A DNA stretch of 64,000 nt, taken from Fimbriimonadaceae bacterium. Lineage in GTDB: Bacteria; Armatimonadota; Fimbriimonadia; Fimbriimonadales; Fimbriimonadaceae. The position numbers were made by a program, and so were the translations under genes. The stretch is taken from positions 466,605-530,604 of the forward strand of contig JAHBTE010000001.1 of the NCBI GenBank assembly GCA_019638675.1, given 5' to 3'. Below the pieces are notes generated by a model. The model did no database searches. It was not told where the DNA came from and saw only the letters and a program-made list of their open reading frames with translations. Shown here in pieces: positions 1-64,000 of the stretch (its first letter is position 1; each line of letters begins with the position of its first letter).

Positions 1-910
1 TATTGCAATTCTCGCCGCGATTCTGTTCCCAGTATTCGCCCAGGCAAAAACAGCGGCTAAGAAAACCCAAGCTCTGAGCAATATCAAGCAAATGGGAACC
101 GCAGCAAACATCTACATGGCTGACTATGACGATGTGATTTCTCACGCCTGGTCTCGCCGCGCAGACGGTACTCACCGCAATACCACTGCTCACCCAGCAC
201 CACAAAACGTCATTGTTGGCGGCGGTTGGGACGTAGCGGGTGTTGCCGATACGGTTGCACAGGCATGGCACATTTCAATTCAGCCATACCTTAAGAATGT
301 TCAAATGATGCAGTCACCTTCGCAACAACGCGGAACGATCGCGGGTGAAACTTTCACACCAGGCGTTACCCCTTGGGAAGTTGGGTTGACTATGAACGGT
401 GAGCTTCACACTTACAGTGGAACCGCCGTTGGCGCAGTCTCATCTGTTCCTCTCTTCTGGACAGGTACAGGAAACGTCAAGCGCTATGGTCGTGCTTCGA
501 GTAACCCTACTCTGAACTGTGGTACAGGTTGGGCGGGCGAATGCCGATTCAACCCAGCAGGTGCCCCCGGTGATCCAACTGTAACTGGTTTGATGACTAA
601 CACTTACTCATTCCGCGGTCTGGGCGTTGCCTTCCGAGTTTGGACATTTGGTGACAAAACAGCTGGTGGTCAAATGTTTGTTCGAGTTGATAGCTCTGCA
701 AAGTACCAACGCGTTGGAATCGGGATTGATCCTATCACCAACACTGCGGCACACCAAGACCCATATGCGAGAATCACAGACGGTGGCGAAGGCATGGGCA
801 GCGGATTCACATTCTACGCAACCAACGACAACCTCTGCGATCAAATCTCAGGAACCAACACAACCGGAAACCGCTACCACTGCTTCTTCCGACCTGACCG
901 AGAAAACTAA
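1..910 (+). CDS. Prepilin-type secreted/pilin-like protein, 5' partial
   Basis: The frame is already open at the left edge (first full codon at base 2), so the start and the leader peptide lie outside the window. The visible part begins inside a hydrophobic helix (IAILAAILFPVFAQAK) followed by a polar helix ending YMADYDD. This is the layout of type IV prepilin-like proteins, with a cleaved leader, an N-terminal helix and a C-terminal globular domain. The C-terminal part is Thr/Gly/Asn-rich with scattered cysteines, as expected of an exported domain. Such proteins are numerous in Armatimonadota and Planctomycetes. The substrate and role are unknown. A small lipoprotein gene follows 5 bp downstream and is probably co-transcribed. 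Confidence 0.75.
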   Translation, partial: IAILAAILFPVFAQAKTAAKKTQALSNIKQMGTAANIYMADYDDVISHAWSRRADGTHRNTTAHPAPQNVIVGGGWDVAGVADTVAQAWHISIQPYLKNVQMMQSPSQQRGTIAGETFTPGVTPWEVGLTMNGELHTYSGTAVGAVSSVPLFWTGTGNVKRYGRASSNPTLNCGTGWAGECRFNPAGAPGDPTVTGLMTNTYSFRGLGVAFRVWTFGDKTAGGQMFVRVDSSAKYQRVGIGIDPITNTAAHQDPYARITDGGEGMGSGFTFYATNDNLCDQISGTNTTGNRYHCFFRPDREN

Positions 911-915
911 GCGAC

Positions 916-1104
916 ATGAAGAAATTTCTAATCCTTTTTGTTGTTTTCTCAGGGTTCCTTGTCGCCTGTAGTCAAAATGAGCCACCAGCAGATACTGCTG
1001 GACTGATGCACAAAGATGAAGCTCCATCTGATTCTGGCGATTCCAGTGGTACTCCCAAGGCTCCACCAACGGATACGAAGGAAAGTAGTTCCGAAGGCGG
1101 TTAG
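916..1104 (+). CDS. Small predicted lipoprotein (62 aa)
   Basis: A short protein with a classic lipoprotein signal: MKK, a hydrophobic stretch (FLILFVVFSGFLVAC) and a lipobox L-V-A-C with Cys18 as the likely lipidated residue. The mature part of about 45 residues is Ser/Asp/Pro/Glu-rich and probably disordered, acting as a surface tether or spacer. It starts 5 bp after the prepilin-like gene and ends just before a strong terminator, so the two genes form a likely operon. No known family is recognised. Membrane anchoring is well supported. The function is unknown. Confidence 0.6.
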   Translation: MKKFLILFVVFSGFLVACSQNEPPADTAGLMHKDEAPSDSGDSSGTPKAPPTDTKESSSEGG

Positions 1105-1116
1105 TCGCGTTTCGAT

Positions 1117-1156
1117 AAAAAAAGTCCTCGTGCTTATAAGCACGAGGACTTTTTTT
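1117..1156. terminator. Bidirectional rho-independent terminator
   Basis: A perfect 40-bp inverted repeat: A7-GTCCTCGTGCTTA followed by its exact complement ending in T7. Read on either strand it gives a GC-rich stem followed by a T run. It lies between the rightward lipoprotein gene and the leftward aconitase gene and probably ends both transcripts. Confidence 0.9.
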
Positions 1157-1166
1157 ATTTTGTTAG

Positions 1167-3800
1167 CTAATTCAGCAGTCCACGAAGGACGTATTGGAGA
1201 ACTCCACCGTGGCGGTAATACTCCATTTCTGTCGGTGTATCTAACCGGCAAACTACATTGAACGACTTTGTGTTCCCATTATCATCCGTAGCCCGTACCA
1301 TCAAGGTTTTTCCGGAAGCAAACTTCTCAGCAACGCCAGCGGACAAGCCGAGAACACTAAACTCTTCTGTTCCTTTTAGTCCAAGAGAGTCCGCATTTTG
1401 TCCGGCTTCATACTGAAGCGGCAGAACACCCATACCGATCAAATTAGATCTGTGAATTCGCTCAAAACTCTCGGCAATAACTGCTTTGACGCCTAGGAGT
1501 CGAGTTCCCTTTGCCGCCCAGTCGCGACTTGAGCCAGTTCCGTACTCTTTACCAGCTAGAACAACAAGATTGATTCCTTGGTTTTGGTAATCCATCGCCG
1601 CTTCATAGATAGAAGTCACTTCGCCAGTGAGGAAGTTGGTTGTAAAGCCGCCTTCAGTTCCAGGGGCCAGTTGGTTGCGGAGGCGAATGTTTGCGAATGT
1701 TCCGCGAACCATCACTTCATCATTTCCTCGCCGTGCACCGTAACTGTTGAATAGGTGTGGCGACACTCCCTTTTCAATCAGATAGCTACCGGCTGGGGAA
1801 GTTGCCTTGATTGATCCAGCAGGTGAAATGTGGTCAGTAGTAACCGAATCGCCCAGTTTTGCCAAGCATTTCAGTCCGGTCAGTTCGTGCACAAACTCTT
1901 GGGCATCGCGGAGCATTCCCTCAAAGAAGGGAGCTTGCTTCACGTAAGTGGAATCGCCATGCCATTGGTAGCGCTTGCCTTCACCCACCGCGATTGCCTT
2001 CCACTTTTCATCGCCTTCAAAAACGCTTGCGTAGCTCTTAGTAAACATTTCTCGGTTGATGTTCTTTTCAACCGTTTCCGCGATTTCCATTTGGCTTGGC
2101 CAGATGTCTTTGAGAAACACATCGTTGCCATCCTTATCCTGACCAAGTGGTTCGGTTGTAAGATCAATATCAATTGTTCCGGCAAAGCTATATGCCACGA
2201 CTAGCGGAGGCGACATCAAGTAATTCGCTTTTACATCTTGGTTCACCCGGCCTTCAAAGTTGCGGTTTCCACTGAGAACGCTGACAACCGCGAGGTCGGC
2301 TTCGCGAACGATCGCGGATACAGATTCTGGCAATGGACCAGAGTTTCCGATGCATGTTGTGCATCCGTAACCAACAATGTTGAATCCGATTGCGTCGAGG
2401 TCCGTTTGCAGACCTGCGTGTTCCAAATACTGTTGGACAACCCGTGAACCAGGGGCGAGAGATGTCTTCACCCAAGGTTTTGGCTTGAGCCCGAGCGCGT
2501 TGGCTTTACGAGCAACTAATCCTGCGGCGACCATTACGCTTGGGTTACTGGTGTTTGTACAGCTCGTGATAGAAGCAATAACAATGCTTCCGTTGCTGAG
2601 CTTGTCGCGGGTGCCTTTTGCTTCTGGGAAAGCCGCGAAGAACGAATCTTTCGCTTTTCCGAGAAGCGCGCGGTCTTGAGGTCTTTTCGGTCCAGCTACG
2701 CTTGGCATAACCGTGCCCATATCCAGTTCTAAAGTAGCCGAGTAGGTTGCTTCTGGCGAATCGGCGGTATGCATCAGGCCGTTCATTGCGTAGTAATCGC
2801 GAACCAAATTGACCTGTGCTTCTGGGCGACCACTCACCATCAGGTAGCGCAGAGTTTCAGCATCTACCGGGAACAGTCCGCAAGTTGCGCCGTATTCCGG
2901 AGCCATGTTTGCGATGGTTGCTCGGTCGGCAAGCGGCATGTTGCTGATGCCAGGGCCGAAGAACTCTACAAACTTGCCAACAACTCCGTGCTTGCGGAGC
3001 ATTTCCGTGACCGTTAGAACGAGGTCCGTCGCGGTTGAGCCTTCTGGAAGCTTGCCTGTGAGTTTGAATCCAACGACTTGCGGGATTAGCATGCTCACTG
3101 GCTGACCAAGCATTGCGGCTTCCGCTTCGATTCCACCAACACCCCAACCCAGAACCCCGAGTCCATTGATCATGGTCGTGTGGCTATCTGTGCCAACGAG
3201 AGTATCGAGGTAAGCCGTGCCAGAATTATTAAATACAACTCTAGCAAGATATTCGAGGTTCACCTGGTGGCAGATGCCAGTGTTGGGGGGAACAACTTTG
3301 AAATTCTCAAGTGCACTTTGACCCCATTTGAGGAATTCATACCGTTCGTTGTTGCGCTCAAATTCGTGATCCAAGTTGATCTGCAAAGCCGCATCGCTAC
3401 CGTAAGCATCAATCTGAACCGAGTGGTCGATAACTAATTCAACTGGTTGAAGCGGGTTGATTTTTTCTGGGTCGCCGCCGAGAGCCGCCATCGCATCGCG
3501 CATACTCGCGAGGTCTACAACACAGGGGACGCCAGTAAAGTCTTGGAGCAGAACCCGGGCGGGAGTGAACGCGATTTCTTTGCTCGGTTCCGCTTTTGGA
3601 TCCCAGTTGAGCATCGCTTCAATATCATCTTTGGTGACGTTGACACCATCTTCGTTCCGAAGAAGGTTTTCGAGCAAGACTTTGTGCGCGTATGGCAATC
3701 GGGCAACGTTGTAACCAGCTTCTTCTAGTTTCTTGAAACTGTGAAAAGTGAATGATTCTCCGCCGAGAGAGGCGGTAGTTTTTGTGCCAAAGCTATTCAT
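1167..3800 (-). CDS. acnA: Aconitate hydratase (AcnA type)
   Basis: Interconverts citrate and isocitrate via cis-aconitate in the cytosolic TCA cycle, using a [4Fe-4S] cluster. The 877-aa length fits the AcnA/IRP class. Cluster cysteines are visible in [11 protein letters not shown] and [12 protein letters not shown], and the C-terminal swivel domain carries [13 protein letters not shown]. An in-frame GTG at 3836 would extend the protein by 12 residues. I prefer the ATG at 3800 because family members begin like MNSFGTKTT, a GGAG precedes it, and a -35/-10 pair upstream would place the transcription start downstream of the GTG. A 20-bp palindrome sits over the predicted -10, suggesting transcriptional control. 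Confidence 0.95.
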
Positions 3801-3821
3801 TTGCGCGCATGCTCCATTATT

Positions 3822-3858
3822 CCTGGGTGAATTCACCCAGGTTACCTGGCACCGTCAA
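3822..3858 (-). promoter_or_regulatory. Putative acnA promoter with palindromic operator
   Basis: On the minus strand TTGACG (3858-3853) is followed after 17 bp by TGAATT (3835-3830). The latter lies at the centre of a perfect 20-bp palindrome, CCTGGGTGAATTCACCCAGG (3822-3841). A dyad over the -10 is the usual place for a repressor operator. The regulator is not identifiable from this window. Confidence 0.45.
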
Positions 3859-3874
3859 GTGAGTCAGGACAGCA

Positions 3875-5194
3875 TCAAAACGGAACACCGTTTTGAATGA
3901 TGGCATTGAGCAAAACTAATTCCTTTGCTAACGGATCAGCTTCACTTTTCAGCATTGAGTTTTGCCAATCTATGACGAATGCTTTTCCGGATGCAGGATC
4001 AATGACTTGGGTTCCGATCGCCATGTTTAATTCTCGCAAGTCTTTGGGATTTCGCTTGTTTTCAATCTTAAACCATTCGTAGCCGGTTCGGATAATTGCA
4101 GCCGAAAAATTAATTTGCGACGTGTAGCCTGATTCTGTTGCGCTTACATATTTGCGCAGTATCTCAGTTTTGATCATTTCGCCGACCGCGTTATCAGCAG
4201 ACTTATTCGCCGCCGACATATCCCAACTCTCTGCCGACGAGTTGAAGAAATCCACTCCCCACTTTTTGTTCGCTTCTTCCCAAACTCCCCCCACTTCGGG
4301 CAGAAATTGCATTGCTCCGTGGGAACTGTCATTAACTAATTCAAGTGATTGAGCGAGTTCTTTAACGGTTTTTTCGGGTTCAAGAGGATTGCTTAGTGAA
4401 TTGAAATAAGCGGTTAACTTTTCGGTTCTGACGTCGGGGTCATCTAAAGGTGCGATAAAAGCACCAATAACGCGTGCATCCGCACCTTTGTTAATTATTT
4501 CAGCTAATGTTCCAACTGACATTAATTGAAAATCTTTTCTAACAATATCGCTCATGGTGTAAGGAATGTGTTTTCTTGCAGTTTCCAACCGTTCGATAAT
4601 TTTTTTTCGATGAGCTTGCGTAAGATTTTCATTCTTACTGAGTTGTGCTAAATGATCGGCTGCCATCCACAGATTTAGGAGGTAATCAACCCCCATAAGT
4701 TCGGGTGCCGTCTTGATACCTTGCCAAGCCAGTTCAAATGCCTGTAGCCCCTCTTCAAAGGCAAGGTTCCAATTACCGTCTGCTACTGAAATATTGGACG
4801 ACAAAATCTTTCCGTTAATCACCAAAACGAAGTTGCTAGCAACCTCGTTGATATTCCGTTCAGAATTGCGTTCACTTTTTTTCCAAGCTTTTATTTCATT
4901 TTTCAAATCTTCACGGAGTGATGAATTCGTACGCCATTTCGCATCAGATAAATCAGGTCGTGCAATTGCGTCCATTAGTTCGGAAGAAATTCCTTTATCA
5001 ACCGTCGGATAATAATTTGCTACCCAATCTGACTCCAATTCTTTATCATATGGCCCTACCCTCGCCCATCCGCGTACTTCTTCACTTGAGACTGAGTGTT
5101 CATCCTGCTTAACTGGATTTGGCTTGGGATTGCATCCACAAGTGATTACCACCGTTAAGCTAGTAATTAGTGCACTAACGATCCACCGCTTCAT
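3875..5194 (-). CDS. Exported hypothetical protein
   Basis: Unrecognised protein of 439 aa. The ATG at 5194 gives MKRWIVSALITSLTVVITCGC, a basic N-terminus plus hydrophobic core ending at cysteines, consistent with a signal peptide or lipoprotein signal. An in-frame codon at 5266 would add 24 residues, overlap uvrC and bury that signal. AGG precedes the 5194 start. The mature part is mostly helical and polar with no catalytic motif that I can name. The C-terminal third (EWFKIENKRNPKDLRELN...DPASGKAFVIDWQN) has the flavour of small exported proteins that follow prepilin-like genes. It is AT-richer than its neighbours. It is divergent from uvrC with 43 bp between the starts. Confidence 0.65.
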   Translation of the reverse strand: MKRWIVSALITSLTVVITCGCNPKPNPVKQDEHSVSSEEVRGWARVGPYDKELESDWVANYYPTVDKGISSELMDAIARPDLSDAKWRTNSSLREDLKNEIKAWKKSERNSERNINEVASNFVLVINGKILSSNISVADGNWNLAFEEGLQAFELAWQGIKTAPELMGVDYLLNLWMAADHLAQLSKNENLTQAHRKKIIERLETARKHIPYTMSDIVRKDFQLMSVGTLAEIINKGADARVIGAFIAPLDDPDVRTEKLTAYFNSLSNPLEPEKTVKELAQSLELVNDSSHGAMQFLPEVGGVWEEANKKWGVDFFNSSAESWDMSAANKSADNAVGEMIKTEILRKYVSATESGYTSQINFSAAIIRTGYEWFKIENKRNPKDLRELNMAIGTQVIDPASGKAFVIDWQNSMLKSEADPLAKELVLLNAIIQNGVPF

Positions 5195-5237
5195 AAAACC
5201 TAGGATACACCGACTGAGTAGAATCCAGTAGACATAG

Positions 5238-7133
5238 ATGAGCGGAAAACCCCGCAGCCAGCCCACTAATCCTCATGTCGGAGACATCCTCAAAAACGTC
5301 CCGACCTCACCTGGCTGTTACATCTACCGCGACGATAAAAAAGACATTCTTTACGTTGGCAAGGCGGTCAATTTACGTTCGCGCGTGAGGTCGTATTTCC
5401 GTGGCTCCGCAAACCACTCCACCCGAATCGCGCGCATGGTTCACAAAATCCGCGACATTGAATGGATGGTTGTGGATAGCGAACTTGAAGCCCTGGTGCT
5501 GGAATGCAATCTGATCAAAGAACATCGTCCGCCTTACAACGTGCGGATGCGCGATGATAAGAGTTACCCGTATATCGCAATCACCAAAGAAGCCTATCCC
5601 AGAGTAATTTTCACCCGCAATCCGCGCAAAGCTAGCGGCAGAACCTTTGGACCGTACACATCAGCGTATGCCGTGCGAGATACCTTGCAATTGCTCCACA
5701 AAGTGTTTCCTTTGATCCCTTGCGGCAAAAGCTGGAGTGGCCGCGCTGAACAACGCCCCTGCCTTTACTATCACATGAATCAATGCCTTGCTCCCTGCGC
5801 GGGCATTGCCGATAAAGTCGAATATCAAGACGTTTTGAACCAAGTCACCCGATTTTTGGAAGGCAAAGAGGCGGGAATCTTGCGTGATCTGCAAACCAAA
5901 ATGGATACGGCTTCGGAAGAGCTAGAATTTGAAAAAGCCGCTCTTTACCGAGACCGAATGCAGGCATTGAACAGCATTCTGGAACGCCAGAAGGTGCTAA
6001 GTAGCGACGGTCAAGACCGCGACATCGTTGCGGTTGTGAAAGATGACCGGGGTTCCGCGATCCAAATGCTCTACATCCGGGGTGGGCGGCTGATCGGGCA
6101 GACCAACTACATGATGGACGGTAGCAAAGAGGCTTCCCCGACAGAGGCCGTGCAAGAATTTGTGAAGCAGTATTACGCCACTGCGCCCGAGGTTCCGCGT
6201 GAAATTTTGTTGCCCGTCGAAATAGAAGAAAAATCCATTGTTCAGACCTGGCTCCGGCAAAAACGCGGCGCGGCGGTGACAATCGAGGTTCCACAAGGCG
6301 GCGAAGGCCTCCGACTCGTGGATATGGCGGCGAAAAATGCCGAACTCGCGCTCAAAACCATGGCCCTGGAGATTGAACAGCGCGAAGAATGGGCGCAGCA
6401 AGCTATCCAACAACTTAGTGAAGAAATTGATTTGCCTTCGCCCGCTCTGCGGATTGAGGGCTACGATATTTCTAACACGCAAGGGTCGTTGCCTGTCGGC
6501 TCGATGGTTGTGACAGAGGACGGTCAACCAGCAAAGGAACACTACCGACGGTTCAAGATCAAGTGGAATCCCGAAGAGCCGAATGACTTCGCAATGATGC
6601 ACGAAGTCATCACCCGCCGATTGATGAAGTTGCTTGATGGCGATCCGAAGTTCTCGAAAACTCCTGACCTGATCATGATTGATGGTGGTAAGGGCCAACT
6701 CGGAGCGGCGCTTGATGCCCGCGACCGGCTCGGGCTTTCCATCCCCATGGTTGGGTTGGCAAAAAAGCAAGAAATCATCTTTGTTCCCACCCTCATACCG
6801 GGTAGCCATGAAAAAGGCAAACCGGAATACAGCTACCACGAGGTGATTTTGCCGCTCACCTCACCCGGCCTGATGCTCCTTCGCAAACTTCGCGACGAAG
6901 CACACAGATTTGCAATTTCATTCCACCGTAAACTCCGCGATAAACGGATGCACGGTTCGGTACTGGACGAAGTGCCGGGCATCGGCCCAAAACGGCGGCG
7001 GATGTTGCTAAGGACGTTCGGTTCGATAGAAGGAATCCGTCGGGCGACGGTGGAAGAAATCGCCGCGGTTCCGACCCTGACCATGAGTCAGGCAACTACG
7101 ATCAAAGAGTATCTTCGGGTGGATGCGCTTTAG
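5238..7133 (+). CDS. uvrC: Excinuclease ABC subunit C
   Basis: Makes both the 3' and 5' incisions around bulky DNA lesions in the UvrABC nucleotide excision repair complex. All expected parts are present in 631 aa: an N-terminal GIY-YIG nuclease (GCYIYRDDKKDILYVGKA near residue 30), a Cys-bearing region (CLYYHMNQCLAPCAG), a UVR motif for UvrB contact (ELEFEKAALYRDRM near 235), an RNase H-like 5' nuclease core (GYDISNTQGSLPVGSMVV; DLIMIDGGKGQL) and C-terminal helix-hairpin-helix motifs (VPGIGPKRRRMLL). The ATG at 5238 has no clear SD. The 3' end overlaps the convergent VanZ-family gene by 32 bp. Confidence 0.96.
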   Translation: MSGKPRSQPTNPHVGDILKNVPTSPGCYIYRDDKKDILYVGKAVNLRSRVRSYFRGSANHSTRIARMVHKIRDIEWMVVDSELEALVLECNLIKEHRPPYNVRMRDDKSYPYIAITKEAYPRVIFTRNPRKASGRTFGPYTSAYAVRDTLQLLHKVFPLIPCGKSWSGRAEQRPCLYYHMNQCLAPCAGIADKVEYQDVLNQVTRFLEGKEAGILRDLQTKMDTASEELEFEKAALYRDRMQALNSILERQKVLSSDGQDRDIVAVVKDDRGSAIQMLYIRGGRLIGQTNYMMDGSKEASPTEAVQEFVKQYYATAPEVPREILLPVEIEEKSIVQTWLRQKRGAAVTIEVPQGGEGLRLVDMAAKNAELALKTMALEIEQREEWAQQAIQQLSEEIDLPSPALRIEGYDISNTQGSLPVGSMVVTEDGQPAKEHYRRFKIKWNPEEPNDFAMMHEVITRRLMKLLDGDPKFSKTPDLIMIDGGKGQLGAALDARDRLGLSIPMVGLAKKQEIIFVPTLIPGSHEKGKPEYSYHEVILPLTSPGLMLLRKLRDEAHRFAISFHRKLRDKRMHGSVLDEVPGIGPKRRRMLLRTFGSIEGIRRATVEEIAAVPTLTMSQATTIKEYLRVDAL

Positions 7134-7569
7134 CTTTTTTTGCTCTTAGAAACATTAAGAGTGCGGCAAGGCAAATCCCAATACTATCGATGAGAACATC
7201 GGTTGCTCGTCCGCCGCGCGCAGGGACAAACGTTTGATGCCATTCATCCGAGATCGCATACAGCAGAGCAAACACAGGTGCCCAAACCAGCCAGCGGCGA
7301 AACTTGAACTTGCGGAAAACCCAACCCGCGGCAATGGTGAGGATAAAAAATTCGGCGATATGGAATCCCTTGACGAACACCCACCACCAGGTTTGCCACC
7401 ATTCAAAAAAGCCGTCTTCGGTTACGCCTGGAATCAAGTTCGCGACAAACCGGGCGAGTTGCCTTTGAGTGATGACCGTCGTGGAAGTGAAGAAAATCAC
7501 CGCCACCCAAATGGGAAGGAGCCACAGCCAGCGACGATTGAATTTCTTTGCCGACTGTTTTACAGTCAT
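7102..7569 (-). CDS. VanZ family membrane protein
   Basis: A 155-aa integral membrane protein with about four hydrophobic segments: WLLPIWVAVIFFTSTTV, FHIAEFFILTIAAGWVF, WLVWAPVFALLYAI and VLIDSIGICLAALLMFL. The VanZ-family signature is clear in SDEWHQTFVPARGGRATDVLID, where the conserved polar residues lie between the last two membrane segments. VanZ in enterococci gives low-level teicoplanin resistance, but most family members have no known role and resistance should not be assumed. The C-terminal 10 codons overlap the end of uvrC on the other strand. Confidence 0.85.
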   Translation of the reverse strand: MTVKQSAKKFNRRWLWLLPIWVAVIFFTSTTVITQRQLARFVANLIPGVTEDGFFEWWQTWWWVFVKGFHIAEFFILTIAAGWVFRKFKFRRWLVWAPVFALLYAISDEWHQTFVPARGGRATDVLIDSIGICLAALLMFLRAKKAKAHPPEDTL

Positions 7570-7608
7570 GAGACTAACAACAGAATCTTTATAGATTTAG
7601 TTTCGGAA

Positions 7609-7636
7609 AACTGAGCGGCCCGAAGGCCGCTCAGTT
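7609..7636 (-). terminator. Terminator hairpin with UUCG loop
   Basis: On the minus strand AACTGAGCGGCC-TTCG-GGCCGCTCAGTT forms a 12-bp perfect stem closed by a UUCG tetraloop, followed by TTTTCC. It lies 11 bp beyond the end of the propeller lipoprotein gene and would terminate that transcript before the VanZ gene. Confidence 0.85.
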
Positions 7637-7647
7637 CATTTATAGTT

Positions 7648-8700
7648 TTAGTTAGCCGTAATAAACGTCACGTCGCGGATACCGACTGGCAACGTTTCAA
7701 TATCAATCTGCATGCCAGAACCGTTTGCACCCATCCGCACCGCACGTGCTTGAGTGCCTGTTTGCAGGAGGAGATAATCTTGACCTGGCATTCGGAAAAT
7801 GTTGGTCATTCCGGAGGTTGAGAAGTTTGCTACCCCGAGGTCACTCATCGTTCCATTTGGATTACGACCATATGTTTCAATGCCTTCATCGGATTCTCGG
7901 TAGAAGCACAGGGTGTTGAGGCCTGTAATCGCCGCTCGGAAGTTGCCCATTGGATAAGCAACGTCAACTGGGTTCAGCGGAGTGAGTGTGCCATCGCTGT
8001 TCACCTGCGCCTGCCGGAAGTTAGTTGTCGCCGACATGACGTATACGTTGGTGCCGTCATCACTGATCACGATCTTGCGAGGATTGACACCTGCTGCATA
8101 AACCGCGCCAGGGAGTTGGGTCAGAGTTCCGTTCGGGCTCACTTGATACGCACGGACAGTTGCACTTCCTTCTGCGATGACATACGCATAGTTTCCGTTT
8201 TTGCTAAAGACCATGCTCGTAGGCTGGTCATCTGTTGGTGCCGTAGCCAAGGCTAATGGAGTAACGCTGTTGTCTACGTTTATCGCGAATTGCTCGATTA
8301 CATCAAGTCCAGCGTGCATTACGTACAGTGCATTTTTAGTGGGATGCTTGAATAGCTTGCTTCCAGCAGCTTGGCTATCTGTAATAAAATCGCCTGTAAA
8401 GTCAGTGTCATCTACCAGCGCAATTACTCCTATTTGTGTTTCATCTGATGCGCTCGTATAAAACACTCCTGGATTACGTCCAGGCACTACTGAAACCCAA
8501 TCGTAAGTTGCCAGATCTGAATGCACGGCGGAAATTGTCCCGTTTGATTCCACCCTATAGGCGGCGACCTGACCATTATCACCGACGGCAATCATGCGAA
8601 TATTGCTCGCCGCGCTGCCGCCTCCGCCACCACATCCAACTAACCCGGGGAGAATCGCTGCTCCACCCAATGCCGCCAATACTAAGTTTTTCCAATTCAT
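7648..8700 (-). CDS. Beta-propeller lipoprotein (lactonase/YncE-like)
   Basis: Exported protein of 350 aa. The N-terminus carries a lipoprotein signal with a perfect L-V-G-C box followed by a GGGGG linker. The rest consists of repeats such as GNYAYVIAEGSATVRAYQVSPNGTLTQL and GTNVYVMSAT...QVNSDGTLTPL, typical of seven-bladed propellers related to YncE and 6-phosphogluconolactonase. No catalytic residue set is evident and the ligand is unknown. The ATG at 8700 is preferred over an in-frame GTG at 8718 because GAGAG lies 7 bases upstream of it. A strong terminator follows. It is divergent from ileS. Confidence 0.75.
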   Translation of the reverse strand: MNWKNLVLAALGGAAILPGLVGCGGGGGSAASNIRMIAVGDNGQVAAYRVESNGTISAVHSDLATYDWVSVVPGRNPGVFYTSASDETQIGVIALVDDTDFTGDFITDSQAAGSKLFKHPTKNALYVMHAGLDVIEQFAINVDNSVTPLALATAPTDDQPTSMVFSKNGNYAYVIAEGSATVRAYQVSPNGTLTQLPGAVYAAGVNPRKIVISDDGTNVYVMSATTNFRQAQVNSDGTLTPLNPVDVAYPMGNFRAAITGLNTLCFYRESDEGIETYGRNPNGTMSDLGVANFSTSGMTNIFRMPGQDYLLLQTGTQARAVRMGANGSGMQIDIETLPVGIRDVTFITAN

Positions 8701-8749
8701 CTCGTTTCTCTCGTTCACTCGCCTAAGCGCGATGAACTATTGATATTCA

Positions 8750-8785
8750 ATAATAGCCGGATGTTCCATTATTTCCGGCTATTAT
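8750..8785. promoter_or_regulatory. Inverted repeat in the ileS/propeller intergenic region
   Basis: ATAATAGCCGG (8750-8760) and CCGGCTATTAT (8775-8785) form a perfect 11-bp stem with a 14-nt loop. A second small hairpin, GGAC-TTTT-GTCC, follows at 8786-8797. There is no T run, so this is not a simple terminator. It could be an operator or a structured leader of ileS. No T-box consensus is present. Confidence 0.35.
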
Positions 8786-8850
8786 GGACTTTTGTCCCTT
8801 TCTGCCCGCCCGGGGCTGGTGCAGACCGATAGGTAAAATTTTCGCTTCGT

Positions 8851-11634
8851 ATGAACCTGAAGGACACGCTTAATTTGCCTAATGCAGAGTTCTCCATCCC
8901 CATGAAGGCGAACTTGCCCCAGCTTGAGCCTGCTATGCAAGCTCATTGGGATTCTATTGGCATTTACGAAGTCATTCAGGAAGCACGCAAGGACGCGGAA
9001 TCGTTTGTTCTGCACGACGGCCCGCCGTACACAAACTCGCCTATTCATATCGGAACTGGGCTCAACAAAATCCTCAAAGATTTCATTATCAAATCTCATT
9101 CGATGATGGGATTCCGGGCACCGTACGTGCCGGGTTACGATAACCATGGCCTGCCGATCGAACAGGCGGTTATGAAAAAATTGGCTGACCAAAAGGTGGA
9201 TTACGATATCCCTATGCTCCGAAAGGCCTGCCGCGAGCACGCAGAGTACTTCAGCAACGTGCAGACCGAACAGTTCAAACGGCTGGGCGTTTTTGGAATG
9301 TGGGATAACTACTACACACCTATGCGACCAGCATACGGTGCGGAAATCGTTCGATGTTTCAAACGCTTGGTTGAAAACGGCTACATCTACCGAGGATTGC
9401 GGCCAGTTTTGTGGTCACCGACGTTCCGCACAGCTCTTGCGGATACGGAAATCGTTTACGACGAAAACCATGTTTCGACTTCTATCTTTGTCAAGTTCCC
9501 GTTAGTTGAAGACAAGAATGGTTTGTTCGCAGGCCTTGAAGATGTCGGTACGGTTATCTGGACGACGACTCCCTGGACAATCCCGGCAAACCTCGCCGTT
9601 GCTTACCACCCTGAGTTCACTTACGTAGTAGTGAAAACAGATCGTGGACATCTGGTTCTCCTTAAGGATTTGTTGGAGCGTACGCTCGAAAAATGTGGCC
9701 TCACAAACCACCAAACGGTTAAGGAATTCAAAGGCGCAGAAATTGAGGGCACACTTTTCAAACACCCGGTTTACGATCGGACTTCCTTGGCTGTACTCGC
9801 TGATTACGTAACCACAGAGGATGGAACGGGGGTTGTTCACACAGCGCCAGGCCATGGTCGGGAAGACTTTCAGACCGGGCAAAAGTACGGACTGCAAATC
9901 CTTTGCCCAGTTGATGAGCGTGGCGTACTGACTGAAGAAGCAGGCGAATTCGCAGGAATCCACTTCAAAAAGTGTGATGAGGTCGTTGTGAACCGACTTC
10001 AAGAACTAGGAACACTGCTTTTCACCGAGCCGTACAAACACAAATATCCGTTAGCCGAACGAGATAACCAGCCAGTGATTTTCCGCACCACTGAACAGTG
10101 GTTTATCGGCATCGATCTCCCATTCCATGCCGATCAAAACAAAACCTTACGACAGGCGATGCTGGAACAAATTCCGCAAGTGAGTTGGTTCCCGCAAACG
10201 GGCAAAGTACGGTTCACCAACATGATTGAAGGTCGTCCCGATTGGTGCATCTCGCGCCAGCGACCTTGGGGAATCGGAATCCCGATCTTTTACGGGAAGG
10301 ATTCTGGCAAACCCGTCCTTGATCCGGCGGCTATCGAGGCTGTTGCAAACCATATCACCGCAAACGGCTCTGACTCGTGGTACACAGACGAACCTTCAGC
10401 GATCTTACCAAATGCTTACAAGCATCCGGAAACGGGCGAAACTGAATTCGTAAAAGAAACCGATGTTTTTGACGTTTGGTTCGATTCGGCTTGTACGCAC
10501 ATTGCCGTATTGGAAGGAAATGTTGACCCACGCTGGAAAGAACATCTGCCCGCCGACGTTTTTGCCGAAGGAAGCGATCAGCACCGTGGATGGTTCAATA
10601 TTAGTATGGTGTTGGGAATGGCGGTCAGAGCGGAGCGACCGTTTAATGCTGTTGTCACCCACGGAATGATCACCGACGCAACTGGAGACAAGATGTCCAA
10701 ACGCAAAGGCAATACCATTGACCCGGTCGAAGCATCAAACACATACGGCGCAGATATTCTGCGCTATTGGGCCGCAAGCGTGAACTACCACAACGATGCG
10801 CCGGTCAGCGAAGAGCTTCTTAAAATCGCGGGCGAAAACTATCGTTCTATTCGTAATACCTTGCGCTTTTTGCTCGGAAACTTAGCTGATTACGATCCGG
10901 CTGACCCAGCTGATCTGAGCATCATTGACCGATGGGTGATGCAATCTACCGATCGATTAAGTGTCAAAGTGGCGGAGTTCCTGAAGGAGTACGAATTCAA
11001 CCAAGCACTGAGTGCAATTCACAATTTTTGTGTTAACGAGCTCAGCCGATTTTATTTAGATGCGATCAAGGATTCAATGTACGCTGATGGCACAAATTGG
11101 CCCTCTCGCCGAGGAGCACAGCAAGCGTGTCTGTACGTGTTAGATCGGCTAACGCTCCTGATATCTCCATTCCTAATCCACACCGCTGAGGAAACATACG
11201 CAAAGATTCCGCACATCAACCGCCTGCAATCAGTCCATTGCGACACTTTCCGTAAACCCGGAATTGTGTTTGACCAAACGGTTCAAGAACATGTGGATAC
11301 CTTACTCGCCGTACGTGGGCGAGCATTTATTGCGTGGGAGCAAGAAAAACAAGAACTAGGCTTGAAGAACTCTCAAGACGTGGAAATTCATTTGCCTCTC
11401 AGCCAAGATGAATACGATCAACTTGCCGCTTTTGGCGACCAATTAGCGAACCTTTTCAAAATGGCCGCAGTACATACGTTTGTTGGCGACAGCAAAATGG
11501 TATTCAAACCTTCTAGCTATCTAGAATGCGCAAGAAGCAGGGTTCGCCGGCCAGATGTGGAACTCGTATCGCTTGATGGCGAGCAAGTGCCGCTCTCTAA
11601 GCGTGACCGCAAGGTTTTAGGCATCGCCGAATGA
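8851..11634 (+). CDS. ileS: Isoleucyl-tRNA synthetase
   Basis: Charges tRNA-Ile with isoleucine. At 927 aa it has the usual bacterial length. The class I ATP-binding signature appears as HIGT at residues 66-69 (in place of HIGH) within DGPPYTNSPIHIGTGLNKIL, and the second signature as KMSKR at about 614. The editing domain (WTTTPWTIPANLAV) and WCISRQRPWGIGIP are present. The C-terminal zinc ribbon found in many bacterial IleRS is degenerate: only the first cysteine remains (LECARS, about 893) and no CxxC pair follows. Gene end and lspA start overlap by 4 bp (ATGA). The start has little SD and the leader contains hairpins. Confidence 0.95.
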   Translation: MNLKDTLNLPNAEFSIPMKANLPQLEPAMQAHWDSIGIYEVIQEARKDAESFVLHDGPPYTNSPIHIGTGLNKILKDFIIKSHSMMGFRAPYVPGYDNHGLPIEQAVMKKLADQKVDYDIPMLRKACREHAEYFSNVQTEQFKRLGVFGMWDNYYTPMRPAYGAEIVRCFKRLVENGYIYRGLRPVLWSPTFRTALADTEIVYDENHVSTSIFVKFPLVEDKNGLFAGLEDVGTVIWTTTPWTIPANLAVAYHPEFTYVVVKTDRGHLVLLKDLLERTLEKCGLTNHQTVKEFKGAEIEGTLFKHPVYDRTSLAVLADYVTTEDGTGVVHTAPGHGREDFQTGQKYGLQILCPVDERGVLTEEAGEFAGIHFKKCDEVVVNRLQELGTLLFTEPYKHKYPLAERDNQPVIFRTTEQWFIGIDLPFHADQNKTLRQAMLEQIPQVSWFPQTGKVRFTNMIEGRPDWCISRQRPWGIGIPIFYGKDSGKPVLDPAAIEAVANHITANGSDSWYTDEPSAILPNAYKHPETGETEFVKETDVFDVWFDSACTHIAVLEGNVDPRWKEHLPADVFAEGSDQHRGWFNISMVLGMAVRAERPFNAVVTHGMITDATGDKMSKRKGNTIDPVEASNTYGADILRYWAASVNYHNDAPVSEELLKIAGENYRSIRNTLRFLLGNLADYDPADPADLSIIDRWVMQSTDRLSVKVAEFLKEYEFNQALSAIHNFCVNELSRFYLDAIKDSMYADGTNWPSRRGAQQACLYVLDRLTLLISPFLIHTAEETYAKIPHINRLQSVHCDTFRKPGIVFDQTVQEHVDTLLAVRGRAFIAWEQEKQELGLKNSQDVEIHLPLSQDEYDQLAAFGDQLANLFKMAAVHTFVGDSKMVFKPSSYLECARSRVRRPDVELVSLDGEQVPLSKRDRKVLGIAE

Positions 11635-12176
11635 GCATCAATAAACCTCGCCTCATCAAGTTCCTCATCTGGGTTGCAGGATTGGTGGTTATCGACCAAT
11701 TGGTCAAACTTTGGGCACGCAATGCCGCCGATATGACCGAGGGGAGAACCTTTATGGTTCTGATTCCCAACATTTTTGAGTTCAAATTAGTGTTTAACGA
11801 AGGCATCGCGTTTGGAATGGCGCAAGGCGCGGGATTCATTCTCACACCGATCGCAATCGCCATCACTGGATACAGCATTTATCACGTTGCCAAAAAGAAG
11901 AATGATCCTCCTGGCGTTTTCAGTGCATTAGTTCTACTTGCTTCTGGTGCAATCGGAAACATGATTGACCGGTTGTTTATGGGTGGCAAAGTCACCGATA
12001 TGTTTTACGCCCGGTTCATCGATTTCCCCGTATTCAACGTTGCTGATATCTGCATCACCTTTGCCGGTGCTCTCATTGTGTTGCTAGCAATAAAAGATAC
12101 GTTCAGCAAACCAACTGATTCAACGCCCCCACTTGAGCCTAGCCCCTCTGAAACCCCAGAAGCCCCCTCGGAGTAG
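11631..12176 (+). CDS. lspA: Lipoprotein signal peptidase (signal peptidase II)
   Basis: Inner-membrane aspartyl protease that removes signal peptides from prolipoproteins after lipidation. It has four membrane segments in 181 aa and both catalytic Asp motifs: GNMIDRLFMGGKVTDMF and FPVFNVADICITFAGA. The C-terminal Pro/Ser/Glu tail (about 25 residues) is longer than usual and probably disordered. It starts inside the ileS stop (ATGA), so the pair is translationally coupled, an ileS-lspA arrangement common in bacteria. Its substrates would include the lipoproteins encoded elsewhere in this window. Confidence 0.95.
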   Translation: MSINKPRLIKFLIWVAGLVVIDQLVKLWARNAADMTEGRTFMVLIPNIFEFKLVFNEGIAFGMAQGAGFILTPIAIAITGYSIYHVAKKKNDPPGVFSALVLLASGAIGNMIDRLFMGGKVTDMFYARFIDFPVFNVADICITFAGALIVLLAIKDTFSKPTDSTPPLEPSPSETPEAPSE

Positions 12177-12211
12177 TTTCAAGTAGACCCTTAACAAAGG
12201 GAGTGACCGCA

Positions 12212-12571
12212 ATGAGAAGAATTCCATCCCCTGGAGCAGGTTTGGCCGTACTTGTAGCAGCAGCGGCTCTGCCTATTGTCATAAAAGCTTCAAAGCCTCT
12301 CGCTAAAAAAATCGGCGAAGGCATTGAGAAATTTGGACGTAAGCTAAAAGAAGCAACCGTTGAGGAAGAAACTAAGGCAGAACCGAAGATTCCTGATCCA
12401 CCAAAAGAATCTGCCGCGGCTACCAAGGAACCAAAGGTTCCCGATGCTCCAACAGAGCCAAAGGCAACAAAGGTTCGGCAAACCAAGCCTCGACCAAAAA
12501 CCACGCGAGCTAAGAAGACAGTGAAGTCAACGCCAACCAGCCGCAAACCCAAAAGCCCGCCAACCGAATAA
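12212..12571 (+). CDS. Small basic Lys/Pro/Thr-rich protein
   Basis: Unrecognised protein of 119 aa. The ATG at 12212 follows GGGAG by 8 bases; an in-frame GTG at 12203 is less likely. The N-terminus has a hydrophobic stretch (GLAVLVAAAALPIVIKA) that could be a membrane anchor. A basic amphipathic segment (KPLAKKIGEGIEKFGRKLK) and a long low-complexity tail of Lys, Pro, Ala and Thr follow, resembling disordered nucleic-acid- or membrane-binding tails. It begins 35 bp after lspA and is followed by a terminator, so it may be the last gene of the ileS-lspA operon. Confidence 0.55.
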   Translation: MRRIPSPGAGLAVLVAAAALPIVIKASKPLAKKIGEGIEKFGRKLKEATVEEETKAEPKIPDPPKESAAATKEPKVPDAPTEPKATKVRQTKPRPKTTRAKKTVKSTPTSRKPKSPPTE

Positions 12572-12607
12572 GAAAAGTGCCTGGGGGCACGAATCCCCGG
12601 GCACTTT
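12572..12607 (+). terminator. Rho-independent terminator
   Basis: AAAGTGCCTGGGG and CCCCGGGCACTTT form a 13-bp stem with one G-T wobble around an 8-nt loop, immediately after the stop of the small basic protein. The following T tract is short (TTTCATAT). Confidence 0.7.
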
Positions 12608-12741
12608 CATATATGTACGCGCTGTTTGTTCATGCTTTGCAGTTGAGCAAGTAGCACCTAGATTGATCGTACAATCAGCGACTCATCACTCAGTTTTAGT
12701 GGCTTAATCAGTCGAGATTCTTTGGTTCGGCTCAGGTCCCC

Positions 12742-12770
12742 TTGTGAATTCCCGGCGAACCTGCCATACT
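12742..12770 (+). promoter_or_regulatory. Putative tRNA-Val promoter
   Basis: TTGTGA (12742-12747) and CATACT (12765-12770) are separated by exactly 17 bp, and the -10 ends 11 bp before the tRNA. Each hexamer matches the sigma-70 consensus at 4 of 6 positions. No other element is recognised in the 170 bp between the terminator and the tRNA. Confidence 0.4.
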
Positions 12771-12781
12771 TCTAATCCCAC

Positions 12782-12856
12782 GCGCGGTTAGCTCAGCGGT
12801 AGAGCACTACAATGACACTGTAGGGGTCACAGGTTCAAATCCTGTACCGCGCACCA
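12782..12856 (+). tRNA. tRNA-Val (anticodon GAC)
   Basis: Full cloverleaf: acceptor GCGCGGT pairs with ACCGCGC, the D arm is GCTC..GAGC, the anticodon stem is CTACA/TGTAG around the loop ATGACAC (anticodon GAC), and the T arm is ACAGG-TTCAAAT-CCTGT. The discriminator is A and the CCA end is encoded. It stands alone, 29 bp before the next gene. Confidence 0.97.
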
Positions 12857-12885
12857 TTTTTCTCTAGTTTCTTCTACACTCAGAT

Positions 12886-13998
12886 ATGTCGCAAAAACTC
12901 TCCCGACGCTCACTGATTGCCGCTGGAGTCTCCGCTGGACTTGCCCCGCTCGCCAAATCTGAATTCACCACAAACATATTCATTCCGAAAGCCATCAATC
13001 CAGTCGTGATTTCGTCGGCCAACGGCAACAGCGTCAAAAACGGAGGCTCTGAAACCTGCGTACAAACCGCGTTCCGACTCATGACTAGCGGCACTGACAT
13101 TCTGGAGTCGCTCATCGCCGGAGTCAACATTGTGGAAAGCGATCCTGCCGATACCAGCGTGGGATACGGCGGTATCCCCAACGCTCACGGAGTTGTCCAA
13201 CTCGATTCGTGCTGTATGCACGGGCCGAAAAAGTGGGCGGGTGGAGTTGCCGCACTCGAAGGTGTGCGCAATCCTTCCAAAGTGGCGCACTTGGTTGCGA
13301 CATCCACCGACCATCATCTTTTGGTCGGAAAGGGAGCGCAAGATTTCGCCCGCAATATGGGTTTTGAAATCGAAGCCGACCTCAACACGGAGCGATCCCG
13401 AAAAGTTTGGCTCGAATGGCTCCGACGAACTGATCCAGAACATTATCTCGACCCTTCCAAGCGGCATAGCCCGCCACCCACCGCAAAATCAGGAATGGAG
13501 GCCACTTTAGCGATGGCTCAAGAAGGCTGGCTTGATCCGGAGCACGTTTGGGGAACTATCAATTGCAATGGCATCAACGCCAACGGCGATATCGCCGGAG
13601 TTACCACCACCAGCGGGCTTGCCTTCAAGATTCCGGGGCGGGTGGGTGATTCCCCAATTCTCGGAGCCGGACTCTACGTTGCTAACGAAGCTGGAGCGGC
13701 TGGTTCAACCGGACGCGGCGAAGCCAACCTTTTCAACCTCTGCTCGTATCTCATCGTTGAAGAACTCCGCCGAGGAGCGCATCCTAAAGATGCAGGGCTA
13801 GCCGCTCTCAAACGAGTCGCAGTTAATACCATCGAACCGCGCCTCCTCAACGAACGAGGACGCCCTAACTTCGGGCTGAACTTCTACATTCTCGATAAGC
13901 AAGGTCGCCACGCGGGAGTCGCATTTACACCCAGCCGCTACGCGGTCTGCGATGCAAACGGGCCGAGAACAGAGAACTCCGAGCCGCTTTACCAATAA
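12886..13998 (+). CDS. N4-(beta-N-acetylglucosaminyl)-L-asparaginase family hydrolase
   Basis: An N-terminal-nucleophile hydrolase of the glycosylasparaginase (asparaginase T2) family, made as a precursor that cuts itself to expose a Thr nucleophile. The likely nucleophile is Thr224 in VWGTINCNGINANGDIAG. The substrate-binding block SGLAFKIPGRVGDSPILGAG and TGRGE follow as expected. Glycosylasparaginases usually have Asp before the Thr; here it is Gly, as in plant-type isoaspartyl hydrolases. The N-terminus (SRRSLIAAGVSAGLAPLAKS) resembles a Tat signal, so the enzyme may be exported folded. It probably deglycosylates Asn-linked glycopeptides. It is monocistronic and followed by a terminator. 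Confidence 0.85.
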   Translation: MSQKLSRRSLIAAGVSAGLAPLAKSEFTTNIFIPKAINPVVISSANGNSVKNGGSETCVQTAFRLMTSGTDILESLIAGVNIVESDPADTSVGYGGIPNAHGVVQLDSCCMHGPKKWAGGVAALEGVRNPSKVAHLVATSTDHHLLVGKGAQDFARNMGFEIEADLNTERSRKVWLEWLRRTDPEHYLDPSKRHSPPPTAKSGMEATLAMAQEGWLDPEHVWGTINCNGINANGDIAGVTTTSGLAFKIPGRVGDSPILGAGLYVANEAGAAGSTGRGEANLFNLCSYLIVEELRRGAHPKDAGLAALKRVAVNTIEPRLLNERGRPNFGLNFYILDKQGRHAGVAFTPSRYAVCDANGPRTENSEPLYQ

Positions 13999-13999
13999 A

Positions 14000-14029
14000 A
14001 AACAGGCGGATCAAATGATCCGCCTGTTT
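14000..14029. terminator. Bidirectional terminator
   Basis: AAACAGGCGGATCA and TGATCCGCCTGTTT form a near-continuous 14-bp inverted repeat between the convergent hydrolase and YHS protein genes, with an A run on the left and T residues on the right. Confidence 0.85.
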
Positions 14030-14046
14030 AGTGAGCTAAAAGATAA

Positions 14047-14637
14047 TTAGCCTTTGGGTTCAGTTGCGATGCCAGGAGTCTTAATATGATCCTTGGCGTT
14101 GCCGACGTACTTCGCCGGATCAGCTTTCAGTTTGCCGACGCATCCGGTGCAGCAGGTGTAGTAGCGGACTTCTTTGTAGTCCACGTAGCTGGCGGCAGAA
14201 GAATAATTTTCGATTTCTTCACCCGCAACCGCGCAGTAAAGAGCTTCTTTCTTTGGCATGGTGCCGTATTTGGCTGGCTCTTTATCGAACGTATCCTTGT
14301 TGGCCTTGCTGGAAAAGTGGAACCTCACGCCTTTGTAGTCGCTGGTTTCGGCGATGATCGCCGGGGATTTCAACCGCATGCCAGTGACCGGGTCAAACAT
14401 AAAGTCGCCCGCGACTTTCTTGGCCTTCGCTTGAGTTTCCAAGAACTTAGCCGGGGACTTCGCAAAATTCGTATCGCATCCGCCACAGCAGAAGAAATAA
14501 CGCGCGCCGTTGTAATCGTGGTACGCCGCCGTCGAAAGATCAGCGATTTTGGAGCCCATTACAGGGCAGACCATGTCATCCGCCGCCATGCTCGGCGCGG
14601 TCACGGCAATGGCAATCAAGGTGGTGAGAGTCAACAT
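14047..14637 (-). CDS. Secreted triple YHS/TRASH-like metal-binding protein
   Basis: Exported 196-aa protein with a short signal peptide (TLTTLIAIAVTAPSMAA). Three related units follow: CPVMGSKI...YFFCCGGCDTNF, DPVTGMRLK...FHFSSKANKDTF and YCAVAGEEI...YYTCCTGCVGKL. Each ends with a DPAKY/SPAKF/EPAKY helix, the pattern of YHS/TRASH domains that bind copper or other soft metals through cysteines. The middle unit has lost its cysteines (Asp and Ser in their place) and is probably structural. A role in periplasmic metal handling is likely but not shown. No transporter or metal regulator is adjacent. It is divergent from ilvC. Confidence 0.75.
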   Translation of the reverse strand: MLTLTTLIAIAVTAPSMAADDMVCPVMGSKIADLSTAAYHDYNGARYFFCCGGCDTNFAKSPAKFLETQAKAKKVAGDFMFDPVTGMRLKSPAIIAETSDYKGVRFHFSSKANKDTFDKEPAKYGTMPKKEALYCAVAGEEIENYSSAASYVDYKEVRYYTCCTGCVGKLKADPAKYVGNAKDHIKTPGIATEPKG

Positions 14638-14723
14638 CGTTCTTTCTATTGTAATGCTTTTTAGATTGAAAGCGTTCGGTGTCCTAATTCTGGCCCGTGA
14701 TTCCCGCCATGATGGAGTTTGAG

Positions 14724-15722
14724 ATGGCGGACTTCCTTTTCACCCAAGACGTGAACCCAGAGATCATCAAAAGCAAGCGCGTGGCGATCATCGGGTACGG
14801 ATCGCAGGGGCATTCCCACGCCCTTAACCTGCGCGATTCGGGAGTGAATGTCATCGTCGGGCTCCACGAAACCAGCCAATCCATCGCAAAAGCCCAGGAG
14901 CAGGGGTTCGCTGTTCTCACGACTTGCCAAGCCGTGCGCGAAGCCGATGTGATTATGATGTGCACGCCGGACGTGCCGATGGCGCGTATCTACGCCGAAG
15001 ATGTCGCCCCTTATCTGCGCGAGGGTCAGGCTCTGCTTTTTGCCCACGGGTTCAACATCCGGTACAAGACCATTTCCCCGCCGGAGTTCATTGATGTCGC
15101 GATGGTTTCTCCCAAAGGGCCGGGGCCAGGTTTGCGGGCCGAATATCTTGATGGTCGTGGATTGCCCGCCTTGTTCGCGGTTCACCAAGATGCCACCGGC
15201 AACGCGGAACAAATCGCGCTCAGCTACGCCTGGGGGATCGGATCAGCCAGGGCGGGACTACTGAAAACCACATTCCAGGAAGAAACCGAAACCGACCTTT
15301 TTGGCGAACAGGCGGTTTTGTGCGGCGGGATTCCTGCCCTCATCGCCGCCGGAGCTCAGACCCTGATTGATGCTGGCTACACACCCGAAGTCGCCTATTT
15401 TGAGTGCCTTCACGAAACGCGCCTGATCGTGGATTTGCTTTATCGGGGCGGGCTAACCCACATGAACCGAATGATTTCCGAAACCGCCGAGTGGGGTGGC
15501 TACCTCGCCGGTCAGCGGCTGGTGACCGACGAAACTCGCGCCGAAATGAAGAAGATTTTGAGCGAAATCCAATCGGGAGAATTCGCCAAAGAGTGGATCG
15601 CAGAAAACGAATCGGGGCAGAAACGGATGGCCGAATTCCGCGCCGCTACGCCAGAACTTCCGGTCGAGAAAACGGGCCGCGAACTCCGCCGCGTGATTCC
15701 GGTGATTGACGATGTGGGGTAA
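14724..15722 (+). CDS. ilvC: Ketol-acid reductoisomerase (class I)
   Basis: Second common step of valine/isoleucine (and leucine) synthesis: isomerisation and NAD(P)H reduction of acetolactate and acetohydroxybutyrate. The 332-aa length fits class I enzymes. Rossmann motif GYGSQGHSHALNLRDSG, then SPKGPGPGLR and the metal-binding helical domain with EETETDLFGEQAVLCGG and YFECLHETRLIVDL. In the cofactor phosphate loop the usual GLR-x-GSxS reads GLHETSQS (Arg to His), so cofactor preference may differ. The ATG at 14724 has GGAG 6 bases upstream; earlier in-frame starts at 14697-14712 lack this. No ilvB/ilvN or leu genes are in the window. The end overlaps the next gene by 11 bp. Confidence 0.95.
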   Translation: MADFLFTQDVNPEIIKSKRVAIIGYGSQGHSHALNLRDSGVNVIVGLHETSQSIAKAQEQGFAVLTTCQAVREADVIMMCTPDVPMARIYAEDVAPYLREGQALLFAHGFNIRYKTISPPEFIDVAMVSPKGPGPGLRAEYLDGRGLPALFAVHQDATGNAEQIALSYAWGIGSARAGLLKTTFQEETETDLFGEQAVLCGGIPALIAAGAQTLIDAGYTPEVAYFECLHETRLIVDLLYRGGLTHMNRMISETAEWGGYLAGQRLVTDETRAEMKKILSEIQSGEFAKEWIAENESGQKRMAEFRAATPELPVEKTGRELRRVIPVIDDVG

Positions 15723-16356
15723 GTCTTTACAAAAGCAGTTCGCCGAGCAATGGGAGCACGAGCAAAAATGTGTTTTCATAGACTTCAGAACACATGATGA
15801 AGAGGATCTTGCGACATGGGATTACAGTCGGAGAGCCATGTATCTCATCAATGAAGATGCGCTACCTCCCTACTGCCTGGATAAAAACGTATGGAGTCGT
15901 TCTATGTCCGAAGAGTTGCAAACCAGCCTTGGTTACTCTGATATGGCTCCCCAGTTAGAAGTTGTTCAGTCAAGCCCGGGCCAAATCGTCCGGGCCTGGA
16001 ACTCATGTGAGTACTCTTGGAACGAATTAGTCGACGGTCTAAAAGCACACCTTGCGCCAGGAGACGTGATGATTGGCTATTCCCCCAACTTGCAACTTTG
16101 TGATGCTTTCTTCGGTCAATTAAAACTTCTTGGCTACGACGTTTCTGACTGGCCCGGGTTTTCAGTTAGTGGAATCTGCAATTGTGGCTATGATCCTGAA
16201 GAAAAGATTGAAATCAAAAAAGCGTTCGGTCATTTGCTGACCGACCGTCACCTATTTATAGATGCGGATTCTGCGGTTGCCTTTGCTCTGAATTGTGATG
16301 AGAGAGTCAGTGAGCATGCTCAATTTCGTGTCAATGCGATCTACCAGTTAGCCTAG
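15712..16356 (+). CDS. Hypothetical protein
   Basis: Unrecognised soluble protein of 214 aa, starting at an ATG 11 bp inside ilvC (an in-frame TTG lies 6 bp earlier). It is rich in Trp, Tyr, Asp and Cys, with no signal peptide or membrane segment. Segments such as HLAPGDVMIGYSPNLQLCDAFFGQLKLLGYDVSDWPGF suggest an alpha/beta fold but no motif is identifiable. Composition is AT-richer than ilvC. It is convergent with another unrecognised gene (16421-17311), separated by 64 bp. It is translationally linked to ilvC by position, but a functional link is not evident. Confidence 0.6.
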   Translation: MWGKSLQKQFAEQWEHEQKCVFIDFRTHDEEDLATWDYSRRAMYLINEDALPPYCLDKNVWSRSMSEELQTSLGYSDMAPQLEVVQSSPGQIVRAWNSCEYSWNELVDGLKAHLAPGDVMIGYSPNLQLCDAFFGQLKLLGYDVSDWPGFSVSGICNCGYDPEEKIEIKKAFGHLLTDRHLFIDADSAVAFALNCDERVSEHAQFRVNAIYQLA

Positions 16357-16420
16357 AAGTTAGGCAACTTCCGTGTTTGTAATGACCCCCGCCGCGTGAT
16401 TAATGATATGGCTGACTCTC

Positions 16421-17311
16421 CTAGCTTGAATAATTTCGCCTAGTGTCTTCGTCAGTCCAAATTGGGAGTTGCGGTCTGGCTTCCAGTTCTTTTGTTAATT
16501 CAGGCCGATATCTGCTGATCATCCAATCGAGCTGACGAATTGCGAACGCTTCTGAGCTGTGCTTATCCATGCTGGGTAAATCATAATTTTGGTCTATTAA
16601 CTTCCGCAATTCAAAAAACGCAATCGCATGATCAGAGCCCAACATCCCTGAAAAATCGTGCCGGAAATGACTGATCACATCAAACACGTATTCGGAATCC
16701 AGAAGCTTCGATAAGTGCGAGGTACTTCCTACATTTACGGTAATACAGGATTGAAAAAGCTCGGTGGCATCATAGCTAAACTTAAGTACATACTTGTCGG
16801 CCAGTTCCTGGTTTGGATTGAATCGAATGCCCTTTGCGTATTTTTGATCGCATGATTCAAGAAACTTCCTATTTGAAAGCCAATCGACTAATGAAAGTTC
16901 CTGGGCGAATAAGCCAATTTCTACTTTAGCAATCCGCTCCACTTCATCGTATCCGCCATATGCAAAGTCGAGTGGCCCACTATGACTTTCAAGCATAAAT
17001 GAATACCAATTGCGAATATTAATAATTGCCTCAGCTGCCTGTGTTTCATCTAGTTGAATCTGCCCAGTAGGAATTCGTGTCACGGAAGATTCCGACAACG
17101 TGACTCCCAATGTGACATCTGATGATGGTTGATACGAACGGATTTGGCAGTCAACTTCTAAAACGCAATGGATCAGATTCGGAGTATCAATCCGAATTTT
17201 TCCATCTTGGATCAATCCCATTAACTCATATCGAAAAGGTAAATAGTCTTGCGGATTCGGGCGTTTCCCGAATTTCACTAGCTTTGCAATAACATTCTCG
17301 TTTGTTATCAT
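16421..17311 (-). CDS. Hypothetical protein
   Basis: Unrecognised protein of 296 aa. An open frame extends upstream to 17551, but that part is antisense to the phosphodiesterase gene and I reject it. Two ATGs at 17317 and 17311 are near TTAGGG; the 17311 start gives the better 6-base spacing. The sequence is polar and mixed alpha/beta (for example TPNLIHCVLEVDCQIRSYQP; FDVISHFRHDFSGMLGSDHA) with no signal peptide, membrane segment or catalytic motif recognised. The AT-rich composition resembles its convergent neighbour at 15712, and the two may have arrived together. The function is unknown. Confidence 0.6.
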   Translation of the reverse strand: MITNENVIAKLVKFGKRPNPQDYLPFRYELMGLIQDGKIRIDTPNLIHCVLEVDCQIRSYQPSSDVTLGVTLSESSVTRIPTGQIQLDETQAAEAIINIRNWYSFMLESHSGPLDFAYGGYDEVERIAKVEIGLFAQELSLVDWLSNRKFLESCDQKYAKGIRFNPNQELADKYVLKFSYDATELFQSCITVNVGSTSHLSKLLDSEYVFDVISHFRHDFSGMLGSDHAIAFFELRKLIDQNYDLPSMDKHSSEAFAIRQLDWMISRYRPELTKELEARPQLPIWTDEDTRRNYSS

Positions 17312-17371
17312 CAACATCCCTAACAGCCTGAGTTTATCACTGCTCAGGACGAGCCATGGTAAAACCTGTAT

Positions 17372-18211
17372 ATGGTAGTCCTTGTTACAATCGACGGAGT
17401 TCGTCCGGACGCCATTCAGCGGGCGGCGACCCCCAACCTCGACCGAATCGCGCGCGACGGTTCTTACACTTGGACGGCGCAATCGGTTGATCCCAGCATC
17501 ACCATCCCCGCCCACCATTCTATTTTCCGATCCGTCCCGCCGAGCGTTCACGGAGTCATGGCTAACGAAATGCCAACACCCACCAATCCAGTTCCAACCC
17601 TATTTGAAGTCGCCAAAGCCCACGATATGAAAACGGGGTTTTTCTACAATTGGCCCATGATCCGTGAGGTCACCAGCGCGGCAAGCTTAGACGTGAGCTA
17701 CGGAAACGCAAATTTCAACTTGAGCAACGGCAACGAGCGCATTATTGACTTTGCCCTGCAATCGGCTTCTACCGAAGATTTTGATTTGCTCTACCTCTAC
17801 CTGGGGCACACAGATTGGTGCGGCCACGAATACGGCTGGATGAGCGACGAGCAGATTGAAGCGATTTCTGAAACCGATAAGGCACTCGGGCATTTTGTGG
17901 ATGCCATTGTTGCCATGCACCAACCGGTGGATTTTATGATCTTCGCTGATCATGGGGGCCACGATCACGGGCACGGAACATTGATGCCGGAAGACATGAC
18001 CATTCCTATCTATCTTTGGGGATACCGAGTAGTGAGCGGACGTACTATAAAAGCACCAACATCTTTGCTGGATATCGCCCCAACGGCGGCTCATTTGCTT
18101 GGAATGAAAGCACCAGCCGAGTGGCAAGGAACCATTATAGGCGAAGCGATCAAAGATACACTGCAGTCAGCCGCCTTCGATCACCATCAAGTGTTTGGCC
18201 TCGAAGACTGA
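17372..18211 (+). CDS. Alkaline phosphatase superfamily phosphodiesterase
   Basis: Related to nucleotide pyrophosphatases/phosphodiesterases (type I phosphodiesterase family). Two-metal site residues are visible in order: Asp8 (VTIDGVRPD), the likely nucleophile Thr44 (PSITIPAHHSIF), Asp148 and His152 (GHTDWCGHEYG), Asp193-His194 (FADHGGHDHGHG). A C-terminal DIAPTAAHLLGMKAP block is standard for the superfamily. At 279 aa it is a minimal core without cap insertions. No signal peptide is seen, so it is probably cytosolic. The substrate is unknown. It is followed 9 bp later by a membrane protein gene and is likely co-transcribed with it. Confidence 0.85.
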   Translation: MVVLVTIDGVRPDAIQRAATPNLDRIARDGSYTWTAQSVDPSITIPAHHSIFRSVPPSVHGVMANEMPTPTNPVPTLFEVAKAHDMKTGFFYNWPMIREVTSAASLDVSYGNANFNLSNGNERIIDFALQSASTEDFDLLYLYLGHTDWCGHEYGWMSDEQIEAISETDKALGHFVDAIVAMHQPVDFMIFADHGGHDHGHGTLMPEDMTIPIYLWGYRVVSGRTIKAPTSLLDIAPTAAHLLGMKAPAEWQGTIIGEAIKDTLQSAAFDHHQVFGLED

Positions 18212-18220
18212 TACCAAAGC

Positions 18221-18919
18221 ATGACCTACACAAGCCCCGATCAATACTGGTCGCCAACTTCTGAACGCAGCCTCACCCGCACCGTCCAGAGACGCCTGAT
18301 TCACCTCGTTTCTCGGCTTCTGTTCGCGTTTTTGGTGGCTTATTTGGTACAAGGGATTTCGGGGAAAATCGCATCGGGAACCGCAGTTCTCGCCCTGACT
18401 TACGGCCTCGGATTATTTGTCACCCAATGGCTAAATTCGTTTTTTATTGATCTCGCCACTAGCGATAAACTGGGCTCGATTCCTTCAAAAAATGTCTCTA
18501 AGGTCATGGCGTTTTTTGGTGTCGCGATCCGAGGGGTTCCGCACTCGATTTTCCTTGGCTGGATGCTGTGGATGTTCAACGTCACCGAGGTCTTCCCGGA
18601 TATGCCGTTAATTCTTTCTTACCAAATCGTGTTGCCGCTGTTTTCACTACGGAAACTAACGCACGCTCCGCTGACAATCATTCCGGGGAACGTGAGGTTA
18701 TTGCTTGATCGCCAATCTGATTTGTATGCCGGGATTCTAGAACGGTTCAAGGGGGGTGAGTGGCTGGAAAACATGAAGTACGTGCGGATGCAGACGAACC
18801 TCTCTCCGCGTGACGCATTATTCTTGCTAAATCTGGTTCTGCACGATGACCGCATTCGCCGGAATCCAGATAACAAAGACCCGCAAGACCCCTCGCCTCC
18901 GGAAGATTTTCTAAGTTAA
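18221..18919 (+). CDS. Hypothetical membrane protein
   Basis: A 232-aa protein with about four hydrophobic segments: LLFAFLVAYLVQGISG, GTAVLALTYGLGLFVTQWL, VMAFFGVAIRGVPHSIFLGW and ILSYQIVLPLFSL. A cytosolic C-terminal domain of about 80 residues (LLLDRQSDLYAGILERFKGGEW...LSPRDALFLLNLVLHDD) and a Pro/Asp-rich tail follow. No family is recognised. It sits 9 bp after the phosphodiesterase gene and 73 bp before cysS. Membrane location is well supported. The role is unknown. Confidence 0.65.
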   Translation: MTYTSPDQYWSPTSERSLTRTVQRRLIHLVSRLLFAFLVAYLVQGISGKIASGTAVLALTYGLGLFVTQWLNSFFIDLATSDKLGSIPSKNVSKVMAFFGVAIRGVPHSIFLGWMLWMFNVTEVFPDMPLILSYQIVLPLFSLRKLTHAPLTIIPGNVRLLLDRQSDLYAGILERFKGGEWLENMKYVRMQTNLSPRDALFLLNLVLHDDRIRRNPDNKDPQDPSPPEDFLS

Positions 18920-18992
18920 ATGGCTTATCGATCATATTTGCCACCCGTCCCGGCGTAAAAGTAAGTTCACTCGTTAAACTGAGAACCATCCC

Positions 18993-20498
18993 ATGAGCGC
19001 GCCGGAATTCAAACTGTACGATAGTCTTTCGCGGACCGTCAAACCCATCCAGACGGTCGAACCCAACCACTTGCGCTTTTACTCCTGTGGACCAACTGTT
19101 TACTCTTACGCTCATATCGGCAACTTCCGCACCTTCATCACCAGCGACCTCATCGTGCGCACCGCGCAGTCCATTGGTTGGAAAGTGACTTACGTGAGCA
19201 ACATCACCGATGTAGGGCACCTCACCCAAGATGACGTTGCGGATGCAGGTGGTGAGGACAAAATGGCCCGCGCTCTGCAGAGCAAAGAAGGTGAAGAGTT
19301 TGCCAACGTGTGGGATTTAGCCCGTTACTACGCAGATGCGTTTGAATCGGATTGGCGGCACTTGAATCTTCTTCCGCCAACTATCCGCCCTCGCGCTACC
19401 GAGCATATGCGAGAGCAGATTATCGCCGTAGAAGATTTGATCAAAAAGGGCCACGCCTACGAAACTCCGACTGGCGTTTACTTTAATGTGGATTCGTTTG
19501 CCGATTACGGCAAACTCAGCGGCAATCGGGATCGTGAGAGTCTGCAAGTCGCGGTGCGCGATGTTGTTCAAGACGACAACAAAAAGAGTCCGGCAGATTT
19601 CGCGCTTTGGAAAAAAGACGACAAACACCTGATGCAGTGGTTCAGCCCGTGGGGATGGGGCTTCCCTGGCTGGCACATCGAATGCTCGGTGATGGCACAA
19701 AAATATCTGGGCGACACGATTGACCTGCATGGAGGCGGCGAAGACCTTAAGTTCCCGCACCATGAATGCGAAATCGCTCAAAGCGAAGCAGGTAACGGTA
19801 AACTGTTCTGCAACCACTGGCTCCACGTGACCTTTTTGCAAGTGGAAGGTGAGAAGATGTCCAAGTCAAAGGGCAATTTCTACACGGCGCGAGATTTGTT
19901 CGATCAAGGATTCGGCCCGCTCGCATTGCGCCTGGCTCTGATTTCGGTTCCTTACAACAAGCCGCACAACTTCACTCTGCAAACCTTGCGAGATTCGCAA
20001 GCACACATTGATCGCTTTTCGGAGTCGCTTGATCGAATCGGCAAGGCTGGTTTCACGATGGATGATTTTCCGGATGGAGAAATACCGGATGGAGCACTCA
20101 GCAAGCTCAGCGATATTTACTCAGAAGCTCTAGCGGCGATGCTGAACGACCTCAACACTTCGGTCGCGGTTGCTAAGGCGTTAGAAGGCAACAAGCTCAT
20201 CTTACGCGACCACCTCGACGGGAAAACTGCAGCTCAAGCCGCTTGGTTCCTCAAGAAGATCAACGACCTTCTCGGGATCGTTTATGCAACTTTTGCTGAT
20301 CCATCGGACGGCGAAGAATTTGAAGCTGAGCCCGAAATCAATGGCAAACTCATCACGCAGTGGATTGTCGAACGAGCCGAAGCAAAAGCCGCCAAAGACT
20401 TCGCAAAAGCTGATCAAATCCGCAATGATTTGGCAGTGGCAGGTTACGAATTGAGAGATTCGATCGAAGGAACGGACTGGAAAAAGGCTCCACGCTAG
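18993..20498 (+). CDS. cysS: Cysteinyl-tRNA synthetase
   Basis: Charges tRNA-Cys. The 501-aa class I enzyme has the zinc cysteine and ATP-site block [20 protein letters not shown] (HIGH motif as HIGN), the second zinc-site segment [15 protein letters not shown] with the [17 protein letters not shown] motif, and KMSKS in [17 protein letters not shown]. The C-terminal DALR-type anticodon region ends in [22 protein letters not shown]. No clear SD precedes the ATG. It is apparently transcribed alone, with 145 bp before the next gene. Confidence 0.96.
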
Positions 20499-20643
20499 AC
20501 ACACCTTTTGGTTGAGTACTTGTAAATCGGGTCCCTTGTCCCTGGTTGAAGCTGAGTTCATTTGAACCAGTGAAGGCAATGACCCAATTGCACAAATACC
20601 TAAAAATGGGAACCCGATTCACAAAAGTCTCCGTATTCCGAAC

Positions 20644-21390
20644 ATGGAACGCAGATTCTTGGGTTTTGGAATCGCAGCTAGTTCTGCTCTGGTTGCACTT
20701 GGTGCTGTAGCTTACAGTTCTCAAATTGTGACACCTATGGAATTGAGCCGTTCTATTTACAATACGAATTTTGCCGAGCAAAAGGGTTTTGTAGCTGAAA
20801 CATCTCTTGAAAAGCAGTTTCAACAAATAGAGCGAATCTACTCAATTGATCAAAACTCTACTGAACTACCTCAAGCTCTTTGGTTTACCTTCGACCAAAT
20901 GGTAAAGAACTACCCGACTCCTCAATACGTTCTTGCAAAGGTTGATCAGTTACGTCCTATCATTTCCAAATCGGCTAATGAGAAATCGCTCTTGCAATTC
21001 GCGGTTGAGTCAATTTTCAAGTCTCAACGGGAGCTTGGCGTGGTATTGAACGAAAAAGAACTTGACCAAGTTCTAAGCCTCATCATTGAATCGCAGATTG
21101 GGCAAACGAGGCAGACGGCATTACAAGCAATGATTTTTGGATTAAGCGAAATACGGTCTGATGGAAATTGGTTGGCTCACGTACAAGAAACTCTGCTTAA
21201 GGCTCCTTTCAGCCAAGAGCAAGTTCAAACAATTCATGCAGCGATCAGTGAGTCTTCACCAAATGGTTTGCATACGAATGACCAATCAGCCCACGTATTA
21301 ACGTATCGTAAAATACAAATGCGCAAGATGGTGTCGCCTCTTTCCGGTAGACGGCCTGTACTAGCGGAATCTCCCGAAACTGGATCGTAA
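20644..21390 (+). CDS. Hypothetical protein with N-terminal membrane anchor
   Basis: Unrecognised 248-aa protein. The N-terminus (MERRFLGFGIAASSALVALGAVAYSS) is a signal peptide or anchor. The rest is helical and Gln/Glu/Leu-rich (LEKQFQQIERIYSIDQNS; LGVVLNEKELDQVLSLIIESQIGQTRQTALQAM) without cysteines or known motifs, consistent with an exported helical domain. It ends two bases before the convergent TPR gene. AT-richer than cysS upstream. It is probably lineage-restricted. Confidence 0.55.
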   Translation: MERRFLGFGIAASSALVALGAVAYSSQIVTPMELSRSIYNTNFAEQKGFVAETSLEKQFQQIERIYSIDQNSTELPQALWFTFDQMVKNYPTPQYVLAKVDQLRPIISKSANEKSLLQFAVESIFKSQRELGVVLNEKELDQVLSLIIESQIGQTRQTALQAMIFGLSEIRSDGNWLAHVQETLLKAPFSQEQVQTIHAAISESSPNGLHTNDQSAHVLTYRKIQMRKMVSPLSGRRPVLAESPETGS

Positions 21391-21392
21391 CC

Positions 21393-22307
21393 TCAGCGTC
21401 GGCGGTAAAGAATCTCTTGGCTAGCAATCGGATGGTGGGGATCAAGGTCCAATGCTTGACGAAAAGCAACCATGGCATTTTCTTCATCGTCTTGCCGACG
21501 CAACACGATTCCAAGTAATGCGAATGCATCCGAATAATCTGGATTGATCGCTATTGCGCGTTGAAAAGCCTGAGCCGCCGACTTCAATTCGCCTAGCTCC
21601 ATCAAGGACTGCCCATGCCGACTGCGGATATCCGCATAGTTGGGTGCCATCTCCGTAGCGGCCCGAAACATCTCTTCCGCTTCTTTCCAAGAGCCTTTTT
21701 TGGCCAGATCATCTCCCTGCGCGACCAAATCGTTTACGTCGCCACCTTGTGGATGAATTTGCTCAAATGCACTTAGTGCTTTTTCAAAATCGCCCGATTC
21801 ATGGAATGCCAAACCTTTTTCCCAGTCTTTTGTTTCTAGCCGCGGGTCGGTCTCTATCCCTCGTCGTATTTCATCGAATCCCTTATGATGGTCGCCCGAT
21901 TTATAAATCAATGCACCCCGCATAACCATCGCTCCACCAAAATTGGGGTTGATTTCGAGGCTTTTATCTGCATGCTCCATCGCCGCTTTTGCGTCGCCCA
22001 AAGCTTTTACTACTTTGGCCTTGGTCAGCCACAAATCGGCAAATCCAGGTCTAACCTCAGTTGCTTGATCTAAGTAACTGAGTGCCTCTTCAAATTCTCG
22101 GCGGTCGTAGGCTCGTCTGGCAAGTTTGCCTAAGCATCCAGAAATATAGTTTTTTGCTCGTTCTCGAACCGCGGCTTCTCGGCTGTTGGTCACGCAAGCA
22201 TTGAAGTGAGCCAGAGCTTCGGCAAATTCTGCCTTTTCATAAGCTCTAATCCCATCATCAAAATTGGGGTCTTTCCCAAAGCCAAACCACTTGCCGACAA
22301 AACTCAT
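21393..22307 (-). CDS. Tetratricopeptide repeat (TPR) protein
   Basis: A 304-aa protein made almost entirely of TPR-like helix pairs. Units are visible from FDDGIRAYEKAEFAEALAHF through REFEEALSYLDQATEVRPGF, AMEHADKSLEINPNFGGAM, GDFEKALSAFEQIHPQG, GSWKEAEEMFRAATEMAPNY and AAQAFQRAIAINPDYSDAF to ENAMVAFRQALDLDPHHP. TPR arrays mediate protein-protein contacts; the partner is unknown. No signal peptide, so it is cytosolic. The ATG at 22307 (MSFVGKWFG) is preferred over an upstream TTG at 22337. A 208-bp gap separates it from the divergent tal gene; I see no clear motif in that gap. Confidence 0.8.
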   Translation of the reverse strand: MSFVGKWFGFGKDPNFDDGIRAYEKAEFAEALAHFNACVTNSREAAVRERAKNYISGCLGKLARRAYDRREFEEALSYLDQATEVRPGFADLWLTKAKVVKALGDAKAAMEHADKSLEINPNFGGAMVMRGALIYKSGDHHKGFDEIRRGIETDPRLETKDWEKGLAFHESGDFEKALSAFEQIHPQGGDVNDLVAQGDDLAKKGSWKEAEEMFRAATEMAPNYADIRSRHGQSLMELGELKSAAQAFQRAIAINPDYSDAFALLGIVLRRQDDEENAMVAFRQALDLDPHHPIASQEILYRRR

Positions 22308-22515
22308 TTCTTTCTTAGGAAGATTATCGGTAGACAACTAGGAAAAAAACGCCCTCCCTGGCCGCTCGCCCGCCATTCCATTGACCGAAATTCCAGACGG
22401 CGTTCCGAACCAGAAAGACGCAAAATGTTGAAAACCCCAAATATGTCCCGATTTTTTAACAAGAATCATCCCGGAGCATGTCACCCGTTGCCGATAAACT
22501 AAGCCACAACTTGAT

Positions 22516-23601
22516 ATGAATCCTCTGCAGCAACTTCCAAATTTTGGTCAATCTCCGTGGCTCGATTTCATTCGTCGCGGCTACATTCAAGATGGAAGCC
22601 TGCAACGGGATATTGATAATGGAATCAGAGGCGTCACCAGCAACCCAGCAATTTTTGAAAAAGCTATCGCGGGAAGTCACGATTACGACGATGCGATTTT
22701 CACACTCACTGCGGCGGGAAATGACGCAGAACAAACCTTAGATGTATTGAGCATAGAAGACGTCGCAATGGCGGCTGATCTTTTCAAACCCGTTTACGAT
22801 TCCACGCACGGGCTAGATGGATACGTGAGCTTAGAAGTTTCGCCTCACCTTGCCGACGATGCCGAAGGCACAATCGCCGATGCTCATAGACTTTGGAAGA
22901 CCCTGGCTCGACCAAATGTGATGATTAAAGTTCCGGCAACCGAAGCTGGAGTCGTCGCGTTTCGCCAACTCACGGCCGATGGCATCAACGTCAACGTCAC
23001 GCTACTCTTTAGCGTGCCGAGATATCAGGCTATCGCTGAGGCATACATTTCTGCACTCGAAGAGCGGCACAGCAAAGGCCTCTCACTTCACATGGCATCT
23101 GTCGCGAGCTTTTTTGTCAGCCGAGTAGACACTTTGCTTGATCCCCAACTTCCCGAAAGAGCACCTCACCTCGCGGGGAAAATCGCCATCGCCAACTCCC
23201 ATATGGCGTATAAGGTTTACGAGGATTTGTTTAAGTCAGAGCGGTTCCAAATTCTAGTAAGTGCTGGAGCTCGGCCTCAACGCCTACTTTGGGCAAGCAC
23301 ATCGGCAAAAAATCCTGCCTACTCTCCGGTGATTTACGTAGATTCGCTCGTCGGGCCGGATACAGTCAACACGATGCCGCTTGACACCATCGAAGCTTAT
23401 CTGCAAATCGGGAATCCAAGCGATCAACTCACTGGCCAATATCAGGCTCAAAAAGCGATCATGGATGAGTTCGCGGCGGCAGGTTTTGACATCGAAGCCG
23501 CCGCTAAAACTTTACAGCAGGACGCAATCGCCAAGTTTGTAGAACCGCACGACAAGCTCCTCGACGCTCTTCGCACCAAACAAGAATCGTTTGTGGTTTA
23601 A
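22516..23601 (+). CDS. tal: Transaldolase
   Basis: Transfers a dihydroxyacetone unit between sugar phosphates in the non-oxidative pentose phosphate pathway. The 361-aa length fits the TalB/long subfamily that is often fused to Pgi. Visible signatures are GVTSNPAIFEKAI near the N-terminus, DGYVSLEVSPHLADD, the Schiff-base Lys in NVMIKVPATEAG, and NVNVTLLFSVPRYQAIAEAYISALE. The C-terminal RPQRLLWASTSAKNPAYSP is typical. Its stop codon is 2 bp before the pgi start, so the two are surely co-transcribed. In several phyla the same two proteins form one polypeptide in this order. Confidence 0.95.
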   Translation: MNPLQQLPNFGQSPWLDFIRRGYIQDGSLQRDIDNGIRGVTSNPAIFEKAIAGSHDYDDAIFTLTAAGNDAEQTLDVLSIEDVAMAADLFKPVYDSTHGLDGYVSLEVSPHLADDAEGTIADAHRLWKTLARPNVMIKVPATEAGVVAFRQLTADGINVNVTLLFSVPRYQAIAEAYISALEERHSKGLSLHMASVASFFVSRVDTLLDPQLPERAPHLAGKIAIANSHMAYKVYEDLFKSERFQILVSAGARPQRLLWASTSAKNPAYSPVIYVDSLVGPDTVNTMPLDTIEAYLQIGNPSDQLTGQYQAQKAIMDEFAAAGFDIEAAAKTLQQDAIAKFVEPHDKLLDALRTKQESFVV

Positions 23602-23603
23602 GC

Positions 23604-25238
23604 ATGAATCAAGCTGAAGCCAACGCCATCATTGCTAGTTCTAACTGGAACGAAGCAGAAATCGCTGCCAAGCTATACAGCAAAGATCCCAGTTTGTGGT
23701 CGAGCGACCCCTCGGTTCAGGCAGATGTTGCGGCGTTTCTTGGGTGGGTGGATGCTCCGCGCCGTACGAGGGAGCAATCACCAGAAATCCTTGAGTTTGT
23801 CGAGGAAGTTAAAAAGGCGGGTTTTACCGATGCAGTTGTCCTCGGCATGGGCGGATCGAGCCTTTCAAGTCTGATGTTCTCGCAAGCCTTTCCCAATATG
23901 GGCGGTCTAAAACTGCACGTTTTGGATTCAACAAACCCGGTTGACGTTCAGCGCATTCGGAACTCCGTTCCGTTAAACAGAACGCTATTTATTGTTGCGA
24001 GCAAGTCAGGCACAACTGTCGAACCCCTTGCCTTTGAAGAATTCTTCTACTCCGAACTGCAAAAAGAGATGGGAGAAAATGCCTCGCAACACATGGTGGC
24101 AATCACCGATCCTGGCTCGCAAATGGAAGCCAGAGCCACTGAGCGCAAGTATCGAAAGATTTTCCTTGGCGAACCAGAAGTTGGGGGAAGATTCAGCGTT
24201 TTTACGGTATTCGGCATGGTGCCCGCCGCGCTTGCAGGACTGCCTGTGGAGTCAATTCTCGGCGAAGTCTGCTCTCTAGTCGAGAATAACGATACGCACG
24301 GAATCACCGCTGGGATATTCCTGGGCGAACTTGCCAAAAACGGCGTCGATAAAGTCACCTTTGCTAACCCACCTGAATTCGACGGCATCGCTTTATGGGC
24401 GGAGCAACTCATTGCCGAATCGACCGGAAAGCATGGCGTCGGCACCCTTCCTCTAGCTACAGAACCTCTTGCTACTCCCGACTGCTACGGCAAGGATCGC
24501 GTTTTTTTTGTCGTCGGCGGTAAGGATTTCAATCCCGCCATTCCAACTCAAGATCAAGCTCCCCGCTTAACCTCTAAAATTGATTCACCTGAATATCTTG
24601 CTAAGGTTCTGTACTGGTTGGAAATTGCCACCGCCACATGCGGAGCGGTTCTCGGAGTGAACCCGTTTGATCAACCCAACGTTCAGGCCGCAAAAGACAT
24701 TGCGCGTACAGAACTCCAAAAAATTCAAGCAGCCGGCTCAGTTCCAGAAATCAGCTACGAAATCGCCAGTCAAAATTTAAGGCTCAATGGATCGCATGGA
24801 GGCACAGTTGGTGAAGCCGTCGCTAACTTCATCCACCAAGCACCAGAAGGTTCGCAGATCGCCTTCCTTGCCTTTTTGCCGGAATCAGAGGGTGTTACTG
24901 GGGCTATTCAAGAAATTCGCGCCGCCACAACCGCACGGCTCAAACTTGCTACGAGTTTTGGCTACGGCCCACGCTATTTGCACAGCACCGGGCAATATCA
25001 CAAAGGTGGCCCCAACAATGGCTATTACATCGTGTTCACGAGCGAAGACGCGGCCGATTTCGATATTCCCGGCATGGATGCTACGTTCGGTCAGCTCAAG
25101 ATGGCGCAGGCACTTGGCGATATTGGCGCGTTGCAGTCAAATGGGCGAGCTGTTATCCACGTTCACTTAGCGACAACCGATGTTGTTGGCGCTTTGCACC
25201 AACTAGCGGCTGAGCTTCATATTGCCGTAGCTCCTTAG
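23604..25238 (+). CDS. pgi: Glucose-6-phosphate isomerase
   Basis: Interconverts glucose 6-phosphate and fructose 6-phosphate. The 544-aa protein belongs to the Pgi type usually found as the C-terminal half of bifunctional transaldolase/isomerase proteins. The SIS-fold phosphate loop is LGMGGSSLSSL and the second is IVASKSGTTVEPLAF. The catalytic region includes RFSVFTVFGMVPAALAG, and a late LNGSHGGTVGEAVANF with HSTGQYHKGGPNNG. It begins 2 bp after the tal stop in another frame. Its stop overlaps the convergent TetR gene by 4 bp. Confidence 0.94.
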   Translation: MNQAEANAIIASSNWNEAEIAAKLYSKDPSLWSSDPSVQADVAAFLGWVDAPRRTREQSPEILEFVEEVKKAGFTDAVVLGMGGSSLSSLMFSQAFPNMGGLKLHVLDSTNPVDVQRIRNSVPLNRTLFIVASKSGTTVEPLAFEEFFYSELQKEMGENASQHMVAITDPGSQMEARATERKYRKIFLGEPEVGGRFSVFTVFGMVPAALAGLPVESILGEVCSLVENNDTHGITAGIFLGELAKNGVDKVTFANPPEFDGIALWAEQLIAESTGKHGVGTLPLATEPLATPDCYGKDRVFFVVGGKDFNPAIPTQDQAPRLTSKIDSPEYLAKVLYWLEIATATCGAVLGVNPFDQPNVQAAKDIARTELQKIQAAGSVPEISYEIASQNLRLNGSHGGTVGEAVANFIHQAPEGSQIAFLAFLPESEGVTGAIQEIRAATTARLKLATSFGYGPRYLHSTGQYHKGGPNNGYYIVFTSEDAADFDIPGMDATFGQLKMAQALGDIGALQSNGRAVIHVHLATTDVVGALHQLAAELHIAVAP

Positions 25239-25834
25239 AAACTTGTATTGACCGCGATTCCTTCAATCGCGGCATTAGCCACTTGGTGCATTTCGTCGGC
25301 AGGAACGCCAGCTCGTTGCATCACGCAAATCGCTGTGATCGTATGAGTGAGGGCGCGCGAAGTCTGCAGTACGTTAACTCCGGCGGGCAAATCGCCTCCG
25401 GCGATGCTGTTCTCAAGGCTCCTACCAATACGGGCAGACATGGCATTCCAATGGTTCTGAACCATGGAACCGATTTCTGAATCTGATCGGCCAAATTCGC
25501 AAGCGGCATGAACGATTAGGCAACCGGCTGGTTCTCCGGCTGGCGGGCCAGCGGCGAATGTGAGAAGGCAGTCGCAAAGAGAATCATAAGCTGATTGACT
25601 GGTGGATAGACGCTGGTCAAGCCTCTCTAAATCCATCTGCGAGTAGTATTCCAAACATTTTAAATAGAGGCCGCGCTTCTCGCCGAATACGTTGTAAAGG
25701 CTCTGTCGAGCCATGTTGATGTGTTGCAACAGTTGGGTGAGCCCAGTGGCTTCGTAACCTTGCCTCCAAAACAAATCTGTAGCTCGAACAATAACTTCCT
25801 GTTCTTCAAACGATCTTGGGCGTCCTGCCGACAT
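25235..25834 (-). CDS. TetR family transcriptional regulator
   Basis: A 199-aa TetR-type repressor. The N-terminal HTH is clear: GRPRSFEEQEVIVRATDLFWRQGYEATGLTQLL, then HINMARQSLYNVFGEKRGLYL. The C-terminal ligand domain (CLIVHAACEFGRSDSEIGSMVQNHWNAM) resembles the TetR_C group that includes regulators of oxidoreductases. Neither the ligand nor the target is known. It sits between convergent pgi and a terminator, so the only nearby candidate target is its own 40-bp upstream region or distant genes. Confidence 0.9.
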   Translation of the reverse strand: MSAGRPRSFEEQEVIVRATDLFWRQGYEATGLTQLLQHINMARQSLYNVFGEKRGLYLKCLEYYSQMDLERLDQRLSTSQSAYDSLCDCLLTFAAGPPAGEPAGCLIVHAACEFGRSDSEIGSMVQNHWNAMSARIGRSLENSIAGGDLPAGVNVLQTSRALTHTITAICVMQRAGVPADEMHQVANAAIEGIAVNTSF

Positions 25835-25874
25835 AACAGACTAGACGATCAATAAAACGCGCAAGTTGCACAAA

Positions 25875-25917
25875 ATTCAGCCGTCCCAGTTACCAACAGG
25901 TTGCCGGGACGGCTGAA
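25875..25917 (-). terminator. Terminator downstream of the metalloprotease gene
   Basis: ATTCAGCCGTCCC (25875-25887) and GGGACGGCTGAAT (25905-25917) form a perfect 13-bp stem with a 17-nt loop. On the minus strand it is followed by TTTTGTG and lies 14 bp past the metalloprotease stop. Confidence 0.75.
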
Positions 25918-25931
25918 TAAGCGGTCAAAAA

Positions 25932-28900
25932 TTAACCGCCGCTCTTTCCAGAACCAGATTTAGGAGGCTTTGCCCCACCAAACAGATCAGCAAGACTGAG
26001 TCCGCCACCTCCGCCGCTAGAACCAATCGTTGGTCGAGCGCTCAGAGCTTTTTCCATTCGATCTGCCAAGTCATCCCAGTGCATTTGAGTATAGACATCC
26101 GTGGACTTTTTACTCGCGGCTTTCAACGTCGTGGACATCTTAACCAATTGCCACCGAGCAATCGTGACCGCTTCCGCTGGCGCACCACTTTGTTCAAGAA
26201 CCATGCTCATCAAGATGTCTGCATGGGCGCGTTGCAAATCTCGGCGAAGTGGCGATACTGCACTTGCCGACTTGGTTTCGCTCCAGATCGCATCTTGGAT
26301 CATCGAAAAGAGATCAATAAGTCGCAAAGTGTTTTCACCTTTTTCGGCTTCAAACTCTGCGTTCATGACTCGATTAAGTGTTCCGCCTTCCATCAGTGAT
26401 CCTAAAACACTTGCCTGAATTGAGCCGAATTGGTCACGCATTGGGAAGTCCTGCGCGGCATTGCCCATGGTTTCGATGAACGAACCCTTAGGATTCAGCG
26501 ACATCCATTTGAATGTGTCTTTCGGAAAATCGAAAGCTTTCGCATCGAACACCATCTTTACGATTTGGTTCAACGCTTTCTTTTGAGTCGCGCCATCAAT
26601 GTTCACAACCGGAGGCTTAGCATTAGGATCACCTTTGTAAGCTGGGCTCTTACGAACGCCGCCCACAAACCTCGTGAGTTCAATCGCCGAGCGGTTGTAT
26701 TCGCCCAACAAGACGTTGAAGTCGCGCGTAAAGTTGTAGTAGCTTTGGCCTTGTCGTGGCGAATTCTGGGCCAGCTTCAAGAGTAAGTCGTGGCTGACAT
26801 CTCCCATCCGGCTCCAGTAAGCGAGAGGATCTTTGCCCAGGTCAAACCGCGTGACATAAGGGTCAATACCATCTGCATATTCGTCGCCAAGCCAGGTTAA
26901 GCCCTCGCTCGTGCCTTTTTCGGCCATCTTGATCAAGTCGTATCGTTCGTCTTGGCTATCCTTGTTCGGGAAAACCGTGTAGCCGTACTGAATCGCGTGG
27001 ATATCGTATCGACCAACCGTATCGCCGTAGAATTTGGCTCCACCAGCTTTCAGAGCGGATGGATTAAACGCAACGTAATCCATGACTGAAGCAGCGGTGC
27101 CTTCTGCATCGACTTCACCAGCATTGCCCAGATTGTTGAGGTCAAGCAATGTAGAAGCGACAAAGTTATGGCGCAGACCCATCATGTGCCCCATTTCGTG
27201 AGTGACCACCCACTTCACAAATTGGTTCACATAGTCGTTGCGAGAAAGACCTGGAACAAGCCCCGCTGCAATGAAACCGGTCGCCGCATTTAAGCCACCA
27301 TCTTCCATGAGCGTGCATTCGCCGGGATGATCTCGATGACTTGCTTGAATTGCTGCGAGTCGTTTTGCCAGCTTGGATTGCCAAGCTTCTGGTCGCACAT
27401 AGTGACCATATTCCTCTGCAAAAATCTTGACAATGTTTGCGTCTACGTTTACGCTACCGTTTAGAATTTGACCAGTCAAAGGATTGGTTCTGAACAGAGC
27501 AATCGCATACGCATCGCTTGGCGAAGTAATCCATCGGACAACATTGTAGCGCAGGTCAGCCGAATCGAAATCGGCATCATCTGGCATTTGCTTAGCGACA
27601 ACCGCATTGATGAAACCAGCCGCTTCAAACGCCTTATTCCAGCTCTCAATTCCGTGTCGAACAGAATCTCGAAATTCTTCTGGAACTGAGTTGTCGATCC
27701 AGAAAACGATTGGCTCAACTGGTTCGCTCATTTCCGCGGATGGATCTTTCTTTACCAAGTTCCACCGGTTGATCATCATTACCTTGTCGTCCAAGGTGGT
27801 TGTATCGTTGAAATCCGTATAGTCGTTGGTGAAAAAGCCAACTCGTGAATCGAACATGCGTGGCTGATAGCCATTGTCAACCGGAAGTGGATACCAGTTG
27901 TAGTTCAGCTTGACGATCATGCTGCGGTCGTCCGCACTGGTTTGACCACCAAGCAAAGCAGCCATTCCGCCGCCGCCTCTACCAACAAAGTTCAGCACTG
28001 CTTGAACATAAGTGTTGTTCGGGAAGTTCTTAATTTCGGAAACGTAAGAGTTCTCCCGGTCAAGACCGAGTGAACTTCCGCCTCCCCCTAAGAATGGGTT
28101 TCCGCCGCCTGCAAGCAATTCCGGAAGCCGGGAAATATCGCCTCGGAAGAAGTTGCTGAGATCAATCAGAACTTTTCCATCTTGCTCTGCTTCAATCCCA
28201 AACGTTTCTATGAGGGAATCTGGGAACGATCGTTGAACTGCCTTAGCAATCGGTAATTTTGAATCTGCGCGGAACAAATAGTTCGGCACGTACATCGCAA
28301 TTTTCTCATTCGGCAGTCGTCGGAATTCAAAAACGAGGTCAGAGATTGGCTCACCGGGAGTAACGCGACCGTCAGCCAGACCACTGGCGGCGGTGGCTTG
28401 GAGCATCATCGGCTTTTCAAATAGATCGGCGTTCAGCTCCATCAGCAGGGTCATCCGGCCATCTTTGACTTGCTTGTAAATCGGTGCCCAGCCGTCAATT
28501 TTCTCAAAATCCTTAATTTTTTCGTCAATCGGGCCAAGTTCGTCTTCGGGAGATTCTTCTTTGTTCGTGTCCGACTTTACTAACCCGCCGGAACTGCGCA
28601 CTGCACTTCCTGTTACTGCGACCGTCGTCATTTCGTCGAACCCAAAATCGATTTGCAGACCGCTGATCTTCATCTCGTTCTTGATCGAATCGCCGGATGC
28701 GATTTCAATCCAGTGAGTTGAGGTCGCCGTCATTTTTGGACTACCTGTAGACTCAACGTAAGACATCTGCACCTTCGCGCAAGGAACTCCTTCAAGTTCC
28801 TCCATGGCTTCAAGCTTAAAAGTTGCCTTCGCCGCGCGAATCTTCAATTTGTCGCTTGGTGTATAAGTTTTTTCCCAGGTGTCGCCTACTCCAACTGGTT

Positions 28901-29348
28901 GATCGCTGAATACAACACTGGTTCCGACATTAATACGCGCTCGCAATTCAATTTCGGAGTCTTCCTCAGGTTTGGGATCAATTTTGATCTCTTTAATCTC
29001 GCCATTCGATAAGTAGGTGATATCAACCTTTTCATCAGATTCATCTTCAGGAAGCGGATCACCATTGATTGTGGACTTCGAGGATTCGACGACTGTTCGC
29101 AATACGCTCTGGGAATCATCGGCTGACATCACTTCAGTTGAAGAAGTGCTTGACTCATCAATGGTCAGTTTTTGACCCATGGCGTCGAACTTAACAGTGG
29201 ACTGGCTCTTAGTTTTTGCCTTTTGCCCAACTTCAGGCTTGAACCTGAGAAGTATTTTCTCTTGCTTAGGGGTTGGAACACCAACGGCAGAAATTGACAG
29301 TGCAGCCAAAAGTAGTGAGAACGCAAAAGCGCGATTGCGAGAATGCAT
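25932..29348 (-). CDS. Large secreted zinc metalloprotease (DUF5117/DUF4953-like)
   Basis: Exported 1138-aa protein. Signal peptide in residues 1-24 (FAFSLLLAALSISAVG). Residues about 28-255 form a beta-rich domain with a VGVGDTWEKTYTPSDK block that resembles the whole of the two small secreted proteins at 55081 and 55873. The rest matches the large bacterial metalloproteases with DUF5117 and DUF4953 regions, with a metzincin-type zinc site HEMGHMMGLRH at 717-727. The C-terminus is a Gly/Ser/Lys-rich tail. It probably acts outside the cytoplasmic membrane. The substrate is unknown. It is monocistronic with a terminator behind it. Confidence 0.88.
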   Translation of the reverse strand: MHSRNRAFAFSLLLAALSISAVGVPTPKQEKILLRFKPEVGQKAKTKSQSTVKFDAMGQKLTIDESSTSSTEVMSADDSQSVLRTVVESSKSTINGDPLPEDESDEKVDITYLSNGEIKEIKIDPKPEEDSEIELRARINVGTSVVFSDQPVGVGDTWEKTYTPSDKLKIRAAKATFKLEAMEELEGVPCAKVQMSYVESTGSPKMTATSTHWIEIASGDSIKNEMKISGLQIDFGFDEMTTVAVTGSAVRSSGGLVKSDTNKEESPEDELGPIDEKIKDFEKIDGWAPIYKQVKDGRMTLLMELNADLFEKPMMLQATAASGLADGRVTPGEPISDLVFEFRRLPNEKIAMYVPNYLFRADSKLPIAKAVQRSFPDSLIETFGIEAEQDGKVLIDLSNFFRGDISRLPELLAGGGNPFLGGGGSSLGLDRENSYVSEIKNFPNNTYVQAVLNFVGRGGGGMAALLGGQTSADDRSMIVKLNYNWYPLPVDNGYQPRMFDSRVGFFTNDYTDFNDTTTLDDKVMMINRWNLVKKDPSAEMSEPVEPIVFWIDNSVPEEFRDSVRHGIESWNKAFEAAGFINAVVAKQMPDDADFDSADLRYNVVRWITSPSDAYAIALFRTNPLTGQILNGSVNVDANIVKIFAEEYGHYVRPEAWQSKLAKRLAAIQASHRDHPGECTLMEDGGLNAATGFIAAGLVPGLSRNDYVNQFVKWVVTHEMGHMMGLRHNFVASTLLDLNNLGNAGEVDAEGTAASVMDYVAFNPSALKAGGAKFYGDTVGRYDIHAIQYGYTVFPNKDSQDERYDLIKMAEKGTSEGLTWLGDEYADGIDPYVTRFDLGKDPLAYWSRMGDVSHDLLLKLAQNSPRQGQSYYNFTRDFNVLLGEYNRSAIELTRFVGGVRKSPAYKGDPNAKPPVVNIDGATQKKALNQIVKMVFDAKAFDFPKDTFKWMSLNPKGSFIETMGNAAQDFPMRDQFGSIQASVLGSLMEGGTLNRVMNAEFEAEKGENTLRLIDLFSMIQDAIWSETKSASAVSPLRRDLQRAHADILMSMVLEQSGAPAEAVTIARWQLVKMSTTLKAASKKSTDVYTQMHWDDLADRMEKALSARPTIGSSGGGGGLSLADLFGGAKPPKSGSGKSGG

Positions 29349-29401
29349 AGATAACTTTAGCGGAAAAATGATGCTTTAAGTTTCCGAATTCACACGAGAA
29401 C

Positions 29402-29815
29402 TTATATTTCAGGCTCTTTTTCCATCATCTGGCGAATTTCGGGCGGAATCGATATGACCTTCATTGAATCGGCAACAAAAACATGCCATGTGTAACCCTC
29501 TGTTGTTACCTGCCCGGTGGTTTCATTGATAACTTCATACATAAATTGAATTGCGGCGCGACGCATCTCCCCAACCCAAATCCGAACGGCAATCACGTCG
29601 TCATATTTGACTTCGCCGCGATACTTGGCCCAGACCTCGACAACCGGGAGCTTGTAGCCCATCTCTTCAAGGCCTTTGTAAGTAAACCCTCGCGCTCTGC
29701 ACCATGCTCCGCGAGCTTGCTCGAACCACAACATGTAGTTGCCGTAATAGGCGTGCCCCATTTGGTCGGTTTCGCCGTATCGGACTCGGATGCGCTCTAC
29801 TGTGGGTTCACTCAC
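29402..29815 (-). CDS. Acyl-CoA thioesterase, YbgC/FadM-like hotdog fold
   Basis: A 137-aa hotdog-fold thioesterase. The N-terminal signature RVRYGETDQMGHAYYGNYMLWFEQAR contains the catalytic Asp and the conserved His and Tyr of the 4-hydroxybenzoyl-CoA thioesterase/YbgC group. The later GYTWHVFVADSMKVISIPPEI is the usual end. It hydrolyses acyl-CoA or acyl-ACP thioesters; chain preference cannot be read from sequence. It is divergent from ftsE, with 77 bp between the starts. Confidence 0.9.
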   Translation of the reverse strand: MSEPTVERIRVRYGETDQMGHAYYGNYMLWFEQARGAWCRARGFTYKGLEEMGYKLPVVEVWAKYRGEVKYDDVIAVRIWVGEMRRAAIQFMYEVINETTGQVTTEGYTWHVFVADSMKVISIPPEIRQMMEKEPEI

Positions 29816-29892
29816 CCGGACGGTTTACCCGAACCGTGGGAATGTTGAAACTCCCTAGCAATTTACACGGGTACCATGTTTTGAGCCCGTCC

Positions 29893-30633
29893 ATGGCAAC
29901 AGCTGCACCCTATATTCAACTTAATAAGCTTGAAGTCGCGTACAACGACTACGTCAGCGGATTAAGAGGCGTATCTCTTGAAGTCAGCCGTGGAGAGTTC
30001 ATTTTTTTATGCGGGCAAACCGGAAGCGGCAAGTCAACCATTATTAAAGTCTTGAGTTGCCAGGTTAAACCAACAAAAGGCGATGCTCTGATTGATGGAC
30101 GGTCACTCGCCTCTGTAACGCCAGAGGAAGTTCCAATGCTCCGCCGCAAGATTGGAATCGTTCCCCAAGATTTTGGTCTCCTCCCCAACAAAAAGGTTTG
30201 GGAGAATGTGGGCTACGCTATGAGGGCGGTTGGCCGATCAAAACATGAGGTTCGTAACGAAGTCCCCGCTATTCTTGAGCGGGTCAATATTCTCCACCGT
30301 GCCGATGCTTATCCTAACGAACTCTCTGGAGGAGAGCAACAACGCGTTGCCATTGCGCGCGCACTTATCAACAACCCTCCGCTTCTTCTAGCTGATGAGC
30401 CTACAGGAAACCTTGATCCTGGGCACAGTGACGAAATTATTAATATCCTTCTTGATCTGAACTCTCAAGGCACTACCATCGTCGTTGCCACCCACGACAT
30501 CATGCAGGTTGAGAGGGCGAATCAACGAGTCATACAGCTTGCCGGAGGCATGATCGACAAAGGCGACCATGACGACGAGATTTTGCAGCACATGCGCGAA
30601 GACCCGCTTGAGTTTCCGACCGAAGAATCATAA
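29893..30633 (+). CDS. ftsE: Cell division ATP-binding protein FtsE
   Basis: ATPase of the FtsEX complex, which drives conformational change to activate septal peptidoglycan hydrolases. The 246-aa ABC domain has Walker [11 protein letters not shown]-loop [13 protein letters not shown], signature [15 protein letters not shown], Walker [14 protein letters not shown] and the switch His in VVATHD. An in-frame ATG at 29842 would add 17 residues. The ATG at 29893 puts the ABC core close to the N-terminus as in FtsE proteins, though neither start has a good SD. ftsX follows after 3 bp. Confidence 0.94.
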
Positions 30634-30636
30634 ATC

Positions 30637-31527
30637 ATGTTTGACCGACTAGAGTTTTTACTAAACGAAGCTTTTGTAAGCCTGCGCCGCAACAAGTGGA
30701 TCACCTTCGCGGCGATCACAACTTCCGCGATGGCTTTATTCATCATCGGCGGCTTTGCGTTTGCATATTTTGGACTTGCCAGCTTTGCAGGAACTCAAGA
30801 AAGCAAATTTGACATCAACGTTTTTGCCCGCACCGATGCTTCACCCGAGCAAGTTCAAGCATTAGGTAAACGGCTCGAAAAGCTAGATGGCGTGAAAGCT
30901 GTGACCTTCCGAAGCAAGGCGGAAGTTTGGAAGGCTTTTCAGAAGGAAAACCCCGAAATATCTAGCGGGTTGGAAATTGAGAACCCAATGCCCGATACTT
31001 TTAATATCACCTTCACGGATTTGAAGAAAGCAAAGGACATCGTTGCCTACGCTAGAAAGATGCCTGAGGTCGCCCCGAAAGACGGGGTTCAGTACATGGG
31101 TGATGTGCAAGCCCTTATTGAGCAAGTCATGTCTGCCATCCGGTGGCTTGGCTTAGTTTTGGGAACCGTGATGCTTGCAACGGGCGGAATTTTGATCTAT
31201 AACACCATTCGGCTCACCATGGTAGCCCGCAAGAAAGAAATGCGCATCATGGAACTCGTCGGCGCGACCCGCCAAACCGTGTGGACTCCCCTCATGATCG
31301 AAGGCGTTGCCGAAGGTGTCATGGGTGCTCTGCTCGCAACTGCGGTACTCTGGATCGCCCATTCGGTTGTTGCGAAGCTGTTGGAAACGAGCCTCAGCGT
31401 TGTAAAGGTCGGCGAATTTCCACTTGCAGTTACAGCAATCGTTTTATGCCTGAGCGGAGCGGCGTATGGGCTCGTCTGCTCGTATCTTGCCATTCGCGAG
31501 AGACCAACCGAGGAACTACCACGATGA
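30637..31527 (+). CDS. ftsX: Cell division protein FtsX
   Basis: Membrane subunit of FtsEX. At 296 aa it has an N-terminal cytosolic segment, a first membrane helix (AAITTSAMALFIIGGFAFAYF), an extracytoplasmic domain of about 110 residues (KFDINVFARTDASPEQVQALG) and three C-terminal helices including WLGLVLGTVMLATGGILIY and FPLAVTAIVLCLSGAAYGLV. The cytosolic RLTMVARKKEMRIMELVGAT motif is typical of this permease family. Its last codon overlaps the start of the LytM peptidase gene (ATGA), so all three are translationally linked. Confidence 0.94.
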   Translation: MFDRLEFLLNEAFVSLRRNKWITFAAITTSAMALFIIGGFAFAYFGLASFAGTQESKFDINVFARTDASPEQVQALGKRLEKLDGVKAVTFRSKAEVWKAFQKENPEISSGLEIENPMPDTFNITFTDLKKAKDIVAYARKMPEVAPKDGVQYMGDVQALIEQVMSAIRWLGLVLGTVMLATGGILIYNTIRLTMVARKKEMRIMELVGATRQTVWTPLMIEGVAEGVMGALLATAVLWIAHSVVAKLLETSLSVVKVGEFPLAVTAIVLCLSGAAYGLVCSYLAIRERPTEELPR

Positions 31528-32681
31528 AGAAAACAACTCTGAATCGAATAGCGGGGCTCATTTGCGTTGTCCTGATGACCGCTGGAATGATTGGATTCAC
31601 CCAATCTTCATCCAGTCTTAAGAAGAAACAAAGCAGCTTATCGAGCTCACTCTCAAAGGTCAAACAGAAACGGAATCAACTTCGCTCGCAACTTAATCAG
31701 AAGAAAGCGGCAGTGCACACGGCTATGGATCAAGTTCACGCCGTTGATAGCCAGCTCACTTCACTCAACGAAAGAATTGATAACACCACCACCGAGCTGA
31801 ATAAAAATAAAAAAGAACAACAAAAGCTCGCAGTTGAGTTGCGTGAGCAAACGGAAAAGCTGGACGTTGTCAAAAAGCACGTTGCACAAAGGGTACGCGC
31901 CATGTACGTCCAAGGCGAAACCGCACCAATCGCTATGATTGCGGAATCCAAATCAGTGGGCGATCTAGCGGCACGAAAAGCTTTTATCCAACGCATCGCC
32001 AACAGTGATCGAGAACTTTTCAACGATGTGCGCGTACTCAGAGACGCGGTTCTTGCCAAAAAGAAACAGCAAGACCTCACCGTTGCAAGAATCGCAGAGC
32101 TCGTTCAGCAACAAAAACAAGAAGTCGGTGAACTACAGGCGGCTCGGGCTAAGAAGAAGCAACTATTTGCAGCCCTGAAAGCCGAAGAAAATGAGCTCGA
32201 AGTTCGACTTGAGGAAATGGAGCGAGAAAGCAATAAGCTGGAAGCTCAAATCGCCGCAATCCAAGCTAGAACAAGCGGCTCAACTCCTATTTACAACGGC
32301 AAATTCATCCGGCCAGTAAACGGCAGAATGTCCAGCGGATTTGGATCACGAGTTCACCCGATTACGGGAAAGCGTAAAACTCACACTGGAATTGATATCG
32401 CCGCTAGTAGCGGAACTCCGATCAAAGCCGCTGGTTCCGGAAAAGTCATCACCGCCTCTTACATCAACGGATATGGCAACACGATCGTTATTGACCACGG
32501 CGGCGGAATCTCGACCCTCTACGGTCACTGTAGTCGGCTATACGCAAAAGTCGGGCAATCTGTAAAGACCGGAGAACGGATCGCAGCGGTAGGTTCAACT
32601 GGGTTCAGCACTGGCCCGCACCTGCACTTTGAAGTCCGCGTCAATGGTAAACCAGTGAATCCGATCGGAAGAATTAATTGA
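31524..32681 (+). CDS. EnvC/PcsB-like coiled-coil M23 peptidase
   Basis: Exported 385-aa murein hydrolase or activator. Signal peptide LICVVLMTAGMIGFTQ, then a long coiled coil (about residues 30-250, rich in Lys, Gln, Glu, Leu), then a C-terminal LytM/M23 domain. The zinc ligands look intact: His287-x3-Asp291 (THTGIDIA), a middle GH (TLYGHCS) and His366-x-His368 (GPHLHFEV). In E. coli EnvC these residues are degenerate and the protein only activates amidases; here direct endopeptidase activity is plausible. The start is the ATG overlapping the ftsX stop. The ftsE-ftsX-coiled coil hydrolase order matches FtsEX-controlled cell separation systems. Confidence 0.92.
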   Translation: MKKTTLNRIAGLICVVLMTAGMIGFTQSSSSLKKKQSSLSSSLSKVKQKRNQLRSQLNQKKAAVHTAMDQVHAVDSQLTSLNERIDNTTTELNKNKKEQQKLAVELREQTEKLDVVKKHVAQRVRAMYVQGETAPIAMIAESKSVGDLAARKAFIQRIANSDRELFNDVRVLRDAVLAKKKQQDLTVARIAELVQQQKQEVGELQAARAKKKQLFAALKAEENELEVRLEEMERESNKLEAQIAAIQARTSGSTPIYNGKFIRPVNGRMSSGFGSRVHPITGKRKTHTGIDIAASSGTPIKAAGSGKVITASYINGYGNTIVIDHGGGISTLYGHCSRLYAKVGQSVKTGERIAAVGSTGFSTGPHLHFEVRVNGKPVNPIGRIN

Positions 32682-32739
32682 ACACTTAATCACTTAGCTT
32701 CAATAGAGTAACATTGAGCCTGAGCGAAAGGGAATTCTA

Positions 32740-33309
32740 GTGGCAATCGATACAAGTGATTTCAAAACCGGCATTGCGATCTACATGGATGGAGAGGTCT
32801 ATCAGATCATTGATTTTCAACATGTCAAGCCAGGAAAAGGGCCAGCATTTGTTCGTACAAAGCTGCGAAAGCTAAAAACTGGCGCAACCTTAGAAAAAAC
32901 GTTCCGAAGCGGCGAGAAATTCGACGATGCCTTTATGGAAAAGATTAATTACCAATATCTTTACCGTCAAGGCGACGAACTAATCCTCATGGATCTGGAC
33001 TCTTACGAACAGATTCCTGTGAAAGAAGATGTTTTTGGCGAAGGAGCCAAATTCCTTAAAGAAGAAATGGAAGTCGTTGCACTTCGAGTTGGAAACGAAA
33101 TGATGGGCTACGACGTTCCTCAATTTGTAGAACTTGAAGTTGTGCAAACAGATCCTTCATTCAAAGGCGACACAGTAACGGGTGGAAGTGGAAAACCTGC
33201 AACATTGGAGACAGGTGCAATCATTAACGTTCCGTTCTTTGTCAACGAAGGTGATGTGGTTAAAGTAGATACGCGTAGCCGGGAATACTTGGAACGCGTC
33301 AAAAAATAA
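32740..33309 (+). CDS. efp: Elongation factor P
   Basis: Relieves ribosome stalling at polyproline stretches. The 189-aa protein has the three beta-barrel domains of EF-P. The modification-loop lysine is Lys33 in VKPGKGPAFVRTKL. The C-terminal domain contains VTGGSGKPATLETGAIINVPFFV. The start is GTG, with GGGA 6 bases upstream. No epmA/epmB or earP modification gene is in the window. A cysteine-rich membrane protein gene follows 15 bp later. Confidence 0.96.
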   Translation: MAIDTSDFKTGIAIYMDGEVYQIIDFQHVKPGKGPAFVRTKLRKLKTGATLEKTFRSGEKFDDAFMEKINYQYLYRQGDELILMDLDSYEQIPVKEDVFGEGAKFLKEEMEVVALRVGNEMMGYDVPQFVELEVVQTDPSFKGDTVTGGSGKPATLETGAIINVPFFVNEGDVVKVDTRSREYLERVKK

Positions 33310-33324
33310 AACGGGCAATTATTT

Positions 33325-34428
33325 ATGGGGCGTCGCGATCCAAATGAGCTAAGAGTCAACAATTACCTCAACGAAGCTGTAACCAACGTTTTCGATTCAA
33401 TAGGCAAAGCGTTGTGTTATGGAGGTGGAGGAATTGCGGCTGTTGGCATTCTGATGTTGCTGTATCACTTCTTTGGTTCGGCAGGCGCGGATACCGCTCA
33501 AATTGAAGCAGCCTTAAAGTATCAGGATTACTTCCGACAGATGGCTTTGTGGGGATTCCTCGCGACTTCAATCGGATCAGCCTGGCTATTTTGGGGTGAG
33601 GAAGTCAGCGGGCCAATTCTCCTTATCGTCGGATTGCTTTTAGCTCTTATGACTTGGTGGGTTCCCTTAATCGCCCCTAACCAGGCAAACGAACTTCAAG
33701 CGAACGCACTTCAATATCTGGCAACTGCTGGTTATCCCGGCGTAATCGTCGGTTTTATCCTCATCATTGCCGATGTAGTTACGAGGTCGAAAATCCGCTT
33801 AAAAGAAGGGGCAAAAGCCGAGCAAATGAAATACGGCAAGGGAATGCGCGAGGAACGCGATACCCGAAACGTTTTCTTTGGTAAGTGCTGGCAACTCCCA
33901 TACTGCCGAAAATTTGTTCGGGAACGCTGCCCGATCTACCATGCCAAACGAACCTGCTGGAAAGAGCGGGTTGGCTGTATGTGCGAAGAAGGCGTCATCA
34001 AAACGGCCATGGAGGGCGGGCCAATATCGAAGGATTTACTTGCCGCTTCAAAATTCATTCCAAAGAATCACACACTCAGTGCGGCGGCCAAGGCTGAACG
34101 ATGCCGTCAATGTGTCATCTATAACGAACATCAAAAGCATAAATATCAACTGTTCATGCCAATCGCATTCGTCTCCGTTGTTGCGATTTATATAACGATG
34201 CGCCCTGTACTCGCGGAAGGAATTCAGAGTGCCCTCAGCGGTATTGACAAAATCTACACGTCAGCCGCTCTTTCCGGGAATGCAAATGCAAGCGAAGCGG
34301 CAAAAGCAACATCGGTGGATGGCGGAGCAATTGCCTACAACGAAATCATTCTTTTTGTACTTGCCCTCGTAGCGCTTGCCTACGCAATCAAGTTCATCGA
34401 ATATTTGGTCTGGAAGCTCAAGATCTAA
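33325..34428 (+). CDS. Membrane protein with cysteine-rich two-CW-like domain
   Basis: Unrecognised 367-aa membrane protein. Three hydrophobic segments near the N-terminus (about 33-50, 73-90, 97-116), a fourth at 136-152, a soluble domain of about 120 residues, and two C-terminal segments (about 276-292, 340-360). The soluble part has eight cysteines: Cys188, 194, 202, 211, 218, 220, 260 and 263, arranged as CW-x4-C-x7-CP-x7-CW-x5-CMC plus a later CRQC. The paired CW and CP spacing resembles the two-CW cysteine domains of some bacterial signalling proteins and could hold zinc or an Fe-S cluster. It lies 15 bp after efp and 6 bp before the RtcA homologue, so it is probably co-transcribed. Confidence 0.65.
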   Translation: MGRRDPNELRVNNYLNEAVTNVFDSIGKALCYGGGGIAAVGILMLLYHFFGSAGADTAQIEAALKYQDYFRQMALWGFLATSIGSAWLFWGEEVSGPILLIVGLLLALMTWWVPLIAPNQANELQANALQYLATAGYPGVIVGFILIIADVVTRSKIRLKEGAKAEQMKYGKGMREERDTRNVFFGKCWQLPYCRKFVRERCPIYHAKRTCWKERVGCMCEEGVIKTAMEGGPISKDLLAASKFIPKNHTLSAAAKAERCRQCVIYNEHQKHKYQLFMPIAFVSVVAIYITMRPVLAEGIQSALSGIDKIYTSAALSGNANASEAAKATSVDGGAIAYNEIILFVLALVALAYAIKFIEYLVWKLKI

Positions 34429-34434
34429 ACGCCT

Positions 34435-35499
34435 ATGCCCAAAGCGGCGGAAGAAATTGTTACATTAAACGGAAGCCACGGTGAAGGCGGTGGTGCCCTT
34501 CTCAGAACTGCACTCTGCATGAGTGCGTTGACCCAAAAACCCGTGGTCATTCACTCTGTACGCGGGGCGATGCGCAAACCAGGGCTATCTCATGAAGACT
34601 TTGCTTTGCTTTCTGCTTTAGCGATCAGCTGCAACGCCCGGTTAGAAGGGGATGACGTCGGCTCCCGCAAACTCGCGTTTGTACCTCAGCAATTACCTAA
34701 GGCGATCAAGTTCGACTTCGACATCACGCGTATTGGCCCAGGAAAATCTCCCGGAAACACCCTTGTGGTTGCTCACTCTCTGGCGGCATTGCTTTCACGA
34801 ACAGGTGCCTATTCCAACGTGCATTTGTTTGGCGAAACGCACAATAACAACACGCTGAATTTTGACGCTTTTGAACTCGCGACTTGTCGTGCCCACCTTG
34901 CTCAAGGGATCGGAATTTATCCGCACCTCACCTCGGCGGGTTTCGGATTTGCTAATCGAGGTGAACTCGTAGTAGAGTACGAACCTTCTGCAACAAACCC
35001 AATTGAGTGGCAGAGCAGAGGCGGAACCGTCCGGTCTGGTGCTCGGGTAACCGCTGTAGAGCTTCATTCGCGACTCATCAACGATGCCGCAACCGCCGCG
35101 CTCAAAAAACTTCAAGAAGCTGGGCTGGGCGACGATCTGGAACTCATCGAAATTTCTGGGCCAGAACCAGGTCTCTCGGTTACCTTTCACACTCAATTTG
35201 AGCGAGGGTTTGCTTCTTCTTCAGCTTGTTTGCCCAAAGGAGGAAAGCCGTTCGAAACCGTTCACCGAGCTTGGGAAGAGTTTCACGCTTTTCTCGGCAC
35301 CAGCGCAACGGTTGATCCGTTTTTGGCCGATCAACTGCTCCTTACCGCAGCGTTTGCCGAAGGCAAAACCACCTACACCACCAGCGTGATCACGCGGCGG
35401 CTTCAGACCATCGCATGGGTGATTAAGCAGTTTCTTCCGATTGCCATCACCATTAAGGGCACAGAAGGAAGTTCTGGAACCATCACCGTGCAAAGATAA
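34435..35499 (+). CDS. rtcA: RNA 3'-terminal phosphate cyclase homologue, catalytic residues replaced
   Basis: A 354-aa protein with the RtcA/Rcl1 fold: GSHGEGGGALLRTALCMSAL near residue 13, VRGAMRKPGLSH near 42, and VDPFLADQLLLTAAFAEG near 293. Authentic cyclases convert RNA 3'-phosphates to 2',3'-cyclic ends through a His-AMP intermediate. The nucleophilic His lies in a C-H-L-x-T-N motif close to the C-terminus. Here that stretch reads TRRLQTIAW, with Arg322 at the His position. The conserved Gln of the GLRPQHL motif is also replaced (GLSHEDF). The protein may therefore bind RNA without cyclising it, like eukaryotic Rcl1. No rtcB or rtcR is adjacent. Confidence 0.85.
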   Translation: MPKAAEEIVTLNGSHGEGGGALLRTALCMSALTQKPVVIHSVRGAMRKPGLSHEDFALLSALAISCNARLEGDDVGSRKLAFVPQQLPKAIKFDFDITRIGPGKSPGNTLVVAHSLAALLSRTGAYSNVHLFGETHNNNTLNFDAFELATCRAHLAQGIGIYPHLTSAGFGFANRGELVVEYEPSATNPIEWQSRGGTVRSGARVTAVELHSRLINDAATAALKKLQEAGLGDDLELIEISGPEPGLSVTFHTQFERGFASSSACLPKGGKPFETVHRAWEEFHAFLGTSATVDPFLADQLLLTAAFAEGKTTYTTSVITRRLQTIAWVIKQFLPIAITIKGTEGSSGTITVQR

Positions 35500-35503
35500 A
35501 TTT

Positions 35504-35531
35504 TTGTTAATTTCGATACGGTGCGTATCAT
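35504..35531 (+). promoter_or_regulatory. Nitroreductase promoter with overlapping dyad operator
   Basis: TTGTTA (35504-35509), a 16-bp spacer and TATCAT (35526-35531) form a plausible sigma-70 promoter about 30 bp before the start codon. A dyad GATACG-GTG-CGTATC (35515-35529) fills the spacer and enters the -10, the usual position of a repressor site. The regulator is unknown. Confidence 0.5.
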
Positions 35532-35560
35532 TATCAATATTTTGTGCGTAGAATAGCCCA

Positions 35561-36166
35561 ATGCCACAGGAACTAACCGTCAAACAGGCCGCAAACGAGC
35601 GGCGTTCAATTCGCCGATATACCGACGAAGCGATCAGTGATCAAACGATCAAAGACATCGTGACAACCGCCGGATTGGCTCCTTCGCCTTGGAATCTTCA
35701 ACCTTGGCGGATCATCGCAGTGAAAGACCCGGAAACCAAAGCCAAACTCATGGAAGCGGCCTATGGGCAACCTCAGGTGGGCGCGTCTGCCGTGACGTTT
35801 GTGATCTACACGGATATGAAAGATGTTTTGGACAACGTACAAAACACTATTCATCCGGGCATGAAGGATCGCGAAGCCGAGACTGCGAAATCAATCCGCG
35901 ATACCTTTGCCAAAATGTCGGAATCCGATTTGCATTGGTGGGGACGGGCACAGGGCTATACATTTATGGGGTTCTTGATGTTAGAGGCTCAATCGCAGGG
36001 CTACGCAACTTCTGGGATGCTGGGTTTTGATCCGGAGAAGGTGAAAGAACTGTTCAATCTTCCCGCCCATGTTCAAGTTCCGGCTTTGGTCGCAATGGGC
36101 CGACCCGCCGAAGAAGGTTTCTCCCATTACCGTCATGAATTCGATGCTTTTGGAAAGATCATCTAA
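35561..36166 (+). CDS. Nitroreductase family protein
   Basis: An FMN-dependent NAD(P)H oxidoreductase of 201 aa. N-terminal NERRSIRRYTDEAISDQ supplies the Arg residues that bind FMN phosphate, and APSPWNLQPWRIIAV is the standard flavin-contact segment. C-terminal GYATSGMLGFDPEKVKELFNLP and PALVAMGRP complete the fold. Physiological substrates of such proteins are rarely known; quinones, nitroaromatics or aldehydes are possible. It is a single gene with its own promoter/operator upstream and a terminator downstream. Confidence 0.9.
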   Translation: MPQELTVKQAANERRSIRRYTDEAISDQTIKDIVTTAGLAPSPWNLQPWRIIAVKDPETKAKLMEAAYGQPQVGASAVTFVIYTDMKDVLDNVQNTIHPGMKDREAETAKSIRDTFAKMSESDLHWWGRAQGYTFMGFLMLEAQSQGYATSGMLGFDPEKVKELFNLPAHVQVPALVAMGRPAEEGFSHYRHEFDAFGKII

Positions 36167-36191
36167 CACAGCTAATTTGTAAAAAAGAAAG

Positions 36192-36215
36192 AGCCAGCTT
36201 TATTAAAAGCTGGCT
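36192..36215. terminator. Bidirectional terminator (nitroreductase / tRNA-Lys)
   Basis: GCCAGCTT (36193-36200) pairs with AAGCTGGC (36207-36214), extended by A-T pairs. Plus-strand reading is followed by TTAATTTTT; minus-strand reading by TCTTTCTTTTTT. It serves both the rightward nitroreductase and the leftward tRNA. Confidence 0.85.
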
Positions 36216-36222
36216 TAATTTT

Positions 36223-36297
<75 letters not shown>

Positions 36298-36379
36298 AAT
36301 CACAAAAACTATACCGCCCCAGAATGAGAATCGGGGCATTTTGGGCTTTCCCTTACGGGACCAGGGGTACCCTGCAAGC

Positions 36380-37417
36380 ATGGATACGGGCCAAAGCTAC
36401 TCGGCGGCCGGAGTGGATATTGACGCCGCTCATGCTTCGCTCAAGTCGGTCGAAGAAGCGGTCACCGCGACGTACAACGAATCAGTAGTCGGTGGTGTCG
36501 GTGGTTTTGGCGCAATGTTCCGAGCCGATTTCCCAGGCAGTTCTGCTCCGATCCTTGTGAGCTCAATAGACGGCATCGGCACCAAAACTAAAGTCGCACA
36601 AATGGCCGGTGACTACTCAGGCCTTGGTCACGACATTGTTAACCACTGTGTAAACGACATCTTATGTCAGGGTGCAAAGCCCCTCTATTTTATGGATTAT
36701 TTTGGTTGCAGCAAGCTAGAACCCAGCGTTTTTCATGCGATTGTCACTGGCGCGGCTGAAGCCTGCCAAGCCGTAGGGTGCGCGCTCATCGGCGGCGAGA
36801 CTGCCGAAATGCCTGGTGTTTACGAAGACGCGGAAATTGACATTGTCGGCTCAATCGTGGGCATCGTTGACGAGCCAAATAAGCTTCCTCGACCCCGGAT
36901 TTCTGCAGGCGATAGATTGATTGGCTTGGCGAGTAACGGACTTCACACAAACGGATACACACTGGCTCGCAAAGTGCTGTTCAGTGACCATTCTCTGAGC
37001 GTTCGAGATCCACTTCCTGGGTTTGAGGAAATGACAATCGCAGAGGCTCTCCTCCAGCCGCACACCTGCTACTTCAATGGCGTTTATCCGCTCATACAGA
37101 GCGATCACATCAAAGCGGCGGCACATATAACCGGTGGTGGTTTATACGACAATCTCCCGCGAGTGTTGCCTTCCAATGTTCAAGCGAAGATCAATCGCCG
37201 CACCTGGGAACCACTGCCAATCTTCCAAGTAATCCAACAACTTGGTCAGATTCCTGATGCCGACATGTTCCGAGCCTTTAACATGGGCATCGGCATGATT
37301 TTGGTGGTGGACGACGATTCTGCCGACCATGTGATCAACTCACTAAATGAATCCGGTACTCACGCCGCGAGCATCGGAAAAATCATCAGTGGATCGAAAG
37401 ACGTTCAGATTGTTTAG
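36380..37417 (+). CDS. purM: Phosphoribosylformylglycinamidine cyclo-ligase (AIR synthetase)
   Basis: Closes the imidazole ring in purine synthesis, turning FGAM plus ATP into AIR. The 345-aa protein has SYSAAGVDIDAAHA at the N-terminus, the ATP-site block SSIDGIGTKTKVA, NHCVNDILCQGAKPLYFMDY, GGETAEMPGVY, and LASNGLHTNGYTLARKV. The C-terminal HITGGGLYDNLPRVLP and AFNMGIGMILVV are typical. The ATG at 36380 fits family N-termini; an upstream in-frame TTG at 36341 does not. It ends 3 bp before the convergent FHA gene. No other pur genes are nearby. Confidence 0.95.
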   Translation: MDTGQSYSAAGVDIDAAHASLKSVEEAVTATYNESVVGGVGGFGAMFRADFPGSSAPILVSSIDGIGTKTKVAQMAGDYSGLGHDIVNHCVNDILCQGAKPLYFMDYFGCSKLEPSVFHAIVTGAAEACQAVGCALIGGETAEMPGVYEDAEIDIVGSIVGIVDEPNKLPRPRISAGDRLIGLASNGLHTNGYTLARKVLFSDHSLSVRDPLPGFEEMTIAEALLQPHTCYFNGVYPLIQSDHIKAAAHITGGGLYDNLPRVLPSNVQAKINRRTWEPLPIFQVIQQLGQIPDADMFRAFNMGIGMILVVDDDSADHVINSLNESGTHAASIGKIISGSKDVQIV

Positions 37418-37420
37418 CAT

Positions 37421-37864
37421 CTAGCTCAGTCGGAACACAAACCGGGCGTTGCCGAGCGCAATTTCATCGCCGTCGTTGATTTCCGTCTCATCCACTTTTT
37501 TGAATTCGTCATTTTGCAGAACATACGTTCCGTTGCTCGAACCCAGATCGCTAATGGAATAAACGCCATCTGCTTCGGTGATTTTGGCGTGCTTGCGCGA
37601 AACGTAAACGCCTTCGTCCAGATTTCCGAGATCGATATCAATCGGCCCTACGGAAGGATCAAATCTTCCGATGATGGCTGGGCAGGAAAAACTAAAACTG
37701 ATGTCGGTTTCTGCGCCCGCACGCTTGACTATCAATCGTGGCCCGGTGGTTTCAGATGCTTCTTCAATAACCGCTTCCTCACTGACTTCGGCTTCTTCCG
37801 ATTCATCAATCACAGGCGGTGCATCTTGAATCATTTCTTCTGACATGTCGTGCGGCGTACTCAT
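37421..37864 (-). CDS. FHA domain protein
   Basis: A 147-aa protein with an acidic disordered N-terminal half (DESEEAEVSEEAVIEEASE) and a C-terminal forkhead-associated domain that binds phosphothreonine peptides. Key FHA residues are visible: AIIGRFDP, YVSRKHAKI, and ISDLGSSNGTYVL. No kinase or phosphatase gene is adjacent. The N-terminal acidic segment could itself be a phosphorylation target. It is convergent with purM (3 bp) and followed upstream by a 140-bp gap that precedes a small membrane protein gene. Confidence 0.88.
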   Translation of the reverse strand: MSTPHDMSEEMIQDAPPVIDESEEAEVSEEAVIEEASETTGPRLIVKRAGAETDISFSFSCPAIIGRFDPSVGPIDIDLGNLDEGVYVSRKHAKITEADGVYSISDLGSSNGTYVLQNDEFKKVDETEINDGDEIALGNARFVFRLS

Positions 37865-38004
37865 GGTTTTTCCAAAAATCAGTTCGTTTACAAGCGAACC
37901 TGTTAATTCTCTCGGTATTTCGACGAGTTTGCGTAGGTTATCCGTTGCACAACTCTAAAAATATCTTGAGTCACTTGTTGCTCATATTAACTTAAAATAG
38001 TTCC

Positions 38005-38190
38005 GTGAACAAACTTCAGCAGCCTCCCCAGCAAGAAGAAACCCCAATTTCCAAGAAGGGCAAGTTTTCAATGCTGATGCTCAAACTCTTTTATTTCGCA
38101 ATATTTGTCGGAGCGTGTGTGTTTGCCTTCCAAATCTATCAAATCTGGGCCGAATTAGGTTTTCCGAACGGGAATGACTTTAATAACTAG
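38005..38190 (+). CDS. Small single-span membrane protein (61 aa)
   Basis: A short frame with a GTG start. The N-terminal 22 residues are Gln/Pro/Lys-rich and polar, followed by one clear membrane helix (LMLKLFYFAIFVGACVFAFQIYQIW) and a short Asn-rich tail. No family is recognised. There is no good SD. Its stop overlaps the convergent thiN gene by 4 bp. The helix makes a real small membrane protein plausible. Confidence is limited by the length. Confidence 0.5.
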   Translation: MNKLQQPPQQEETPISKKGKFSMLMLKLFYFAIFVGACVFAFQIYQIWAELGFPNGNDFNN

Positions 38191-38816
38191 TCGGGTTGCC
38201 AGCGAGCTGGTTCGCCATTAAACACTACGAGCAAAGCCCCCGATTGGATGACCAGTTCGAAGTTGTCACGGATGATATTGCTCAATGATAAGAATTTTCC
38301 AAACTCCAGCGTCGCATTTTCTAGTTCCCACTCGACTCCCTTAACTGAAACAATGCTAGCAACTAGTGGTAGGAGTGAAAACGTTGTTCCCCGCTTAAAT
38401 TCAGGAAACTTCCACGAGCCCTCTCGTAACACATGACCAACTCCGCCCATCAACAGTATTCGAGGAGAAAGAGAACCTTTCGCGATACTTGTGAGGCTGC
38501 TCAGCATGTGGTCAAGCCGATCCCCTTCCAATCCGCCAATGATGAAGTCAGCGTCGCCTTCTGTTATCAATACATCCAGCAACTTATCGCAATCAGATCG
38601 ATCTTGGTCAAAATCTTCTCGGTATTCAATGCCAGGAAGCTTTTCACTGAGGCTATCGAAATCTCCGACAACAAGATGTGGCAGAAATCCAGCGGATGTG
38701 CAGATATCCTGACCAGAATCGGCGGCAATGATGCGGTCTGCCTTTTTGGCAAGCTGTGCCAGCGACTGATTGGCGGCACTGACTCCCCCCAAAACCGCCA
38801 AAATCCGCCTTGTCAT
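38187..38816 (-). CDS. thiN: Thiamine pyrophosphokinase
   Basis: Transfers pyrophosphate from ATP to thiamine to make thiamine diphosphate. The 209-aa protein has the family's Asp-rich motifs: RIIAADSGQDICTSAG, HLVVGDFDSLSE, DFDQDRSDCDKLL and GGLEGDRLDHMLSSL. The C-terminal beta-sandwich (KGVEWELENATLEFG...SNIIRDNFELVIQSGALLVVF) fits thiamine binding. No TPP riboswitch is seen in the upstream region. It is divergent from dnaA with a 293-bp intergenic region. Confidence 0.92.
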   Translation of the reverse strand: MTRRILAVLGGVSAANQSLAQLAKKADRIIAADSGQDICTSAGFLPHLVVGDFDSLSEKLPGIEYREDFDQDRSDCDKLLDVLITEGDADFIIGGLEGDRLDHMLSSLTSIAKGSLSPRILLMGGVGHVLREGSWKFPEFKRGTTFSLLPLVASIVSVKGVEWELENATLEFGKFLSLSNIIRDNFELVIQSGALLVVFNGEPARWQPD

Positions 38817-39109
38817 TTGATAAGTCTAACCTATCCTCAAAAAACGTGAACCGCCTTCAGTTTTAACTAAAAATTGACCTTTCGATACCCAGCACTTTCA
38901 GACCAGGACGCATTGTGACGAATTATCTTTTGATTTCATGAAGCATTTACATACAATATTCATCTGCCACGCCATGCTTGCCAACGCCCATCCTTCAACA
39001 CTCGTAAAAAACTATAAAAATCCCCTTATTCATATCAGGATTTCACGGCGTTCCATGTGTATACTGCCCCCCACTTCATTTCCCCATTTGGGGTTTTTCT
39101 TTTGAACCA
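38817..39109. promoter_or_regulatory. dnaA upstream region: possible DnaA boxes, promoter, attenuator-like hairpin
   Basis: AT-rich gap between thiN and dnaA. Two near-consensus DnaA boxes (8 of 9 to TTATNCACA) occur in opposite orientation: TTATTCATA at 39026-39034 and TGTGTATAC at 39056-39064. The second overlaps a good -10 hexamer TATACT (39060-39065), a layout suited to autorepression. An A-run stretch lies at 39005-39020. CCCC-ATTT-GGGG followed by TTTTT (39082-39098) is a weak terminator-like hairpin just before the start codon. Whether this is oriC cannot be decided here. Confidence 0.4.
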
Positions 39110-40486
39110 ATGTCAGACCAATACTCACTCGACGAACACGAAGATAGGATACGCCTCAAGACCGCTTGGGAACGAGTTCTAAACGACATGGCACTTCAAG
39201 TGCCGGAGACCGTTCAGATCAGATTTCTGAAGCCTTTAGAGCCAATTGAGCTTAAGGACGGCTGTGCCGTGGTTCGCGCTCCAGGTCGCTTTGTTCACGA
39301 TTGGGTAACAGGCCGCTACCTCGAAAAGCTTCAGTCATCGCTGATTCATCATCTTGGTCAACCGGTACGACTTGATTTGCGTCTCGCCAGCCGTGAGCGA
39401 CAAACTCCACAGAGCCACACGGTTTCTTCGATTTCGCCAAAAGCATCCGAACCGACCCGATTCAAACCAGTTGAACGGCTCACATTCGACAACTTCGTAG
39501 TTGGTCAAAGCAACAGGCTTGCTGTCGGTGGAGCCAAGGCCGTTGCATCGGCACCTGGCACTCGCTACAACCCACTTTTTATTTATGGACCAAGTGGTCT
39601 CGGCAAGACTCACCTCTTGCATGCAATTGCAAACGAACTCCTCGCCAAAGACCCGTACCACAGCATCATGTACGTCACGGCCGCGCAGTTCATGGAAGAC
39701 TTCGTCACGGCACTCAAAAACAATCAGATTGAGCGATTCCGACGCCAACAGCGTGGAGTCAACGTATGGCTCCTAGACGATATCCAACTTGTTGCAGGCA
39801 AAGATAAAACGCTGGAAGAAATCTTCCATACGTTCAACTACCTTCAGGGGCTGGGTAAGCAAATCGTTCTTTGTTCAGATCGCCCGCCTCGTGATTTGCT
39901 TCTGATGGACGAACGACTCAGATCCCGGTTTGAAAGCGGCTTGGTCGTTGACGTCCAGCACCCAGATCTCGAAACCAAGTGCGCGATCATCCTCAAACGA
40001 GCGGAGAACGAGGGCCTCAGCATTGATAACGAAACTGCGATGATCCTCGCTGAAGGAGTTTCAGGAACCGTTCGGCATCTAGAAGGCGCTATTCACCGAC
40101 TTGCCGCTCAAGCCAGTCTCGAAAAGCGACCAGTTAACGCTGAACTGGCTCAGGAGCTAGTGGAACGCTACTACGCAAACCTCGTTGCTACTAAGCCCAG
40201 CTTCGAGCAGATTCTTGGTTCCGTCAGCAAGCATTACCGAGTAGGCGAAGATGAAATTCTGGGAATTTCACGCAAAGCCCACATTGCTCAAGCACGTCAC
40301 GTGGCCATCTACATCACTCGAGAAATCCTTGGCGACAGTTGGAAGCAAATTGGGGCTCGATTCGGCAATAAGGATCACACTTCGATGATGCACGGCTACA
40401 AAAAGGTACGCCAACTGTTGAATTTGAACCGAGAAATGAACGCCTCGGTGAAAGCTCTCATCCAAGACCTTTTCCCCCATCAGTAA
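39110..40486 (+). CDS. dnaA: Chromosomal replication initiator DnaA
   Basis: Binds DnaA boxes at oriC and opens the duplex. The 458-aa protein has domain I (WERVLNDMALQVPETVQIRFL), a short linker, the AAA+ domain with Walker A GPSGLGKTHLL and Walker B VWLLDDIQLVAG, arginine-finger region (DERLRSRFESGL), and domain IV with the DNA-binding signature NKDHTSMMHGYKKV. The first residue is the ATG at 39110. No dnaN or recF follows; the next gene is a creatininase-family amidohydrolase 9 bp downstream, so the usual dnaA-dnaN order is broken here. Confidence 0.96.
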   Translation: MSDQYSLDEHEDRIRLKTAWERVLNDMALQVPETVQIRFLKPLEPIELKDGCAVVRAPGRFVHDWVTGRYLEKLQSSLIHHLGQPVRLDLRLASRERQTPQSHTVSSISPKASEPTRFKPVERLTFDNFVVGQSNRLAVGGAKAVASAPGTRYNPLFIYGPSGLGKTHLLHAIANELLAKDPYHSIMYVTAAQFMEDFVTALKNNQIERFRRQQRGVNVWLLDDIQLVAGKDKTLEEIFHTFNYLQGLGKQIVLCSDRPPRDLLLMDERLRSRFESGLVVDVQHPDLETKCAIILKRAENEGLSIDNETAMILAEGVSGTVRHLEGAIHRLAAQASLEKRPVNAELAQELVERYYANLVATKPSFEQILGSVSKHYRVGEDEILGISRKAHIAQARHVAIYITREILGDSWKQIGARFGNKDHTSMMHGYKKVRQLLNLNREMNASVKALIQDLFPHQ

Positions 40487-40495
40487 TTCGGAACC

Positions 40496-41248
40496 ATGAA
40501 GCTCGCGGAACTCACTTGGCAAGATGTCGCTGAACTGAGCCGTGACATTGTGGTTCTGATTCCTACTGGAGCCGTAGAACAGCACGGCCCGCACTTACCG
40601 CTCGCGACCGATACTTTGCTAGCGACTGCGGCGGCTGAGGATATAGAGACTCAACTTCCGGAAGTCACTCTAATCACGCCTACTTTATGGCTCGGGGCTT
40701 CGCTCCACCATATGCCGTTTTCCGGAACTCTCTCTCATTCATTTGCTGGCTACGACGAAGCTCTGAAGAGAGTGATTTTGAGCTTAGCCGAGCACCGATT
40801 CATCAAGTTCATGACGGTGAACGGTCACGGAGGAAATTGCGATTCAAACCGTATTGCAATGCGAGATTTGAAGTCGCAAAATCCAAATCTCCAACTGGCC
40901 GCCGCCAATTACTTCGATTTTCCTGAGGCATCCATTTGGCAAAACACGCTCAAAGGGCCGACTAAGAACATCCGCCATGCGTGCGAAGCCGAAGCGAGCC
41001 TAATGCTCCACAAGTTCCCTCACCTTGTCCGTAAAGATCGAATCCGTGATGACGGCCTTGAACCGACGCCCGCCATTCCTGGCCTCATCACTCAATTCGA
41101 TGAAACTACCGAGCAAGGTTCTCTTGGTCACGCGACCTATGCTTCCGCTGAAACCGGTGCCGCTCTATGGCAGGCAATTGTCGCAGGTGGAGTTCAATCG
41201 GTTCAAAATTTCGCCGACGGATATCATTTTCTCGGCGCACAACAATGA
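40496..41248 (+). CDS. Creatininase family amidohydrolase
   Basis: A metal-dependent amidohydrolase of 250 aa. Metal ligands characteristic of the family are in place: VLIPTGAVEQHGPHLPLATDT (Glu, His, Asp), FMTVNGHGGNCDSNR and HACEAEASLML (Glu). Family members act on creatinine, formylated pterin/deazaflavin intermediates or mycofactocin peptides, so the substrate is open. No riboflavin/F420 or mycofactocin genes are nearby. It starts 9 bp after dnaA and is followed 17 bp later by a small secreted protein. Confidence 0.88.
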   Translation: MKLAELTWQDVAELSRDIVVLIPTGAVEQHGPHLPLATDTLLATAAAEDIETQLPEVTLITPTLWLGASLHHMPFSGTLSHSFAGYDEALKRVILSLAEHRFIKFMTVNGHGGNCDSNRIAMRDLKSQNPNLQLAAANYFDFPEASIWQNTLKGPTKNIRHACEAEASLMLHKFPHLVRKDRIRDDGLEPTPAIPGLITQFDETTEQGSLGHATYASAETGAALWQAIVAGGVQSVQNFADGYHFLGAQQ

Positions 41249-41265
41249 GTTCAAACGGGTAAATT

Positions 41266-41817
41266 ATGTTCATGCGCAACCGCATGATCGCCCTCGGAAC
41301 TTTGGCAATCGCGATACTCCCAATCGCGGCCACCGCTCAAAACCAATATTTTGGGCCAGAATTTGGCGTATTTATCCCATCGGATAGCAACCTCCGACAA
41401 GCTCTGGGAAGCAACTGGTATTCCATTGGAATCAGCACCATGAAGGAAAGCCAAGTTCTACAGCGACGGATGGGCACCAACCTCAACATGATCACCCAAG
41501 CCAAAAACGGCAATAAAGTGTTCTTGGGTAGCTACACGCTTGGAATCGTTCAACCGCTTGGTGAATACACTCCTCGTGCAGACTCTCAGCCTTATTTTGC
41601 GATTCGCGCTGGTATCTCTTACACCGATTACGCAATCGGAGTTGGACTTGGCCGTGTTGGTGCAAAACGAATTGGTTACAACGCAAACGTTGAGCTTGGA
41701 ATCCTGATCGGAGACCGACTTTCACTTGCGGCTCGGTATGACGTCAGCCCTAACTACGATGGTTTTAACTTTGATGGTTTGAGCATCACGCTCAAATACG
41801 GCATCGCACGGTTCTAA
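41266..41817 (+). CDS. Probable outer-membrane beta-barrel protein
   Basis: A 183-aa exported protein. Signal peptide MIALGTLAIAILPIAATAQ, then alternating aromatic/hydrophobic strands (QPYFAIRAGISYTDYAIGVGLG; RIGYNANVELGILIGDRLSLAARY; SITLKYGIARF) ending in a C-terminal Phe, a hallmark of outer-membrane barrels recognised by BamA. No specific family is recognised. An alternative ATG lies at 41272. A strong terminator follows. Confidence 0.65.
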   Translation: MFMRNRMIALGTLAIAILPIAATAQNQYFGPEFGVFIPSDSNLRQALGSNWYSIGISTMKESQVLQRRMGTNLNMITQAKNGNKVFLGSYTLGIVQPLGEYTPRADSQPYFAIRAGISYTDYAIGVGLGRVGAKRIGYNANVELGILIGDRLSLAARYDVSPNYDGFNFDGLSITLKYGIARF

Positions 41818-41830
41818 GCTTATTTACAAT

Positions 41831-41865
41831 AAAAAGTGGCTCGCCAAATTGGCGAGCCACTTTTT
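41831..41865. terminator. Bidirectional terminator
   Basis: AAAAAGTGGCTCGCC and GGCGAGCCACTTTTT form a perfect 15-bp stem around AAATT. It ends the barrel protein transcript and, on the other strand, the SPFH protein transcript. Confidence 0.92.
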
Positions 41866-41874
41866 TGTTTGGCT

Positions 41875-42774
41875 CTACGGAGCCGTTTTCATGTCGTTCA
41901 GGATTGAACGGAGATCAATGATCATTCCTTGGCCACCGCTGACTTGCGGGACTTTTCCGTCCCATTTTTCGATCCATTCTCGGGCGACAACGAGTTCACC
42001 ACCAGCCTCTTTAAGAGCCAAAGCGTTGAGTTTGGCCGCTTCTGCTTCACCTTGCGCTTGCGCGATTTTGGTCTGCTTTTCTAGTTCAGCTCGTTGGAGT
42101 ACGAACTTCTGTTTTTCCGCGTCTTGCTGAGCAATCTGCTTCGCTTCAATCGCTCGATTAAATTCGGCGGAGAATTCAAAGTTCGTGATCGAAAGCCCGC
42201 CTGGATCAACGATGATCCAGTATTGGCTAAGGCGACGAGTCATTTCTGCTTCGACCTCGGTTTTCACCTTTTGACGTTGACGGATCAAGTCTTCCGCTGT
42301 GTATTGAGCCGTCACAACCTTGATTGCTTCTTGAATCGCCGGAGAGATAATCCGGGCGTTGTAATCTGTACCTAGGTTCTTATAAAGGTCAGAAGCCTTT
42401 GCCGGATCAATCCGGAAGTTCAGAGCTAAATCAGCCGTAACTGGTTGGAGATCGCGGCTTGCGGCAGTGGCTTTGCTTTCCACTTTCTGGGTTCGGACTT
42501 CCATCTGAACCATCTCTTCCATTCCTGGAACAAGAAAGTGCATTCCTTCCCGCACCTGACCAACCGCCGCCCCTAAGCGGAGCTTCACTCCGGCGTAACC
42601 GGATTCAACGATCACAACCGAGCTGAACATTGTGCCAAAAATGGCGATGAGCGGCCCAACCACCGTCAAAAGTCCGGCAACTGGCTTGAGGTTTGCCTGA
42701 GCAGGCTGTTTTGCACTTGCCTTGAGCACCAGCCCACAGACAAAAATCATGATTCCTAAAACGAGAGCACCCAT
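41875..42774 (-). CDS. SPFH/prohibitin family membrane protein
   Basis: A 299-aa protein with two N-terminal hydrophobic segments (LVLGIMIFVCGLVL and LLTVVGPLIAIFGTMFSSVVIV) and an SPFH/band 7 domain: VESGYAGVKLRLGAAVGQVREGMHFLVPG, TADLALNFRIDPAKASDLYKN, AIQEAIKVVTAQYTAEDLI. A Glu/Ala/Gln-rich coiled-coil follows (EAKQIAQQDAEKQKFVLQRAELEKQ). The overall layout is that of bacterial prohibitins/HflC-like proteins, which form large membrane rings or microdomains and often modulate FtsH. No hflK partner or FtsH gene is adjacent. Confidence 0.88.
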   Translation of the reverse strand: MGALVLGIMIFVCGLVLKASAKQPAQANLKPVAGLLTVVGPLIAIFGTMFSSVVIVESGYAGVKLRLGAAVGQVREGMHFLVPGMEEMVQMEVRTQKVESKATAASRDLQPVTADLALNFRIDPAKASDLYKNLGTDYNARIISPAIQEAIKVVTAQYTAEDLIRQRQKVKTEVEAEMTRRLSQYWIIVDPGGLSITNFEFSAEFNRAIEAKQIAQQDAEKQKFVLQRAELEKQTKIAQAQGEAEAAKLNALALKEAGGELVVAREWIEKWDGKVPQVSGGQGMIIDLRSILNDMKTAP

Positions 42775-42826
42775 TTTCTTTAAAATAAGTACGGATGAGG
42801 TGCCCTAAAGGTTGGAGTTGCAGGGC

Positions 42827-44143
42827 CTAAACCTGTACGAGAGGTCGCAAGTTATCTCGCACGGGGGAAGAGAGTTCGCCGTAGGCGATTCCGTCCCGTT
42901 CTTCATCCAACCGAACCCATTGAAGCGATTTTTGAATGCTCTCTGGGCCGGCGAACTTCACCGTCAGCCAGTTATCGGTAGTGCCTTCCAGCAGCCCATT
43001 TTTATCCTTGCGCTCTACCAGAACCCGCATCGTCCGGCCAACGAACCGCCGCACTTGCTGGCGACCGGTTTCGGCAGTGAATTCAGCCAGCCGCTTAGCT
43101 CGATCCTGTTTTTCTTGCGGAGTCACCGGATCGCCCCACTGGTCGGCCGGAGTGCCAAAGCGCGGGCTGAACCGGAAAACGTGGGCTTTGAGATAATTCA
43201 CCTGCCGACAAACTTCTAGGCTTGATTCAAACCGTTCTTCAGATTCGGTGGGGAAACCCACCATGATGTCGGTTGTAATTGTCACATCCGGGAGTTCGGC
43301 GTACAACTTGGCGCACAGGTCAAGATACATTTGCTGGTCGTAGCGGCGGTTCATATTTTTAAGCACGCCAGTATCGCCACTTTGTAACGGAATGTGGAAC
43401 TGGGGAACCACCGCTCCATGACGCACAAGGTCAATGATCGGGTCGGTGACCTGGTGCATTTCAATTGAACTGATGCGGATGCGTTCGAGCCCGCTTTCTT
43501 CACTGAGTTTGGTAACGAGTTCTTCGAACTGCAACCCGCCACTGCCCGATTCTGGCCCGTAAGCTCCTATCAAAACACCGGTGAGAACCGCTTCGTGGTA
43601 ACCCATATCATGGAGCCGCTTGGCTTCGTCTAAAACCTCGCGCCAAGGCCGGCTGACCATTCCAGGGCGAGTAAATGGAATGCTGCAGTAACTGCACATC
43701 ACACTACAGCCATCTTGAACCTTTAGCGTTGCCCTTGTGCGACCCTTTTTGTGGTCAATATCAGCAAACTTGGGTTCTGCTTTCACCCAGTTTTCAACTT
43801 CAGGGAATTCTTTGAAAAGGTAATCCCTAGCGCGGAGTTTTTCCGGGTTGGGGACAATCACATCCACTCCTGGCATCTGTTCTTGTTTATTGATGCCCAT
43901 TTGCACGGCGCATCCGGTCACAACGACTTTTGCACTGGGGTTGGTGCGGGCGGCTTTGCGAACCGTGTACCAACTTTTACTTTCCGCTTGGCTGGTCACG
44001 CTGCAGGTGTTGATCACGTACACATCCGCTGGCTGATCAAACGGCACAACCTCAAAACCGACCTCAGCGAAGGAATCTAAAATTCGCTGAGTTTCGTATT
44101 GGTTGACTTTGCAACCGAGGGTTGTGAATGCGGCTCTCGGCAT
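42827..44143 (-). CDS. mtaB: tRNA t6A37 methylthiotransferase MtaB
   Basis: Radical SAM enzyme that adds a methylthio group to t6A37 in tRNAs decoding ANN codons. At 438 aa it has an N-terminal UPF0004 domain with cluster cysteines (TLGCKVNQYET, INTCSVT, VVTGCAVQ), the radical SAM motif CSVMCSYCSIP, and a C-terminal TRAM domain. LGCKVNQYE is diagnostic for MtaB over MiaB and RimO. A 52-bp gap separates it from the SPFH gene on its downstream side. It is probably monocistronic. Confidence 0.94.
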   Translation of the reverse strand: MPRAAFTTLGCKVNQYETQRILDSFAEVGFEVVPFDQPADVYVINTCSVTSQAESKSWYTVRKAARTNPSAKVVVTGCAVQMGINKQEQMPGVDVIVPNPEKLRARDYLFKEFPEVENWVKAEPKFADIDHKKGRTRATLKVQDGCSVMCSYCSIPFTRPGMVSRPWREVLDEAKRLHDMGYHEAVLTGVLIGAYGPESGSGGLQFEELVTKLSEESGLERIRISSIEMHQVTDPIIDLVRHGAVVPQFHIPLQSGDTGVLKNMNRRYDQQMYLDLCAKLYAELPDVTITTDIMVGFPTESEERFESSLEVCRQVNYLKAHVFRFSPRFGTPADQWGDPVTPQEKQDRAKRLAEFTAETGRQQVRRFVGRTMRVLVERKDKNGLLEGTTDNWLTVKFAGPESIQKSLQWVRLDEERDGIAYGELSSPVRDNLRPLVQV

Positions 44144-44200
44144 TTGCCTGAAGCTCTATTTTACTTGCTCGGGATCTAAGGCTCCCGGAGCGCGCCTTCG

Positions 44201-44827
44201 CTAACCAAGAATGCTGGTTGCATTCCGAACTTGAGTTGCGTAGAATTCGCCTTTTTCCGCCGCATCCAGCTCAGCGAGCAATTCGGAGTTATCTTGTCCC
44301 GAAACAGCCTTAATGTAGGCCTCCACCATCTTTACTTCAAGCGGATCATCTCCTTCCTGAACTAAGTTCAAAGATTTTTCAAATCTAGTCTTGGCCTCAT
44401 CCTTGTCTCCACGCGACCAGGCGAACGCCCCTACAAGCCACTCGGCTCGGCCAATAGGAACTGCTCCCCGACCAAGTTTTAATCCCAGTTCGAGGTTGAG
44501 ATGGGCAAATCTTTCTGAGGCGGCTTCATCGATCTTTGAGATTTCGATATCCTCATCTCCCCAGCCTCTCCAAAAAAACGCGGCCCGGTTGAAGCAAACT
44601 GCTTTCCAAGAACCCAAAGCGCCTTCATCCTCTGAATTGCCGATCAGTTGTTCTGCCAGACCGGCGGCCCTTGCAATCCCGGGTAAATCCTTTTCTTGCC
44701 AACGCAAATGGATCATCAACGAATTCAGTCCTTTGATCTGTTCTTCAAGACTTAACCCTGGCAACGAACCATTCACGCCTTCCCACGCACCTTCTTTGTA
44801 AGCGGAGACCAAAGGATGTTCATCCAT
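44201..44827 (-). CDS. Hypothetical helical protein
   Basis: Unrecognised 208-aa cytosolic protein, acidic and helical, with sequence resembling divergent TPR/helical repeats (AAFFWRGWGDEDIEISKIDEAA; EWLVGAFAWSRGDKDEAKTRFEKSLNLV). The DKDEAKTRFEKSLNLVQEG part is close to a TPR helix pair. No catalytic motif. The start codon is separated from the divergent lpxK start by about 60 bp if the GTG start is taken for lpxK. The function is unknown. Confidence 0.6.
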   Translation of the reverse strand: MDEHPLVSAYKEGAWEGVNGSLPGLSLEEQIKGLNSLMIHLRWQEKDLPGIARAAGLAEQLIGNSEDEGALGSWKAVCFNRAAFFWRGWGDEDIEISKIDEAASERFAHLNLELGLKLGRGAVPIGRAEWLVGAFAWSRGDKDEAKTRFEKSLNLVQEGDDPLEVKMVEAYIKAVSGQDNSELLAELDAAEKGEFYATQVRNATSILG

Positions 44828-44829
44828 GC

Positions 44830-44858
44830 TTGTAAGTTACCAAATTCGCCCGTATGAC
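44830..44858 (+). promoter_or_regulatory. Putative promoter of the LPS operon
   Basis: TTGTAA (44830-44835) and TATGAC (44853-44858) are separated by 17 bp; each matches 4 of 6 consensus positions. The predicted transcription start (about 44865) lies upstream of the GTG at 44889 and downstream of the earlier in-frame ATG at 44826, which supports the GTG start of lpxK. Confidence 0.35.
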
Positions 44859-44888
44859 GTGCTTGCGTGTCACAATCCTTTGAACCTA

Positions 44889-45875
44889 GTGAAGAAATTC
44901 TTTGAAGATGCTTGGGCCACTAAAGGAATGGCGGCTTGGTTACTCTTGCCATCTTCATTTTTGTATCAGTTAGGCTGGCGCGGATATCTGGCGATCTATC
45001 AGCTCGGCATTAAAAAAGCCCATATCCCAGAGGTTCCTACCATCTGCATCGGCAACCTCACGGCTGGCGGTTCGGGAAAAACTCCATTTACCCTTGCCAT
45101 CGCAGAACATCTCATCAGCACCGGGCGAAAAGTTGTTATTAGCACCTCTGGTTACGGCTCCCCGAAATATCACGGAGCTTCGGTTGCCCTGTCAGGAGAA
45201 CTGGATATCGACATTTGGGGCGACGAATCCACGATGTTCCGTACGCTTTTGCCAGATACTCCCCTCATCGTTGGTCATGACCGAGTGGAAGCGGCAAAAC
45301 TTGCGGCAAAAAACTTTGCCGACCATGTGATGCTGATGGATGACGGTTTCCAGCATTTACGAATCAAGCCCGATCTCTCTATCATCATTGAGCCGGAAGT
45401 AGAAAACGATTTTTGCTTCCCGGCTGGCCCTTACCGAGAACCAATTTCTGTCGGGCATTCTCGCGCCGACCGAGTGATGACGTACGGAGCAGATCTAATC
45501 GCACGACCGATCACGATAGAGAATGTTCAAGGGGAACCGATTGTCAAAGGCAACCGAGTTGCCGTGCTTTGTGCGATCGGTCAACCGCACAGATTTTCTA
45601 ATGCTTTGCTCACCGCTGGATATCAAGTAACGGAGGCCGTCGTTAAACCTGACCATGACCGCCTCGACGCAGGTAATCTGCTCGAAAAATTGAACCCGCT
45701 ACTCCCGTTGGTGGTCACAGCAAAAGATTTTGTGAAACTGAGAAAACGGCAAAATCTCGAAGGTCGAAGAGTTTCCATTGCACACTACCGGGTAACGCCG
45801 CGCAACGAAACCGAATTTTATCCATGGATCGAAAGCATTATCGATGAGCTCCACAAAGAAAAAACTGCTCGGTAA
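44889..45875 (+). CDS. lpxK: Tetraacyldisaccharide 4'-kinase
   Basis: Phosphorylates the 4' position of the lipid A disaccharide at the inner membrane, implying an LPS-bearing outer membrane. The 328-aa protein has a short hydrophobic N-terminus (GMAAWLLLPSSFLYQLGW), the P-loop ICIGNLTAGGSGKTPFTLAIA and the family motif VMLMDDGFQHLRIKPDLSIII. An upstream ATG (44826) would extend it by 21 residues and overlap the divergent gene. The GTG at 44889 fits family N-termini (KKFFEDAWATKG). The 3' end overlaps the acyltransferase gene by 32 bp, starting a chain of overlapping LPS genes. Confidence 0.92.
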   Translation: MKKFFEDAWATKGMAAWLLLPSSFLYQLGWRGYLAIYQLGIKKAHIPEVPTICIGNLTAGGSGKTPFTLAIAEHLISTGRKVVISTSGYGSPKYHGASVALSGELDIDIWGDESTMFRTLLPDTPLIVGHDRVEAAKLAAKNFADHVMLMDDGFQHLRIKPDLSIIIEPEVENDFCFPAGPYREPISVGHSRADRVMTYGADLIARPITIENVQGEPIVKGNRVAVLCAIGQPHRFSNALLTAGYQVTEAVVKPDHDRLDAGNLLEKLNPLLPLVVTAKDFVKLRKRQNLEGRRVSIAHYRVTPRNETEFYPWIESIIDELHKEKTAR

Positions 45876-46740
45876 GTTCGCAGAGCGATTCATGAAGGCC
45901 GTGCAGAAATCGGTCGCCCGGAAAACTCCTCAGCAGGCAGAAAATCTTGGTAAACGATACGGACGGTTACTCTGGACATTCGCAGGTAAGCGTAAAGAGC
46001 GAACTCTGGAAAACCTTCGTCGTGCTTTTCCTGAGAAATCTGAAAGCGAAATCCTTGCCATTGCTAAAGGAGTTTTTGAACACTTTGGTAGATCAACTAC
46101 TGACTTCCTTGCGAGTTTAGACCGAACCAAAGCCGATATCGAAGCTTCCACGACCATAGTGAATCCACACTATATGGATGAGGCGCTCGCCAAAGGGAAA
46201 GGAGCTCTTTTGATTACCGGACATATCGGCAACTGGGAGCGCGCTTCAGCCTGGCTTAGTCTTTCGGGGTATCCACTCAACGTCATCGCCCGAGATGCAG
46301 ACGATGAGGGTGTGAATAAGATCGTCAACGATATTCGCCGTGCGCCGGGTACGCAGGTCATCGCCCGAGGAGCCGCAGCCAGACAAGTGCTCGTGAAGCT
46401 ACGCGAGAATCAAATTGTTGGAATTCTTCCAGACCAAAACGCCTCCGATGTGTATATTCCTTTCTTTGGGCATCCAGCCGGAACAGCGCTCGGCCCTGGT
46501 GTCTTTCACTCTCGAACGGGAGCGGCCATCGTGCCGGTTGTCTGCGTCTATAAAGGCAATTCACGATACGAAATGACTTTTTATCCTGAGCTTGAGCCAA
46601 TCATGCCAGAAACTGCAACCGGAGAAGGATTGATGCGAGCGATCAATAACTGGCTGGAAGAACGGATTCGAGAAAATCCTGAACAATGGCTTTGGATGCA
46701 CGATCGCTGGCGCAATGCAAAACGGAAGGGGTTGATTTGA
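45844..46740 (+). CDS. LpxL/HtrB-type lipid A acyltransferase
   Basis: A lysophospholipid acyltransferase family enzyme of 298 aa that probably adds a secondary acyl chain to lipid A. The catalytic HxxxxE is visible in LLITGHIGNWERASAWLS. Family blocks follow: GYPLNVIARDADD, the ARGAAARQVLVKLRENQIVGILPDQNA region and the C-terminal ENPEQWLWMHDRWRNAKR. The first ATG overlaps lpxK by 32 bp. The stop is shared with the TTG start of the next gene. Which acyl position it modifies cannot be read from sequence. Confidence 0.9.
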   Translation: MSSTKKKLLGKFAERFMKAVQKSVARKTPQQAENLGKRYGRLLWTFAGKRKERTLENLRRAFPEKSESEILAIAKGVFEHFGRSTTDFLASLDRTKADIEASTTIVNPHYMDEALAKGKGALLITGHIGNWERASAWLSLSGYPLNVIARDADDEGVNKIVNDIRRAPGTQVIARGAAARQVLVKLRENQIVGILPDQNASDVYIPFFGHPAGTALGPGVFHSRTGAAIVPVVCVYKGNSRYEMTFYPELEPIMPETATGEGLMRAINNWLEERIRENPEQWLWMHDRWRNAKRKGLI

Positions 46741-47684
46741 AGCCAAAAATCTTAGTGATTCGGTTCAGTGCAATGGGGGACTGCATCATGGCGGCATGGG
46801 CGCTGACTGGTCTTCGGCAAACTTTGCCAGAATCGCAAATCACATGGGCAGTGCAGGATCGTTTTGCTCCGGTAATTGATCGTTCCCGATTAGTTGACCG
46901 AGTGGTCTACGGTGACACATTAAAATGGAAAGCTCACCGCTGGGCTCCGACAACATGGGCAAACCAACTCAGGATGTTCGCAGGTTTGCGCAAAGAAAGA
47001 TTTGACGTTGCTTTCGATTTGCAGGGCCAGGCAAAAACATCTCTCTGCCTAAAATTGTGTGGAGCCAAAAAGAGATTTGCCACCCATGGCTATGACAAAT
47101 TTGCGAATCGCCTCAATCCGACGGTTGACTGCTTACTCGGAAGCGTTCACGAAGTTGAAGCAACCTGGAGGTTGCTGAATCATTGGCATGAATGCCAGAT
47201 TCCACAACGTCCATACATGCCTCCTAGTAATAACAAACCGAACGGTCAAATTGTCATCCAAACTGGAAGCGGGCACCCACACAAAAAGCTTTCACAAGAA
47301 AGATGGGCTCAAGTCGCCAGAAAATTGATTTCTAGCGGTTATGAAGTCACTGCTATCGGGGGAGCCAACGATGATGAAATTCCAGTCGAAGGAATTACAA
47401 ATCTTGTCGGATCAATCTCACTCGAAAGGTCACTAGATTTGGTCGCAAACTGCAAGCTTCATGTGAGTGCCGATACAGGTACTGCCCATGCGGCAAGTGC
47501 GTACGGAATTCCCACGGTGACCATTTTCGGACGCACCGATCCACGGCGGTACCAGCCTTATGGATCGATCAGTACTGTTTTGAGAGTTGGCCCTGATCCA
47601 AACGATGTCACCGCCCACGAAATCTGTCATGCGATACACGAACGACTAGGAGGACGATCATCCGCTTCCTCATTAGTCGACTAA
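46737..47684 (+). CDS. Glycosyltransferase family 9 (heptosyltransferase-like), copy 1
   Basis: A GT9 enzyme of 315 aa that likely transfers ADP-heptose (or a related sugar) to the LPS core. The start is TTG at 46737, overlapping the previous stop (TTGA), with a strong AAGGGG 5 bases upstream and giving the canonical N-terminus KPKILVIRFSAMGD. Typical GT9 motifs follow: DVAFDLQGQAKTS, IVIQTGSGHPHKKLSQERW and VSADTGTAHAASAYGIPTVTIFGRTDP. Reading from an upstream ATG would add 17 residues antisense-like to the end of the previous gene and is rejected. It overlaps the next GT9 gene. Confidence 0.9.
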   Translation: MKPKILVIRFSAMGDCIMAAWALTGLRQTLPESQITWAVQDRFAPVIDRSRLVDRVVYGDTLKWKAHRWAPTTWANQLRMFAGLRKERFDVAFDLQGQAKTSLCLKLCGAKKRFATHGYDKFANRLNPTVDCLLGSVHEVEATWRLLNHWHECQIPQRPYMPPSNNKPNGQIVIQTGSGHPHKKLSQERWAQVARKLISSGYEVTAIGGANDDEIPVEGITNLVGSISLERSLDLVANCKLHVSADTGTAHAASAYGIPTVTIFGRTDPRRYQPYGSISTVLRVGPDPNDVTAHEICHAIHERLGGRSSASSLVD

Positions 47685-48580
47685 GTGCGCTTGGGGATGT
47701 GGCCTGTTCTTTGCCTGCCGCTGGGGCACTCAAGCAGACTCACCCAGACTGCGAGATCATCTGGATCGGTGATAAGCGATTCGGTGATGTCGCCCGGTCA
47801 TGCCGTCACGTTAACGATGTTGTTATCTTGGAAAAAGAGTGGAAAACGTGGAAGAAGACCGTTCAGTCTTTAGGTGAATTTGACGCCGCGCTTGATCTTC
47901 AAGGGCTCCTCAAATCAGCACTGCCAATTCATTTTTCGAACGCAAAAGTAAAACTCGGTTATCATTGGCAGCGCGAGGCATCTTGGCTTTTCACCCAAGC
48001 CGTGCAACCAAGAAAAACTTCCATCCACGTGGTTGACCAGTATCTCGATGTAGCTCTCGCCGCCGGGGGAAGCATCCAAGCCGTTGATTTTGGTTTAGAA
48101 CCTAGACCTGAAGACACGCAAAAAGTGGAAGCGTTACTCAAAGAACAAGGTTACGAACCGGGGCAAAAGCTCGCCGTGCTTCATGCGGGTGCAGGATGGG
48201 CATCCAAGCGATGGCCAGCCCAAAGCTTTGCCCAGCTCACGGATCAACTCGCCACAAATCAGGCCACTGTGGCCTTTATCGGCACTCAAGGCGATTCCCC
48301 TGCAGTTGATGAAGTTTTGTCTCACTGTAAAACCAAGCCACTTAGCCTTCTCGGCAAAACCAACATCCGAGAACTCATCGCCCTTTTATCACTTGCCGAC
48401 CTTCATGTCGCTGGGGACACTGGCTCAATCCACCTTGCCGCCGGGTTGAACACGCCTTGCATTGGACTCTATACTCTCACTAAACCCGAGCGATCTTGTC
48501 CATATGGCCAGCTGGATCATTGCAAGTCCACAGAACCAGAGAAAGTTATTCCGCTCGCTTTACAATTAATCAGCTCATGA
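47660..48580 (+). CDS. Glycosyltransferase family 9 (heptosyltransferase-like), copy 2, apparent ATC start
   Basis: Second GT9 enzyme (306 aa as drawn). The conserved N-terminus [21 protein letters not shown] is encoded in frame from 47663, yet no ATG, GTG or TTG precedes it in this frame. A perfect AGGAGG (47648-47653) lies 6 bases before an ATC codon at 47660, the best candidate start. The first conventional start (GTG 47699) would delete the nucleotide-sugar fold's first strand. Other motifs are intact: [31 protein letters not shown] and [23 protein letters not shown]. It overlaps the previous gene by 25 bp and rfaE2 by 4 bp. Confidence 0.82.
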
Positions 48581-49041
48581 GTATTGCCACCATCGAAGAA
48601 ATCCAATCTGCCCGTGTTGGCAAAACGCTGGTGTTCACCAATGGAGTCTTTGATATCCTGCATGCAGGTCATGTTCAGTACCTTCAAGCGGCAAAAGAAC
48701 TTGGCGACCTCCTTATTGTTGGACTAAACTCCGATGAAAGTGTCCGAACCCTCAATAAGGGAGCAGATCGCCCAATCAATACACTCGCAGATCGTGCGGC
48801 CGTCATGTCGGCCCTGCGCTCAGTAGATTTTGTCGTCAGCTTTTCAGAATCCACGCCAGAAAATCTCATAGCCGAGATCAAACCGGATATTCACGTAAAA
48901 GGCGGCGACTACACGCCAGAGCAGTTGCCGGAAACAAAGATCGTTGAATCTTACGGCGGAAAAGTGGTTATCCTCCCGTTCTTACCAGGAAGATCAACCA
49001 CTTCTATACTCCAAAAACTTATTTCGCCAATTGAGGGCTGA
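48577..49041 (+). CDS. rfaE2: Heptose 1-phosphate adenylyltransferase (RfaE2/HldE C-terminal type)
   Basis: Makes ADP-D-glycero-beta-D-manno-heptose, the sugar donor for the two GT9 enzymes upstream. The 154-aa cytidylyltransferase-like fold has [15 protein letters not shown] (HxGH motif), [37 protein letters not shown] and [14 protein letters not shown]. It is the stand-alone C-terminal half of HldE; the kinase half is not in the window. The ATG at 48577 overlaps the GT9 stop (ATGA). The 3' end overlaps the convergent propeller gene by 23 bp. Confidence 0.93.
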
Positions 49042-50275
49042 ACTGCGGCATAGCGTATGTTCCGCCAGAAGTCAGCTTTCTCTCGCCGGAGCCGTCTACG
49101 TTGATCACAAAAACATTTGTTTCCGAACCTTCTGTTTTCAAATAGGTGAGTTTGCTTCCGTCGGGAGACCAACTAGGTGAACTGACTTGGCCACCGATAA
49201 CAGGAGTAGGTGTGCTTCCACCGTTCGGCTGAAATGGCATGACCATCAGCCCGCTAGGCGTAAATCCACCCATTCCATCGCTTAAGCCAACGACCACCGC
49301 GAACTTGCTACCATCTGGTGAAATGGAGAAGTCTCCAAACGCTTCTTCACTCCCAAATGGCAAAACGGCAATTGGGTCAGCTTTGGGAACTCCGTCTTCA
49401 CCTATGCTCACGACAAACAAAGCGGATTCAAATGGCTTAGTGACTTTTCCATCCTTGATAAATTCTTTTGGAATATTTGCTTGGTCTGGAAACGCCATGT
49501 TGCGAACCATAATCGCAACCCGTCCATCACTTGAAACATCCATTCCCACTTTTTTGCCACGGAAAATTTCCATGGGGCGCTTTAATTGCCCTTGCTCATC
49601 TAGGCCAAGAATATGAAGGATAACTGTTTGACCCTCATCATTGAGCATCACTGCCGCTACTTGAGATTTCTTCCCGACGTATCGCGCCTTTACAAAGCTA
49701 TCACCAAACTTGCCGTAAAGAACCTCCATCGTTCCCCGGCGACCTTCTTCTGCGGCGGCGGTTTCATCAATAGCCGGCGGCAAAATTTGCTTGGTTGTTC
49801 CATCCTTAATATTAATTTCGAGAATCTGACCGCCAGATTGAATAAGGCCAAGTATCTTTGCACTCGGATCATCTACCGGGCCAAACCACGGAGCCGATTG
49901 GCTACGCGAACCGATCGCTCTTTTGCTGATATCTTGCCGATCTGGATTCCAGCGGTAAACCAAAAATGAGTCACTTTCGCGGGTGCTTGACATAAACAGC
50001 CGCTGTCCATCGACCGACCAGCTCACCTCACGGTCTTCCCATTGGGATTTGCCATCCTTAGGTGGTTTATTCGGTTCGATTCGCTTGCCGTTCTCATCAA
50101 ATAAAACGACCCGACCGCCCTGCTTAGACATTTCTAGCGCGGTTACATATCCAACAGAGTTAAAGTCGCCCGGATCTGGATCGTCGGTCACATTCTTGAG
50201 CACCTTGTATCCGTAGAGCAACCCTACAATGAGGAGGAACCCGATTAAGAACCTTATCTGAGTGGCTTTCTTCAT
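49019..50275 (-). CDS. Membrane-anchored PD40/TolB-like beta-propeller protein
   Basis: A 418-aa protein with one N-terminal membrane helix ([20 protein letters not shown]) and an extracytoplasmic propeller. PD40-like repeats are visible: [59 protein letters not shown] and [18 protein letters not shown]. These occur in TolB and in many bacterial surface or periplasmic proteins. No enzyme motif. It is the last gene on the minus strand after fmt, with a 62-bp gap. Confidence 0.78.
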
Positions 50276-50337
50276 GTCAAAAATCCGAAACGTTGCTTAT
50301 TCTGGCTGAATTTGAATTCCTGGTTACGGGCAACGGT

Positions 50338-51252
50338 TCATACCAACCAACGCATACGGGCGGTGATTTGTGCCCCGTTCAGGAATTCTTTTGCCGACAT
50401 CCTGCGTTTTCCTTCTGGTTGCACTTCTAGAAGGCGGAGTGAGCCATCCCCGAACGCGAGGGTGATGCCATATTGAGTATCAAGAATCACGCCAGGTTCG
50501 CCTGATCTCGTATCGTATCGAGCCGAGTGAACTTTAACGATTCCTGATGTGGTTTTCATCCAGACCCCCGGAGCCGGTGTGAATGCTCGGAACCGGTTGT
50601 AAGCAACCTCAGCAGAAAGATCGCTTGTCAGCTCAGCATCAGCTTTTTCGACCTTCGGTGCATGGGTGGCAAAAGCATCGTCTTGCGGAGTGCGCGTGTA
50701 TTTGCCTGAAACGATTTTCGGCATCCACTCTTTGGCTAGATCACCCGCCATTTCGGAAAGTCGCGCGTAAAGTTCTCCGGCGGTTTCATCAGCGCCGATT
50801 GGAGTGCGGGCAATTTTGATCATATCACCGGTATCCATGCCCTTATCCATTTGCATTAGCGTGACGCCAGATTCAGTGTCGCCTGCTTCAATCGCGCGCT
50901 GGATCGGTGCGGCGCCCCGCCAGCGGGGAAGGATTGAGCCGTGTAAATTGATGCATCCGCATCGAGGAATATCTAAGACTCGTTGGCTCAATATCTGCCC
51001 ATAAGCGGCGACCAGAAAAACATCCGCTTGCTCAGCTTCTAAGATGGGCAAGAACTCAAGTGAACGGCTCTTTTCCGGGGTTTGTGCTGGAATACCAAGT
51101 TCAAGTGCCGCTTGCTTTACTGGCGATGGTTGTAGATTCAATCCACGACCTTTTGGTCGGTCAGGTTGGCTCACGACTTGAGTCACATGTTCTGCAACTG
51201 CTTTCAATGCCGGAACGGCAAAATCGGCGGTGCCGAAATAGACAATCCTCAA
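50338..51252 (-). CDS. fmt: Methionyl-tRNA formyltransferase
   Basis: Formylates initiator Met-tRNA. The 304-aa protein has RIVYFGTADFAVPALKA at the N-terminus, the catalytic block CINLHGSILPRWRGAAPIQRAIEAGD, and GVTLMQMDKGMDTGDM. The C-terminal beta-barrel contains FRAFTPAPGVWMKT. The start is TTG at 51252, directly after the def stop codon (no spacer), with GGAG in the def end as SD. The pairing with def is the usual formylation/deformylation couple. Confidence 0.95.
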   Translation of the reverse strand: MRIVYFGTADFAVPALKAVAEHVTQVVSQPDRPKGRGLNLQPSPVKQAALELGIPAQTPEKSRSLEFLPILEAEQADVFLVAAYGQILSQRVLDIPRCGCINLHGSILPRWRGAAPIQRAIEAGDTESGVTLMQMDKGMDTGDMIKIARTPIGADETAGELYARLSEMAGDLAKEWMPKIVSGKYTRTPQDDAFATHAPKVEKADAELTSDLSAEVAYNRFRAFTPAPGVWMKTTSGIVKVHSARYDTRSGEPGVILDTQYGITLAFGDGSLRLLEVQPEGKRRMSAKEFLNGAQITARMRWLV

Positions 51253-51777
51253 TTAATCTCGCTCCGGATTCGGATCCATCCAGTGGAGCGTTGCTTCGTT
51301 CACTTTGTCGATAAAAAGAATTCCGTCTAGGTGGTCGATTTCATGCTGAACCACTACCGCCGGATAGCCTTTCATTTCCAATTCGATCGGGCGACCCTTG
51401 ATGTCGTACGCTTCCACAATCACTGATTCAAAACGCTCAACGTCGCCGTAAAGGCCAGGGATGCTGAGGCAACCTTCTTCACCTACTTGAGTGCCGCTTT
51501 TTTCGGTAATCGTCGGATTGACCAAAACGATAGGCTTGCGTTCCGGAGCGATAACGACGATGCGTTCACTCACTCCTACTTGCGGCGCGGCGATGCCAAC
51601 CCCGTTAGCGGCTTTCATGATAGAAATCATCCGTTCGGCCAACTTGACGTGGCGCTTGGTGACTTTTTCGATTGGTTTTGCCACTCGTCGGAGAACTTGC
51701 TCGGGAATTTTTACGACCGGACGCTCATCATTGGTCACATACAAGTATTGAAATTCAGTTGGTACAACGATCTCCAT
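51253..51777 (-). CDS. def: Peptide deformylase
   Basis: Removes N-formyl groups from nascent proteins. At 174 aa it carries all three metalloenzyme motifs: GVGIAAPQVGVS, EEGCLSIPG (metal-binding Cys) and QHEIDHLDGILFID (metal-binding His residues and catalytic Glu). The N-terminus MEIVVPTEFQYLYVTNDERPV is a little longer than in E. coli. It lies between prmC (25-bp gap) and fmt (no gap). Confidence 0.95.
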   Translation of the reverse strand: MEIVVPTEFQYLYVTNDERPVVKIPEQVLRRVAKPIEKVTKRHVKLAERMISIMKAANGVGIAAPQVGVSERIVVIAPERKPIVLVNPTITEKSGTQVGEEGCLSIPGLYGDVERFESVIVEAYDIKGRPIELEMKGYPAVVVQHEIDHLDGILFIDKVNEATLHWMDPNPERD

Positions 51778-51802
51778 TCAGGCTAATTATATCCGGGGCA
51801 AC

Positions 51803-52654
51803 TTATTTGAAAATGGCACTATCGGGCGTAAAGGTCAAGGTGCGGATAATGCCAGAAAGATCAGCAAGCGCATCGGCTAGCACCCACCCGTATTCGCCGA
51901 AAATAGATTCCACTGCATCCGACTGTCCCTGACCAATTTCAACGATTAACACATCGCAGAGGGTTCGATGATAACAGTCTGCGGCTAAACGGCGATAAAA
52001 AGCAGTGCCTTGGGCTTCGGCAAAAAGGGCGTCGGCAGGTTCAAATTCGCGTACTTCTGGGGGCAAATCGTCACTATGAGCCACGTATGGAGGGTTGCTC
52101 ACCACCATGCGGTACATGCTTTTGGGGAGATAAGTAAACAGGTCAGAATGAACGAAATCCACCCGCGCGCCAAGCGCATCTGCATTTTTTGATGCCACCC
52201 GCAATGCGTTTGCGGATTTATCAAGCAACGTGACTTGCGCGTCCGGTTTTTCTAAAGCCAGAGTGATACCGATACACCCGCTTCCCGTACCGACATCCAA
52301 AACCGACCAAGGCAGAGAATCATCCCGCATCCAAAGCAACGCACGTTCGACCACGAATTCAGTTTCTTGGCGAGGCACTAAAACATCGTGGTCAACAAAA
52401 AATCGGCGACCATAGAACTCGCGCGACCCAACAATGTACGCCAGCGGTTCGCGGTTAACGCGCCGAGCGAGAATGGAATCAAGATCGCTGGTAATTTCAG
52501 CTTCCGGGTGGGCGAGCACCCAACTTCGATCCTGACCAAAACCGTGGGCGGCCAAAACCTGAGCATCTAAGCGAGCAGAATCTACTCCTGCTCGCTGTAG
52601 CTGTTCGGTGGCAGACTGAATCCAGTCGCCCAGGGTCAATGGTTTTTGCGTCAC
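51803..52654 (-). CDS. prmC: Release factor glutamine methyltransferase PrmC
   Basis: Methylates the Gln of the GGQ motif in release factors RF1/RF2. The 283-aa protein has an N-terminal helical RF-binding domain (LTLGDWIQSATEQLQRAGVD), SAM motif VLDVGTGSGCIGITLAL, and the NPPY catalytic motif in YRMVVSNPPYVAHSD. The start is GTG, overlapping the hflX stop by 4 bp (GTGA). With def, fmt and hflX it forms a translation-related cluster. Confidence 0.94.
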   Translation of the reverse strand: MTQKPLTLGDWIQSATEQLQRAGVDSARLDAQVLAAHGFGQDRSWVLAHPEAEITSDLDSILARRVNREPLAYIVGSREFYGRRFFVDHDVLVPRQETEFVVERALLWMRDDSLPWSVLDVGTGSGCIGITLALEKPDAQVTLLDKSANALRVASKNADALGARVDFVHSDLFTYLPKSMYRMVVSNPPYVAHSDDLPPEVREFEPADALFAEAQGTAFYRRLAADCYHRTLCDVLIVEIGQGQSDAVESIFGEYGWVLADALADLSGIIRTLTFTPDSAIFK

Positions 52655-53931
52655 TCTTTTACTAAGAACGGTTCAAGCTTGCCTCTGTGTTCGGCAACAA
52701 TCTCCGCTTCCAGATAAATGCCTTCGTCTCGGTACTCTTTTTTGAGCACCCTTCCGTAATCATACGCCCGCTCAACGAGCTGCGCATCGGCGTACGGCAC
52801 GATCGCTTTAATGATGCCTAAACGGTCGCTGACTAAGCTCTTGATCGTGGCGAACAAGTCATCCATGCCCTCACCATTGAGAGCGCTGATTGCTACAGAG
52901 TCTGGATGTTCGCTTGCCATCCTCCTCACGGCTGTTTGATCAATTGCCGCATCAATTTTATTAAACACGGTGAGAACCGGCACGTTGAAAGCACCCAAGT
53001 CATCGATCGTTTTGACCACCGCCTCGACCTGCATCTCCCATTCCGGGTTGCTTACGTCGACGACGTGAAGAAGAAGATCGGCGTAAACCAGCTCTTCCAA
53101 TGTCGCACGGAATGCGGCAACGAGCAATGTCGGCAAATTACGGATGAATCCAACCGTGTCACTCAAGAAGAATCGGTAGCCATCGGGAAGATCGACCAGA
53201 CGAGTGGTCGGGTCAAGCGTTGCAAACGGCATCGCATCAACCAGAACTTCGGTTTCCGCCATGCGGTTCATCAACGTCGACTTACCCGCACTGGTGTAGC
53301 CCACAATCGCAACCGTTGGATACGGTTGGTCACGCCGACTTTCCCGTTGCAGGGTGCGGTGCTGCTTCACCATTTCAATATCGCGTTTGAGTTTGGCGAT
53401 GCGGTCTCGAACCATGCGGCGGTCACTTTCTAGTTTTGTTTCACCAGGACCGCGCATCCCAATACCCCCTCGTTGACGCTCAAACTTCGTGTAAACACTC
53501 ATGAGTCGAGGCAATCGGTAGGTGTACTGAGCGAGCTCAACTTGAAGCTGGCCTTCCCGAGTTTTTGCTCGATTTGCGAAGATATCCAGAATCAACTGCG
53601 TGCGATCAATCACTCGCCGCTCTATGATTTCCTCAAGATTACGGATTTGAATCCCGCTGAGTTCACAGTCGAACACAACTGCATCCGCCGCGAGTTCAGC
53701 AACTGCTTCTTTGATTTCAATCGCTTTGCCAGAACCGACGTAGGTCGCTTTAGTTTTGTGATCGACGCGCTGTCGCGCCATTCCGCAGACTTCACCGCCC
53801 GCCGCATCAACAAGACCTTCTAACTCCGCTTCAACGTAGCTGTCTTCTTCTGCTTCCTGGTTCACATACACCAAAAACAGGCGCTCTTTTTCTATTTCGT
53901 TACTATGACTTCTCTTTTCTTGGGTGGCCAA
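52651..53931 (-). CDS. hflX: GTPase HflX
   Basis: Ribosome-binding GTPase that splits stalled or heat-damaged 70S ribosomes. It is 426 aa from the chosen start. N-terminal HflX domain (FLVYVNQEAEEDSYVEAELEGL...GGEVCGMARQ), glycine-rich linker (ERQRGGIGMRGPGETKLE), and G domain with P-loop VAIVGYTSAGKSTLMNRM, G3 LSDTVGFIRNLP and G4 VFNKID. Earlier in-frame starts (TTG 53988, ATG 53976) exist, but TTG at 53931 has GGAGAGAGG 6 bases upstream and fits family length. The 235 bp upstream to the fmdB gene show no clear element. Confidence 0.92.
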   Translation of the reverse strand: MATQEKRSHSNEIEKERLFLVYVNQEAEEDSYVEAELEGLVDAAGGEVCGMARQRVDHKTKATYVGSGKAIEIKEAVAELAADAVVFDCELSGIQIRNLEEIIERRVIDRTQLILDIFANRAKTREGQLQVELAQYTYRLPRLMSVYTKFERQRGGIGMRGPGETKLESDRRMVRDRIAKLKRDIEMVKQHRTLQRESRRDQPYPTVAIVGYTSAGKSTLMNRMAETEVLVDAMPFATLDPTTRLVDLPDGYRFFLSDTVGFIRNLPTLLVAAFRATLEELVYADLLLHVVDVSNPEWEMQVEAVVKTIDDLGAFNVPVLTVFNKIDAAIDQTAVRRMASEHPDSVAISALNGEGMDDLFATIKSLVSDRLGIIKAIVPYADAQLVERAYDYGRVLKKEYRDEGIYLEAEIVAEHRGKLEPFLVKE

Positions 53932-54166
53932 AACAAGCCTCTCTCCGCTTTCTGTAAGCGTATCACAGGGGCGCATCCATGCTGGCAAAAAACCAGTTCA
54001 AACGGGAACTCAACAAGCACTCTGCACCAAAAAGGAACGAGAATAACAAAACCACCGACGCACGAATTGCGGGAAATTTGGCGGTCTTGCAGAGTGGTTA
54101 GAGCTTCATGAGGGCTTGATTTTACCAAATCACGGGGTTGGCATTGGGCCGGTAATATGAATTGCG

Positions 54167-54502
54167 ATGCCGATCTACGAGTTCCGATGCCTATCTTGCG
54201 GCAAAAAATGCGAACTCCTGATGAGTGCCAACGCCGAGTTTGCCGATGAACCATGCCCGCATTGCGGGCAGGCAAAACTCAGCAAATTGGTCAGCCGATT
54301 CCGCCGAGGCCGGAGTGACGACGACCGAATTGACCATATCGCGGATCAACTGGAAACGATGGGCGAACCTGGATCAGCATCTGAAATCCGAGAACTCGTC
54401 AAAGAGATCGGGCGGGCAACCGACGACGATATGGCGGACGACCTCGAAGAAATGTTGGAATCTGATCTAGAATCTGATTCCACAACGGACAACACAGAAT
54501 GA
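54167..54502 (+). CDS. FmdB-type zinc ribbon protein
   Basis: A 111-aa protein beginning MPIYEFRCLSCGKKCELLMS with a four-cysteine zinc ribbon (CLSC...CPHCG) and the family-typical KLVSRFRRG segment. An acidic C-terminal tail (DDDMADDLEEMLESDLESDS) follows. FmdB proteins are small putative regulators, first noted near amide-porin genes in Methylophilus. The molecular role is unclear. It overlaps tdk by 4 bp (ATGA), so the two are co-expressed. Confidence 0.88.
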   Translation: MPIYEFRCLSCGKKCELLMSANAEFADEPCPHCGQAKLSKLVSRFRRGRSDDDRIDHIADQLETMGEPGSASEIRELVKEIGRATDDDMADDLEEMLESDLESDSTTDNTE

Positions 54503-55080
54503 AGAAACTGGGCCAACTCACACTTGTATGCGGAAGCATGTACGCAGGCAAATCGGAAGAACTGATTCGACTAGCGCGGCGTGCCCTTTACGCTAAGAAA
54601 AAGGTTCAAGTGTTCAAGCCAGCTATCGACACCCGCTACGATGAACAACATGTGGTCACTCACATGGGAGTTCAGCACGAGGCGGTTCCGGTGAAAGGCG
54701 TACGTGAACTTTGCAAGGCTCTCAAGCCAGATACAGAGGTTGTGTGCGTGGAGGAAGTACAGTTTTTCGATAAATCCATTGTCGAAGTCCTCATAGATCT
54801 TGCCGACAAAGGAATGGAAGTGATCTGCGCCGGGCTAGATCAAGATTTTCGGCGTCAACCGTTTGGGCCAATGGCCGAACTCATGGCAGCGGCGGATCAG
54901 GTCGTTAAGTTACGAGCGATCTGTGTGCAATGCGGACGACCAGCTTCGCATACTCAGCGGATCATTGAAGGCAAGCCAGCAAAATGGGATGACCCAATTG
55001 TTCTGATTGGCGCGACCGAGAGCTACGAAGCTCGCTGCCGCGCCTGTTATCAGATGAAAAAGCCGAAAAAGAAGGCTTAG
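54499..55080 (+). CDS. tdk: Thymidine kinase (type II)
   Basis: Phosphorylates thymidine to dTMP in the salvage pathway. The 193-aa protein has P-loop VCGSMYAGKSEELIRLARR, Walker B and catalytic Glu region VVCVEEVQFFD, CAGLDQDFRRQPFGPM, and a C-terminal zinc site (CVQCGRPASHTQRI...CRACY). The start overlaps the FmdB-type stop. It ends one base before the convergent secreted-protein gene, with no intergenic sequence. Confidence 0.95.
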   Translation: MKKLGQLTLVCGSMYAGKSEELIRLARRALYAKKKVQVFKPAIDTRYDEQHVVTHMGVQHEAVPVKGVRELCKALKPDTEVVCVEEVQFFDKSIVEVLIDLADKGMEVICAGLDQDFRRQPFGPMAELMAAADQVVKLRAICVQCGRPASHTQRIIEGKPAKWDDPIVLIGATESYEARCRACYQMKKPKKKA

Positions 55081-55773
55081 CTATCGGGCTCTTTTGACTT
55101 TGGTGAGTTCCATATTCCCGGCGATCTTCGTCATCGCTCCTTGCATGGACTTCAGTTGGCCCTTCATGTTGACGCGTACAACCATGCCGGTCTTGATGTC
55201 GTAGCAAATGTTTCCTGAGAACACCTGGTTGGGGGTTTGCGCCGGATCACTGTAGAAGTTGACGATGAAGGCATCGTAACCTTTGACTTTTGCACGTTCA
55301 ACAATTTCGTAATCCACACGGGCGACTTCGTTATTGGTTCGCACCATCTGGCTCCAGCGATCTCCAACCTTGACTTTCTTTTTGGGCAACTCAAACGCAA
55401 AGAAGCTCGACATAGAAGCATCATTTGCCTTTTGATTGAGAATGTCGAACCCACGAATCGTTTTGGATGGCGAATTGACGTTTACCTCGATATGCGCGCC
55501 GGGAACCGACTCATCTGCGTAAGTGCTTGATTCCTGGAACTCCATAACATAGGCATCACCCGTGCGGGATTTCACTTTCATAGAACTGTTAATGTGCCGC
55601 GTAGCATTCGTTTCACGTCCGTTGCGGTCAACAGTTGTAATCGTGGTTTTCCCGGAATGAACGTAAACGTCGCCTGGTTTTAAATTCAGTTTTAGGAGCA
55701 CTGGCTCAGCCGCTGATGCGGCAAATGCGGCTCCGCCCACCATAAAGCCCAAAATCAAAGTTCGTTTGACCAT
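55081..55773 (-). CDS. Secreted beta-rich protein, paralogue of 55873 gene and protease N-domain
   Basis: A 230-aa exported protein: signal peptide VKRTLILGFMVGGAAFAASAA, then a domain beginning VLLKLNLKPGDVYVHSGKTTITT and containing FELPKKKVKVGDRWSQMV, FIVNFYSDPAQTP and CYDIKTGMVVRVNMKGQLKSM. The LKLxxGD opening, VGDxW middle and DIKTGM end recur in the gene at 55873 and in the N-terminal domain of the metalloprotease at 25932, resembling DUF6263-like secreted proteins. The ATG at 55773 gives a normal signal peptide. An upstream TTG is possible. The function is unknown. Confidence 0.7.
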   Translation of the reverse strand: MVKRTLILGFMVGGAAFAASAAEPVLLKLNLKPGDVYVHSGKTTITTVDRNGRETNATRHINSSMKVKSRTGDAYVMEFQESSTYADESVPGAHIEVNVNSPSKTIRGFDILNQKANDASMSSFFAFELPKKKVKVGDRWSQMVRTNNEVARVDYEIVERAKVKGYDAFIVNFYSDPAQTPNQVFSGNICYDIKTGMVVRVNMKGQLKSMQGAMTKIAGNMELTKVKRAR

Positions 55774-55833
55774 GGTTCTAAGAAGCAAGTTAAAACTTAG
55801 TCGTTGCAGATTTACGTAGAGAAAATATAAAGA

Positions 55834-55862
55834 AACTCCCGGCGCAATATGCGCCGGGAGTT
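55834..55862 (-). terminator. Terminator between two secreted-protein genes
   Basis: AACTCCCGGCGCA and TGCGCCGGGAGTT form a perfect 13-bp stem around ATA. On the minus strand it is followed by TCTTTATATTTTC, downstream of the 55873 gene, so the two paralogues are separate transcripts. Confidence 0.82.
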
Positions 55863-55872
55863 CAGTAGTTGA

Positions 55873-56562
55873 TTAGTTGATTTGCTCGGTCTTGTATGTT
55901 CCGTCGAACATCATGCCTTGCTGTTGCATATTCTTGAAAGTTGCTTCAACCGAGACAGGCATACCGGTCTTCAGGTCAACAACCGCTGTTCCGTTAGCAA
56001 CAATACCGTCGGTGGTTTTTTCTTGGTGAGAGAAAACGATGACGACACACTTTTTGCCTTTGACTTCCTTAACTTCTTTGAAGGTGTAGGAAACCGCGAT
56101 TTCTTCGGTGCCCAAATCCTTGTCGGCAGGAACCGTTGCTTCGTACTTATCGCCGACTTTGAATCCTTTAGCTGGGAATGCAAAGTTGAAAGCGTTGGCC
56201 AATCGGTTTGCTTCGGGAGTGACCGCTTCTCCTTCCATTTTCAAGATTTTTCCATCCAGGCTTTGAACCATCATGGATTCTGAATCTGGCTGCTCCATGG
56301 TTTGTCCGCCGCCGATATCAATCGTGGTTTCCTTAGATTCATTTTTCCAAGTGATAGAATCTTTTTCGACCTTGGTTGCGGTGTTAATGGTTTTGCCGGT
56401 TACAGTGATCGGCATCCCTTGAAATTCGACATTGACCGTCATCTTGTAAGCGAAGACTTGATCTTTAGCAACGTTGAGCTTAAGCTGAATGACTTCTTGA
56501 GCCACAGCAACCGCGCTAACCGCAGCGGCAACAGCAATGAAAACTGAAATGCGTTTGAACAT
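55873..56562 (-). CDS. Secreted beta-rich protein (DUF6263-like)
   Basis: A 229-aa exported protein with signal peptide ISVFIAVAAAVSAVAVAQ. The mature domain opens VIQLKLNVAKDQVFAYKMTV and contains AFPAKGFKVGDKYEATVPADKD and VVDLKTGMPVSVEATFKNM, matching the layout of its neighbour at 55081 and of residues 28-255 of the metalloprotease. It lacks cysteines in the mature part apart from one. Probably a periplasmic or surface protein. No enzymatic motif. Confidence 0.7.
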   Translation of the reverse strand: MFKRISVFIAVAAAVSAVAVAQEVIQLKLNVAKDQVFAYKMTVNVEFQGMPITVTGKTINTATKVEKDSITWKNESKETTIDIGGGQTMEQPDSESMMVQSLDGKILKMEGEAVTPEANRLANAFNFAFPAKGFKVGDKYEATVPADKDLGTEEIAVSYTFKEVKEVKGKKCVVIVFSHQEKTTDGIVANGTAVVDLKTGMPVSVEATFKNMQQQGMMFDGTYKTEQIN

Positions 56563-56673
56563 GATTTGTCCCAGTCCCTCAGAGGAATCTGAATTACTCT
56601 ACTGAATTATTCGAGCACTCGTTTAAGGCGTATTAAAAAGTCAGGACGTTTTTACGAAAAGTCTAAGGACTCC

Positions 56674-56907
56674 ATGCCACAAGTTGCAAAAACACTCATC
56701 GGAATCGGAATCGCCCTCATCATTGCTGGGCTGATTGCCTGGGCGGTTGTGTCGGTGTTCCCTGGGTTTAAACCCGGGAGGTTGCCAGGCGATATTGCAA
56801 TCGAAAAACCAGGAGCTTCGTTCTACTTTCCGATTACGACCATGATCTTAGTAAGTATCGGTCTCAGCTTTATTCTCTGGCTTGTCGGTATGGTCAGCAG
56901 ACGATGA
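56674..56907 (+). CDS. DUF2905 small membrane protein
   Basis: A 77-aa protein with two membrane helices (TLIGIGIALIIAGLIAWAVV and FPITTMILVSIGLSFILWLV) separated by the family-typical loop KPGRLPGDIAIEKPGASFYFP. DUF2905 proteins are widespread, have no known function and commonly sit near queA or ruvB. Here a HAD gene and queA follow with 4-bp overlaps, which agrees with that conserved context. Confidence 0.88.
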   Translation: MPQVAKTLIGIGIALIIAGLIAWAVVSVFPGFKPGRLPGDIAIEKPGASFYFPITTMILVSIGLSFILWLVGMVSRR

Positions 56908-57602
56908 GTATTCGCGCAGTCAGTTTTGACGCGGCCGGAACCTTGATTGATGTCAAATGGAATCCGGTCGCCATAGCCGTAGAAGCGGCATTGAAAACTG
57001 GGGTTACTTTGAGTGATCCGCAAGTCGCTGGAGAAACTTACGGGCGGATGCTCCAATCGCGCTGGAGCCATTTTCGGCAACTCAATCTACAGAGGTCGCG
57101 TGAAGTATGTGATGAGTTTTGGGTTGAACTAGGGCGAGACTGGCTGAAGGTGCTCGGACACGAAGATCATCCCATCGAAGACCTTGCGAAATGTGCCGAT
57201 GACATTATTTTTGGCGAAGGCTCACCGGTGTTTCGGCTTTTCGATGATTCCCTGCCTGTTTTGGATAGCTTAAAAGATCGTGGCATTCCGATGATTATTC
57301 TCAGTAACTGGGATGTAAGCCTGCACCGAACCTGCGAAATGCTGGGAATCACCCAATTTTTTCAAACGATCATTGCCAGCCTGGAAGAAGGAATCGAAAA
57401 ACCAGAAAAGAAGTTATTCGATATCGCGGCAAGCCAATTAGGATTGCCTACCAGCGAGATTCTGCACATTGGCGATGATCCTTTAGCTGATGTTCACGGA
57501 GCTCGTAATGCAGGTTTTTCTGCTACGTTGATTGATCGAAATTCACCCTCAAATCCACCAACTCAAATACAGTCGCTTATCGAGGTTCTTGACTTGATAT
57601 GA
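56904..57602 (+). CDS. HAD-IA family hydrolase
   Basis: A 232-aa haloacid dehalogenase-superfamily phosphatase. Motif I is SFDAAGTLIDV (nucleophilic Asp; the general-acid position two residues on is Ala rather than Asp), motif II IILSNWDV, motif III region EEGIEKPEKKLFDIAA and motif IV HIGDDPLADVHGARNAG. The FDAxGTL form of motif I is typical of HDHD3/REG-2-like members. The substrate is unknown. It overlaps DUF2905 and queA by 4 bp at each end (ATGA), so the three form one operon. Confidence 0.88.
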   Translation: MSIRAVSFDAAGTLIDVKWNPVAIAVEAALKTGVTLSDPQVAGETYGRMLQSRWSHFRQLNLQRSREVCDEFWVELGRDWLKVLGHEDHPIEDLAKCADDIIFGEGSPVFRLFDDSLPVLDSLKDRGIPMIILSNWDVSLHRTCEMLGITQFFQTIIASLEEGIEKPEKKLFDIAASQLGLPTSEILHIGDDPLADVHGARNAGFSATLIDRNSPSNPPTQIQSLIEVLDLI

Positions 57603-58609
57603 ATTTGGAAGACCTTGATTACTTTCTGCCAGAGGAGCTCATCGCGCAGGAACCCCTTGCAGATCGCACGGCAAGCCGCCTGCTTCATATCAATCGCAGT
57701 AGTGGCAAAATTCAGCATAAACAGTTTGTAGATTCGATTGATTTGCTTGAGCCTGGCGATCTGTTGATTCTCAACAACACTCGCGTTTCGGCGATGAGAC
57801 TGTTTGGTCATAAATTATCTGGAGGTGCAGTAGAAGCACTTTTGCTAAAGGAACCCACTCACGGAACATTTGAATGCTTACTCAAGCCAGCGAAGCGGCT
57901 ACCCGTCGGCACTGAAATCCAGTTTGAATCAGATTTAAAAGCGATTGTAAGTGCAAAAGGCGAAGACGGCGTCAACGAAGTTACCTTTCGTGATTCTATG
58001 GGCTGGCGAGAAACTTTAGAAGCAATCAGTGTCGCTCCTCTTCCACCGTACATACACACTCACTTACACGACCGGGAGCGGTATCAAACTGTTGTAGCCC
58101 AGCACCCAGGTTCAGCAGCTGCTCCGACGGCAGGGCTTCACTTCACTCAAGAATATTTAGATCGAATAATCAAGAAAGGTGTCCAGCTTGCTGAAGTCAC
58201 TCTCCACGTTGGATTGGATACGTTTCGTCCTATTCAAACCGGATCACTCGCTGACCACCAGATGCACGGAGAAGTTTGTGAAGTACCGGAGAAAACTGCT
58301 CAGTTGGTTTCAGGGTGCCAAGGGCGCATCATCTCCGTGGGAACAACAACAACGCGAACACTTGAAACTTTTGCCGTCGGAAAAAGGCAACTCCAGCCAG
58401 GAAAAACTGTTTCAAAACTGTTCATTCAGCCAGGATACGAGTTTCAAATTGTTGACGGAATGTTCACCAACTTCCACATGCCCAGGACTACGATGCTTTT
58501 AATGATCTCAGCGCTTACTTCGCCGAAAATAATCGCCACAGCATACAGCGAGGCAGTAAATTTACGGTATCGATTCCTTTCTTTTGGAGATTCTATGCTT
58601 ATCCTCTAG
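57599..58609 (+). CDS. queA: S-adenosylmethionine:tRNA ribosyltransferase-isomerase
   Basis: Transfers and rearranges the ribosyl part of SAM onto preQ1 in tRNA to give epoxyqueuosine. The 336-aa protein has the family signatures DYFLPEELIAQEPLADRTASRLL at the N-terminus, LLILNNTRVSAMRLFG, the AAAPTAGLHFT block, EVTLHVGLDTFRPI and FTNFHMPRTTMLLMISA. No tgt or queF is in the window. It ends the DUF2905-HAD-queA operon, 51 bp before an HTH gene. Confidence 0.95.
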   Translation: MNLEDLDYFLPEELIAQEPLADRTASRLLHINRSSGKIQHKQFVDSIDLLEPGDLLILNNTRVSAMRLFGHKLSGGAVEALLLKEPTHGTFECLLKPAKRLPVGTEIQFESDLKAIVSAKGEDGVNEVTFRDSMGWRETLEAISVAPLPPYIHTHLHDRERYQTVVAQHPGSAAAPTAGLHFTQEYLDRIIKKGVQLAEVTLHVGLDTFRPIQTGSLADHQMHGEVCEVPEKTAQLVSGCQGRIISVGTTTTRTLETFAVGKRQLQPGKTVSKLFIQPGYEFQIVDGMFTNFHMPRTTMLLMISALTSPKIIATAYSEAVNLRYRFLSFGDSMLIL

Positions 58610-58660
58610 CCGAGGGTCCGTAAACCGCAAAATTGTTGTGTAATATACGAAGCTACGCTT

Positions 58661-59170
58661 ATGCCCACAAAGGAATTTGACCCGCTGGCTTATATTGAGA
58701 ATGCATTTCTTGATGAACCGAAAAAGGAAAGCAAAAACGGCAGTGCTGAATCTAAGAAGTCAGCGAGCCAAAAATCTAAGTTTCGTAAAACTAAATTAAG
58801 CGCACCTCGACCACGAAAGTCGGCAGAAGTGGAGTCAAATGGCGTTTTGGACGATGACCTCAAAATCATTCTCGAAAACCTCCCGAAAAACATTGAATTC
58901 CTGGGTCAGTTCTTTACCGATTCGGTCACAAGCAAATATTATCAAGGCGAATTCAAGGAAAGCCGCGAAGACCTTATTCGCAGACTGCTCAATCCAGAAT
59001 TGACTTTGGAAGAAGCTTCCCGCTTGCTTGGCGTTTGCCCTGCAACGGTTCGTCGCTATACCAACCGAGGCTGGTTGGGTCACCACCGCACAAAAGGTGG
59101 ACAGCGACGCTTCCGACTCAGTGGAATCGTCAAGTTTGTAGAAGAACACGGCCGACTGCCGGAGGAGTGA
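58661..59170 (+). CDS. Helix-turn-helix DNA-binding protein (MerR/excisionase-like)
   Basis: A 169-aa protein with a basic, disordered Ser/Lys-rich N-terminal region (to about residue 60), a middle helical segment and a C-terminal MerR-type winged HTH: LTLEEASRLLGVCPATVRRYTNRGWL followed by a wing HRTKGGQRRFRLSGIVKFVEE. Such single-domain forms occur in excisionases and in stand-alone regulators. No integrase or phage genes are nearby, so a chromosomal regulator is more likely. Its last codons (GAGGAG) double as SD for the next gene. The target is unknown. Confidence 0.82.
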   Translation: MPTKEFDPLAYIENAFLDEPKKESKNGSAESKKSASQKSKFRKTKLSAPRPRKSAEVESNGVLDDDLKIILENLPKNIEFLGQFFTDSVTSKYYQGEFKESREDLIRRLLNPELTLEEASRLLGVCPATVRRYTNRGWLGHHRTKGGQRRFRLSGIVKFVEEHGRLPEE

Positions 59171-59177
59171 TCCACGA

Positions 59178-60356
59178 TTGGACGGCAAGCCACTTAGCAT
59201 TGCCATTTTTTCTGATAGCGCCTTACCCATCCTCAATGGCGTAAGTGTGAGCATTGATGCGCTAATCGAAGGGCTCCGAGAACGGGGCCACTCAGTTCAT
59301 CTGTTTACTTCTGGTTACTGGAACCACAAAGACCAAGACCCAAATATCCATCGGTTCTTTGCCCTCAAAACTTTTTTTGCTCGGGATTATCCGCTTTCGT
59401 TGCCGCCGTTCTATCCTATGCTCGCACAATTTCGGCAACACAAATTCGACCTGATTCACACTCACACGCCATTCACGATCGGATTCGTGGGGTTGCGATG
59501 GGCTGAGTCACACGAAATCCCGCTCGTGACCACTTACCACACGCTTTACGACAAGTACACGCACTACATACCGCTTGTGCCGAACAGCTACTTGAAATAT
59601 AAGATCGCAAAGCACACAAATTACTACTACAATCGTGTCCAGCATGTGATCACACCCAGTCAATTCAGCCGCGACTGGCTCAGTAGCCATCAAATCCGCA
59701 GGCCGATCACTGTCATCCCGACTGGTGTTCCCGAACCGATTGTTGTTCCACTTGATATTGCCCGTCAGCAACTCAAGGTGCGACCTGACCGGACAATTGC
59801 CCTTTACTGCGGCAGAATCGCGAAAGAAAAGAACCTGGGTGTGCTTATCCACGCAATGGCTGAGTCTATGAAGACAAATCCGAACTTGCGGCTCTGGATT
59901 GTTGGAGACGGCCCGGCTCGTGAAGAATATATGCTTTTGGCACGCGACCTTGGCATCGGCGACAAAGTCAAGTTCTGGGGGTTCATCCCACGAGAAGAAA
60001 TTGGTCAATACTATTCGGCGGCCGATCTGTTTGTGTTTGCTTCCAGAACCGAAACTCAAGGGCTGGTCGTCCATGAAGCGATGTCCTACGGTTTGCCCTG
60101 CGTGATGGTTGGAGGTGGCGGAGCTGATGACACTTTGATTACGGGTGAAAATGGACTAGTCGTTCCTAATTCCATCGAAGAATTCTCGGCGGCGGTGAAT
60201 CGAGTGATTTCAGATTCTAAATTTGCCCAACGGCTTAGTGTGGGAGCGTTGACAACATACCGAGAAAACACGATTTCTGAAATGGTTGATCGCGTGATCG
60301 GTGTCTATCGGAGTACTTTGAGTCAAACTGAGGAGCAAGAAGTTTATGTCCGCTGA
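59178..60356 (+). CDS. Glycosyltransferase family 4
   Basis: A 392-aa GT-B enzyme. The N-terminal domain starts IAIFSDSALPILNGVSVSID, close to diacylglycerol glucosyl/mannosyltransferases and PimB-like enzymes. The C-terminal domain has YCGRIAKEKNLGVLI, WIVGDGPAREEYMLLA and the EX7E motif in RTETQGLVVHEAMSYGLP. A glycolipid product is plausible. Donor and acceptor are not determinable. The start is TTG at 59178 with GGAGGAG upstream. It overlaps the next membrane-protein gene by 11 bp. Confidence 0.9.
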   Translation: MDGKPLSIAIFSDSALPILNGVSVSIDALIEGLRERGHSVHLFTSGYWNHKDQDPNIHRFFALKTFFARDYPLSLPPFYPMLAQFRQHKFDLIHTHTPFTIGFVGLRWAESHEIPLVTTYHTLYDKYTHYIPLVPNSYLKYKIAKHTNYYYNRVQHVITPSQFSRDWLSSHQIRRPITVIPTGVPEPIVVPLDIARQQLKVRPDRTIALYCGRIAKEKNLGVLIHAMAESMKTNPNLRLWIVGDGPAREEYMLLARDLGIGDKVKFWGFIPREEIGQYYSAADLFVFASRTETQGLVVHEAMSYGLPCVMVGGGGADDTLITGENGLVVPNSIEEFSAAVNRVISDSKFAQRLSVGALTTYRENTISEMVDRVIGVYRSTLSQTEEQEVYVR

Positions 60357-61341
60357 AGCAACTGTAACGGAACCTCAAGGCTGGCGACCTTCTAAGCCAC
60401 TGGTCGTATTTTTTGGCGGATGTGCTTTATTGTTCGTTTTGCGGCTGATTCTCGGATTCGTGGCGGTGCCGCCACAAGTTGCGATGGTGCTCAGTATTCT
60501 GACAACCGCGATTTTTATTCTGGTGCCGATCATCGCATTGTTTGCCGGAGCCGCGGCAGATTGGAAGCCAGGCAAAGCGTGGATCCTCTTGCTTGTCGGG
60601 GGAGTTTTGCACGGCGGAAACTTCGTGCTGATGCGGCAAGTAAAACTTGATCCGATTGCGGCACTACTTTCGCAAAATCTGATGCAGTTTGGGATGCTCT
60701 GCTGGACTCTTGGTTTGGGAGTATTGGTTTCGATACTGATTCGTGAAAAAAATATGCTTTTGCCGATTGCTCTGTTTTTGGCGGGAATGGATGCGTTGCT
60801 GATCTTAGCTCCCATGACTCCCCAAGCTCAGATCGTTGCGCAGAATCCGGAAATTGTCGGAAACATGGGATTGCGAATCCCCAGCGTGAAAAGCACGACA
60901 CCGGAAAATCCAAATGTTCCAGTGGGAGTCAACGATCTAGGTTATGTCGGCCCAGCGGATTTATTTATCAGTGCCATGTTCTTTGCTGCGATGTTCCGCT
61001 ACAAAATGAGGGCGAAAGAAACGGCAACTTGGCTCGGGCCGGTTTTACTCGGCTATCTGTTTATCGTCTTCGCGACTTCTATGCCTTTGCCTGCACTTGT
61101 GCCAATTGGCTTAACCGTCTTGATCATCAATTGGCGCGAATTCCAGATGAAGAAGGATGAAAAAGCCGCAACGTGGCTTGTTGCGTTTATTGCTTTGGCA
61201 ATGGCAGGTTACGGTCTATATGCTCGGATCACTTACAAGCCGCCAGCGTTGCCAGCTGAGCCTTTGCAAATGGATCCTTCCCAAGCACCGCCAAAACCGG
61301 GAGACTTGCCTCCGCAAGCGCCACCGGATCAAAACCGGTAG
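60346..61341 (+). CDS. Polytopic membrane protein with proline-rich tail
   Basis: Unrecognised 331-aa protein with about eight hydrophobic segments (for example LVVFFGGCALLFVLRLILGF, VAMVLSILTTAIFILVPIIA, MLLPIALFLAGMDALLILAP, LVPIGLTVLIINW, WLVAFIALAMAGYGLYA). A soluble loop lies near residues 165-205. The final 32 residues (LPAEPLQMDPSQAPPKPGDL...) are Pro-rich and disordered. The last 113 bp overlap the convergent HMG-CoA lyase gene. It starts 11 bp inside the glycosyltransferase gene and may act with it at the membrane. Confidence 0.7.
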   Translation: MSAEATVTEPQGWRPSKPLVVFFGGCALLFVLRLILGFVAVPPQVAMVLSILTTAIFILVPIIALFAGAAADWKPGKAWILLLVGGVLHGGNFVLMRQVKLDPIAALLSQNLMQFGMLCWTLGLGVLVSILIREKNMLLPIALFLAGMDALLILAPMTPQAQIVAQNPEIVGNMGLRIPSVKSTTPENPNVPVGVNDLGYVGPADLFISAMFFAAMFRYKMRAKETATWLGPVLLGYLFIVFATSMPLPALVPIGLTVLIINWREFQMKKDEKAATWLVAFIALAMAGYGLYARITYKPPALPAEPLQMDPSQAPPKPGDLPPQAPPDQNR

Positions 61342-62131
61342 CCAGTCCGTTGCGCTCGGCAAAATAAACTAAATCTTCAGTCGCCAGGTTTCCACCCGCT
61401 CCGGGGGCGTAAGGGCATCCGCCAAGGCCGGCCGCACTGGAATCGAAGGCTCGATATCCTCGGTCTAGCATTGCGCTGACGTTGGCGATTGCAGTTCCGC
61501 GAGTATCATGGAAATGCCAAACGATTTTTGACTTTTCGGTCAAGTGTTCTATCAAACTTGCGACTTTAGTGATTTCGTTAGGAACGGCTACCCCAATCGT
61601 ATCGCCTAAGCTGAGTTCATCCACCCCCAAATCTAGTAGCTTTTCGCAAACTGTTGCAACTTGTTCTGGAGCAATCTTGCCCGCAATCGGACATTGAACG
61701 ATAGTTGAAACATATGCCCTTACAAATCCGCTGGGAATAGCCTGCCTGTAAGCTGAGATAACACGGGCAAACACTTCAAGAGACTCGTCAATCGACATAT
61801 TGATATTGTTTTTGACAAAGTCCTCGCTCGCGGCGGTGAATAGGGCAATCGCTTGAACCTTGTTTTCAATTGCTCGCTCAAGTCCTTTTTCGTTCGGAAC
61901 CAAAGTTGATATACGGACTGGCAGATCACCAATTTCGCTCAATAAATCGCCAGCATCGGCAAGTTGCGGAACCCATTTGGGATGCACAAAGCTGGTGGCT
62001 TCAATTTCCTTTGTGCCAGCCTTTGCGAGCGCACGGATAAAGTCTGCCTTTACCGATGTAGGGACGGCTATTTTTTCGTTCTGCAAACCGTCGCGAGGAG
62101 AAACCTCAATGATCCGAATTGAGTCACTCAC
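61229..62131 (-). CDS. mvaB: Hydroxymethylglutaryl-CoA lyase
   Basis: Cleaves HMG-CoA to acetoacetate and acetyl-CoA, the last step of leucine catabolism. The 300-aa TIM-barrel protein has the family signatures IIEVSPRDGLQNEK, IEATSFVHPKWVPQLADA, and the metal/catalytic block VWHFHDTRGTAIANVSAMLD. The catalytic Cys loop is GLGGCPYAPGAGGNLATED. It overlaps the biotin carrier gene by 8 bp upstream and the convergent membrane-protein gene by 113 bp at the 3' end. Its C-terminus has normal family length, so the overlap appears genuine. Confidence 0.93.
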   Translation of the reverse strand: MSDSIRIIEVSPRDGLQNEKIAVPTSVKADFIRALAKAGTKEIEATSFVHPKWVPQLADAGDLLSEIGDLPVRISTLVPNEKGLERAIENKVQAIALFTAASEDFVKNNINMSIDESLEVFARVISAYRQAIPSGFVRAYVSTIVQCPIAGKIAPEQVATVCEKLLDLGVDELSLGDTIGVAVPNEITKVASLIEHLTEKSKIVWHFHDTRGTAIANVSAMLDRGYRAFDSSAAGLGGCPYAPGAGGNLATEDLVYFAERNGLATGFDPVALAEASLPVLAVLGKDPFAKAQLATLAACK

Positions 62132-62561
62132 CGGGCGCCGTCACCTTGACGAGAAGTTGACCATCGGTTACCTGATCGCCCTTTGCCACGTTCAATTCGC
62201 TTACAATGCCATCAATACCAGCGGTGACTGGTTGCTGCATTTTCATTGCTTCCAAAATCAACAGTTGATCGCCTTTGGCAACTTTGTCACCGGTTTTGAC
62301 CAACACTTCAACAATCATCCCAGGCATCGGTGCCCGGCCCTCGCCACTGGAAACGCCGCCGCTTGCTTTTCGGGTTGCGGAGAACTTTTCAACTTCGTAA
62401 ACCCGCCCGCCGACGGATACATAGGTTTTGTCGCCTTGGCGCACGACAACCGCGGTTCTTGCGCCTTCGGGCGTTTGAACTCGGAGCCGATCTCCATCTT
62501 GCCGAATTGTTGCCCCTGATTCGACCAAATCGAACTCAACACCATCTACGAGAACCTTCAT
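62124..62561 (-). CDS. Biotin carboxyl carrier protein domain
   Basis: A 145-aa biotinyl carrier. The C-terminal biotinyl domain has the canonical EAMKM lysine site in QLLILEAMKMQQPV, preceded by APMPGMIVEVLVKTGDKVAKGD. The N-terminal half (MKVLVDGVEFDLVESGATIR...) resembles the carrier subunits of acyl-CoA carboxylases or oxaloacetate decarboxylase. The ATG at 62561 has GGTGAG 6 bases upstream and overlaps the previous stop (ATGA); a longer upstream reading (to 62681) is rejected. With mvaB alongside, a methylcrotonyl-CoA carboxylase partner is plausible, but no carboxylase subunit is in the window. Confidence 0.9.
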   Translation of the reverse strand: MKVLVDGVEFDLVESGATIRQDGDRLRVQTPEGARTAVVVRQGDKTYVSVGGRVYEVEKFSATRKASGGVSSGEGRAPMPGMIVEVLVKTGDKVAKGDQLLILEAMKMQQPVTAGIDGIVSELNVAKGDQVTDGQLLVKVTAPGE

Positions 62562-63271
62562 CGACTGCTCACCATTCTTGCGGCTTTTGCGTCCAACACA
62601 GCTTGAATAAACGCGGAGAACAGCTTTTCCGAATCCTCGCCTTCTGTGCGTTCTGGATGCCACTGCACTCCCACGAACCAACGACCCGAGGTGCTTTCAA
62701 TTGCTTCAACGGTTCCATCTTCGTGCCAAGCCGATACTCTCAAATTCTCTCCAGTTTTATCTACGGCTTGATGATGCCAACTCTTGCCTTGGGCTGAGTC
62801 TCCAAGAATCCCGGCAAGCCGGGTGTCTGGCTCGATTCGGTAATTTTGAATTGGATCGCCACGGTGATAATCCTCACCAACCACATCCGGCAAGTGCTGA
62901 ATCAAGCTTCCGCCAAGGTGGACGTTCAACAGTTGGCAACCGTAGCAGATTCCAAGAACCGGAACTTCTGGTCGCAAGTGATCGAAAATTCCGAGCTCAG
63001 TGTTTGTGCGTTCGGGATTTTCGATGGTGACTTCCGGATGGTTTTCTTCACCCCAATTACTTGCGTCGATATCGTTTCCGCCGGGGATGATGAGCCCATC
63101 GAGAATTGGACCGAGATATACAAAATCTGCCCCAGGTGGGATCAAGATCGGAACTCCGCCCGCTTCAATTACTCGATCAGCGTAATCGCGTTCCAAGTAA
63201 ATCCGACCATGCTCCCGCCCGCTGCGCGGGCTCGTCATAGTTGCGGCCGAAATCCCGATGATCGGCTTCAT
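62558..63271 (-). CDS. Class I glutamine amidotransferase-like hydrolase (PuuD-type)
   Basis: A 237-aa member of the gamma-glutamyl-GABA hydrolase/peptidase C26 family. N-terminal KPIIGISAATMTSPRSGREHGRIYLERDY, DGLIIPGGNDIDASNW, nucleophile Cys in VLGICYGCQLLNVHLGGSL, and catalytic His-Glu in GVQWHPERTEG. PuuD itself cleaves gamma-glutamyl-GABA in putrescine degradation. The substrate here is not certain given the acyl-CoA context. It overlaps both neighbours by 4 bp. Confidence 0.88.
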   Translation of the reverse strand: MKPIIGISAATMTSPRSGREHGRIYLERDYADRVIEAGGVPILIPPGADFVYLGPILDGLIIPGGNDIDASNWGEENHPEVTIENPERTNTELGIFDHLRPEVPVLGICYGCQLLNVHLGGSLIQHLPDVVGEDYHRGDPIQNYRIEPDTRLAGILGDSAQGKSWHHQAVDKTGENLRVSAWHEDGTVEAIESTSGRWFVGVQWHPERTEGEDSEKLFSAFIQAVLDAKAARMVSSR

Positions 63272-64000
63272 GAATTCACCAGTTGGCGAATTCCCTCTAC
63301 ATTTGATTTGATCGCGTTCAGGAATTCAGCACCACCAACTCCATTAATCAATCGGTGGTCAATCGTGATGCCGATATTCGCACATCGCTGAACCGTGAGC
63401 TTGCCTGGTTCATCGTTCGCCAGACCGTTGTAGACCTCGCCGAGGAAGATTGTCGCGACTCCAGGAGGAACCACGACCGCCATTGCTTCCCGAATACCGT
63501 GACCCTGCATATTCGTGATGCTGAGCGTCACCGATTCGTCGGCTTGATCTTTCCCGTCTCGTGCAAGATTGATCTGGCTTCGGACGTTGGTGGCAAACGT
63601 CTTCCAGTCCAGAGTGTCTGCGTTCTCAACTACAGCGACTACGAGTTCGTCACCGGGCAGAGCGACGGCAATTCCAAGCTGGATGTGGTCATAAGTGCGG
63701 ATGTTAGAGTCACCCACCATGGTTGACCGCATGATCGGGTGATCAGCGGCGGCTTTGGCCACTGCGTAAGCGAAGTAAGTGAAGCTGCTCGGTTGGAAAT
63801 CTCCGCCTGCCGCTTTTTGCTCATCGCGGAGTGATTCGATCTCTCCCCAGTTCGCCACGACCGACATCATGCCAGGCACAACGAGTTGGTTCCCACGCTG
63901 CAACCTGCTCGAAAGTACACGTTGCTTGCCACCCATCGGTTGTTCTGAATAAGATTTGCCAGAACTCGACTTGCCCGCCTTCGCAGTTGGAGTAGCGACT
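63268..64000 (-). CDS. 2-oxo acid dehydrogenase E2 acyltransferase, 5' partial
   Basis: The C-terminal part of a dihydrolipoyl acyltransferase (E2). The frame stays open to the right edge, so the lipoyl and subunit-binding domains lie outside. The visible part begins with an Ala/Ser/Gly/Lys linker, then the catalytic domain: SSFTYFAYAVAKAAADHPIM, IQLGIAVALPGDELVVAVV, SVTLSITNMQGHGIREAMAVVVPPGVATIFLG, and the active-site DHRLINGVGGAEFL. The usual HRxxDG motif reads HRLING (Asp to Asn). Translationally linked to the amidotransferase gene (4-bp overlap). The oxo-acid specificity cannot be told. Confidence 0.88.
   Translation of the reverse strand, partial: VATPTAKAGKSSSGKSYSEQPMGGKQRVLSSRLQRGNQLVVPGMMSVVANWGEIESLRDEQKAAGGDFQPSSFTYFAYAVAKAAADHPIMRSTMVGDSNIRTYDHIQLGIAVALPGDELVVAVVENADTLDWKTFATNVRSQINLARDGKDQADESVTLSITNMQGHGIREAMAVVVPPGVATIFLGEVYNGLANDEPGKLTVQRCANIGITIDHRLINGVGGAEFLNAIKSNVEGIRQLVNS

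Follow-up and report, generated by a model that had tools for sequence, protein, structure and literature searches.

The gene at positions 34435–35499 of the window (the whole stretch of Fimbriimonadaceae DNA that was analysed, 64,000 nucleotides long) raises the question of whether a bacterial descendant of the RNA 3′-phosphate cyclase RtcA has lost its catalytic histidine and, if so, what its protein now does. Three genes of the window bear on this:

32740–33309, + strand: efp, elongation factor P (Pfam/NCBIfam).
33325–34428, + strand: a Cys-rich membrane protein of 367 aa, with no Pfam or NCBIfam family, directly 5′ of the pseudo-cyclase gene.
34435–35499, + strand: a pseudo-RNA 3′-phosphate cyclase of 354 aa (RtcA fold, without the catalytic His; Pfam RTC, alignment and model).

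The Pfam RTC profile (PF01137) matches the 354-aa protein with 149.5 bits against a cut-off of 27, which places it in the RTC family. The three NCBIfam RtcA models that it matches all score it below their cut-offs: TIGR03399 with 172.4 bits (cut-off 250.05), NF003246 with 171.9 (352) and NF003247 with 83.4 (333). It is the only RTC gene in the window's genome; RtcB is encoded at another place, not adjoining it, and a search of this genome for archease found no match. The gene had been described as placed after efp. Elongation factor P is indeed encoded upstream, but not directly, as the membrane protein gene lies between the two and the pseudo-cyclase starts 6 nt after it.

In PMC6277466, His309 of E. 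coli RtcA is given as the attacker of the ATP α-phosphate. A phmmer search against solved structures aligned ITRRLQT of the window protein to ITNHLKT of P. horikoshii RtcA, which puts Arg322 at the His, and a MAFFT alignment of 115 sequences again set Arg322 opposite His309 of the E. coli enzyme. The original prediction, that Arg occupies the nucleophile site and that the conserved Gln of the GLRPQHL motif is changed while Glu17 and Arg24 remain, is thus borne out, the Gln being Gln51, replaced by Glu54. The changes go further than it had claimed: His52 is replaced by Asp55, Arg43 by Met46 and Gln18 by Ala21.

To see how far this pattern extends, 291 genomes of the phylum were searched, and RTC was found in 170. 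The matches fall mostly into two score classes, one of roughly 200–285 bits (canonical) and one of roughly 115–175 bits (divergent), the divergent class coming mostly from the window's family (f1, 85 genomes) and a sister family (f2, 8 genomes). We fetched 67 divergent and 81 canonical loci, leaving out some weak or partial canonical matches, and a profile search covered the 27 f1 and f2 genomes that were left; two further loci from the profile search were repeats of genomes already counted, with identical protein letters. The clade alignment has 68 rows (61 f1 and 7 f2) and the canonical comparison 47. Arg stands at the His position in 81 of the 85 f1 genomes (all 61 aligned rows and 20 further genomes), the exceptions being G125 and G147, where the copy ends before the site, and G133 and G134, where a very diverged copy has Ser. 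All eight f2 genomes have Thr. The site is covered by 77 of the 81 canonical-class loci, and it is His in 76 of them (L195 read by eye) and Asn in one (L108 of genome G236). This survey of the position across Armatimonadota, proposed as a check, upholds the notion of a bacterial pseudo-cyclase and indicates, as far as alignments can, that it is fixed across its family. The pseudo-cyclase is present in nearly all f1 genomes and mostly without a second, His-bearing RtcA, such a copy being found in four of the 85 f1 genomes (G080, G095, G132, G155) and in two of f2 (G067, G071). A contig scan with patterns from the window protein, which reaches near relatives only, gave six loci, all from Fimbriimonadaceae, Fimbriimonas or Armatimonadetes.

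Some canonical-class sequences are unusual in their own right. The RTC at L108:4015–4719 (− strand, genome G236) has Ser at the Gln51 position as well as Asn at the His position, and its matches to the E. coli protein cover just two stretches, the middle apparently missing; it may represent an independent loss or a copy in decay. The His-bearing RtcA of L179, L186 and L191 (genomes G195, G192 and G196; families f21 and f22) have Arg or Gln aligned to Glu14, which may be an alignment shift or a true change of a metal ligand.

The positions of the window protein that matter in what follows, with their state in the clade, are:

34483–34485, + strand: Glu17, E. coli RtcA Glu14; retained in 68/68 aligned clade members.
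34504–34506, + strand: Arg24, E. coli Arg21; Arg in 66 and Lys in 2 of 68.
34561–34563, + strand: Arg43, E. coli Arg40; retained in 68/68.
34570–34572, + strand: Met46, E. coli Arg43; Thr, Met, Leu, Ser or Lys in the clade, Arg in 46/47 canonical rows.
34594–34599, + strand: Glu54-Asp55, E. coli Gln51-His52; residue 54 covaries with residue 322.
34981–34989, + strand: Glu183-Pro184-Ser185 (EPS); Glu and Pro in 68/68, Ser in 62/68, present also in the very diverged G133 and G134 copies.
35398–35400, + strand: Arg322, with codon CGG and the frame open; opposite the nucleophile His309 in the alignments.
35416–35496, + strand: C-terminal element WVIKQFLPIAITIKGTEG..TITVQR; well conserved across clade members, and the copies of G133 and G134 have it in recognisable form.

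Gene decay, or an artefact of assembly or frameshift, would be a trivial reason for the missing His, and split copies do occur in some draft genomes (G087, G110, G148). NG86 estimates of dN/dS were tried for ten pairs and could be computed for seven, with values of 0.014–0.16. The window gene and that of its nearest relative, L075, gave 0.014 (dS 0.91), L044 and L045 gave 0.037 (dS 0.41), and three wider pairs gave 0.13–0.16 (dS 1.1–2.0); the values for L093 against L095 (0.017) and for the window against L044 (0.110) come from pairs with dS >2, near saturation. The gene is under purifying selection. Together with the Arg shared by so many f1 genomes, this contradicts decay or a frameshift, to which we assign a negligible probability.

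Another alternative is that the protein is still an active cyclase, with another nucleophile or a non-covalent route. The fold and several residues of the phosphate pocket are retained, and two residues have become frequent in the clade. His15, which sits in the GEGG loop two residues ahead of Glu17, occurs in 47 of the 68 rows (41/61 f1, 6/7 f2), and Lys331 in 60 (53/61 f1, 7/7 f2) but in only one of the 47 canonical rows. However, neither stands at the site of the lost nucleophile. Rows without His15 mostly have Tyr there. His15 may lie near the pocket yet away from the nucleophile position; it is the nearest candidate for the displaced His that would have overturned the original reading, and it is not at that site. 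Lys331 is the only Lys column with at least 55 of 68 members, but its position too differs from that of the nucleophile, and it is Arg in the other eight rows, all f1. No compensating His or Cys column conserved in at least 55 of the 68 clade members was found. Moreover, the residues equivalent to Arg43, Gln51, His52 and His309 of RtcA are all altered together. With both the nucleophile and its pocket partners gone, the RtcA reaction becomes very unlikely. We regard an active cyclase as a very improbable account, and the protein is, judging from these alignments, very probably without cyclising ability by the RtcA route.

The pocket does not look simply worn away. At E. coli positions 51 and 309 the pair is Gln-His in 45 of 47 canonical rows, Glu-Arg in all 61 f1 rows and Val, Met or Ile with Thr in all seven f2 rows. 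Because the pair is charged in f1 and uncharged in f2, residues 54 and 322 would seem to touch, and the pocket to have been reshaped rather than merely damaged. Nine pocket positions picked by hand have a mean entropy of 0.30 in f1, compared with 1.80 for all positions, and none of 10,000 random column sets was as low; Glu17, Arg43, Glu54 and Arg322 are invariant in the 61 f1 rows. Such conservation, which counts against the explanation preferred below, would also be expected if the rebuilt pocket (Glu54, Asp55, Arg322) catalysed a different reaction on RNA ends or nucleotides, for example hydrolysis of a cyclic phosphate. A changed enzyme of this kind is the main rival to a non-catalytic factor, but we judge it improbable. 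Family f2 lacks both Glu54 and Arg322, and the open frames of G133 and G134 are without most of the pocket; there is therefore no single new catalytic set for the whole clade.

The G133 and G134 copies (L213:4550–5590 and L214:4547–5590, both − strand) are extremely diverged pseudo-cyclases from two f1 genomes of 1.5 Mb. Their identity is about 21–23% in the best matching stretch, and the GEGG motif is absent. Most pocket residues are gone, while the EPS motif and the C-terminal element remain, and this pattern would favour a binding surface over chemistry as the thing preserved. A search of the two genomes for the Cys-rich membrane protein found no match.

An AlphaFold model of the window protein, built with 55 aligned sequences, has a mean pLDDT of 96.7 and a pTM of 0.93. 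Its closest structures are RtcA of P. horikoshii (4o89, Z 45.3, 338 residues, 1.5 Å) and of E. coli (Z 40.7), followed at a lower level by Rcl1 (best Z 34.2, to 4clq) and then by EPSP synthases (Z about 14). A branch with support 100 sets the 68 divergent sequences apart in a 114-row tree; their neighbours are 14 rows of His-bearing RtcA from the phylum, those of the sister family f3 among them. A careful tree of 41 rows again gives one divergent clade, with the G133 and G134 copies inside it. Within what trees and alignments can say, the clade-wide loss of the His is real and arose once, from a bacterial RtcA.

Resemblance to Rcl1, the non-cyclising eukaryotic paralogue, had been proposed for this protein; a further reading is a bacterial orthologue of Rcl1, by descent or transfer. 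The fold is held in common, the nucleophilic His is lost in Rcl1 too, and both have an acidic residue at the His52 position (Asp here, Glu in human Rcl1). But a close resemblance does not hold up at the level of sequence or structure: the clade profile scores 205.3 bits against E. coli RtcA and 44.3 against the best Rcl1, the structural scores rank in the same order, and Glu14 is kept throughout the clade alignment. Rcl1 is not known to have the Glu of the GEGG motif, and Rcl1 alignments to the clade profile start only at profile position 18 or later, after the Glu14 motif. In the 41-row tree human RCL1 stands beside archaeal RtcA, and when it is constrained to join the divergent clade the likelihood falls by 9.1, a weak rejection (p-AU 0.04; Rcl1 is represented by a single fragment whose branch is long). 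We consider orthology with Rcl1 very unlikely, and the trees lend weak support to a loss of the His independent of that in Rcl1.

The surroundings of the gene give some hints of its role. The order efp, membrane protein, pseudo-cyclase is conserved in f1: of the 67 divergent loci, 56 have the membrane protein gene immediately 5′ of the pseudo-cyclase (56/60 f1, 0/7 f2) and 52 have efp. With starts taken mechanically, the upstream stop overlaps the first start codon by 1 nt in 13 of the 56 distinct loci, and in most of the others the pseudo-cyclase starts within about 10 nt of the upstream stop. These overlaps and short gaps fit co-transcription of the two genes, which is probable. In f2 the pseudo-cyclase follows corC in all seven loci, in an operon-like row that also holds ybeY and a diacylglycerol kinase gene in six and an HD protein gene in five (the L043 contig is short; the families were confirmed for L046). 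Elsewhere it precedes the gene for ribosomal protein L1 (G083) or for a tryptophan/tyrosine-type tRNA synthetase (G133), adjoins ftsZ (L060 and L116, confirmed for L116) or lies near cytidylate kinase (G134). Of the six placements, four have a bearing on translation or rRNA and two (ftsZ and G134) do not, in a grouping made post hoc and without a base rate. By contrast, a His-bearing RTC of f3 adjoins archease (L098), a helper of RtcB.

A replacement of Era by the pseudo-cyclase in the ybeY operon of f2 was considered and rejected. Seven of the eight f2 genomes match era strongly, with E values of about 1e-68 or better, and the eighth, G070, a 73% complete draft, gave only weaker GTPase matches. 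All 113 genomes of the order appear in the era search, but part of them solely by weaker GTPase matches of this kind.

The membrane protein of positions 33325–34428 (+ strand) is itself of interest for its highly conserved Cys-rich core, GKCWQLPYCRKFVRERCPIYH..RTCWKERVGCMCEE...ERCRQCVIYNEHQKHKY. It is a marker of the phylum, present in 271 of the 291 genomes searched, and of 17 loci sampled beyond the usual triplet, 15 have it after efp in the same direction. Possibly it binds a metal or an Fe-S cluster. Its model is of middling quality (pLDDT 79.5, pTM 0.49), and the best Foldseek match had an E value of 0.91. In three genomes of genus g14 (G112, G114 and G115; L228 and L229 for two of them) a single TAG lies within the match, so that the protein may be interrupted there or decoded in another way. 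The pseudo-cyclase of G112 and G115 is relocated next to ftsZ. Since the pair of efp and the membrane protein is widespread in the phylum without the pseudo-cyclase, the latter may be a chance joiner of the pair.

Taken together, we think it likely that the protein is a catalytically dead descendant of a bacterial RtcA, now a non-catalytic factor. The fold, part of the pocket and the C-terminal element are retained under selection, which points to a binding function. In the sequences the AMP-accepting His is replaced clade-wide together with its pocket partners, with the predicted fold and purifying selection remaining; no covalent enzyme-AMP would then form, and RNA 3′-phosphates could not be cyclised by the RtcA route. 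With less certainty, the remodelled pocket (Glu17, Arg24, Arg43, Glu54, Asp55, Arg322) or the C-terminal element may bind a nucleotide, the end of an RNA or another protein. The pseudo-cyclase might then act in binding or assembly, with translation or rRNA the most likely setting, much as Rcl1 does in eukaryotes but arrived at independently. A different, non-cyclising job is on this comparative evidence probable; a role in translation is suggested, perhaps, by the proximity to efp or, elsewhere, to ybeY, L1 or a tRNA synthetase gene. Besides the pocket conservation, the new frequent residues His15 and Lys331 and the six f1 and f2 genomes with an extra His-bearing copy count against this explanation. 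A bolder form of it, in which the Fimbriimonadales evolved their own Rcl1 independently of eukaryotes, by turning an RNA cyclase into a non-catalytic factor for the assembly of ribosomes or of the translation machinery, linked with efp in f1 and with the rRNA maturation gene ybeY in f2, is a speculation that we find rather doubtful. In the open-licence literature we found nothing on a phosphate cyclase in Fimbriimonas, on RNA cyclase pseudoenzymes or on elongation factor P in Fimbriimonadales. The clade would be a second group without the cyclase His beside Rcl1, and a bacterial one, which offers a simpler system in which to ask what the fold does after catalysis.

Among known systems, RtcA (E. 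coli 1qmh/3tut, P. horikoshii 4o89) shares with the pseudo-cyclase the whole fold, the equivalents of Glu14, Arg21 and Arg40 and, in most clade members, those of Asp287 and Gln288. It differs in having His309, Gln51, His52, Arg43 and Gln18, all absent from the clade protein, which falls below the NCBIfam RtcA cut-offs and whose gene is not next to rtcB in the window's genome. Rcl1 of the small-subunit processome (4clq, 3pqv, 7mq8) likewise has a cyclase fold without the nucleophile, the acidic residue at the His52 position and possibly a binding role, but it is distant in sequence and in the tree, and the pseudo-cyclase is bacterial and retains a GEGG motif with Glu14. PMC4914098 describes Rcl1 as a cyclase-like protein needed for ribosome assembly, with a disputed catalytic role: mutation of its RDK motif breaks binding to Bms1, and the nuclease activity reported for it was not confirmed to be specific. 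In the RtcAB-RtcR system, according to PMC9650030, the CARF domain of RtcR forms complexes with RtcAB that do not need RtcAB catalytic activity. The RtcA of that system is the cyclase of the rtcAB genes, unlike the pseudo-cyclase, which has lost the His; what the system shows, within that account, is that the same fold can act by binding.
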